Shown here one piece after another: positions 1 through 32,420 of a DNA stretch of 32,420 nucleotides. Positions within the stretch are counted from its first letter, which is position 1. Each line of letters begins with the position of its first letter. The position numbers and the translations under genes were made by a program. Source of the stretch: an uncultured Bacilli bacterium (lineage in GTDB: Bacteria; Bacillota_I; Bacilli_A; RF39; UBA660); contig CALVJD010000054.1 of assembly GCA_944332005.1 (NCBI GenBank), positions 1-32,420 of the forward strand, read 5' to 3'. The notes beneath the pieces were generated by a model. That model was given only the letters and a program-made list of their open reading frames with translations. It searched no databases and was not told where the DNA came from.

Positions 1-200
1 TACTTAATATTTTGATACTCGACATGATAAGAACCATTGTATTCGATCACTTCTTGGATCATATTTTCACGTATACTAGAAAAAATGAGACCAATACCAA
101 CCATTAAAGCAGTCGATAAAACAACACCAATGATCGTAACAATTGTTCTTTTTTTATTCATGACTAAATGCTTTATCGTCAATTTATTTAAAATATTCAT
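1..200 (-). CDS. FtsX/MacB-type ABC transporter permease (5' part only)
   Basis: Only the first 66 codons are in the window; the gene runs off its left edge. The ATG (200-198) overlaps the TAA of the preceding ATPase gene as TAATG, so the two are translationally coupled. The visible protein has a short basic cytoplasmic start (NKLTIKHLVMNKKR), a first membrane helix at about residues 21-40, then the beginning of an extracytoplasmic segment (ending EYQNIK). This start is typical of FtsX-like permeases that pair with a MacB/LolD-type ATPase. These transporters export or respond to peptides, or act on the cell wall. The substrate cannot be read from 66 residues. Family assignment rests on topology plus the partner gene. 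Confidence 0.75.
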   Translation of the reverse strand, partial: MNILNKLTIKHLVMNKKRTIVTIIGVVLSTALMVGIGLIFSSIRENMIQEVIEYNGSYHVEYQNIK

Positions 201-880
201 TATCTCACCTTTTCATCATTGATAATTTTACCATCATCTAAGGTAATAATACGATTGGCAGCAAGGGCTAGATTATGATCGTGAGTAATCATAATAATGG
301 TTTGTTTATATTTTTTATTCGATAACTTTAAAAGATCAATAATTTCTCTACTTGCTTTACTATCCAAGTTTCCCGTTGGTTCATCGGCAAGAAGTAAGCT
401 TGGTCGATTCATGAGCGCTCTTCCAATACTGACTCTTTGTTGCTGACCACCTGATAATTCATTTGGCAAATGATTGACACGATCTTCTAATCCCAATGTT
501 TCAATTAGTTCATTCAAATACGTTTCATCTACTTTTTTACTATCTAATAAAATAGGTAATGTCATATTTTCTTTGACATTCAAAATAGGAATTAAATTAT
601 AAAATTGATAAATTAATCCAACTTGTCTTCTTCTAAAAATAGCAAGATTCGTCTCTGATAGTTCATAGACATCTTCACCATCCACATAGACTTTCCCACT
701 CGTCGGATGATCCACTCCTCCTAAGATATGTAAAAGTGTACTTTTCCCTGATCCGCTCGCACCAACGATCGCCACAAATTCTCCTTTATCAACGGAGAAA
801 CTCACATGATCGAGAGCTTTTACTAACGTTTCTCCTTTCCCATATGTTTTACATAAATCTTCTACTTTTAAAATTTCCAT
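200..880 (-). CDS. ABC transporter ATPase, MacB/LolD type
   Basis: This is a 226-residue ATPase that powers the FtsX-type permease encoded just downstream. All motifs are intact: Walker A GASGSGKST (40-48), Q-loop Gln 92, signature LSGGQ (142-146), Walker B LLLADEP (162-168), D-loop NLD and the switch His 200. Length and the ADEPTGNLD sequence are typical of the MacB/LolD/BceA group. It starts 13 bp after the VanY-like gene and is probably in one transcript with it. The kinase and regulator genes just upstream suggest a two-component-controlled module responding to envelope stress or antimicrobial peptides. That role is inferred from context. Confidence 0.93.
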   Translation of the reverse strand: MEILKVEDLCKTYGKGETLVKALDHVSFSVDKGEFVAIVGASGSGKSTLLHILGGVDHPTSGKVYVDGEDVYELSETNLAIFRRRQVGLIYQFYNLIPILNVKENMTLPILLDSKKVDETYLNELIETLGLEDRVNHLPNELSGGQQQRVSIGRALMNRPSLLLADEPTGNLDSKASREIIDLLKLSNKKYKQTIIMITHDHNLALAANRIITLDDGKIINDEKVR

Positions 881-893
881 ATTCTCATCCTCT

Positions 894-1409
894 CTATAAC
901 TCCTCTAAACATAAATTTTGCTCTTTCATCGTAGTTGCCACATTCACTCCGACATATCGATAAGTTGACCTGTTAGCCGTATGCCCTGTCAAAGCTTCTT
1001 TTCCTTCTGGATAGCGTAAAATAAATCCATATTTATGAGCATTTTCTTCTAACCATTGCCACATGAGTTCATTCCTTCCTTCGATCTTCGAATAGAAGTC
1101 AACCTGCATGCCCGTATCAAAACCTTCCCCTTCGATCATCAACTGAGATTCCTCTTCATTCGTCAAATATCCGTAACGAATTTTGAGTTCCACATGATCT
1201 CTACCTGCACTTTTACACATGTTGGTTAAAGATTTTAACACATCTTCTTTTACTTCGACATTGCGAAAACTGACCATTTCCTCCGAACTTAATATTGGAG
1301 CATCTTCTACTTTATCTTGATAATTTCGATATTCCATATAGGATAAACCTCCTAAAATAGAAAGTAGAATTCCTAATATCATGAGTTTTAAAACAAGTTT
1401 TTTTGGCAT
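894..1409 (-). CDS. Membrane-anchored VanY-fold protein lacking the catalytic residues
   Basis: The protein has 171 residues with an N-terminal membrane anchor (about 5-24) and an extracytoplasmic domain. The C-terminal half aligns closely to VanY D-alanyl-D-alanine carboxypeptidases: WQWLEENAHKYGFILRYP (117-134), the following TG (141-142) and YRYVG (150-154). The family's zinc/catalytic signature SxHxxGxAxD appears here as EGFDTGMQVD (95-104), so the zinc His is Phe 97 and only Asp 104 remains. The family's ExWH is NRST (146-149), losing both the catalytic Glu and the second zinc His. The Arg of the usual SGYRS is also absent (YGYLT, 79-83). It is therefore probably a ligand-binding or sensory pseudo-enzyme rather than a peptidase. 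The gene lies between the kinase and the ABC genes. The frame is open and undamaged. Confidence 0.85.
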   Translation of the reverse strand: MPKKLVLKLMILGILLSILGGLSYMEYRNYQDKVEDAPILSSEEMVSFRNVEVKEDVLKSLTNMCKSAGRDHVELKIRYGYLTNEEESQLMIEGEGFDTGMQVDFYSKIEGRNELMWQWLEENAHKYGFILRYPEGKEALTGHTANRSTYRYVGVNVATTMKEQNLCLEEL

Positions 1410-1432
1410 ATTCCTCTCCCCTTCTAAAACTC

Positions 1433-1477
1433 ATTATAGAATCATCATATGACACTCTAGTGACAAAAAGAGTGACA
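1433..1477 (-). promoter_or_regulatory. Candidate activator-dependent promoter with TGTCA direct repeats
   Basis: On the minus strand three TGTCA copies (5' ends at 1477, 1465 and 1454) repeat at 12 and 11 bp, about one helical turn. They lead up to a perfect TATAAT (1438-1433), 24 bp before the ATG of the VanY-like gene. The hexamer at normal -35 distance (ACTAGA) is poor. Direct repeats over a missing -35 are typical of OmpR-family activation, so the neighbouring response regulator is the obvious candidate. Regulation is inferred. Confidence 0.5.
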
Positions 1478-1488
1478 GTTTTGTCACT
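1465..1488 (-). terminator. Weak terminator/attenuator after the histidine kinase
   Basis: A 7-bp stem AGTGACA-AAAC-TGTCACT is followed by CTTTTTG on the minus strand. The stem begins inside the kinase stop codon. The T-run is short and the hairpin shares bases with the TGTCA repeats, so it may act as an attenuator or simply be part of the operator. Confidence 0.5.
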
Positions 1489-2716
1489 ATATTCTATTTT
1501 TATAAAAGCGAATCAAAAAGATCGTTCCTTCTCCTTCTTTACTTTTGACTCTAATTTCACCATTTTGTTTATCGATGATCTTATAAGCCATATTAAGTCC
1601 AATACCAATACTATCTGTATTATCGCTTTTTCCTTTATAGAAACGTTCAAAAATATGAGGAAGATCTTCCTTTTTAATACCGCTTCCATCATCTTTAATT
1701 TCGATACCAACATAAAGTGGATTATCGATCACTTTAATATGAATCGTACCACCTTCTGGAGTATGCTCATGAGCATTTTTCACGATATTTAAAAGGGCTT
1801 CTAAAGTCCAATTAGGATCAATTTCTAATACGATATCTTCTGGAATATCCAGTATTAGTGTCTGTAATTTTAACTCGATCGGAATACGAATTGGTTCTAC
1901 TACTTGATTTAAAAAAGTAGTAGCATCAACTTTTTCTTTTTTTAATTCAACGACTCCACTATCTAGACGAGACATTTTTAAAAGAGAAGTTACCAACCAC
2001 TCGATACGTTCCAACTGAGCACGATTTTTTCCTAACATTTCTTTTCTTTTTTCTTTTGTCAACTTCGAATCCAATAATAGATCATTAATGACATACATAC
2101 TAGTAAGAGGAGTTCTCAGTTGATGAGAAATATCAGATAGGGTACTTTCTAAATATAATTTATCTTGATTCGCAAGTTCTTTTTGTTCTTTCAAAACTGT
2201 CGTAATTTTATAAACATCATTTTTTAAACTACTGATATCTCCTTCTTCATAATCACGAATATCAAAAAGCTCTTTTCCATTTAACACGCAGTTCATATAA
2301 TGATTGATTTCATGTATTTTTTGATATTGCTTTTTCAAAAACAAAATATAACTGATCGACAAAGCAAGAAAAATAACCGTCGTTACGAAAAAATGGATCG
2401 TTTGGTATTCTCTTCTACGCGATTCAATATCGTTTAAATATCCAATTCCTTCTATATCATCCAATCCATATTTTTCTAAAATAGTAAGGCCATTTTCGTA
2501 ACTTCCAGAATAAGTAGTCAAAGCATCGATTATATCTTCTTCCCATTCTGGATGTTTGCTTACTAAACTTGATACCAAATAAGCATTCTTTTCGATGATT
2601 TCCTGTTCGTAATGCTCCTCTATGACTTGATATGCCACATATCCAACTCCAAGGCACAACAAAAAGATCAAAATTTCGACGAAAATTAACTGTTTCACTT
2701 CTTTATTGTGTAACAT
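1487..2716 (-). CDS. Sensor histidine kinase (VanS/PhoR-like)
   Basis: This 409-residue membrane kinase has a first helix at about 10-30, an extracytoplasmic domain of about 78 residues, and a second helix at about 108-127. A linker/HAMP-like region follows, then the HisKA domain with the phospho-acceptor His 198 in DISHQLRTPLTS. The HATPase domain has an N-box (NIVKNAHEHT), G1 (DDGSGI), F-box (FERFYKG) and G2 (GIGLNMA). All catalytic motifs are present, so it should phosphorylate the regulator encoded immediately upstream. The start codon overlaps the regulator stop as TAATG. The small extracytoplasmic domain fits sensing of a wall or membrane signal, possibly with the VanY-like protein. That partnership is inference. 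Confidence 0.93.
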   Translation of the reverse strand: MLHNKEVKQLIFVEILIFLLCLGVGYVAYQVIEEHYEQEIIEKNAYLVSSLVSKHPEWEEDIIDALTTYSGSYENGLTILEKYGLDDIEGIGYLNDIESRRREYQTIHFFVTTVIFLALSISYILFLKKQYQKIHEINHYMNCVLNGKELFDIRDYEEGDISSLKNDVYKITTVLKEQKELANQDKLYLESTLSDISHQLRTPLTSMYVINDLLLDSKLTKEKRKEMLGKNRAQLERIEWLVTSLLKMSRLDSGVVELKKEKVDATTFLNQVVEPIRIPIELKLQTLILDIPEDIVLEIDPNWTLEALLNIVKNAHEHTPEGGTIHIKVIDNPLYVGIEIKDDGSGIKKEDLPHIFERFYKGKSDNTDSIGIGLNMAYKIIDKQNGEIRVKSKEGEGTIFLIRFYKNRI

Positions 2717-3393
2717 TAGGCACCTACCTTGTAACCCATGCCACGTACTGTAATAATAATCTTAGGATTCATCGGATCGTCTTCAATTTTTTCTCTAATG
2801 CGTTTAATATAAACCGTTAACGTATTATCGTTTACATAAGCTTCGTTCACATCCCAAATATTGGATAAAATCGCTTCTCTCGTAAATACTTGATTGGGAT
2901 TTAAAGCCAAGATCAGTAGGATTTTATACTCTAAAGCAGTCAACATGACATCTTTGTTATCTTTGAATACTTTGGCTTGCTTCATATCGATTTTCACATT
3001 TCCTAAATGAATCACATTGGAATCGCTTTTTCCAACTCTTCTTAGAACATTTTTAATACGAGAAATCAATTCACGAGCTTTAAATGGCTTGGTAATATAA
3101 TCATCCGCTCCCATATCAAGGCCACGTACGATGGATACTTCTAAATCGTTGGCGGTCAAAAAAATGACAGGGATATCTTGTTTTTCTTTCATCTTTTCAA
3201 ACAGATCGAAACCATTACCATCTGGTAAATTTAAGTCAAGCAAAATAAGATCGATATCATGATGTTCCGATAATACGATTAAACTATCATGACAAGTACC
3301 ACTTTCATATACCTCAAAGTTTTCTTGTTCTAAATAGTATTTTAATCCTAAACGAATCGTTTCATCATCTTCAATCATCAAAATACGTTTCAT
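2716..3393 (-). CDS. OmpR-family response regulator
   Basis: The protein has 225 residues. The receiver domain carries the acidic pair Asp 9/Asp 10, phospho-acceptor Asp 53 (LILLDLNLPDG), the switch Thr in VIFLTAND and the Lys in ITKPFKARE. It is followed by a winged-helix DNA-binding domain with the family ending (VNDNTLTVYIKRIREKI ... VRGMGYKVG). It is the partner of the adjoining kinase, and the TAATG overlap makes their translation coupled. Likely targets visible here are its own promoter and the TGTCA repeats in front of the VanY-like/ABC genes, because both regions carry the sequence GTGACAAAA. Confidence 0.95.
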   Translation of the reverse strand: MKRILMIEDDETIRLGLKYYLEQENFEVYESGTCHDSLIVLSEHHDIDLILLDLNLPDGNGFDLFEKMKEKQDIPVIFLTANDLEVSIVRGLDMGADDYITKPFKARELISRIKNVLRRVGKSDSNVIHLGNVKIDMKQAKVFKDNKDVMLTALEYKILLILALNPNQVFTREAILSNIWDVNEAYVNDNTLTVYIKRIREKIEDDPMNPKIIITVRGMGYKVGA

Positions 3394-3408
3394 AACATCA
3401 CCAACATC

Positions 3409-3451
3409 ATTATACTATAAAAGATGGTTTAAAAAATGAATATTTTGTCAC
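3409..3451 (-). promoter_or_regulatory. Promoter region of the two-component operon
   Basis: A perfect TATAAT (3414-3409, minus strand) has no good -35 at 17 bp. GTGACAAAA (3451-3443), identical to the sequence at 1487-1479, sits 28 bp upstream. The region diverges from the promoter of the plus-strand kinase gene. Autoregulation is inferred from the shared motif. Confidence 0.5.
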
Positions 3452-3464
3452 ATAAAGACATTTC

Positions 3465-3493
3465 TTGACTTTCTTTTGCGCGCCTTTTATAAT
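3465..3493 (+). promoter_or_regulatory. Sigma-A promoter of the P-loop kinase gene
   Basis: TTGACT, a 17-bp spacer and TATAAT are followed by the ribosome site AGAGAGGTG just before the ATG at 3527. This is a near-consensus housekeeping promoter. Confidence 0.8.
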
Positions 3494-3526
3494 AAGAATA
3501 GAAAATAATATCAGAGAGGTGTATGT

Positions 3527-4105
3527 ATGAAAAACACGATTTCCCTATTTCAAAACAAACCTAACTATATCAAAAAAGTAAGTGATGATCCCATTATCAA
3601 TATCACGGGGTTAGTTGGATCTGGTAAAACAACCTTAGCTAATACCTATCGTGAAAGTGACCGTTATTTAATTGTCAGTCTTGATACGTTATTCGGTTCT
3701 ACTAGAAATTCCACGACTTATTCCATCGAATTAAGAAAGATGTTAGAGGCGAAGTATGGATCTTTAGATCTTGATCATTTCGATGAGTATTATTTTATGA
3801 TCATTTCCTATTTCTTGGAACATTATCCTGATTATCATTTGGTTTTAGAGGGACCACAGATCCATCAAAATCTGATGCCGCTCAATTTAAAGGGTACGAT
3901 TATTGTCGTTAGAACGAGTGGATGGACATCTTTTCGAAGAGCCGTCAAACGTGACATCGAATATCAAAAACATCGTTTAGAAATGAAGGAGATTACCAAA
4001 AAACAATATCAAAAAGAAAAAAAGTATGTAAAGAAAAAACGTTTTCACCAAATGCACGATCGAAAACGGATCAATCTATTCATAAAAAAGTTACAAGCAC
4101 TATAA
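3527..4105 (+). CDS. Small P-loop nucleotide kinase-like protein
   Basis: The protein has 192 residues. The only firm motif is a Walker A loop GLVGSGKT (28-35) in the setting INITGLVGSGKTTLANTY, as in shikimate/adenylate-kinase-like small kinases and the so-called topology modulation (FlaR) proteins. A later segment (LVLEGPQI) could supply the second core strand, and RRAVKRDIEYQKHR resembles the Arg-rich lid of that fold. The C-terminus is very basic (KKYVKKKRFHQMHDRKR), which would suit nucleic-acid or phosphate-rich binding. The substrate is unknown. It has its own promoter and a terminator shared with the convergent symporter gene, so it is a single-gene unit. Confidence 0.7.
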   Translation: MKNTISLFQNKPNYIKKVSDDPIINITGLVGSGKTTLANTYRESDRYLIVSLDTLFGSTRNSTTYSIELRKMLEAKYGSLDLDHFDEYYFMIISYFLEHYPDYHLVLEGPQIHQNLMPLNLKGTIIVVRTSGWTSFRRAVKRDIEYQKHRLEMKEITKKQYQKEKKYVKKKRFHQMHDRKRINLFIKKLQAL

Positions 4106-4128
4106 AAGCAAGGTTACCCTTGCTTTTT
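4104..4128. terminator. Bidirectional terminator between convergent genes
   Basis: A 10-bp stem AAAAGCAAGG / CCTTGCTTTT with a 4-nt loop has A-runs on one side and T-runs on the other, so it works in both directions. It overlaps the stop codons of both the plus-strand kinase and the minus-strand symporter. Confidence 0.85.
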
Positions 4129-5364
4129 ATGTGTCATTTTTCGTTCCAGCCAATTTTTACCTTCGACAATTCGCGTTACTAACATGGCTCCAACCGGATT
4201 TCCTACGACATTCAATGCGGTGGCAGGGGCATCGATAATAATACCGATCGTGGCGATAATGGCAAATGCACCAGCTGGGAAATTATATAAACTGACAATC
4301 AACATTTCGCCAATGAGGCCTCCACCTGGAATTCCACTCATGACGACTCCACTTAAAACGGCAATCAATAAGGCAATCAAATAAGTATCGATACCTGTAA
4401 AACTCTTCCCAAAAACAGTAAAGAGAAAAGAAATCTTTAGAATAGAACCTAATACACTACCATGCATATTCATCGTCGAACCAATCGGAAGTGATACTTC
4501 TCTAATATCTTTGGGGATGCCAATCTTTTCCGCACATTCTAAGTTGGTCGGCAAAGTAGCAAGGGAACTTTGGGTTGCAAAAGCAGTTGCCGTTGGACTC
4601 AAAATATATTTATAAAATTGTTTGATTCCAACTTTTCCACCTGCCAAATAAGCATATAAGGTATAAAAAATAAAATAATAGCAAATACCCACGACACAGT
4701 AGAGAATAAAACTTCTAGCATAACTACCAATTAAGTTAGGACCAAATTCCCCAATCAAAGCAGCAAAGTAACCACATAATCCGATGGGAGCATAATACAT
4801 GATCATTCCTACTATTTTCATCATAACTTTGGATGCCGTATTGAGAAATTCGGATAATTTATTTCCTTCTTTTCCTAGGGTACTAACACCAATGCCAAAC
4901 AAAATAGAGAATATAATCAAAGGTAACATATTATTGCGAGATAATAACTCACTAAAATCGGTTACGGTAAGCGCTTGTACGATACGATCACCAATACTAA
5001 TTTGTTCTAATGCCTCTCCTGCTTCGACGAGAATTGTCGCACCTCCTACGGGATCGACTACTTTAACAGCCATTAACATGAAAGTAGCAGCGACGAAACT
5101 CGTTCCAAAGAAGATGAGAAACATCGTTCCTAATATCTTTCCGAGACGTTTCAAATCGAACATACTAGCAACACTACTAGAAATTGTGACAAAGACAAGT
5201 GGGACAACAATCGTAAACATCAAGTTTAAGAATACATCGCCAAACGGTTTTAATACTTTCGCGTCTTCTTTCATCACCATACCAATGATGGTTCCGATAA
5301 TAATCGAGCAAAATAATAAAATAGTAAAGCGATAATTCTTCCATATCTTTTTACATTTCTCCAT
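4114..5364 (-). CDS. DAACS-family dicarboxylate/amino acid symporter
   Basis: This 416-residue membrane transporter has the family's eight-helix, two-hairpin layout: Ser-rich hairpin HP1 (TQSSLATLPT, 264-273), the unwound helix-7 motif NMHGS (299-303), hairpin HP2 (SGIPGGGL, 343-350) and the helix-8 substrate site (D378APATALN385VVGN389). The archaeal GltPh reference reads NMDGT and DMGRTMVNVTGD. Here the Asp of NMDGT is His 301, the helix-8 Arg that grips the acidic side chain is Ala 381, and the last Asp, a sodium ligand, is Asn 389. The Arg loss argues against glutamate/aspartate and for a neutral amino acid. The two lost carboxylates suggest altered sodium coupling or use of protons. It is an apparent single-gene unit with a GGAGG-type site before the ATG. 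Confidence 0.9.
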   Translation of the reverse strand: MEKCKKIWKNYRFTILLFCSIIIGTIIGMVMKEDAKVLKPFGDVFLNLMFTIVVPLVFVTISSSVASMFDLKRLGKILGTMFLIFFGTSFVAATFMLMAVKVVDPVGGATILVEAGEALEQISIGDRIVQALTVTDFSELLSRNNMLPLIIFSILFGIGVSTLGKEGNKLSEFLNTASKVMMKIVGMIMYYAPIGLCGYFAALIGEFGPNLIGSYARSFILYCVVGICYYFIFYTLYAYLAGGKVGIKQFYKYILSPTATAFATQSSLATLPTNLECAEKIGIPKDIREVSLPIGSTMNMHGSVLGSILKISFLFTVFGKSFTGIDTYLIALLIAVLSGVVMSGIPGGGLIGEMLIVSLYNFPAGAFAIIATIGIIIDAPATALNVVGNPVGAMLVTRIVEGKNWLERKMTHKKQG

Positions 5365-5410
5365 AAAAACCTCCTACTAGATTTTATGTCGAATGGAATC
5401 GAATATGCAC

Positions 5411-5433
5411 AAAAAAACACCAAGTGGTGTTTT
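5411..5433 (-). terminator. Terminator after the cysteine desulfurase gene
   Basis: An 8-bp stem AAACACCA / TGGTGTTT with a 2-nt loop is followed by a run of T on the minus strand. It starts within the stop codon of the gene and closes the CorA/pentapeptide/desulfurase operon. Confidence 0.85.
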
Positions 5434-6559
5434 AAGAGCGAATTTTAAGCATCTGAATACATTCGTCAAATACTTTTAAAAACTCGTGAATTTCTTCCTC
5501 TTTCGTCAAATGAGAAAGACTGATGCGAAGACTCGTCGTCGCACGAAGAGGATCATTCGTAACACTCATAACAGGGAGTGATGGATGATCGGGAGTGGAA
5601 CATGCACTTTGCGTCGAGATATAAATCTCATGGCTTTCTAAAGCATGCAAAAACGTTTCTGGTTTGATTCCAACGATACTGATATTTAAAATATGAGGAA
5701 GAGATTTTTCCGTACTATTGATAAATACCTTTTCATAATGAGCTAAGCGATCCGTAATCATCCGATTCAAAGTTGCTACATGATTCCATTTTTGATCCAA
5801 GTGGTCGTAAGCTAAACGAAGAGCCCTAGAAGTAGAGACGATAAGTGGTAAAGCTGGTGTTCCACTACGATAACGCGTCGTGCTTTTTCCTCCATGAATC
5901 AAAGGCAAAAGGTCAATAGAATCTTTTTTTACTAAACAGCCAATTCCTTTCACCCCATAAAATTTATGGGCAGAAAAACTGACTAAATCAACATTTTGTA
6001 AGGACACTTCTACTTTCCCCATACTCTGTGTCATATCACTATGAAAAAAGCATTTGGGATACTGTTTCACAATGGTTCCAATTTGATCGATCGGTTGTAA
6101 AATTCCAAGTTCACTACTAACACTAGCGATTGAAACCAAAATCGTATCATCACGCATTTTGTTTTTTAAATCTTCTAAATCGACGGTTCCATCTTTCTTT
6201 AAATGAACGTAATCAATTTCAAATCCTAGTGTTTCTAAATAATGTAAAGGTTCTAAAATAGAAGAATGTTCGAGTGGTGTCGTAATAATATGTTTACCAC
6301 GATTTTGATATCGAAAAGCAATTCCTTTAATGGCTGTATTATTCGATTCACTTGCTCCACTGGTATAGATAATTTCACTTGCCTTTACATGTAATAAATT
6401 GGCAATTTGTTCGGTCGCACGATCCTGCAATTTTTTTGCTTCTACTCCAAGTTTGTGCAGAGAATTGACATTTCCAATATAATCTTTGCTCACTTTCACA
6501 TAAGTATCTAAAACACGAGAATCAACTGGTGTTGTTGCCGAATAATCTAAATAAATCAT
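5432..6559 (-). CDS. Cysteine desulfurase, NifS/IscS family
   Basis: This PLP enzyme of 375 residues takes sulfur from cysteine for Fe-S clusters, thio-modified tRNA or thiamine. It shows the N-terminal YLDYSATTP, His 98 stacking on PLP, Asp 175 (HSDMTQ), the PLP lysine Lys 199 (SFSAHKFYGVKG) and the persulfide Cys 320 in QSACST. The open frame extends 13 codons upstream to 6598. However, the ATG at 6559 is preceded by GGTGAT, and a TATAAT (6580-6575) lies inside the longer version, so I place the start at 6559. No scaffold gene adjoins it; the SufC/SufB-D pair lies 4 kb away at 10576-12199 and is a plausible sulfur acceptor. Confidence 0.92.
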   Translation of the reverse strand: MIYLDYSATTPVDSRVLDTYVKVSKDYIGNVNSLHKLGVEAKKLQDRATEQIANLLHVKASEIIYTSGASESNNTAIKGIAFRYQNRGKHIITTPLEHSSILEPLHYLETLGFEIDYVHLKKDGTVDLEDLKNKMRDDTILVSIASVSSELGILQPIDQIGTIVKQYPKCFFHSDMTQSMGKVEVSLQNVDLVSFSAHKFYGVKGIGCLVKKDSIDLLPLIHGGKSTTRYRSGTPALPLIVSTSRALRLAYDHLDQKWNHVATLNRMITDRLAHYEKVFINSTEKSLPHILNISIVGIKPETFLHALESHEIYISTQSACSTPDHPSLPVMSVTNDPLRATTSLRISLSHLTKEEEIHEFLKVFDECIQMLKIRS

Positions 6560-6594
6560 AATATCACCAAAACCATTATAGCACAAAAAAGGAA

Positions 6595-7242
6595 TCATTC
6601 ATCTTGAATTATGATTCCTAATAATTTTGATAGATCAATAGCCTGACTACTTGTGACAATTGCCCCTTTCAATTCGGTTCCAACAAGACGAATTCCCTCG
6701 ATACTACAAGTACGAAGATCAACTCCTGAAAGTGGTGTTCGCATTACTTCCATTACTTGTAATTTGGAATTGACAAATTCGCTATCTTTCAACTCTACTT
6801 CGTTCATACTACCATAAGTCAAATCAGATTCACTCACACGCATATACTTTATTTTAGAAGCAGAAAAATTAATATAGTGAGCCATACAACGTTCAAAGAA
6901 AACATCTTGTAAAGAAGAGCTCGAAAAATCAGTCCCTACTAATTTACAATCACGGAATATCACGCGGTGAATAGTGGTCTCACTAAAATCGAGATTCGAT
7001 AGATCACAATGATCGAAAATCACATCCAATAAGGTAATACTTGATAAATTCACTCTCACAAAATTAACATTTTGAAAGATACAAGTGTTCCATTCTTGAT
7101 GATCAATAGAAGTATCGACGATTTCTTGATTACTAAATTTGCTATGTTCAATTCTATCTTCCTCTAACAAGATAGGAAATATTGACTCTTGATCGATATC
7201 AACATGCGGATAAATAAATTTTCGTTTCTTTTCTTTTTTCAT
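6595..7242 (-). CDS. Pentapeptide-repeat protein
   Basis: This soluble protein of 215 residues carries about 25 five-residue repeats of the A(D/N)LxX type from about residue 50 to 195 (for example NVNFV, NLSSI, DLSNLDFSE, DFSSSSLQD). Such repeats build a right-handed square beta-helix. An Asp/Glu-rich first 45 residues with a basic tip precede it. Some relatives (Qnr, MfpA) mimic DNA and shield gyrase, but most have no known role and nothing here singles out gyrase binding. It starts 2 bp after the CorA gene stop and its stop overlaps the longer reading of the desulfurase frame, so it sits within one operon. No signal peptide or membrane segment is seen. Confidence 0.85.
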   Translation of the reverse strand: MKKEKKRKFIYPHVDIDQESIFPILLEEDRIEHSKFSNQEIVDTSIDHQEWNTCIFQNVNFVRVNLSSITLLDVIFDHCDLSNLDFSETTIHRVIFRDCKLVGTDFSSSSLQDVFFERCMAHYINFSASKIKYMRVSESDLTYGSMNEVELKDSEFVNSKLQVMEVMRTPLSGVDLRTCSIEGIRLVGTELKGAIVTSSQAIDLSKLLGIIIQDE

Positions 7243-7243
7243 A

Positions 7244-8185
7244 CTACAACATATTTTTCCTTTTCAAAATCCAAGCAATCAAAATGGCAAAAAGGAAGGA
7301 AACAATGATAATGAAAAAGAAAGAAAAGGAATGGTTTCCGAAACTTCCAAGTGGAACATTCATTCCCATAAAAGAAGCAATCATCGTCGGGATCGAAAAG
7401 ACGATCGTAATTCCCGCCAAGAATTTCATAATACGATTCAAATTATTCGATATAATCGTCGCATACGTATCTGTCATACTCGTTAAAATTTCACGGTAAA
7501 TATTCGCCATATCAATTCCTTGACGATTTTCGATAATAGCATCATGAATCAAAGAAAGGTCTTCCTTGTAAAGTGTCAAAATTTCCCCTTTTTCAAGTCG
7601 TTCTAAAACAGCCTCATTCTCTCGCAATGATGTAATAAAATAAACGAGGCTTTTTTCAATATTAAGTAGATTTAAAAGTTCTTTATTTTCTGTTGTTTTA
7701 TATAACACCTTTTCACGAGAAGTGATATCTTTATTGATTACTTTCAATTCATCTAGATAGGAAACCGCTACTTGCAACAAAATTTGAACGACAAAGCGCG
7801 TCTTACGGTCGGTATAAAACTCTCTTATTTTCGATTCTTTAAAAGGATCCAACAAATGATGTTCCTTACTACAAATAGTAAGAAAATAATTCTTAGACGA
7901 AACTAACATGCCCATTGGAAGTGTCGTATATTTATTTTTTCTGGCACGATCAACATTATATGGGAAATCCGTTACAACCAAGGTCTCTTCATCCTCTACT
8001 TCAATTCGTGGCAACTCTTCTTCGTCCAACACTTTGATTAGACGCTGAAAGGATACTCTCGTTTTCGATACGACCTCTTTTAACTCTTCTTCTGTTGGTT
8101 CCATAAGATCGATCCAACAATTTTCTTCGATCTCTTTTAATTCTTCTAATACACCATTCATATCAGTTTTATAAATTTTTATCAT
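7244..8185 (-). CDS. corA: CorA-type magnesium/divalent-cation channel
   Basis: The protein has 313 residues: a large N-terminal cytoplasmic alpha/beta domain, a long helical stalk (about 130-245) and two C-terminal membrane helices. The pore signature GMN lies in the loop between the helices (SFMGMNVPLGSF), and the C-terminal tail is basic (WILKRKNML). CorA forms a homopentameric Mg2+ (or Co2+/Ni2+) channel in the membrane. An in-frame ATG lies at 8194 but touches its own ribosome site; the ATG at 8185 has AAAGGA at 8 nt, so I choose it. A TATAAT lies at 8210-8205. It is the first gene of the operon with the pentapeptide and desulfurase genes. Confidence 0.92.
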   Translation of the reverse strand: MIKIYKTDMNGVLEELKEIEENCWIDLMEPTEEELKEVVSKTRVSFQRLIKVLDEEELPRIEVEDEETLVVTDFPYNVDRARKNKYTTLPMGMLVSSKNYFLTICSKEHHLLDPFKESKIREFYTDRKTRFVVQILLQVAVSYLDELKVINKDITSREKVLYKTTENKELLNLLNIEKSLVYFITSLRENEAVLERLEKGEILTLYKEDLSLIHDAIIENRQGIDMANIYREILTSMTDTYATIISNNLNRIMKFLAGITIVFSIPTMIASFMGMNVPLGSFGNHSFSFFFIIIVSFLFAILIAWILKRKNML

Positions 8186-8265
8186 CTCGATCATCCTTTT
8201 CTTTATTATAGTATAAATTCGTATTAAAAAAAAGCTAAAAATGTCGAAAAAAAGCCAGAAAATAG

Positions 8266-8294
8266 TTTACATTGCTTTCTTTCTATGCTAGAAT
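8266..8294 (+). promoter_or_regulatory. Sigma-A promoter of the candidate small RNA
   Basis: TTTACA, a 17-bp spacer and TAGAAT (8289-8294) stand in an intergenic stretch with no plus-strand gene until 8904. The predicted start is close to G8301. Confidence 0.7.
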
Positions 8295-8300
8295 GAAATT

Positions 8301-8389
8301 GTCAATAGGTAGTTGCTATTGATGAAGTATGTTGTACGTTGTATGCTGTATGTTGTAAATAGGAATGCATGTTGCATTCCTATTTTTTT
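8301..8389 (+). ncRNA. Candidate autonomous small RNA of about 89 nt
   Basis: The RNA lies between a good promoter (8266-8294) and a perfect intrinsic terminator. Near the 5' end is a 7-bp hairpin TCAATAG / CTATTGA (8302-8322). The middle (8326-8357) is an unstructured degenerate tandem of GTTGTA/TGTATG units. The 3' end is a 13-bp perfect stem (8357-8369 with 8373-8385) with a 3-nt loop and seven T. No convincing reading frame or ribosome site is present. The next gene on this strand is 515 bp further on, past an opposing gene, so this is not a leader. The function is unknown; the single-stranded repeat could be a pairing region. I recognise no known RNA family. Confidence 0.6.
8357..8389 (+). 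terminator. Strong terminator of the small RNA
   Basis: A 13-bp perfect stem with loop TGT ends in TATTTTTTTC. It overlaps the 3' end of the minus-strand gene at 8380. In that direction it has only a weak T-run, though it may still serve both. Confidence 0.85.
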
Positions 8390-8715
8390 CTTTCCAACAT
8401 ACGATCATACTGTTTATAAAGATATTGAACATTGTTTTCCAAGAAAAAATAATGAAGCACGTAGGCAATTAAAAAACAAAGTAATGCTAATACAACGATA
8501 ATAAATAACCAGGAAAACAAGCAAAGATAGATAAAAAGTAATGTAAAGAGAGCGTAAAACATCGTTACTATCAAATGAATCAATCTTTCATGTTGAAAGA
8601 ATTCAATTTTCGTAAGATGATGTTCCATTTCCTCCCTACTAAACGGCTTGTCACTTTCTAGTCTTTGATCGATCATACTTACATATTCCTTTAAATACTT
8701 TTTCAAAAGCACCAC
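8380..8715 (-). CDS. Small membrane protein of unknown function
   Basis: The protein has 111 residues: a charged N-terminal cytoplasmic part (1-42), two closely spaced hydrophobic helices (about 45-68 and 70-92) and a charged tail with aromatic residues (QYLYKQYDRMLERKK). I do not recognise the family. The listed start is a GTG only 12 nt after a likely transcription start (extended -10 TGCTATAAT, TATAAT at 8739-8734). An ATG at 8676 with AAAGGA upstream is an alternative giving 98 residues. It stands alone between the small RNA and the DedA gene, transcribed opposite to both. Confidence 0.65.
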   Translation of the reverse strand: MVLLKKYLKEYVSMIDQRLESDKPFSREEMEHHLTKIEFFQHERLIHLIVTMFYALFTLLFIYLCLFSWLFIIVVLALLCFLIAYVLHYFFLENNVQYLYKQYDRMLERKK

Positions 8716-8801
8716 ATCTTTCTAACTGCTTTTATTATAGCATAAATCAGCCATCTATAAATTCCTTTTTGTCATCAAAATTACAAATTATATATTGTCA
8801 A

Positions 8802-8860
8802 TTCCCAACTGCTGGGAAATATGCTATAATGTTTTAAGACAGTAGTTTTCAAACTACCTG
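8802..8860 (+). promoter_or_regulatory. Promoter, operator-like palindrome and leader hairpin of the DedA gene
   Basis: An extended -10 TGCTATAAT (TATAAT 8825-8830) has no consensus -35. Instead the inverted repeat TTCCCA-ACTGC-TGGGAA (8802-8818) occupies the -35 region, a classic position for a repressor or activator. The leader contains the hairpin GTAGTTT / AAACTAC flanked by CAG/CTG (8839-8860). Confidence 0.55.
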
Positions 8861-8903
8861 ACCTATTCACCCATATTTACATAAAAAGGAGCGAATTTGT
8901 AGC

Positions 8904-9539
8904 ATGCAAGAATTTATATTAAGTATTATGAATCAATTTGGTTATATCGGAGTATTTTTGTTAATTGCAATCGAAAATATTTTTCCACCCATTCCATCAG
9001 AAGTTATCTTGTTATTCGGTGGTTTTATGACTACTTATACGAGATTAAACATCATCGGAATGGTAATTGCATCTACTTTAGGATCTGTCATTGGAGCAAT
9101 TGTTTTATACTATATTGGTAAAATTTTCAATAAAGATCGATTAAAAAAAATAATATCTGGAAAAATTGGTAAAATTATTCGTTTGAAGCCAAGTGATATC
9201 GATAAGGCCGATCAATGGTTTGATAAAAAGGGAAATAAAACCGTCTTCTTCTGTCGTTTTGTTCCTCTCATTCGTAGTTTGATTTCGATTCCTGCTGGAA
9301 TGAGTGAAATGCCAATGGGTAAATTTTTATTATATACGGTTATTGGATCAACCATTTGGAACACTGTTTTAATCATAGTAGGATCAATCGTGGGAGAAAA
9401 TTGGACTTCTATTTTAAATATTTTAGATACCTACTCTCACATCGTTGTTATTTTACTAGCAATTATCGTTGTTGTCTTTGTTTATATCTTCTACCACAAA
9501 CGAATGAAACAAGAAAAAACAAAAATCAATTCTAAATAG
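8904..9539 (+). CDS. DedA-family membrane protein (lipid scramblase/transporter family)
   Basis: The protein has 211 residues with hydrophobic helices at about 10-30, 45-70, 130-160 and 170-195. DedA signatures are the acidic re-entrant motif ENIFPPIPSEVILL (24-37) and the conserved FFCRFVPLIRSLISIPAG, with both essential Arg residues. Members flip undecaprenyl phosphate or phospholipids and support cell-envelope homeostasis and resistance to cationic peptides. In this surface-polymer-rich window, recycling of undecaprenyl phosphate is an attractive but unproven role. The ribosome site AAGGAG lies about 12 nt before the ATG, longer than usual, but there is no better start. It is a single-gene unit with its own promoter and terminator. 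Confidence 0.92.
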   Translation: MQEFILSIMNQFGYIGVFLLIAIENIFPPIPSEVILLFGGFMTTYTRLNIIGMVIASTLGSVIGAIVLYYIGKIFNKDRLKKIISGKIGKIIRLKPSDIDKADQWFDKKGNKTVFFCRFVPLIRSLISIPAGMSEMPMGKFLLYTVIGSTIWNTVLIIVGSIVGENWTSILNILDTYSHIVVILLAIIVVVFVYIFYHKRMKQEKTKINSK

Positions 9540-9551
9540 AATTGATTTTTT
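9522..9551 (+). terminator. Terminator of the DedA gene
   Basis: A stem of AAAATCAATTCT and its complement with a short AT loop is followed by a T-run. It begins within the last codons of the gene. Confidence 0.85.
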
Positions 9552-9640
9552 ATGATTGCTTTAAATTGTTTTACCTAGATGCAAATCTATTTTGATCGTT
9601 TTTTCAACGTATCAGTTATAGACTCAACCCTCTCTTATAT

Positions 9641-9668
9641 AAAAAAATCAATCAAACATGATTGATTT
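9641..9668 (-). terminator. Terminator downstream of tRNA-Thr(GGT)
   Basis: A 10-bp perfect stem AAATCAATCA / TGATTGATTT with a 4-nt loop runs into T7 on the minus strand, 40 nt beyond the tRNA 3' end. Confidence 0.85.
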
Positions 9669-9707
9669 CATACATGAAAGTTCGATCATTCGAACCGATT
9701 TCTAAAA

Positions 9708-9781
9708 TGGTGCCACAACCGTGAATTGAACACGGGTTAAAGCCTTACCATGGCCTCGTAATACCATTATACTATTGTGGC
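9708..9781 (-). tRNA. tRNA-Thr (anticodon GGT)
   Basis: The cloverleaf closes well: acceptor GCCACAA / TTGTGGC, discriminator A, encoded CCA, anticodon stem AGGCC / GGCTT around loop ATGGTAA, and T-stem CCGTG / CACGG. Positions 34-36 are GGT, reading ACC and ACT (Thr), and the first acceptor pairs G-C and C-G fit threonine identity. It is odd in that the D-arm (GTAT-AATGGTAT-TAC) looks like a tRNA-Gly/Gln body, the stem has only three pairs, and base 32 is A rather than a pyrimidine. The Thr tRNA at 16270 has a conventional body. Confidence 0.85.
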
Positions 9782-9790
9782 AACAACTAC

Positions 9791-9819
9791 ATTTTATCAT
9801 ACTCTAATTAGTTAAGCAA
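9791..9819 (-). promoter_or_regulatory. Promoter of tRNA-Thr(GGT)
   Basis: On the minus strand TTGCTT, a 17-bp spacer and TAAAAT end about 9 bp before the mature tRNA, so the transcript would have almost no 5' leader. Confidence 0.6.
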
Positions 9820-9854
9820 GGGAAGATTTTCCTTTTTTGCAATTATACGTTCAT

Positions 9855-10124
9855 TCATTTCTGTGATTCCACTTTTTGATCTTCAAATTCAAACATCGTA
9901 ATAAAACGATCACATATCATCTTTTCTCCTAATCGTTGTTGAAACTTCATCGTTTTTGCCTTTTTCTCTGATCGCAATTGCTCCAATTCCTCTTCTATTC
10001 TATGTTTTTGCTTACATATTGTTTCCATCATATTTTCATAAATGGCCAAACGATCAATAACAGCTTGATTATCATCACCTTTCACAATATAATGTTCTCC
10101 TTGACGTGTTGTCAATCGTTCCAT
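9855..10124 (-). CDS. Small coiled-coil protein of unknown function
   Basis: The protein has 89 residues. The opening MERLTTRQGEHYIVKGDDNQAVIDRLAIYE resembles small hypothetical proteins common in phages and Clostridia that pair a short N-terminal cap with a Leu/Glu helix (here about 27-70, strongly charged). I cannot assign a function. Its ATG follows the DUF4186 gene stop directly, with a strong GGAGGAGAG ribosome site, so the two form an operon. No terminator is evident before the tRNA promoter at 9819. Confidence 0.65.
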   Translation of the reverse strand: MERLTTRQGEHYIVKGDDNQAVIDRLAIYENMMETICKQKHRIEEELEQLRSEKKAKTMKFQQRLGEKMICDRFITMFEFEDQKVESQK

Positions 10125-10484
10125 TTATCTCTCCTCCAGTTCTTTTTGAATCCATGCCATAATAATATTGACAAGATAAGTTTCTTCCTCTTTCGTTAAG
10201 TTCTTTCCTTTGGGAATATGATGCCACTTCTCTATACATCCGCGACAACAAGTAGCAGTTGCGTGTTGTGCAAGAAAGACAGGATGTCCTTTCATAGGTG
10301 TCTGCTTGCCATCATTAATTAAATTCCCGGACGCAATTCTTTTCTGTACAAACTCATAAGCATGAGCTTCAATTTGAGCCATTCCTTTCTCCATGACATA
10401 TTGTTTATCCTTCGCTTGTAAATGAAAACGACTTCGAAACCTCGAGCGATGAAGATGATCCCATAAGTTCGTAACATCATTCAT
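10125..10484 (-). CDS. DUF4186 family protein
   Basis: The protein has 119 residues and matches the DUF4186 pattern throughout: an N-terminal RSRF..F.L..KD, DGKQTPMKGHPVF (58-70), QHATATCCRGCIEKWHHIPKG (73-93) and a C-terminal helix (VNIIMAWIQKEL). The CCRGC plus His-rich stretch suggests a metal site. The family has no established biochemical role. It is the first gene of a two-gene unit, with a TATAAT (10506-10501, preceded by TG) directly after the terminator of the SufB/D gene. Confidence 0.88.
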   Translation of the reverse strand: MNDVTNLWDHLHRSRFRSRFHLQAKDKQYVMEKGMAQIEAHAYEFVQKRIASGNLINDGKQTPMKGHPVFLAQHATATCCRGCIEKWHHIPKGKNLTKEEETYLVNIIMAWIQKELEER

Positions 10485-10512
10485 ATTACCACCTATTTTT
10501 ATTATAGCACAG

Positions 10513-10536
10513 AAAAACGACTACTAATAGTCGTTT
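10513..10536 (-). terminator. Terminator of the Fe-S assembly operon
   Basis: A 9-bp stem AAACGACTA / TAGTCGTTT with a 4-nt loop is followed by T5 on the minus strand, 40 nt after the SufB/D stop codon. Confidence 0.85.
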
Positions 10537-10575
10537 ATTGCTCTCTATTTAAGTTTTTACTTTCTGATAGATTTG

Positions 10576-11499
10576 CTACTTTAAGAAGCCATCGATAATG
10601 GCCGCTTCTGCTTCTTTTTCAGTCAACCCTAAAGACATCAATTTCACTAGTTGTTCACCAGCAATTTTACCGATTGCGGCTTCATGAACGAGATTGGCAT
10701 CGACATGATTAGCAAATATTTCTGGAATGGCTTTCACGGCACCCTTGTCTTTAATGATACCATCACATTCTACATGCGCATAACATTTCGTGTTTCCCAC
10801 GATATTCGAAGAAAATTCTTGATAAGATTCATCGGTAGCAACCGAACGTGATGTAACATGCGTACTAGCATTGTCTCCATTTAAAGTAACCACAAAATCA
10901 GTCGTTGCCTTTTGATGACCGGTTGTCAGAATTTTCTCAGTCACCACCAAAGTAGAACCTTCTTCTAGTACTGCAGTCGTCTTACGAATCGCTTCATCAA
11001 CACCTTCTAATTGAACGGTATCAATCGTCATAGAAGAATCTTTTTTCATTTCGATTTCGGTAATGGGATTCAATCTCTTTTCCCCTTTTCCCGTACCTTC
11101 TCCATAGTGTTTTTCAATATATTTTACTTTCGATCCTTCCTCTAGATAAAAACGATGAATCCCATCATGAGTCGAATCTTGATGAGCATCGTTATGAATT
11201 CCACATCCCGATAGAATAATTACATTTGCATTTTTCCCAATGTGAAAATCATTATATACAATATCCGTTAAACCACTCTCGGTTATAATAACGGGAATAT
11301 GAATGATACCAAATAAAGTATTTTCTTTCACATAAATATCGAGTCCCGAATTATTTTCTTTTGGAACAATATCAATATAGGGATTTCCTTTACGTTTGAT
11401 CGTATGACCATTTTTACGAATATTATAGGCATCTGCTTTTTCTAGATCTTCTGGTAACACTTGATCTAACAATTTTTCATCTATTTTGTTCACAAGCAT
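10576..11499 (-). CDS. SufB/SufD-type Fe-S scaffold protein, short (SmsB-like) form
   Basis: This scaffold subunit of 307 residues has an N-terminal helical part and a central beta-helix core (about 60-250), then the conserved end HVDANLVHEAAIGKIAGEQ and LMSLGLTEKEAEAAIIDGFL. The last segment is the classic SufB/D C-terminus that contacts SufC. It is much shorter than SufB (about 470). With only one SufB/D-like gene next to one SufC, this fits the two-component SMS arrangement, in which a homodimer sits on two ATPases. His in LVHEAA is a likely cluster/sulfur-site residue. The frame begins at ATG 11499 inside the SufC gene; the GTG at 11493 has better spacing from GAGGAG and may be the true start. 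Confidence 0.9.
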   Translation of the reverse strand: MLVNKIDEKLLDQVLPEDLEKADAYNIRKNGHTIKRKGNPYIDIVPKENNSGLDIYVKENTLFGIIHIPVIITESGLTDIVYNDFHIGKNANVIILSGCGIHNDAHQDSTHDGIHRFYLEEGSKVKYIEKHYGEGTGKGEKRLNPITEIEMKKDSSMTIDTVQLEGVDEAIRKTTAVLEEGSTLVVTEKILTTGHQKATTDFVVTLNGDNASTHVTSRSVATDESYQEFSSNIVGNTKCYAHVECDGIIKDKGAVKAIPEIFANHVDANLVHEAAIGKIAGEQLVKLMSLGLTEKEAEAAIIDGFLK

Positions 11500-12199
11500 T
11501 CACTCCTCTCGGACATTTTGAATTACTTAAAATCGTTCCTATAAGCTCTTTTCTAGGTCCTTGTTTTTGAATCTTTCCACTATCCATTAAAATAATTTCA
11601 TCGGCAATCCTAATAATTCTTTCTTGATGTGAAATAACAATCGTTATTCCTCGTGATCTCTTTTCAATTTGTTTAAATACTTCTGTCAAATTTTGAAAAC
11701 TCCAAAGATCTATTCCCGCTTCTGGCTCATCAAAAATGGCAATATGAGGATTGCGAGCAATCACAGAAGCAATTTCGATTCTTTTTCGTTCTCCACCAGA
11801 TAAAGAACGATTAATTTCACGATTTACATAATCGTGGGTACAAAGTCCTACCTGAGAAAGAAACTCACATGCCTCTTCTCGCTTTAGTTTTTTTCCAGTC
11901 GCCATATTTAGTAAATCATATACCGTAATTCCTTTAAAACATACCGGTTGTTGAAAAGCAAAACCAAAACCTAATTTTGCACGTTCATCGATGGATAGAC
12001 CAGTAATATCTTCTCCATCTAATATAATTTGACCACTATCTGGTTTTTCGATGCCCATAATGATTTTAACTAAAGTTGATTTACCACTTCCATTTGGTCC
12101 GGTAATCACATAAAATTTTTTGGAATCAAAAATTAAATTGATATGATCTAAAATCTTTTTATGATCTCTTTCAAAACAAATATCTTTTAGCTCTAACAT
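11477..12199 (-). CDS. sufC: SufC-type ATPase of Fe-S cluster assembly
   Basis: This soluble ABC-type ATPase of 240 residues drives conformational change in the SufB/D scaffold. It shows Walker A GPNGSGKST (34-42), a Q-loop in FAFQQPVCFKGI, signature LSGGERKRIEI, Walker B HIAIFDEPEAGIDLW (the EPEAGID form is characteristic of SufC) and the switch His in VISHQER. The C-terminus is unusual, with two Cys (SKCPRGVNACEQNR). The 3' end overlaps the scaffold gene by 23 bp, indicating coupled translation. The unknown gene at 12242-13024 lies 42 bp upstream with no terminator between, so all three are probably one transcript. Confidence 0.95.
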   Translation of the reverse strand: MLELKDICFERDHKKILDHINLIFDSKKFYVITGPNGSGKSTLVKIIMGIEKPDSGQIILDGEDITGLSIDERAKLGFGFAFQQPVCFKGITVYDLLNMATGKKLKREEACEFLSQVGLCTHDYVNREINRSLSGGERKRIEIASVIARNPHIAIFDEPEAGIDLWSFQNLTEVFKQIEKRSRGITIVISHQERIIRIADEIILMDSGKIQKQGPRKELIGTILSNSKCPRGVNACEQNR

Positions 12200-12241
12200 A
12201 ACTTCTCCTTTCCATTTATTTCAATAGATCAAAAGAAAAAA

Positions 12242-13024
12242 TTAAAATGACTTTTTCTTTTTGTACAAACGTAAACGGGATACGAAACTTAAACGTTTAG
12301 GTTCTAACTCCTGTTCTCTTAACTCTTTCAGTGTCTTTCTACTCCACTCTGGACAATCTTGAATATTGACATATATTTTTTTAAATAATTCTCTTTCTTT
12401 TCCATCCACCCAGTCCATCGTTTTCCCGGAGTTGCATTTACTATGATATCGATCCAAATAATTCGAAAATTCAATCGCAAAACTTTTATTAAAAAAGCCA
12501 GGATCATACTGCCAAAAAAGAGTAATTTGATTAATAGAAATATCGACTAACAAAGAAGGAGATGAAGTTTGTACATAACGACATCTTTCTTCATTCATTG
12601 GTTTTTGTCTAAGAAGTTCATCGTAAAGTTTAGATAATGGATCATGGATCAAGGCAAATAGTTGATCGCGATATAAGGTAGTTTCACTTTTGATGATACG
12701 TAAATCTCCATTTCTTTTTGTCAATGTGATTCCATATGTCATAATATTATCAAAAAAACCAATTTTTAATTCTTCTGTATCATAATGAAAATTTCGATAA
12801 TGAAAACTTGAATATCGATTAAATTCCTGCTTTACTAAATCGTCACATACTTGTCGATAATATTGAATTTGATTCTTATTTTCTTTCCATATTTTTCGAT
12901 AAAAAGTCGCAATCGTATCGAGAGAAACCATATTGGGATCTTTGTTTTCCTCAGCTACTAATGTCTGTTTTAATTCCTCTAATATGCATTTTAAGTTCGT
13001 TTCAACAATCCAAGACATCGTCAT
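12242..13024 (-). CDS. Uncharacterised 260-residue protein upstream of sufC
   Basis: I do not recognise this protein. It is soluble (no signal or membrane segment), rich in aromatic and charged residues, with a helical N-terminal 75 residues, a central beta-looking section (ELKIGFFDNIMTYGITLTKR; LVDISINQITLFW) and a very basic tail (RLSFVSRLRLYKKKKSF). A GAAAGGA ribosome site precedes two nearby ATGs (13024 and 13018). It sits between tRNA-Arg and the SufC/SufB-D pair, is read in the same direction and lies 42 bp from sufC. A link to Fe-S assembly is possible by position only. Confidence 0.7.
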   Translation of the reverse strand: MTMSWIVETNLKCILEELKQTLVAEENKDPNMVSLDTIATFYRKIWKENKNQIQYYRQVCDDLVKQEFNRYSSFHYRNFHYDTEELKIGFFDNIMTYGITLTKRNGDLRIIKSETTLYRDQLFALIHDPLSKLYDELLRQKPMNEERCRYVQTSSPSLLVDISINQITLFWQYDPGFFNKSFAIEFSNYLDRYHSKCNSGKTMDWVDGKERELFKKIYVNIQDCPEWSRKTLKELREQELEPKRLSFVSRLRLYKKKKSF

Positions 13025-13078
13025 ATTTTCCTTTCGTTTTATATAAATATCTTTTCTAGATCTATTTAATCAACAAAA

Positions 13079-13155
13079 TGGTGTTCCCGACTGGAATCGA
13101 ACCAGCGACCTAAAGTTTAGGAAACTTTTGCTCTATCCTACTGAGCTACGGGAAC
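13079..13155 (-). tRNA. tRNA-Arg (anticodon CCT)
   Basis: Acceptor GTTCCCG / CGGGAAC, a standard D-arm (TAGCTCAGTAGGATAGAGC), anticodon stem AAAGT / ACTTT around loop TTCCTAA, T-arm GGTTCGATTCC and an encoded CCA are all present. Anticodon CCT reads AGG. It lies 20 bp after the RluA gene and 55 bp before the unknown gene at 13024. No clear terminator follows it, so it may be co-transcribed. Confidence 0.95.
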
Positions 13156-13174
13156 ATAAAAGCTTATGCTTTTA

Positions 13175-14011
13175 TTATATCTTTTTTAATACTTTTGGTA
13201 AAGAACTTTCTAACGTAATTTGCCTTTTCGTAACAGGATGAACAAAGATCAGTTTGTTTGCATGAAGTCCTAATCGTTTGAAAGGATTCGTTCTTGCCCC
13301 GTACTTTTTATCACCAGCAATATGGGTTCCCAGTTCTTGCATATGGACACGAATTTGATTTTTTCTACCTGTTTCTAAGGTAATTTCTAACCAAGTATAA
13401 CCTTTCTCTTCTTTTTGTTTACGATAATGAGTGATTGCTAATTTCCCTTCTTTGGCATTCTTAGTAGAATAAACATGATAGTGGTGATTTTCTTTTAAAT
13501 AGGTTTGAATAGTTCCTTCTTTCGAAGCGATCTTATCTTCGACGATCGCAACATAACTTCGTAATGTTACATAATCGTTCCAATGATCTTGCATTTTATA
13601 TTTGATCTTAGCATCTTTCGCAAACATTAAAATCCCCGAAGTTTCTTTATCTAGACGATGTAAAACAAAAATTTTTTTATGTTCTTTTTGTTTTATATAA
13701 CGACTGACAATTTGATACATCGTCTCTTCTTTGGAATCATCGCGAACAGAAAGGATTCCCGCTGGTTTATCAACCGCAATCAAATAATCATCTTCATAAA
13801 GAACATGAAGACGTGAATCCCTATCCGTTTCTTTCTTTTTGATCTCCAATACTTGTCCTATTTTAAGAGGTTCTTCCAAATGTCTCGCAAGATGATGATC
13901 AATTAAAATCGCATGATAACGTAATAGTGATTTTACTTTGGTTTTCGACCATCCATTCGTCTTTTCTAAAAATAAAAATAGATTAGTTTCTTGTTTGATT
14001 ATCCACTTCAT
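13175..14011 (-). CDS. RluA-family RNA pseudouridine synthase
   Basis: The enzyme has 278 residues and converts uridine to pseudouridine in rRNA or tRNA. An N-terminal S4-like RNA-binding segment (about 17-60, KTKVKSLLRYHAILIDHH) is followed by the catalytic domain, whose signature HRLDKETSG holds the catalytic Asp 121. Other RluA landmarks are LIAVDKPAG (77-85) and the substrate-site pattern GRKNQIRVHM. The exact target position (RluD-, RluC- or YtzF-like) cannot be told. Its ATG follows the rhodanese stop with no gap (TAAATG). It ends with a double stop and a short hairpin AAAAGC / GCTTTT (13158-13173) with only a weak T-run. Confidence 0.93.
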   Translation of the reverse strand: MKWIIKQETNLFLFLEKTNGWSKTKVKSLLRYHAILIDHHLARHLEEPLKIGQVLEIKKKETDRDSRLHVLYEDDYLIAVDKPAGILSVRDDSKEETMYQIVSRYIKQKEHKKIFVLHRLDKETSGILMFAKDAKIKYKMQDHWNDYVTLRSYVAIVEDKIASKEGTIQTYLKENHHYHVYSTKNAKEGKLAITHYRKQKEEKGYTWLEITLETGRKNQIRVHMQELGTHIAGDKKYGARTNPFKRLGLHANKLIFVHPVTKRQITLESSLPKVLKKI

Positions 14012-14365
14012 TTATACCACCCAATTTTCCATTGCTCCAAAATCATAGACATTTTGGTATCCTAATTTCAATAACGTGTTAGCAGCTTCCTTACTACGAC
14101 TTCCACTTCTACAATAGACAATAATAGATGCATTTTTATCTGGTACTTTTTTTGTAATGGTTACTTCGATCGTATCATTTGGCAGTGATATGGCTCCTTC
14201 AATATGTCCTTCCTTATATTCATATGGTGTGCGAACATCGATTAAAATCGCACCATCAGCTAGTTTGGAAACGGCTTCCTTTTGACTAATCACTTGATAA
14301 GGAGCTCTTCCTTCACAGCCACAAAGTAAAAAGATACAACTAATGATAATGATTAATTTTTTCAT
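14012..14365 (-). CDS. Rhodanese-domain lipoprotein
   Basis: The protein has 117 residues. A short signal peptide (KKLIIIISCIFLLCGC) ends in a lipobox with the lipidated Cys 17, so it is anchored outside the membrane. A complete single rhodanese domain follows (ILIDVRTPYEYKEGHIEGA, then the active loop CRSGSRS with the sulfur-carrying Cys). Its role may be extracytoplasmic sulfur transfer or redox work; the substrate is unknown. The longer frame starts at a GTG (14380) inside the ribosome site GGAGGA, so the ATG at 14365 is the real start. It is coupled to the RluA gene. Confidence 0.9.
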   Translation of the reverse strand: MKKLIIIISCIFLLCGCEGRAPYQVISQKEAVSKLADGAILIDVRTPYEYKEGHIEGAISLPNDTIEVTITKKVPDKNASIIVYCRSGSRSKEAANTLLKLGYQNVYDFGAMENWVV

Positions 14366-14381
14366 GTAATTCCTCCTCACA

Positions 14382-14404
14382 GAAAAAATAAACTACTAAG
14401 TAGT
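14382..14404 (-). terminator. Terminator of the HD-domain gene
   Basis: A short stem ACTAC-TTA-GTAGT is followed by TTATTTTTT on the minus strand. It sits 1 bp after the HD gene and 17 bp before the rhodanese start, leaving no room for a separate promoter, so partial read-through into the next two genes is likely. Confidence 0.65.
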
Positions 14405-14908
14405 CTATTTCATTGCATTGAATAAAAAGATCAAATATAAGTTTAATAAATAACTAAAACGGTATCCAAACTTTCTCGATAATTCATAAGCTCCAATTAC
14501 TTTATCCGAAAAGTTAACAACCCAACTTTCTGCATATTTTGGTACTGTTAAATTAATGGGAAACATATGACTCTTGATAATATCGGCTTCTCTTTGTGAA
14601 ATACCAAATACTCGATCAGCATTCATAACCGCCTTCTTAGGGTGCGTAAACGTTGAAAGAAAGCGATCTTTACTCGTACGTTCATCATCGCTCAAGAAGA
14701 AATCGTGCAATAAACCGGCACGAGCTACTTCGACGTAATCTAATTTTAAAGACTTTGCAATACAATAAGCATAATAAGATACTTTTAAAGAATGCTCATA
14801 TCGAGAAATACCATGATGTTCGATTAATTTTAATTTATTAAATTCTTCGTTATCCAAAACTTGACCAACAATTTCTAGGTACTCTCTGTCGTTATATAAA
14901 TGTTTCAT
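14405..14908 (-). CDS. HD-domain phosphohydrolase-like protein
   Basis: The soluble protein has 167 residues and the HD metal-binding pattern in order: His in SRYEHSLKVSYYAY, the HD pair in GLLHDFFLSDD, a downstream His in IKSHMFPI and Asp in NFSDKVIGAYE. HD enzymes hydrolyse phosphate esters such as nucleotides or cyclic dinucleotides; the substrate is not evident. The C-terminal 25 residues are hydrophobic and aromatic. The longer frame begins at a GTG (14923) that lies within the ribosome site GAGGTGA, so I favour the ATG at 14908. A TATAAT lies just upstream (about 14945). Confidence 0.82.
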   Translation of the reverse strand: MKHLYNDREYLEIVGQVLDNEEFNKLKLIEHHGISRYEHSLKVSYYAYCIAKSLKLDYVEVARAGLLHDFFLSDDERTSKDRFLSTFTHPKKAVMNADRVFGISQREADIIKSHMFPINLTVPKYAESWVVNFSDKVIGAYELSRKFGYRFSYLLNLYLIFLFNAMK

Positions 14909-14989
14909 GATTGCTTTTGTCACCTCAAACTACTACATTATATCATAATTTAAATGTTTTGGTCATCATAATCACATAGAATTCATCCA

Positions 14990-16090
14990 TTATTCAGAAA
15001 TTGTTAACGATTGTCCTTTCGGTTGAATTTGAATGAAGGTATTTCCATCATTAACCATTAATTCTTCTCCATTTAAGTAACGGTAAACCGTTTGACTAGA
15101 ACGGCTAGCCTTCTCCCATGTGATTGGTATCGCATAGCCTTCACTGATGTAATAACCATTGCCGCTTCCAATATTATTAAGATTTTGGTGTCCAGCAGAA
15201 TCCATCGTATAATTAGCTACTTGATAAGTAATAATATTTTTAGCGGTATATTGTTCTTTGGTTACCGCATCCGTATGTTCCTTTCCATTTACAAAACGTT
15301 TGTAAGTTGCTGTATCAGGATCATAAACATAACTAGTTTTTTGAGCTTGCGAATAAACAATCTCAATATTATTGGCAATTTGTGAACTATCTAACTCTCG
15401 CATGTTGATTGGTAAAGCTTGATAGTTCAATAATAGATCTTGATCGGTTGTCGTACGATAGCCTTTCTTAGCAATCGTATCTTCCAAATTAGAAATACTC
15501 GTAAAAGCCGTATGTTCGTAATTGACCCCTAGCGTTCGATCACGCCAAAAACCAGAATCATACAAACCATTGATGTTATTAACACCAAGAGAACTAATAT
15601 CATGTTTTGCTATATCACTCCAACCAAAATGAGTATAAATAGCGTCGTTCTCTAATGCATAATCCAAATAATAATGTCTAGAAGAACGCACCGATCCAAT
15701 TCGTTCAGTATCTTGATCTTTAAATAGAGCCATTAAACGTGTAAGACCACCTTCTACAATAATTTCGTAGGTAAGGTATGCATCTTGTAATCCAGCATGG
15801 TTTTTAACGGCTTGGGCATGATTATTAATCATGACAGCAATTGGGCGGGAATCAGAATTTAAATCGACAATGTCGACTTGTGGAATCGTTGGAGGTTTCG
15901 ATTCAAAAAAAACACCATTCCATTCATATGTCCAATCGAACGTCAAAATCATAAACAAATCGATAGCAGTAATTAAAACAGCAAAGATCGCTAATAAGAT
16001 CGTAGCAATCTTTTTTTGTTTTGGAGTCATCCCTTTTTTCTTGTTTTTTTCTTCACGAGTTACGACTTTTTTCTCTTCTACTTCATTCAT
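14990..16090 (-). CDS. DUF3048 (YerB-like) membrane-anchored protein
   Basis: The protein has 366 residues: a highly charged cytoplasmic N-terminus (1-27), one membrane helix (about 28-50) and a long extracytoplasmic part. It contains the DUF3048 N-terminal domain (RPIAVMINNHAQAVKNHAG; LTYEIIVEGGLTRLMALF; IGSVRSSRHYYLDYA) and the C-terminal domain (ITYQVANYTM to the end, with the YRYLNGEE motif). Bacillus YerB is a lipoprotein of unknown function; here the anchor is a helix rather than a lipid. Probable wall-associated role. The ribosome site GAGAGGGA lies just before the ATG and there is a good promoter at 16156-16184. Confidence 0.92.
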   Translation of the reverse strand: MNEVEEKKVVTREEKNKKKGMTPKQKKIATILLAIFAVLITAIDLFMILTFDWTYEWNGVFFESKPPTIPQVDIVDLNSDSRPIAVMINNHAQAVKNHAGLQDAYLTYEIIVEGGLTRLMALFKDQDTERIGSVRSSRHYYLDYALENDAIYTHFGWSDIAKHDISSLGVNNINGLYDSGFWRDRTLGVNYEHTAFTSISNLEDTIAKKGYRTTTDQDLLLNYQALPINMRELDSSQIANNIEIVYSQAQKTSYVYDPDTATYKRFVNGKEHTDAVTKEQYTAKNIITYQVANYTMDSAGHQNLNNIGSGNGYYISEGYAIPITWEKASRSSQTVYRYLNGEELMVNDGNTFIQIQPKGQSLTISE

Positions 16091-16155
16091 ATTAAATCCC
16101 TCTCAATACTCTATTTTTTCTTTCTCTTAAATATGTTTCTTTCTATGATAGTATC

Positions 16156-16184
16156 AGTATAACAAATTTTATATCAAAAGGCAA
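16156..16184 (-). promoter_or_regulatory. Promoter of the DUF3048 gene
   Basis: On the minus strand TTGCCT, a 17-bp spacer and TATACT lie about 65 bp before the ATG. Confidence 0.6.
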
Positions 16185-16232
16185 ATTAAAAAGAATTCTT
16201 CATCACATGAGATACAACTTTTCATCAACAAT

Positions 16233-16256
16233 AAAAAACGAACTATTCTAGTTCGA
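16233..16256 (-). terminator. Terminator of tRNA-Thr(CGT)
   Basis: A 7-bp stem CGAACTA / TAGTTCG with a 3-nt loop is followed by T6 on the minus strand, 14 nt after the tRNA. A-rich flanks on the other side could let it act in both directions. Confidence 0.85.
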
Positions 16257-16269
16257 AAAAATTTCATAA

Positions 16270-16345
16270 TGGTGCCGAAAATAGGACTCGAACCTACGAC
16301 CTGCTGATTACGAGACAGCTGCTCTACCAACTGAGCTATTTCGGC
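16270..16345 (-). tRNA. tRNA-Thr (anticodon CGT)
   Basis: Acceptor GCCGAAA / TTTCGGC, D-arm TAGCTCAGTTGGTAGAGC, anticodon stem GCTGT / ATCAGC region with loop CTCGTAA, T-arm GGTTCGAGTCC and an encoded CCA. Anticodon CGT reads ACG. The body is conventional, unlike the Thr tRNA at 9708. Confidence 0.95.
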
Positions 16346-16396
16346 ATTACCTATTACATTATATACTAAAAAAGACTTTTTGAAAATATCTTTTTC

Positions 16397-16423
16397 TAAA
16401 AAAAACTAACTTTCGTTAGTTTC
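16397..16423 (-). terminator. Terminator of the phosphoglycerate mutase gene
   Basis: An 8-bp stem AAACTAAC-GAAA-GTTAGTTT with a stable GAAA tetraloop is followed by a long T-run. It includes the stop codon. Confidence 0.9.
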
Positions 16424-17110
16424 TTTCAAGTAATAATGGCAAATTGGTTTTAAATGGTCATCTAATTCATAACAAATAGGATTTCCTGTTTGAAGTTCTA
16501 GTTTCATAATTTCTTCTTCACTCATATCATCTAAATATTTAATTAATCCTCTTAAACTATTACCATGAGCAACAATGATCACATGGCGTCCACTTTCCAA
16601 GGAAGGTTTAATTTCTTCATTCCAATATTCTAATACACGATCAATCGTATCTAAGAGATTCTCTGTTTGTGGTAAATCTTCTTCACGTACGTCTTTATAT
16701 TTAGGATCATTTCCTGGATATCTTGGATCATCTTTGGTAAGCATAGGTGGTCTCACAGCTGTACTTCTTCGCCATAGTAATACCTGTTCTGCCCCATACT
16801 TTTCTCTTGTTTCATCTTTATTTAAACCTTGTAAAGCACCATAGTGACGTTCATTTAATTTCCAGCTCTTACGAACTTCAATATCTTTTGCATCCATTTC
16901 TTCTAAAATATAATCAAGTGTTTTCTCTGCCCTTTTTAAAACAGAAGTATAAGCAAGATCAAAATGATAGCCTTTTTCTTTTAACACTTTTCCTGCTTCT
17001 TTTGCTTCCTCGATTCCTTGTTCCGTCAAATCGACATCGGTCCATCCGGTAAAACGATTTTCTAAATTCCAAATACTTTGTCCATGTCGGACGAGCACTA
17101 ATGTAATCAT
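16406..17110 (-). CDS. gpmA: 2,3-bisphosphoglycerate-dependent phosphoglycerate mutase
   Basis: This 234-residue glycolytic enzyme interconverts 3- and 2-phosphoglycerate in the cytoplasm. It has the phospho-histidine motif [10 protein letters not shown] (His 9), [13 protein letters not shown], the catalytic region [14 protein letters not shown] and the second catalytic His in [10 protein letters not shown]. Length and motifs match the cofactor-dependent GpmA family across its whole span. The ribosome site GAGGG precedes the ATG, and a TATAAT lies at 17143-17138, back to back with the plus-strand promoter at 17162. It is an apparent single-gene unit. Confidence 0.97.
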
Positions 17111-17161
17111 ATAACCCTCTTTTCTATGTTCCTTTTTATTATATCATAAATTCGATCTTTC

Positions 17162-17190
17162 TTGTATTGATTTTCTATTTAAGATATAAT
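17162..17190 (+). promoter_or_regulatory. Promoter of the GT-C-like membrane protein gene
   Basis: TTGTAT, a 17-bp spacer and TATAAT are followed by AGGAGTGG and the ATG at 17213. The leader is very short (about 15 nt). Confidence 0.7.
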
Positions 17191-17212
17191 GATCTTAATT
17201 AGGAGTGGTAGC

Positions 17213-18862
17213 ATGCTACAAAGAATCAAACAAAAATTACTTTCAAAGCAAATGATTCCTTATTATCTAATCATTCTATTTGCTTTTCTTGTTGGGTTTC
17301 CTCTCTTTCGAGACAAAATGTTGAATGGACACGATGCCATTTTTCATCTTTTTCGTCATAATAGTACATTGGTTGCGATAAAAGATGGCGAACTGATTCC
17401 TATGATCAACCCCGATATGATGGGTGGATTTGGTTATGGTGCGAATCTTTTTTATGGGGTCCTTTCTACCTATATTGTTGGAATCTTTCAATTCTTTTGC
17501 CCTACTTTAGGATCTGCCATCAATTTGCTGACGTTCTTAACAATTTTATTATCTGGAGTGTTCATGTTTTGGTGTGCGAAAGATATCACTAAACATGACT
17601 CTATTTCTCTTCTTATCGCTATTCTATATATGATTGGTCCTTATCATTTATATGACATCTATATTCGTGCTTCGATTGGCGAAGTGATTTCATTTGTTTT
17701 CGTCCCACTAGTATTTCATGGCATCAATCGAATTATAAAAGGTGATTTTCAAAAATGGTATATTCTTACCATTGGAACAGCAGGATTATTTTTAACACAT
17801 AATGTCAGTACTCTTTTAACTGCTATCTTCGCTTTTCTTTATCTATTATTTCATCTAAAAGAAGTATGGCAAAAGTCAGTATTAACAACCTTAATAAAAG
17901 CTATCCTATTTGCCACTTTCTTATCTCTTCCAACCATCGGACCATTATTAGAAGTTAGATATGCAAGCGATTATATGGTTTTTGATTCTGAATACATGCA
18001 TACAACTGGAACATTCATGCAAGAACATGGTATTTCCCTCATATCCAACTTTTTTCAACCACTTAATCTTTCTTTTTGGCTTTTACTCATCATGGCCATC
18101 TTTGGACTTACCATCGATCGTAAAAAGAAAAAGAGTTATCCTTTTCTCATTCTTGGTATTGTTGCATTAATTTTTACATTAGATATTATTCCTTGGAATC
18201 GATTACCACAGATATTCTCACTTTTACAATTTCCATGGCGACTTTTACAATATGCATTATTCTTCATCAGTATTGGTTTTGGTATAGCTCTTTCTAAATG
18301 GAAGCGCATATCTTATCCAATCATCGTTGGTCTTTGTAGTTTCTTTCTCATCTTTAGTATTCCTCTTATCATAGATGGTGTAAAAAATATCGGAATCGAT
18401 AATCAACTTGTTCAAAGTAATAAACTAAAGTTACGCGGTGAGATTGTACGTTCTACTGGAACGGCAAGTGCGGAATATTTACCGAGAAAAGCAATTTATA
18501 GCTATACTTACTTGAAAAATCATCCTGTGGAACCAATCATTCTAAACGGTGAAGGAACACTTACTAAAATCAAAAAAAATGGTACTCATTTAACATTCCA
18601 AGTGACGATGACAACGAATGGTACAATTGAACTACCTTATATTTATTATCCTGGTTATCAAGTAACAATCAACGATCAAAAAATATCCACCTTTGAAACA
18701 GATCATGGACTTGTCGGTATTGAAATAGAAAATGGAACTTGGCAAATTAATAGTTTTTATCGCGGCACACCAATTATGATCGCATCTTATCTTAGTTTTA
18801 TGATTGCTAGTGGTGCTCTAATTTGGATTATCTTCAAACAAAATAGAACTCACAAAATTTAA
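17213..18862 (+). CDS. Polytopic membrane protein, PTPS-related/GT-C glycosyltransferase-like
   Basis: The protein has 549 residues: about 10-11 membrane helices over the first 385 residues, then a 160-residue C-terminal extracytoplasmic beta-rich domain and a last helix. An acidic loop after helix 1 (MLNGHDAIFHLFR) and MMGGFGYGANLF match the family annotated as 6-pyruvoyl-tetrahydropterin-synthase-related membrane proteins. These resemble GT-C transferases (YfhO, PMT), which use polyprenyl-linked sugars to glycosylate wall polymers or lipids. Acceptor and donor are unknown. The frame opens at 17189, but that ATG is inside the -10 box; AGGAGTGG places the start at 17213. It is a single-gene unit. 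Confidence 0.82.
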   Translation: MLQRIKQKLLSKQMIPYYLIILFAFLVGFPLFRDKMLNGHDAIFHLFRHNSTLVAIKDGELIPMINPDMMGGFGYGANLFYGVLSTYIVGIFQFFCPTLGSAINLLTFLTILLSGVFMFWCAKDITKHDSISLLIAILYMIGPYHLYDIYIRASIGEVISFVFVPLVFHGINRIIKGDFQKWYILTIGTAGLFLTHNVSTLLTAIFAFLYLLFHLKEVWQKSVLTTLIKAILFATFLSLPTIGPLLEVRYASDYMVFDSEYMHTTGTFMQEHGISLISNFFQPLNLSFWLLLIMAIFGLTIDRKKKKSYPFLILGIVALIFTLDIIPWNRLPQIFSLLQFPWRLLQYALFFISIGFGIALSKWKRISYPIIVGLCSFFLIFSIPLIIDGVKNIGIDNQLVQSNKLKLRGEIVRSTGTASAEYLPRKAIYSYTYLKNHPVEPIILNGEGTLTKIKKNGTHLTFQVTMTTNGTIELPYIYYPGYQVTINDQKISTFETDHGLVGIEIENGTWQINSFYRGTPIMIASYLSFMIASGALIWIIFKQNRTHKI

Positions 18863-18900
18863 AAGGAAATCCCATTATAAGGATTTCCTTTTAAATTTTA
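18861..18900 (+). terminator. Terminator of the GT-C-like gene
   Basis: A 12-bp perfect stem AAAAGGAAATCC / GGATTTCCTTTT with an 8-nt loop is followed by TAAATTTT. It starts at the stop codon. Confidence 0.8.
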
Positions 18901-19021
18901 GACATTTTTGCACACTCTAGGGCATTCTAGTATATTAACTCGTAAGTTCGAGTAACTATCGATATGATGCCATAGTGGTACACGTTTGGGAATTTTATTA
19001 AGGTTAATTTCTGAAAATATA
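18901..19021. other. Intergenic stretch between convergent genes
   Basis: It holds a short imperfect inverted repeat ACTCG-TAAGTT-CGAGT (about 18939-18955) and no clear T-run, gene or promoter. No obvious terminator for the toxin gene is seen. Confidence 0.4.
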
Positions 19022-19294
19022 TTATAATTTATCATAATGAGTCCACATTCTTAAAATAAATATTTCTTTTTTGTTCTCATCTATCTCATACACTAACCTA
19101 TGTTGATAGCTTATTCTTCTTGAACAAAGACCATTTAAGTTTCCTTTTAATTTTTCATATGTCGGTGGTGTTTGGTAAGGGTTTATTGCTATTAAATCTA
19201 GTAATTCTTTTGCTTTATTTTCAAGTCCAGCTTGCTTTAGTAATTTTTTGTCTTTATCAGCTAATTTAGAAAATATTATTTTGTATTCTACCAT
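19022..19294 (-). CDS. yoeB: YoeB/Txe-family toxin (ribosome-dependent mRNA endonuclease)
   Basis: The toxin has 90 residues and cuts mRNA in the ribosomal A site. Family features are complete: EKLKGNLNGLCSRRISYQHRLVYEI in the core (Glu and two Arg of the active site) and the C-terminal ILRMWTHYDKL with the catalytic His-Tyr pair. The start overlaps the antitoxin frame by 7 bp, as usual for this type II pair. Nothing indicates inactivation. It lies beside tRNA-Leu, a common place for mobile accessory genes, but no integrase is present. Confidence 0.95.
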   Translation of the reverse strand: MVEYKIIFSKLADKDKKLLKQAGLENKAKELLDLIAINPYQTPPTYEKLKGNLNGLCSRRISYQHRLVYEIDENKKEIFILRMWTHYDKL

Positions 19295-19542
19295 TCTTCA
19301 CCTTTTTTATAAACCGTGCAATTATTTTTATCCTCTTTCCTAGCATCATTGATAGATTCTACAAAGCCTGGTATAGAATTTAAATAAATAGTTTCTTCAA
19401 TATCTCGCCAATCACTTTCTGATAGCAATATAGCATTTTCACCTTTATTGTTGATTATATTGACTGGATTAAAGCCTTTATTTACATCAGAAACTAATTG
19501 AAATAAATTTTGTCTAGCCTTAGTTATATTTATAGTATTCAT
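19288..19542 (-). CDS. yefM: YefM/Phd-family antitoxin
   Basis: The antitoxin has 84 residues: an N-terminal DNA-binding fold (INITKARQNLFQLVSDVN; INNKGENAILLSESDWRDIEET) and a flexible acidic C-terminus (SINDARKEDKNN) that wraps YoeB. It neutralises the toxin and represses the operon. It is preceded by GGGGTG and by a promoter whose spacer contains a GTAC palindrome typical of YefM operators. Confidence 0.95.
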   Translation of the reverse strand: MNTINITKARQNLFQLVSDVNKGFNPVNIINNKGENAILLSESDWRDIEETIYLNSIPGFVESINDARKEDKNNCTVYKKGEEW

Positions 19543-19559
19543 ATTGTCACCCCAATTAC

Positions 19560-19588
19560 ATTATAACGTACTTTTTCATGTACGTCAA
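19560..19588 (-). promoter_or_regulatory. yefM-yoeB promoter with operator palindrome in its spacer
   Basis: TTGACG, 17 bp and TATAAT on the minus strand. The spacer and box edges contain the inverted repeat ACGTAC / GTACGT (19566-19585, 8-bp gap). E. coli YefM binds palindromes with a TGTACA core, so the GTAC centre here fits autorepression. Confidence 0.8.
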
Positions 19589-19632
19589 GTTCTTTATATT
19601 ATTATATGCTAAAATGAAAAATAAATGTATTT

Positions 19633-19659
19633 AAAAACTTGAACTTTTATAAGTTCAAG
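19633..19659 (-). terminator. Terminator of tRNA-Leu(GAG)
   Basis: A 9-bp stem CTTGAACTT / AAGTTCAAG with a 4-nt loop is followed by T5 on the minus strand, 12 nt after the tRNA. Confidence 0.85.
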
Positions 19660-19671
19660 TAGTAATCAATC

Positions 19672-19756
19672 TGGTGCAAGAAATGGGACTCGAACCCACA
19701 CGGATTTCTCCACAAGCCCCTCAAGCCTGCGTGTCTACCAATTCCACCATTCTTGC
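19672..19756 (-). tRNA. tRNA-Leu (anticodon GAG)
   Basis: Acceptor GCAAGAA / TTCTTGC, class II D-arm (GGTGGAATTGGTAGACAC), anticodon stem CAGGC / GCTTG around TTGAGGG, a long variable arm, T-arm GGTTCGAGTCC and an encoded CCA. Anticodon GAG reads CTC and CTT. Confidence 0.95.
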
Positions 19757-19794
19757 ATGTTTTCATTATACCATCTTCTTTAACAAATGGAAAG

Positions 19795-19819
19795 AAAAAA
19801 AGAGTAATTTCTACTCTTT
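19795..19819 (-). terminator. Terminator of the tagD/ABC exporter operon
   Basis: An 8-bp stem AAAGAGTA / TACTCTTT is followed by TTTTTC on the minus strand. It overlaps the end of the permease gene. Confidence 0.85.
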
Positions 19820-21130
19820 CAATGCTTTAAACATTTTCTTCCATAATCCTTTCGAAGAATAATTTAAAATACCTACCTTATAAATTTTAAGCCCATATTT
19901 AATAAGAAGGTAATTGACGATGATCATAAGAATAATCGATATGATGACATCCATAACTCCAATATGACCTAATACCAATAAAGATGGAGATAATATGGCT
20001 GATATAAATGGAATATAAGATGCAATTCGGATAAAGATCGATCCTTGGAACATACTGGCCATAATCGCTAAGAAATATCCAATAAAGGAAATAATCATAA
20101 TTGGTGTTTGTAATTGTTGAAAGTCTTCAATATTTGTCGTCATACTAGCTAAAATACCAGCTAATAAGGAATAACCAATAAAAGTTAAAATCATGAGTAA
20201 TAATGTTAAAGGAATGATATAGATTAACTTATCACCTAATCCTCCACTCATAATTTGATTTACCGTTGCTCCAATTTCAGCACCAAATCCAGATCCTAAT
20301 ATATCTCCACTCAATCCACCTCGTACTAGGAAAGCAATTACTACAAATAGTACTAATAATGCTCCTTGGATGAGTACAAATAAATTACCAGCTAGTACTT
20401 TTGAAAAGAAATGTGTCTTTGGTGAAACATTGGAAATAATAATTTCCATACCTCTCGTGGTTTTTTCATCATTTACTTCTGCCCCAATCATCTGTACCAA
20501 AAAAATCGTAAGCATAAAAAACGGTAAAATAATCATCGGGAAAACAGTAGACATGATCATCTGGGCCCCTTCTGATTCACCTTTTTCATTCTCATTCAAA
20601 ATAACTCGTTCAATATTGGCAGGTTCATAAATCTTAGCCAGTTCTTCTGAAGAAATATTCGAATTTAACATTGCTAAGGCAACTTTCACATTATTGATCG
20701 AACTAGATACTAATTGATAAGGTACGCTATCAATATATCCTTTGGAAATTACTTGAACGAAAAGTTCTCCATTTTCATCATAATCAAAAGTGACAACGAT
20801 TAAATTTTTGTTTTCATTTGCTTCTTCGGTTAAGTCTTCAACATCCTCTTCCTTCTTTTCAACCTGATAACTACTTTCCTCGCTGTTATTCAAAGATTTT
20901 GACGCTTCGTCGAGCTGTTCTTTAAACATATCGTAAGCCATATTCGTCTCATCAACCACATAAACTGGTGTTTTTTCGTTGAAATCACCACCAAAGAAAT
21001 TAATAATACTATCGATATTAATAACACCAACAATCGCAACTAACAAAATCAAATTAGCGGCCAAAAACCATTTTGTTTTAATCTTTCGACTTAAACTAAT
21101 ACTAGTTAAATAATTCAGTTTACTTCTCAT
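19811..21130 (-). CDS. ABC-2 type permease (NatB-like)
   Basis: The protein has 439 residues: a cytoplasmic start, one helix (about 24-44), a large acidic extracytoplasmic domain (about 45-190, very Glu/Asp/Asn-rich) and a C-terminal group of five or six helices (from about 195) with VNDEKTTRGMEIIISNVSP, typical of NatB/YhaP permeases. With the ATPase next to it this forms an exporter; sodium, lipid or antibiotic efflux are all known for the family. It overlaps the ATPase gene by 11 bp. Confidence 0.9.
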   Translation of the reverse strand: MRSKLNYLTSISLSRKIKTKWFLAANLILLVAIVGVINIDSIINFFGGDFNEKTPVYVVDETNMAYDMFKEQLDEASKSLNNSEESSYQVEKKEEDVEDLTEEANENKNLIVVTFDYDENGELFVQVISKGYIDSVPYQLVSSSINNVKVALAMLNSNISSEELAKIYEPANIERVILNENEKGESEGAQMIMSTVFPMIILPFFMLTIFLVQMIGAEVNDEKTTRGMEIIISNVSPKTHFFSKVLAGNLFVLIQGALLVLFVVIAFLVRGGLSGDILGSGFGAEIGATVNQIMSGGLGDKLIYIIPLTLLLMILTFIGYSLLAGILASMTTNIEDFQQLQTPIMIISFIGYFLAIMASMFQGSIFIRIASYIPFISAILSPSLLVLGHIGVMDVIISIILMIIVNYLLIKYGLKIYKVGILNYSSKGLWKKMFKALKE

Positions 21131-22019
21131 AGCTTTCCCCTACTTTCTCAATAAAAATTTCATTCAACGATGGTTCTTCTACTACGAATTTTGTAATATC
21201 TTTCTTTTTACTGATTTTATGGAAAACTTTCTCGGAAACATCCATATTCGCAATTTTTACTTCAAGTTCATCTGCTTTTTCAATGACTTCTACGACACCA
21301 TCTATTTTCTCTACCTCTTCTTTTGTAACGTCTCCTTTGATTAAAATCGTCTTTTTTCGATAATCTTGTTTAATTTTCTTTAAATCTCCTTTTAAGACAG
21401 TCTTTCCATGCAACAAGATCACTAATTTTTTACAGAATAGTTCAACGTGTTCCATGCGATGTGATGAAAAGATAATCATGCTTCCTTTTTGTGACATCTC
21501 GACAATTTCTTTTTTAAATAGTTCGACATTAAAAGGATCTAATCCACTAAATGGCTCATCTAATATAAGCAATCTTGGATCATTGATAATAGCCGTAATG
21601 AATTGTACTTTTTGTTGATTTCCTTTCGATAGTTCTTTGATTTTTTTATCTTTATATTCTGTTATTTCAAAACGTGCGAGTAATTCATCTAAGCGACTTA
21701 AGATTTTCTCTTTACTCATCCCTTTTAACGTTCCATAAAATAGACATTGTTCTTTTACCGTCATTTTCGTAAGTAAACTTCTTTCCTCAGTCAAGAATCC
21801 AATTTGATCCGTAACATCATAGTCAATTGGTTTCCCATCCAGGGTAATACTACCACTACTCATATCCAGTAATCCCATAATCATACGAAAGGTAGTTGTC
21901 TTCCCGGCACCATTGACACCTAATAAACCGAAGATTTCTCCTGGCTTTACTTCAAAAGATAAATCGTCAACGGCTAAAAAATCTCCATAATACTTTGTAA
22001 CATGTTCTACTTTGAGCAT
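21120..22019 (-). CDS. ABC exporter ATPase (NatA-like)
   Basis: The protein has 299 residues: Walker A GVNGAGKTT (about 35-43), signature LSKGNQQKV, Walker B LLILDEPFSGLDP and switch His in FSSHRMEH, followed by an 80-residue C-terminal extension ending LNEIFIEKVGE, found in NatA/YhaQ/DrrA-type exporters. It drives the adjoining permease. Its ATG is 1 bp past the tagD stop, with the ribosome site GGAGG inside the end of tagD, so the three genes form an operon. A link to surface-polymer synthesis is suggested only by TagD. Confidence 0.94.
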   Translation of the reverse strand: MLKVEHVTKYYGDFLAVDDLSFEVKPGEIFGLLGVNGAGKTTTFRMIMGLLDMSSGSITLDGKPIDYDVTDQIGFLTEERSLLTKMTVKEQCLFYGTLKGMSKEKILSRLDELLARFEITEYKDKKIKELSKGNQQKVQFITAIINDPRLLILDEPFSGLDPFNVELFKKEIVEMSQKGSMIIFSSHRMEHVELFCKKLVILLHGKTVLKGDLKKIKQDYRKKTILIKGDVTKEEVEKIDGVVEVIEKADELEVKIANMDVSEKVFHKISKKKDITKFVVEEPSLNEIFIEKVGESYEK

Positions 22020-22020
22020 A

Positions 22021-22416
22021 TTATTTTCCTCCTAAATCTGCTTTAATTTGCGTCGTTGATATTCCCTCTGTACGTGGTAAATAAACAACTTCACATAAAT
22101 CTTTTAATTCTTCGAAATGAGGATCTCCTTCCCAATCACTCCCCATGACGACAGTATCGATATGATATTCTAACACATCACTTCGTTTCTGTCCCCATTC
22201 TTCTTCAGGAATCACGAGATCGACATAACGAATCGATTCTACTATTTTCTTTCTAGCATCATACGAATAATATGACTTTTTCCCTTTTATTTTATTGAAA
22301 TCATCAGTCGATATGGCAACAACCAAATAATCTCCCAATGCTTTCGCACGTTTTAATAAATTAATATGTCCTTCGTGCAATAAATCGTATGTGCCATATG
22401 TCAATATTCTTTTCAC
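22021..22416 (-). CDS. tagD: Glycerol-3-phosphate cytidylyltransferase
   Basis: The enzyme has 131 residues and makes CDP-glycerol from glycerol-3-phosphate and CTP, the precursor of poly-glycerol-phosphate teichoic acids and of glycerol-phosphate decorations on polysaccharides. Diagnostic motifs are GTYDLLHEGHINLLKRAK (HxGH, His 14/His 17) and the ending RTEGISTTQIK. The length is the full family length. It starts with GTG and has a weak site (TTGGTGAT). A TATAAT (22437-22432) is close upstream, and a second promoter and a structured RNA element lie at 22503-22613. No CDP-glycerol polymerase is in the window. Confidence 0.94.
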   Translation of the reverse strand: MKRILTYGTYDLLHEGHINLLKRAKALGDYLVVAISTDDFNKIKGKKSYYSYDARKKIVESIRYVDLVIPEEEWGQKRSDVLEYHIDTVVMGSDWEGDPHFEELKDLCEVVYLPRTEGISTTQIKADLGGK

Positions 22417-22502
22417 TTTATCACCAAGAATATTATACTATAAAAGAGTTCAAAAAAATAGCATTTTTACGTATCGTTTCTAAATTGTATTCCACTACTC
22501 TC

Positions 22503-22578
22503 AAAAAAGAAAAAAGAGAGAGTAATAGTTTACCCCCTCCCGTATGCATATCGCATACAAATATCATTATTTGTTTGC
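22503..22578 (-). ncRNA. Structured RNA element upstream of tagD (copy 1 of 2): leader/attenuator or small RNA
   Basis: From a predicted start near 22578 the RNA can form a 7-bp hairpin ACAAATA / TATTTGT, or the overlapping 6-bp hairpin GTATGC-GATAT-GCATAC (22558-22542). It then forms a terminator whose 5' arm is the G-tract plus UAA (22541-22530), loop ACUA, and 3' arm UUACUCUCUCU (22525-22515), ending in long T-runs to 22503. The core (22555-22539) is identical to copy 2 at 32290-32274. The terminator stem is built on the same G-tract in both copies although the opposite arm differs. It ends 65 bp before a second TATAAT, so it could be an attenuating leader of tagD or a separate small RNA. 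Confidence 0.6.
22539..22555 (-). repeat. 17-nt core repeat, copy 1
   Basis: Identical to 32274-32290 and in the same orientation. It contains GCGATATGC followed by ATACGGG. No other copy is visible in the window. Confidence 0.85.
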
Positions 22579-22584
22579 AAGAAC

Positions 22585-22613
22585 ATTATAACAAATTCAT
22601 TTATGATGTGCAA
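22585..22613 (-). promoter_or_regulatory. Sigma-A promoter of the copy-1 RNA element
   Basis: TTGCAC, a 17-bp spacer and TATAAT on the minus strand begin 5 bp after the LCP gene stop (22618). The spacing and -10 are perfect. Confidence 0.8.
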
Positions 22614-22617
22614 GTAT

Positions 22618-24090
22618 TTATTCTTCACTTGTGTTTGTATTTCCAAATTCAATCTCTTTTATTTTGGCAATTGCATCTGATACACTCTCTTTATTCGGCT
22701 CCATCACATAAAGAGATTCATTTGGATAAGAATAGGTGTAGTTATGACTATCAGACCCATTTAAACTGATCGACTCGAATTTCCATGATGGCATTTCACT
22801 TAATTGTAAATTTACTAAACTATATATCTTGCTAGTTGGCATATTCGTTTGAAAACTTCCACCTAATGATTCCAATATAGATGTATATTTTTTAATCAAA
22901 GTCTCTGAGCTCAAAGCTTTATTTAAGATAGCCGTAATAACTTTTTGCTGATTTTTACCACGTTGACGATCTCCATCCGAAAATGCTTTTCGTTCACGAG
23001 AGAACGCTAACGCTTGTTTCCCATTCAAATGATTCATGCCTTTTTTAAAGTATTCTCCACTCACTGCTCGGAAACTATAATCACTTTCAACATCGATCCC
23101 CCCTACGGCATCTACTAATTCAATTAAAGTAGTAAAATTAACTCTGACATAATAATTAATGTCAATATCAAGTAAATCTTCGATCGTGGTTACGGACATA
23201 TCGATACCATAAATACCAGCATGCGTTAATTTATCACGATATCCTGTGGTTCCGTGTAATTGAACATAATAATCTCTAGGAATCGTTGTGAGTAACACTT
23301 TATGCGTATTTGGATTTACAGTTGCTACAATATTGACATCACTTCGTGATACAGAAGAAATATCACCATAAATATCAATTCCACTGATATAGATATTAAA
23401 TGGTTCCTTTGTAACATTTACTTCTTTCACTACGACTTCACTTTCAATTTTAATGGATGCTGTATATAAAACTCTAACGCTATCCTCAAAGTCTTCCACG
23501 CTTTCATTTAACATCGAATGATTGACTGCACTTATCAATATAGCATCTACTTCTTCATTCATCAAAGCATCTGCTTCGCTTAGATAAGAAGAAAATTCTT
23601 CTTCTTGTATATTTACCTTTTCCTTTATTTCATTTAATGCTTCCTCATATGTTTCATCTTTTGCTTCATATATTCCAAGAGAATGATTATCAAGATCATC
23701 GATAGATAATAATTCGGAATCTTTTAAAACCAATACATAATAATCTACCAATTGATAATCTTTTGCTCTAATACGATCTAACAAATTCAAAGTACTATTC
23801 AAATAATATAGACCAAAACAGCTACCAACAATTATAAGAGTAAGAATAATATCAGCAATAATTTTTATCCAATTTTTAAAATTATTTTTCCATGCAAATA
23901 ACCCAAAAATTAACGTAATACCAAAATATCCTAATAATACTGGTACCAAATATTTCGTTGGAAGTACATTCATAGAAAGAACGATACCAAGTAAAATAAG
24001 CGTTAATATTAAATAAATGCCTAGAATAATACGACTTACAATCGTAGTAGTCTTCGTTTTTCGCTTTCGTTTTTTTGACATATGTATCAC
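22618..24090 (-). CDS. LytR-CpsA-Psr (LCP) family wall-polymer transferase
   Basis: The protein has 490 residues. Its basic N-terminus (KKRKRKTK) is followed by three membrane helices (about 15-40, 47-66, 78-98). After an Asp/Glu-rich accessory region (about 110-225) comes the LCP domain (about 230-410) with SRSDVNIVATVNP, TTIPRDYYV, RDKLTHAGIYG and DGDRQRGKNQQKVI, including the Asp and Arg residues that bind the polyprenyl pyrophosphate head group. LCP enzymes attach teichoic acids or capsule to peptidoglycan. Its position next to tagD and the polysaccharide operon fits that job. The start is a GTG (24090) or the ATG at 24081; both have weak sites. Confidence 0.93.
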   Translation of the reverse strand: MIHMSKKRKRKTKTTTIVSRIILGIYLILTLILLGIVLSMNVLPTKYLVPVLLGYFGITLIFGLFAWKNNFKNWIKIIADIILTLIIVGSCFGLYYLNSTLNLLDRIRAKDYQLVDYYVLVLKDSELLSIDDLDNHSLGIYEAKDETYEEALNEIKEKVNIQEEEFSSYLSEADALMNEEVDAILISAVNHSMLNESVEDFEDSVRVLYTASIKIESEVVVKEVNVTKEPFNIYISGIDIYGDISSVSRSDVNIVATVNPNTHKVLLTTIPRDYYVQLHGTTGYRDKLTHAGIYGIDMSVTTIEDLLDIDINYYVRVNFTTLIELVDAVGGIDVESDYSFRAVSGEYFKKGMNHLNGKQALAFSRERKAFSDGDRQRGKNQQKVITAILNKALSSETLIKKYTSILESLGGSFQTNMPTSKIYSLVNLQLSEMPSWKFESISLNGSDSHNYTYSYPNESLYVMEPNKESVSDAIAKIKEIEFGNTNTSEE

Positions 24091-24103
24091 TACTTTCTTT
24101 AAG

Positions 24104-24132
24104 ATTATAACATAATCGAAAACACATCACAA
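24104..24132 (-). promoter_or_regulatory. Promoter of the LCP gene
   Basis: TTGTGA, a 17-bp spacer and TATAAT on the minus strand lie 14 bp before the GTG. The LCP gene is thus expressed independently of the polysaccharide operon that ends at 24327. The remaining 24133-24326 is very AT-rich with no gene or clear terminator. Confidence 0.75.
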
Positions 24133-24326
24133 CATATAGATATCTACTTAATTAAAAGGAAAATCACCAAACATAGCCTTCGTTTAAAAAAATATTTCCC
24201 CTAAACCATATTTAAGATTAGATTTTAACACTTCAAATTAATTACCATAAATATTGCTCCTGTTTTAAACATTCATAGAATAATTAAACTTATTTAATAA
24301 AGCCATTTATATGTTTTTCAAATAAT

Positions 24327-25346
24327 TTATATAATTTTTTTCAATATTTTTGTTATCATTTCTTTATATTTAGTATTTAAATTATACTTATATGTCTTAT
24401 TTAAGTCTATTTTTTTTAAATAACTATCAACTTCTTCAATAGATTTACAAAAGAATATATAATCCAATTTTTCTAGCCATTTATATACTCCACTTACTTT
24501 TTTACTTTTATTATCTAACGCAATGCACGGAGTTGAAGTTATTGCAGCAAAAATCATTCCATGAAGTCTATCAGTAATAACTAATTCTGCTTTCATAAAT
24601 TCTTCTAACTTATTATTAAATATCCTATCTCGTTTCTTTAAAGAAATCCCTTTATTTAATACAGTAGTAGTCATCCTTACATTTTTATTATCTAATAATT
24701 CGTTAATTTTTTCTCCGTTTATATGTTTTTCTTTATCCGCTCGTAAAATAACTAAAATTCCATCTCGAATATATTTCTTATGTCTTTTTAAAGTCAATAC
24801 GACATCAGGAAGTAAATAATTACCTTTTACTTTTTTAAAATTCTTTTTACAAATTTTATAAGATTTTTCTTCTCTTGAGCATAAATAAATATTTTTATGT
24901 TTGTCAATTGTTTCTTTTAAAGATTTTAATTCTTTATTTCCTTCTTCATTATCATCAAAATAATAAGTTTGTGGCATAATTATAATTTTATTATCATTAA
25001 AATTATTTATTACATCTTTTATCATTTCTTCTTCATTCATCCACAAATTTCCTATCAAGCCTCCTCCAGTAATTACAATAATATCGGAAAGATGAACGTA
25101 ATTTAACACTAATTTTTTAGCTAACATATACCTCTCACCAGGAATTTCAATGATAGGTAATTGAAAACTTTTTAAAATATCTACGATAGCAATTGATATA
25201 GCATGATCTCCAATATTACCATGTAAAGGAGATCCAATATAAATGATTTTCTTTTCATCTGAATGTACTAAAGTCTTTTTTAGTTCTCTTTTTGATATGA
25301 TAATTTTAATTGCTTTTTGAATCTTTTTTGCTATTTTTTTTACCAT
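24327..25346 (-). CDS. Polysaccharide pyruvyl transferase family protein
   Basis: The protein has 339 residues in the GT-B-like family that adds pyruvate ketals to sugars from phosphoenolpyruvate (CsaB, WcaK, EpsI/O). Landmarks are IGSPLHGNIGDHAISIAI (37-54), VITGGGLIGNLWMNEE, IIIMPQTYYF and the late RLHGMIFAAITSTPCIALDN. The RLHG motif is the usual family signature. A very basic, Lys/Ile-rich N-terminus (VKKIAKKIQKAIK) could bind the membrane. Its start lies 41 bp inside the radical SAM gene. Pyruvylation would add negative charge to the polymer. It is the last gene of the AT-rich operon; no terminator was found. Confidence 0.88.
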   Translation of the reverse strand: MVKKIAKKIQKAIKIIISKRELKKTLVHSDEKKIIYIGSPLHGNIGDHAISIAIVDILKSFQLPIIEIPGERYMLAKKLVLNYVHLSDIIVITGGGLIGNLWMNEEEMIKDVINNFNDNKIIIMPQTYYFDDNEEGNKELKSLKETIDKHKNIYLCSREEKSYKICKKNFKKVKGNYLLPDVVLTLKRHKKYIRDGILVILRADKEKHINGEKINELLDNKNVRMTTTVLNKGISLKKRDRIFNNKLEEFMKAELVITDRLHGMIFAAITSTPCIALDNKSKKVSGVYKWLEKLDYIFFCKSIEEVDSYLKKIDLNKTYKYNLNTKYKEMITKILKKII

Positions 25347-26442
25347 ATACTTTTCTCACAATCTTTTTAGCGTTTTGTAAAGTTGTATATTTTACTTTTC
25401 GAACTAATCTATGTTTGTTAATTTTTTTCTTTCTCATTTCATCATATTCCTCATTGTTATCATATAATTTTTGACTCATGAATTCTTTCATTTTAGGTTG
25501 TAACCATTCGCCATCTGGTGTCACCCTGTTTCTTAAGCTAGCATAATTGACATCATTGCCAATTCCCGGTATATCTCCTAAAGCTAAATATGCGTGACCA
25601 TTATAACAGTGAGCAATTTGACAATTTTTTCCAATTGCTTCAAATTTTAATGGCTTATCTACATTTTCATATATATTATCAATAACTTTACTAAAATAAC
25701 ATTGTTTCATACTTCCAGTAGTTAAATTTATATAAACACTCCAGTCTCCAGCATAGCAAAATTCTTTTCTTTTTTTGTAAAAAATTTTAGATTTAAATTT
25801 AAACAAATCTGAATCAAACTGTCCCCATATTTTTTTATACTCATCAAAAGTTTTTTCAGATAAAACCTCTATACCACCGGTTCTATCATCTCTTGCAATT
25901 GTAACATGACATAAAGTACCCATTTTTTGCATACAAACTTTTTTTAATTCTTCAATATGAGGTATAAGTTCATCACTTGGAGTAATTTCCACTGTATAAG
26001 AACATCCTGCATCTTTCATCATTTGAATGTTTTCAAAATATTTATCTAATAAATTGAGTCTTAATAATTCTAAATAATGAAAAGAGAATTTAAATACTAA
26101 TCGTTCCAGAAGGTCTTTAGGAAACTTAGCAATTTCTTTAAATCTATTAGTCAAAGTTCCATTTGTTACTATCATAACATAATGACCTTCTTCAAGTAAG
26201 GCTTTTGTAACAGGAATAACTTCACTAGACAAGAGTGTTTCTCCTCCTGCACATAAATTAATTAAACATTTCCCACCTAATCTTTTAACTGATAATGCTT
26301 TCCTTATTTCCTCTGGAGTATGTCCAAATTTTGCTAATTTATTATTAAATTTTCTCATTTGTGCAATATAGCAATAATGACATCTTAAATTACATGTTTC
26401 CGTATCTATATAACATTCTATATATCTTTTTAACTTATCCAT
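25306..26442 (-). CDS. Radical SAM protein with SPASM-like C-terminus
   Basis: The enzyme has 378 residues. The radical SAM cluster motif is CNLRCHYC (Cys 17, 21, 24), with a following glycine-rich segment (NLCAGGETLLS) that binds SAM. The C-terminal third has further Cys: FCYAGDW, MKQCYF, KNCQIAHCYNGHAY, suggesting one or two auxiliary Fe-S clusters as in SPASM proteins. The tail is strongly basic. Within a polysaccharide operon it may modify a sugar or a carrier-linked intermediate, or a peptide not seen here; no peptide substrate gene is present. A strong AAGGAG ribosome site precedes the ATG. The 3' end overlaps the pyruvyl transferase gene. Confidence 0.88.
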   Translation of the reverse strand: MDKLKRYIECYIDTETCNLRCHYCYIAQMRKFNNKLAKFGHTPEEIRKALSVKRLGGKCLINLCAGGETLLSSEVIPVTKALLEEGHYVMIVTNGTLTNRFKEIAKFPKDLLERLVFKFSFHYLELLRLNLLDKYFENIQMMKDAGCSYTVEITPSDELIPHIEELKKVCMQKMGTLCHVTIARDDRTGGIEVLSEKTFDEYKKIWGQFDSDLFKFKSKIFYKKRKEFCYAGDWSVYINLTTGSMKQCYFSKVIDNIYENVDKPLKFEAIGKNCQIAHCYNGHAYLALGDIPGIGNDVNYASLRNRVTPDGEWLQPKMKEFMSQKLYDNNEEYDEMRKKKINKHRLVRKVKYTTLQNAKKIVRKVYGKKNSKKDSKSN

Positions 26443-26454
26443 ACTACATTCTCC

Positions 26455-27963
26455 TTATTTTTTTAATGTGTTAAAAAATAATTTAATCTTATTTTTATCA
26501 AATGAAACTAAACAGTTTATCACAAAACTTATTATACATAATAAAACCCCAAATAACAATAATTCAAGCCAAGTTTCAGGAAGAAAAAAGAATCTGATCA
26601 CATAGCCTATTATAACATTAATAATCACCGATAATAATGATTTAAATATTTCTGGAAAAAAAACTTTCCAGTTAAAGCCAAGATATTTAGCTCCAAATGG
26701 TACTGTATAAAATAGATTTCTAATAATGCTTAATGTTGTACTTACCCCAACAACAGCAATTATTCCTAAATTAGTGGTTTTTAAAAGTGCATAAACAATT
26801 AAGATGTTTAAAAAACCAGTTACACAAACTAAAATAGAATTGATTTTGATTTTATTAATTACCGTGAATACATTATGAATTATAGAAGCAGGGCCAATAA
26901 TTATCCAATGCGATATTGAAATGATGGACAATAATAGTAAGTAATTTGCATCTTGTGTTGGAAACCATAGCTTAAAAAGTATATCTCCCAAAACAATGAT
27001 GCATATGATTGGAATATTTAAGAAAATTCCTACAAATTGCATTTCTTCTTGTATCATATGTTTTAATTCTTCTTTTTTTTTCGTTGCATATGCTTTAGTC
27101 AAATTTGGCATAAATATTGTACTTAAATTACCAATGACCGTTCCAATAATATTTGGAATAATTTTAACTATTGCTAAAATACCCATCGATGTTGGATCTA
27201 AAAATAAATTTGTTACCAATAAATCTAACCCTTCAGATAAGACTGTACCTATTCTAGTGATAGAATTCCATATGCCAGAAACAAATAATACCTTTATTTT
27301 TTGAAAATCAAATTTACCTATTTTAATATTACCTATTAATTTTCTTTTATAGTATAAGTTGCATATTTGAATAAATGTTGTTGCAATTAAAGTTGCTAGT
27401 CCTACAAAAGCAATGTATGGAGAAAATTTTGTATAAATAACATATAGCAATATTGCTTTTATAAAATAACTAAACATATTAATTATAGATTGAATATATA
27501 ATTTATTTTTTATATAATAGGAAACAGATAAATTAGTTGTTAAGAGCCCTAATAATAAATTAAGTGCTAGAAATGTAAATAACATTTTTACATCTATTAC
27601 TAAATCGGGCGATATTTGAATAAAATTTTCTAAATTAATAATCAAAAAGGTAATGATAGGAATTGATATGATTACTAATATTAAATTTGCCCAGAAAGTT
27701 GCCGAATAATAACCATTTGCTTCCTCTATTTTATTCTTATGATATTCAACAGAAATAAATCTACTAGACATAGAATTTATTGCTAATGTTATTATTGTAA
27801 AGTAGTTTATAAAAGTATTTGCTAATTGAGTAAATCCATAGGCTTCTTCACTTACCGTGTTTACAATAAATGAACTCAAAAAGAAGTTAATTAATGCATT
27901 AACTACAAAAGCAAGAACTATTGCTATAAAATTAATTAACAATTCTTTTTTTTCCGTACTCAT
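26455..27963 (-). CDS. Polysaccharide flippase (Wzx-type, MOP superfamily)
   Basis: The protein has 502 residues and about 14 hydrophobic helices evenly spaced along its length, with the PST/Wzx look (N-terminal helix FIAIVLAFVVNALINFFLSS; NSITRIGTVLSEGLDLLVTN near the middle). It flips undecaprenyl-linked repeat units to the outside face of the membrane. The start ATG has AAAGG upstream. It lies 16 bp after the preceding glycosyltransferase gene and 12 bp before the radical SAM gene, in one operon. The substrate cannot be read from the sequence. Confidence 0.92.
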   Translation of the reverse strand: MSTEKKELLINFIAIVLAFVVNALINFFLSSFIVNTVSEEAYGFTQLANTFINYFTIITLAINSMSSRFISVEYHKNKIEEANGYYSATFWANLILVIISIPIITFLIINLENFIQISPDLVIDVKMLFTFLALNLLLGLLTTNLSVSYYIKNKLYIQSIINMFSYFIKAILLYVIYTKFSPYIAFVGLATLIATTFIQICNLYYKRKLIGNIKIGKFDFQKIKVLFVSGIWNSITRIGTVLSEGLDLLVTNLFLDPTSMGILAIVKIIPNIIGTVIGNLSTIFMPNLTKAYATKKKEELKHMIQEEMQFVGIFLNIPIICIIVLGDILFKLWFPTQDANYLLLLSIISISHWIIIGPASIIHNVFTVINKIKINSILVCVTGFLNILIVYALLKTTNLGIIAVVGVSTTLSIIRNLFYTVPFGAKYLGFNWKVFFPEIFKSLLSVIINVIIGYVIRFFFLPETWLELLLFGVLLCIISFVINCLVSFDKNKIKLFFNTLKK

Positions 27964-27979
27964 ATACTTACCTTTCTTT

Positions 27980-28954
27980 TTATTTTTTCAATAATAAAAA
28001 TAATTTTGAATATAAATTTAAATTAGTTAATAAAAGAACGACCATAAGTTTTTTTTGTAAGGGGATTAATTTGTTTTTGAAAAACACATTTTTATTGTTT
28101 TTTATTTTATCAACTACTTCTAATTGTTCTTTACCATCATAATGAGTTTTTATCATATTGTTTATCAATGATAAATAAACTAATAACTCATTACAACTAA
28201 CTTCTTCTTCGAATTCTTTTCTATCTTTAAAATATTCTTTTATTTCATCTACTGCTATTAGGACATCAAATCTTTTCTTGTTAAAAGTTGCCATAATACT
28301 ATTTTCTCTTTGGAGATAATAATATAATTTATCACTTATTAGTGCTACACTATTAGCTTTATCGTACAACTTATAAGTAGTAAAATTATCTTCATGAATT
28401 TTTCCAACCGGATATTTAATATGATTATCAGTAAATAAAGTCCTCTTATAAAGTTTGTTCCATACCATAATTTCGGTATTTTGATCTAAAGTAAATATAT
28501 CTTTTATAGCTTCACTTGAAGTATAAACTTTATCTTCTTTTTCTTTTCGAACTGATATTTTACCGTCTTCATCTATGTATTTAAAATTACAAGCTGCAAT
28601 ATCTGAATGATTTATTAAAGCCGCAATTAATAGCTTTTCAACATATTCACAAGACACAAAATCATCACTATCTATAAAGCATATATATTCCCCTTTTGCT
28701 TTATCTAGTCCAAAATTTCTAGCCTCACTAAGTCCACCATTTTCTTTATGAATAACTTTTATTCTCTTATCCTTTTGAGCATATTCATCGCATATTTTAC
28801 CACAATTATCTGGTGAACCATCATCCACTAAAATAACTTCAATATTTTTATATGTTTGCTTTATTATTGAATCAACACACTTTTTCAAGTATTGTTCCAC
28901 CTTATAGATTGGTACTACTACACTAACTAACACTTCTTCGCGTTTTCTATTCAT
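27980..28954 (-). CDS. Family 2 glycosyltransferase
   Basis: The enzyme has 324 residues and a GT-A fold: start strand SVVVPIYKVEQYLKKC, nucleotide site ILVDDGSPDNC, the ENGGLSEARNFGL segment and the metal-binding IDSDDF (about 95). The C-terminal 200 residues are helical and end hydrophobic. It transfers a sugar from a nucleotide donor to the lipid-linked repeat unit on the cytoplasmic face. It is a clear relative of the C-terminal half of the next gene upstream (both 324 residues), so they probably arose by duplication. The ATG overlaps that gene's TGA as ATGA. Confidence 0.93.
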   Translation of the reverse strand: MNRKREEVLVSVVVPIYKVEQYLKKCVDSIIKQTYKNIEVILVDDGSPDNCGKICDEYAQKDKRIKVIHKENGGLSEARNFGLDKAKGEYICFIDSDDFVSCEYVEKLLIAALINHSDIAACNFKYIDEDGKISVRKEKEDKVYTSSEAIKDIFTLDQNTEIMVWNKLYKRTLFTDNHIKYPVGKIHEDNFTTYKLYDKANSVALISDKLYYYLQRENSIMATFNKKRFDVLIAVDEIKEYFKDRKEFEEEVSCNELLVYLSLINNMIKTHYDGKEQLEVVDKIKNNKNVFFKNKLIPLQKKLMVVLLLTNLNLYSKLFLLLKK

Positions 28955-31227
28955 CTTGACTGTCCTTTCAATTTTCTAATAAAATTAATCATTTTTTTTG
29001 TAAAGTCATAATTAATAACAAAACACGTTAATTGAATTTTTCTTATTAAACTCATATTAGTAAATATTAACTCCAAATAATTGTTTCTGATATTTTTTTT
29101 CATCTGTTGTATTTCGTCTTGGAATTCAGTTTCATTTTCTGCTCCATAATAAGCTATCTTAGCAAGAAGTGAAAAATCCGAACGATCCCTTTTTTCTTTT
29201 ATAAGTTTTTGTATCTCTTTACTTTTGTTTTTTGAATAATCTGCCAAGTCGTCGCAGGCATCGAACAAGTCAAAGTCTCTTTTTCTAAACTTGTTTCTTG
29301 TTGTACTATTTTGGGACAATCTATAGTTGTAACAATATTTATTACTCTTTACTAATATATTCGCCTTATCTAGCGCTTTATAAATAAAAGGTATATCTTC
29401 GTTAATTTTCCCTTCAGGAAATTTTAAATGTTGAACTATTTTTTTGCTATATAAATAAGTACATGGAGAATATTCTCCGGTTTTCATACCATACTTCAAA
29501 TATTCAACTAAAATAGCATCACCTTTATATATTTTTTCATTAAAATGCTCAGTTTGAAAATCATAATCATTCTTTCTAATTTTAATAAAAGAGCAATCAG
29601 CATGATGTTTTTTTACTAAATAGTGTAGATAATCAAAGGTATCTAAATCAATCCAGTCATCACTATCAACAAAGCCAATATATTTACCTGTTGCAATATC
29701 CAGACCTTTGTTTCTAGCTGAGGCTTGACCACCATTTTCTTTATCAACAATAGTTATTCTTTTATCTTTTGCAGCATAAGCTTCACATATTTTTAAACTT
29801 TCATCTTTTGAACCATCATTAACTAAAATAATTTCTAAATTAGTATAAGATTGACTTATAATAGAGTCCAAACATTTTTTTAAATATTTTTCGGCATTAT
29901 AAATAGGAACAATTACACTTATTTTATCTTTTTGATTTTCTGAATATATTTCTAATTTTTCTTTTTTTATTATATGTAAAGAAGGAACCAGTTCATAAAG
30001 AACATACATTAATATAACTACAATTCCCGGATTATAAATAAATATAACTAATTTAATATTTCCAACAAGTAAAGAAATAAGAAAAAAGATTATCAAATGT
30101 GTATATTTAGAAGTTTGCTTTTTTATGATTACATAGCAAATATAGAATAATATAAAAATCATAATAGTTAATCCAATTAAACCAGTTCGCCATATTTCAT
30201 TAATATATCCAACATCTGAAGAAAAACCTAATATATCTGAAACTCCACCAAATCCAGCAATAGAATATCCTGCACCTATTATCACCCTAAACAAGGAAGG
30301 AAGTCTCCAAAAATTAGAACTGAATAGCACATTAGCTGTTCCCCAGTTTTTTGTAAAAAATGAGGAAAAATCTTTTATAATCCATTGTATAGTCAATGGT
30401 TTAACAAGATATACAACCAATAAAACTAGAAAAAGAATGATACTAGAACAAAGAATAACATTTTTGTATTCTTTTAATTTTCGATTACATATCAAACATA
30501 TAAACCATATTATAATGCCAATCCCAAATATAACTAATCCTGTTCGTGAATTTAAAATCACAATTAATAATAATAATGGAATGAAAGCCAAGAATTTCTT
30601 TCCATTTTTTAGACTGTAAAAAAGTGGTAAGGCCGCAATAATTCCCGATCCGAATCCAAAAGCATCAACCATTCCATTAGAATATCCATAAAAACGTCTT
30701 GGCACATGAAACTTATCAACGAACAATTCGTCACCAGTTAAATAATATAATAGGCTTAATAAGAATGATTTAAAACTAGGAAACAAAAACGATAATAAAC
30801 AAATCACACCTTGTATTGTTCCAGCATAAATTGTTAGTCTAATTACTTTTTCAAAAGCTATGTTATTCCTTTTCGCATATATTAAAACAAACAATACACA
30901 CAATAAAGTTATTGGAATAACTAACCCCATTGAATACAAATTTATAAATATATTATAAAAATAAATTTCGTCATAAATTAGATAATTAATTATAATTGAT
31001 ATTCCATACCAACCAAAATACAAAAAAAACAAAAAGGCAATTTTTTTTATTTCTTTTTCTTTAAAAAACTTAATCGTATCTTTTTTATATTTAGTTATTA
31101 ACATAATAAAGCTAAATACAAAAACTATTAATAAAGTATTTACATTTTTTATTATTGGTGGAGCATATAGTAACATAAAAATATATATAGTTAACATTAT
31201 GCTTTTAATTTTTTGACTACTTATCAT
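28951..31227 (-). CDS. Wzy-type polymerase fused to a family 2 glycosyltransferase
   Basis: The protein has 758 residues in two parts. Residues 1-434 carry about 11-12 membrane helices with a longer loop before the last ones (around LFSSNFWRLPSLFRVIIGAGYS) and look like an O-antigen/capsule polymerase or ligase. Residues 435-758 are a complete 324-residue GT-A transferase: ISVIVPIYNAEKYLKKC, LVNDGSKDESL, ENGGQASARNKGL, VDSDDWIDL. The join (EIYSENQKDK) is short and in frame, with no stop or frameshift. Coupling polymerisation to a transfer step in one chain is unusual. The ATG is 2 bp after the upstream gene's stop. Specificity is unknown. Confidence 0.88.
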   Translation of the reverse strand: MISSQKIKSIMLTIYIFMLLYAPPIIKNVNTLLIVFVFSFIMLITKYKKDTIKFFKEKEIKKIAFLFFLYFGWYGISIIINYLIYDEIYFYNIFINLYSMGLVIPITLLCVLFVLIYAKRNNIAFEKVIRLTIYAGTIQGVICLLSFLFPSFKSFLLSLLYYLTGDELFVDKFHVPRRFYGYSNGMVDAFGFGSGIIAALPLFYSLKNGKKFLAFIPLLLLIVILNSRTGLVIFGIGIIIWFICLICNRKLKEYKNVILCSSIILFLVLLVVYLVKPLTIQWIIKDFSSFFTKNWGTANVLFSSNFWRLPSLFRVIIGAGYSIAGFGGVSDILGFSSDVGYINEIWRTGLIGLTIMIFILFYICYVIIKKQTSKYTHLIIFFLISLLVGNIKLVIFIYNPGIVVILMYVLYELVPSLHIIKKEKLEIYSENQKDKISVIVPIYNAEKYLKKCLDSIISQSYTNLEIILVNDGSKDESLKICEAYAAKDKRITIVDKENGGQASARNKGLDIATGKYIGFVDSDDWIDLDTFDYLHYLVKKHHADCSFIKIRKNDYDFQTEHFNEKIYKGDAILVEYLKYGMKTGEYSPCTYLYSKKIVQHLKFPEGKINEDIPFIYKALDKANILVKSNKYCYNYRLSQNSTTRNKFRKRDFDLFDACDDLADYSKNKSKEIQKLIKEKRDRSDFSLLAKIAYYGAENETEFQDEIQQMKKNIRNNYLELIFTNMSLIRKIQLTCFVINYDFTKKMINFIRKLKGQSR

Positions 31228-31229
31228 AA

Positions 31230-32060
31230 CTACTTACACTTCTTCCTTAATATCTTGTTATAGAAAAATATTCTTATATCACTTGGAACATAAACAAATG
31301 TATACATACCAATCAAATTACGTATTCTTTGTATTGAATTTATAAAATTATGTTCATATAAATATTTTTGTAATTTTTTCCAACCTTTTATATATCTTTT
31401 ATCCCCACGTCTTTTCTCAAACCCATTTCCTATTCTCGCATGTACTAATACATAAGGTATATTTTCTATTTTTTTATTATTTACCAAAACTCTAGCCCAT
31501 AAATAATGGTCTTCTAGATAAAATAATGGTTGATAATTACCGACTCCTAATACATCTTTTTTTCTGAAACATACTGTCATGTGATTGATTGGATTTCTGA
31601 ATTTCGCATATTTTTTGACATTCTCATAGGAACAAGGCATTGTTTTTGTTCTTTCTATTTTCTCTGGATCTTCAATAAATTCATCCAAAAAACCACCAAC
31701 CACACTCACATCTTTATGTTCTTCCATATATTTAATTTGCTTTTCAAAACGATCCGGTACAGACACGTCATCTGTATCCATTCGCATAACAATATTATAT
31801 TTACATTTTTTTAAGCCAAGATTTAAAGCATTTCCTAATCCTTGATTCTGCTCTAATGCAACAATATTAAATATTTTAGGAAATTTTTGTTGATATTTGT
31901 CCAATACAATTTCCAATTCTTCCGTTAATGTTCCATCTTTTACGAGAACTATTTCATTTGGTAAGATCGTTTGATCAATCAAAATACTTTTTAAGCATAA
32001 GTCAAAATATTCAGGCTTTTCTTTATAATAAATTGACATTAATACCGAAAATTTTAGCAT
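31230..32060 (-). CDS. Family 2 glycosyltransferase (first gene of the operon)
   Basis: The enzyme has 276 residues: N-terminal strand FSVLMSIYYKEKPEYFDLCL, the donor site EIVLVKDGTL, and the metal motif MRMDTDDVSVPDRF (about 92-105), followed by GGFLDEF and NPINHMTVCFRKKDV, a pattern seen in capsule GT2 enzymes of the WaaE/KdtX or rhamnosyl type. There are no membrane helices, so it acts on the cytoplasmic side. It is the promoter-proximal gene: AGGGAG precedes its ATG, a good promoter lies at 32156-32184, and the 89-nt leader has two palindromes. Confidence 0.92.
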   Translation of the reverse strand: MLKFSVLMSIYYKEKPEYFDLCLKSILIDQTILPNEIVLVKDGTLTEELEIVLDKYQQKFPKIFNIVALEQNQGLGNALNLGLKKCKYNIVMRMDTDDVSVPDRFEKQIKYMEEHKDVSVVGGFLDEFIEDPEKIERTKTMPCSYENVKKYAKFRNPINHMTVCFRKKDVLGVGNYQPLFYLEDHYLWARVLVNNKKIENIPYVLVHARIGNGFEKRRGDKRYIKGWKKLQKYLYEHNFINSIQRIRNLIGMYTFVYVPSDIRIFFYNKILRKKCK

Positions 32061-32094
32061 TTTCTCCCTACTTTCGCATAATAATATTAATTAT

Positions 32095-32118
32095 TACTTA
32101 GGTGAATTCACCTAAGTA
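32095..32118. promoter_or_regulatory. Perfect 24-bp palindrome in the operon leader
   Basis: The arm TACTTAGGTGAA is followed directly by its exact complement. The inner halves TTAGGT / ACCTAA resemble DtxR/MntR-type metalloregulator half-sites, though with a 6-bp spacing. It lies about 30-55 bp downstream of the predicted transcription start. Read on the plus strand it is followed by TTTTTT, so it would also act as a terminator for transcription coming from the left. Confidence 0.6.
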
Positions 32119-32137
32119 TTTTTTGTATACAAAAAAT
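32118..32137. promoter_or_regulatory. Perfect 20-bp palindrome next to the first
   Basis: Centred on GTATAC with arms of ATTTTTT/AAAAAAT, sharing one base with the 24-bp palindrome. It may be a second protein site or a weak hairpin in the leader. Confidence 0.55.
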
Positions 32138-32155
32138 TAATTGCCTCTCTTGTTC

Positions 32156-32184
32156 ATTATATCATATTCGACAATATCTGCCAA
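32156..32184 (-). promoter_or_regulatory. Sigma-A promoter of the polysaccharide operon
   Basis: TTGGCA, a 17-bp spacer and TATAAT on the minus strand, predicted start near 32149. An inverted repeat TTGAC / GTCAA lies just upstream (about 32199-32216). Confidence 0.85.
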
Positions 32185-32244
32185 TCAAATTCTCCTTTTT
32201 TGACGTTTTTCTGTCAATAAAATCAATCGTTTTTAACATTTTAC

Positions 32245-32300
32245 AAAAAAGGAAGGTATATAAATACCCCCCCCCCGTATGCATATCGCAAACACGGGAT
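32245..32300 (-). ncRNA. Structured RNA element upstream of the polysaccharide operon (copy 2 of 2)
   Basis: It contains the 17-nt core (32290-32274) in a hairpin CCCGT...ATACGGG with a small bulge, then a run of ten G. The last of these, with UAU, pair with AUACCUUCC (32259-32251) around loop UUAU. Six T follow (32250-32245). This is the same architecture as copy 1 at 22503-22578, but the opposite arm is changed. It ends 61 bp before the -35 of the operon promoter. Its own promoter is unclear; a TATGAT (about 32309-32304) lacks a good -35. A small RNA or attenuator is possible. Confidence 0.5.
32274..32290 (-). repeat. 17-nt core repeat, copy 2
   Basis: Identical to 22539-22555. Here it is flanked by a ten-base C-run on the plus strand (32267-32276), of which the core includes the last three. 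Confidence 0.85.
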
Positions 32301-32420
32301 GTTATCATATTTTTGGACACTTTTTACAGGGGGTTTTGTTCCCTATAAAAAAGCGTCTTCCCCTCGACTGCTTCTTGCACACTATTTTATTATTTCTTTA
32401 TGTTTTCATTCTATCATTTT
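32301..32420. other. Non-coding right edge of the window
   Basis: No reading frame stands out. It holds TGGACACTTTTTACA (32314-32328), which on the other strand reads like the end of some IS3-group elements, and a bulged hairpin GCAGTC / GACGC followed by T6 on the minus strand (about 32346-32371), a possible terminator for a gene beyond the window. Neither is firm. Confidence 0.35.

Follow-up and report, generated by a model that had tools for sequence, protein, structure and literature searches.

A family of putative attenuator leaders with poly-G-armed terminators upstream of surface genes in an uncultured Bacilli lineage

The window (the whole stretch of DNA analysed, 32,420 nucleotides, which is contig 54 of the host genome) contains the same 17-nt core, TGCGATATGCATACGGG, ahead of two operons for surface polymers, and the question is what such a short shared element does there. 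An earlier note, made from the sequence alone, took it for part of a conserved leader that co-regulates the two operons. When the window is searched again, the core is exact at 22539-22555 and at 32274-32290, on the minus strand in both cases, and each copy has the stem with a 4-nt loop and then the T-run that had been described: GGGAGGGGGTAA-ACTA-TTACTCTCTCTT in copy 1 and GGGGGGGGGGTAT-TTAT-ATACCTTCCTTTT in copy 2. A simple terminator scan of the minus strand missed the second of these, probably since the G-tract of this copy can pair with the T-run as well. The promoter reported as 'perfect' ahead of copy 1 is a promoter-like site that ends at 22585 and matches the consensus at 10 of 12 positions rather than all of them; it can also be read as TGCACA-16-TATAAT. 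Its position relative to the leader is kept at the tagD locus of the sister species (L096). The features of both copies are collected in Table 1.

Table 1. Features of the two leader copies and their downstream genes, in window coordinates
Feature	Position	Strand	Remarks
Copy 1 upstream promoter, TTGCAC-17-TATAAT	22585..22613	-	TG before -10; 10/12
Copy 1 P1 hairpin, GTATGC-GATAT-GCATAC, minimal form	22542..22558	-	holds most of the 17-nt core
Copy 1 intrinsic terminator: purine arm GGGAGGGGG, loop ACTA, arm TTACTCTCTCTT	22514..22541	-	12 pairs; T-rich tail after
tagD-like cytidylyltransferase after copy 1	22021-22416	-	
ABC transporter ATPase after copy 1	21120-22019	-	
Copy 2 5' half, from insertion element	32377..32420	-	-10 TAGAAT 32408-32413; P1 5' arm GTGTGC 32377-32382
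IS3-like terminal repeat TCCAAAAATATGATAACATCCC joining the leader 3' half	32296..32317	-	5 such ends in genome, 4 in leaders
Copy 2 leader 3' half, TGCGATATGCATAC	32277..32290	-	P1 3' arm GCATAC at 32277-32282
Copy 2 terminator: G10 arm, loop TTAT, arm ATACCTTCC, T-run	32245..32276	-	
Second promoter candidate, TTGGCA-17-TATAAT, copy 2 to glycosyltransferase operon	32156..32184	-	11/12
Polysaccharide genes after copy 2 (glycosyltransferases, flippase-like, pyruvyl transferase, others)	24327..32060	-	

Two copies in one contig say little about how widely an element is used, and the search can be extended to the host genome, from a gut-type bacterium (83 contigs with 1,135,472 bases in all, estimated to be 89.9% complete). 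The core with up to three mismatches occurs there 20 times, and 19 of these matches are genuine by context; the remaining one (L020) is a chance match. A reversed control pattern, used in the same search, gives no match at all, and the repetition of the core in the host is not due to chance. From 14 canonical copies a covariance model was made, which returns 30 matches in the host; in a sister species (congener G001) it returns 14. Three of the host matches are 5' halves severed by an insertion element, and the other 27 keep the 3' half; two low-scoring matches (L062 476-553 and L069 3796-3857) were discarded. Another 58 genomes were searched with stricter filters, so that weak relatives may escape. 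The only match, a weak one (E 0.009), is in G028, which belongs to another genus; the other 57 genomes, of which 34 are members of the same family, have none. Nor is there a match in the viral contigs searched. Exact-pattern matches in three Clostridia MAGs (L100-L102) lie in coding-like sequence and are regarded as chance. The covariance models of Rfam give neither a gathering match nor a credible weak match at the window element. The leader family is thus genus-specific and apparently uncatalogued. The weak G028 match (L098 29-121) consists of a small hairpin (GGUGUAAUAUACC) and then a G9-armed terminator at a contig end; it is possibly a distant relative of the element.

Read from 5' to 3', the element is made up of a promoter, an A/U-rich segment, a hairpin (P1), a poly-G-armed terminator and a T-run. 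The promoter has a TG-extended -10 box (TTGTCA or similar, 17 bases, TAAAAT or similar), and in about 33 of the 38 copies checked it stands at a nearly constant distance from the leader while the spacer sequence varies. The A/U-rich 5' segment is AAATARTAAWATRG. In P1, GUGUGC pairs with GCACAC (GUAUGC with GCAUAC in copy 1 and its sister orthologue), and the arms are separated either by the pentaloop RAUAU alone or by RAUAU with an insert of about 20-110 nt on the 5' side. The former, minimal form (AAATAATAAAATGA GTGTGC GATAT GCACAC) is common in the sister species, and thus the long form looks like an elaboration. A purine tract, mostly of 8-11 G, directly follows P1 and is the 5' arm of the terminator; the 3' arm is of the type AUACCUCUC and leads into the T-run. 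An inner stem of the long form, P2 (GCAA/UUGC), was considered and is not relied on, since pairing is seen in only 73% of its cells and the 3' UUGC stays the same in copies whose 5' side has changed. In copy 1 and in its sister orthologue L096, a second 5' hairpin (GCAAACAAAU..AUUUGUAUGC; window 22533-22579, minus strand) is possible, and its formation would exclude that of P1; for copy 1, minimum-energy folding favours this hairpin over P1.

The case for an RNA structure comes from the pattern of changes among copies. Over 47 matches, 92.2% of cells pair, both sides change in 13 of the 19 pairs (4 of 6 in P1 and 6 of 9 in the terminator) and cells with changes on both sides number 39, against 9.8 +/- 2.7 in shuffles (0/500), all figures that lean towards structure because the alignment had been made to fit the model and contains the two discarded matches as well as many paralogues, whose cells are not independent. 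The structure score drops at every offset when the partners are slid against each other. Independent support comes from the purine tract: it is paired from end to end in 33 of 37 copies, and all 18 A's that interrupt it lie opposite U and none opposite C (Fisher p about 2e-5, again with cells that are not independent). The earlier suggestion that pairing is kept although the sequence on the 3' side differs is therefore borne out by compensating changes across the copies.

The genes that follow were named by reading, except for those in the window. All 27 leaders with a 3' half precede envelope or surface genes. Variable surface proteins account for 17 of them; these are predicted to be secreted and start like MKK..YAVTTLYEAKEVGYDN..SNTDVQGALDELYE. 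Pilin-like genes (GFTLIELLAVIVILAVIAL) follow another six, and the last four stand before tagD and the ABC exporter, the polysaccharide (glycosyltransferase) operon, a LicD-like gene and one more probable membrane protein. The support that the earlier note had named, namely numerous copies ahead of envelope genes and covariation in the stems, is thus what a covariance-model search returns, with 30 host copies whose stems covary. Its view of a conserved leader needs to be widened in one respect: a leader with a terminator is supported by the copies, their covariation and the envelope genes, but the element is spread genome-wide and serves mostly variable surface proteins rather than two polymer operons.

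The distance between terminator and gene is informative about function. About 20 nt separate the T-run from the start codon that follows it in 15 of the 17 surface genes, which leaves space for a ribosome-binding site only, and so transcription must either read through the terminator or start inside it. At the pilin, tagD and glycosyltransferase copies and at two of the surface-gene copies the gap is longer and holds a second promoter candidate after the terminator. For the operon of copy 2, this second candidate, 3' of the terminator, is the stronger one. In most copies the element comes directly after a co-directional gene. At eno and tig it follows the stop codon immediately and has no promoter of its own; these copies would therefore act on the transcript of the upstream gene and also terminate a housekeeping gene.

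On balance we favour, as a somewhat probable reading of the sequences, that the element is a dispersed, genus-specific transcription attenuator. The layout expected of one is found, with a promoter upstream and a terminator between promoter and gene, and the lack of room for another promoter in those 15 surface genes is a reason for preferring it. A vegetative-type promoter, taken as constitutive, would make a leader RNA of a predicted 60-100 nt, which would fold P1 directly against the poly-G-armed terminator. Most polymerases would then stop at the T-run, shortly before the surface-gene start codon, and read-through would set expression of the gene. The 5' segment and P1 are conserved beyond what a terminator needs, which suggests that they are bound by one shared factor; together they may serve as the address by which this factor takes polymerase past the terminator on all copies. 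Folds of representative leaders contain no alternative antiterminator pairing of the terminator arms. At the pilin, tagD and glycosyltransferase copies, the second promoter candidates would bypass attenuation.

The poly-G tract may add a further layer. There are 19 distinct places with eight or more G in the host genome, and 18 of them are arms of these terminators. Tract lengths vary among paralogues and between the two species. A pattern for poly-G-armed terminators has matches in both congeners and in G028; elsewhere it has a single stray match, and in the control none. Other genera place the tract differently: the pattern TTGAC-N-G7+-TANNAT, which is absent from the host genome, has more than 40 matches in eight other genera (seven of this family; control 0), mostly before genes for surface or membrane proteins, and these poly-G promoter spacers are probably phase-variable promoters. 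Genomes with spacers of seven or more G are G010, G011, G014, G017, G024, G027, G036 and G053 (e.g. L139, L145, L140). The genes behind these promoters include relatives of the same surface-protein family, with tracts of G7-G10. In contingency loci of the Neisseria porA/opc type, a poly-G tract likewise occupies the promoter spacer ahead of surface genes. Other genera of the host's family have this arrangement too, whereas in the host the tract pairs within the terminator and the upstream promoter is separate.

Slippage of the tract in the leader terminators is plausible, because tracts of eight or more G are nearly all such arms and because of the promoter-spacer tracts in other genera, and it might give each copy a heritable setting of its own. 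With the T-run kept open in the calculation, predicted terminator stability hardly rises beyond six G, so slippage by one base around 8-11 G is not an obvious on/off switch. Even so, an explanation is still needed for why the tract is so pure when the genome is AT-rich and an A opposite U would pair no worse. We regard it as tentative, and rather doubtful as a whole, that the terminator is phase-variable, with slippage of the poly-G arm setting about 27 surface loci singly, the shared hairpin and a shared factor controlling all of them, and related genera using the tract in promoters.

Several other explanations need to be weighed against attenuation. The core could itself be a phase-variable promoter, with TTGCRA as -35 box, nine bases, the poly-G and TATTAT as -10 box, in which tract length sets the spacer and the stem-loop is secondary. 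Boxes that match the consensus at 4 of 6 (TTGCRA) and 5 of 6 (TATTAT) positions do flank the tract in canonical long copies, and the promoters of the eight other genera provide a parallel. Over the leader family a -10-like hexamer at 5/6 is present in roughly 21 of 37 copies, a -35-like one reaches 4-5/6 at most, and spacers would be of 16-21, most of them 18-20. About 16 copies have a poor -10-like hexamer (TATTTA, TAAATA, CATTAT) and yet keep the stem by compensation, the short forms have no -35 box, and a good promoter already lies upstream of the leader; we consider this explanation unlikely. We think it a little less likely again that the element is an independent unit, a short terminated (small) RNA with an insulating terminator that leaves the downstream gene unattenuated. 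The copies with a second promoter candidate and the frequent position behind a co-directional gene are what such a unit would lead one to expect, but there is no place for a separate promoter in the great majority of surface genes (15/17). Much the same material could also be read as a non-functional dispersed repeat, carried about by gene duplication and insertion elements, given that many copies precede paralogous genes and that part of the sequence recurs in an IS3-like element. Covarying stems, G-tract purity against an AT-rich background, the fixed promoter distance and the fact that the element is conserved ahead of unrelated genes (tagD, for example, in two species) make this very unlikely.

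The remaining alternatives accept the terminator and differ in how it is overcome. Leader control of envelope polymer genes in Bacillota is familiar from EAR, the Bacillus exopolysaccharide antiterminator RNA, and in C. difficile the surface protein CwpV is controlled at an invertible leader terminator (cwpV and related switches). The latter resembles the present element in leader-terminator control of a surface protein, and no invertible segment is seen here; unlike EAR, the element has a much simpler structure, lacks an Rfam match and stands mostly before protein genes. Processive antitermination of the LoaP/EAR type acting on P1 is the least probable of the explanations. It would suit the layout, since in the LoaP-controlled dfn leader a small hairpin is likewise followed by an intrinsic terminator (PMC12691694). 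However, there is no EAR match, the P1 loop RAUAU is not a UNCG hairpin, and only one NusG-family gene and no paralogue of it is found in a genome that is about 90% complete, so that absence is not final. The dfn and mln leaders (PMC12691694) moreover have another hairpin and serve long biosynthetic operons, in contrast to the short surface-gene units here. The EAR/LoaP analogy drawn in the earlier note is thus not sustained, with a single NusG-family gene found and no Rfam match in the window.

The nearest precedent is pil1/pil3 of Streptococcus gallolyticus, where a promoter, a slippage-prone repeat, a premature stem-loop terminator and appendage genes are combined in one leader, which joins phase variation to attenuation (PMC3894217). 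There the repeat consists of 5-nt GCAGA units in a leader peptide upstream of the terminator (PMC3894217). The present element has in common with it the promoter, a repeat that may be prone to slippage, the leader terminator and the surface genes, and differs in having poly-G inside the terminator arm, a conserved hairpin, about 27 loci and no conserved leader peptide. Translation-coupled attenuation of the pil1 kind, in which slippage would shift the frame of a leader peptide and ribosomes would open the terminator, has this precedent of pili, repeats and leader terminator (PMC3894217) in its favour, and canonical long copies do have AAAGGA and then TTG or ATG, with a frame open across the tract. 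We nevertheless consider it highly improbable: such a frame exists in only 14 of 36 copies and in none of the short, IS-hybrid or window copies, and in every listed case it stops more than 20 nt past the tract, so that the frame would hardly matter. Control by c-di-GMP, suggested by the pilin- and adhesin-like targets, was also considered and rejected; there is no riboswitch match, and the one GGDEF gene has a degenerate SGNEF motif.

A different kind of evidence on attenuation comes from copy 2, which is a hybrid: the 5' half of this copy is part of the end of an IS3-like insertion element, and the -35 box of its promoter falls beyond the contig end. The contig probably ends at 32420 because the IS3-like element is repeated. 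Other hybrid leaders are L080, L081 and L078 in the host and L087 (1-443) and L088 in the sister species. In the hybrids, the right end of the IS adjoins the leader 3' half and brings with it an outward-facing promoter and another leader 5' half, in which GTGTGC or GTATGC is present, while the opposite IS ends (L079, L082, L083, L095) adjoin leader 5' halves. Within the host, four of five right ends and all three left ends are in leaders, and the IS3-like element occupies the same spot in each leader that it enters. Three of the hybrid copies have an A-C mismatch in P1. The element appears, as far as its sequence goes, to re-create the leader that it interrupts, restoring both the promoter and the P1 arm, which suggests that an intact leader matters. 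This would be an unusual form of target-site mimicry. The assignment to a transposase is weak (HTH_Tnp_1 E 0.026 and rve_2 E 0.0014, on short pieces). One right end without a leader half (L138, G000:C33:8743-8764) lies in coding-like sequence, so two versions of the IS exist.

If the attenuator reading is correct, one uncultured lineage runs a variable repertoire of surface proteins through a single repeated attenuator, and P1 becomes a concrete target in the search for a putative antitermination factor. The poly-G promoters that relatives have for the same gene family would offer a natural comparison of two designs for surface variation. In the open-access literature searched on poly-G terminators and phase variation, which was not exhaustive, we find no equivalent.

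Several further observations concern the surroundings of these leaders. The host carries a diversity-generating retroelement (L199, G000:C55, 3826-3922 and 4117-5241; L062, 9492-9591), with a frame for a 375-aa reverse transcriptase and then the template repeat. The variable repeat is near the 3' end of a leader-bearing surface gene, and 14 of its 15 substitutions fall at template adenines; at least one leader-controlled surface protein would thus be diversified by the retroelement. In the window, two adjacent small genes at 19022-19542 resemble, by reading, an antitoxin-toxin pair of the YefM/YoeB type. Between the second promoter of copy 2 and the first glycosyltransferase gene there are two palindromes, at 32095-32118 (TACTTAGGTGAATTCACCTAAGTA) and at about 32121-32138 (TTTTTTGTATACAAAAAA), which are possibly operators or a second terminator.
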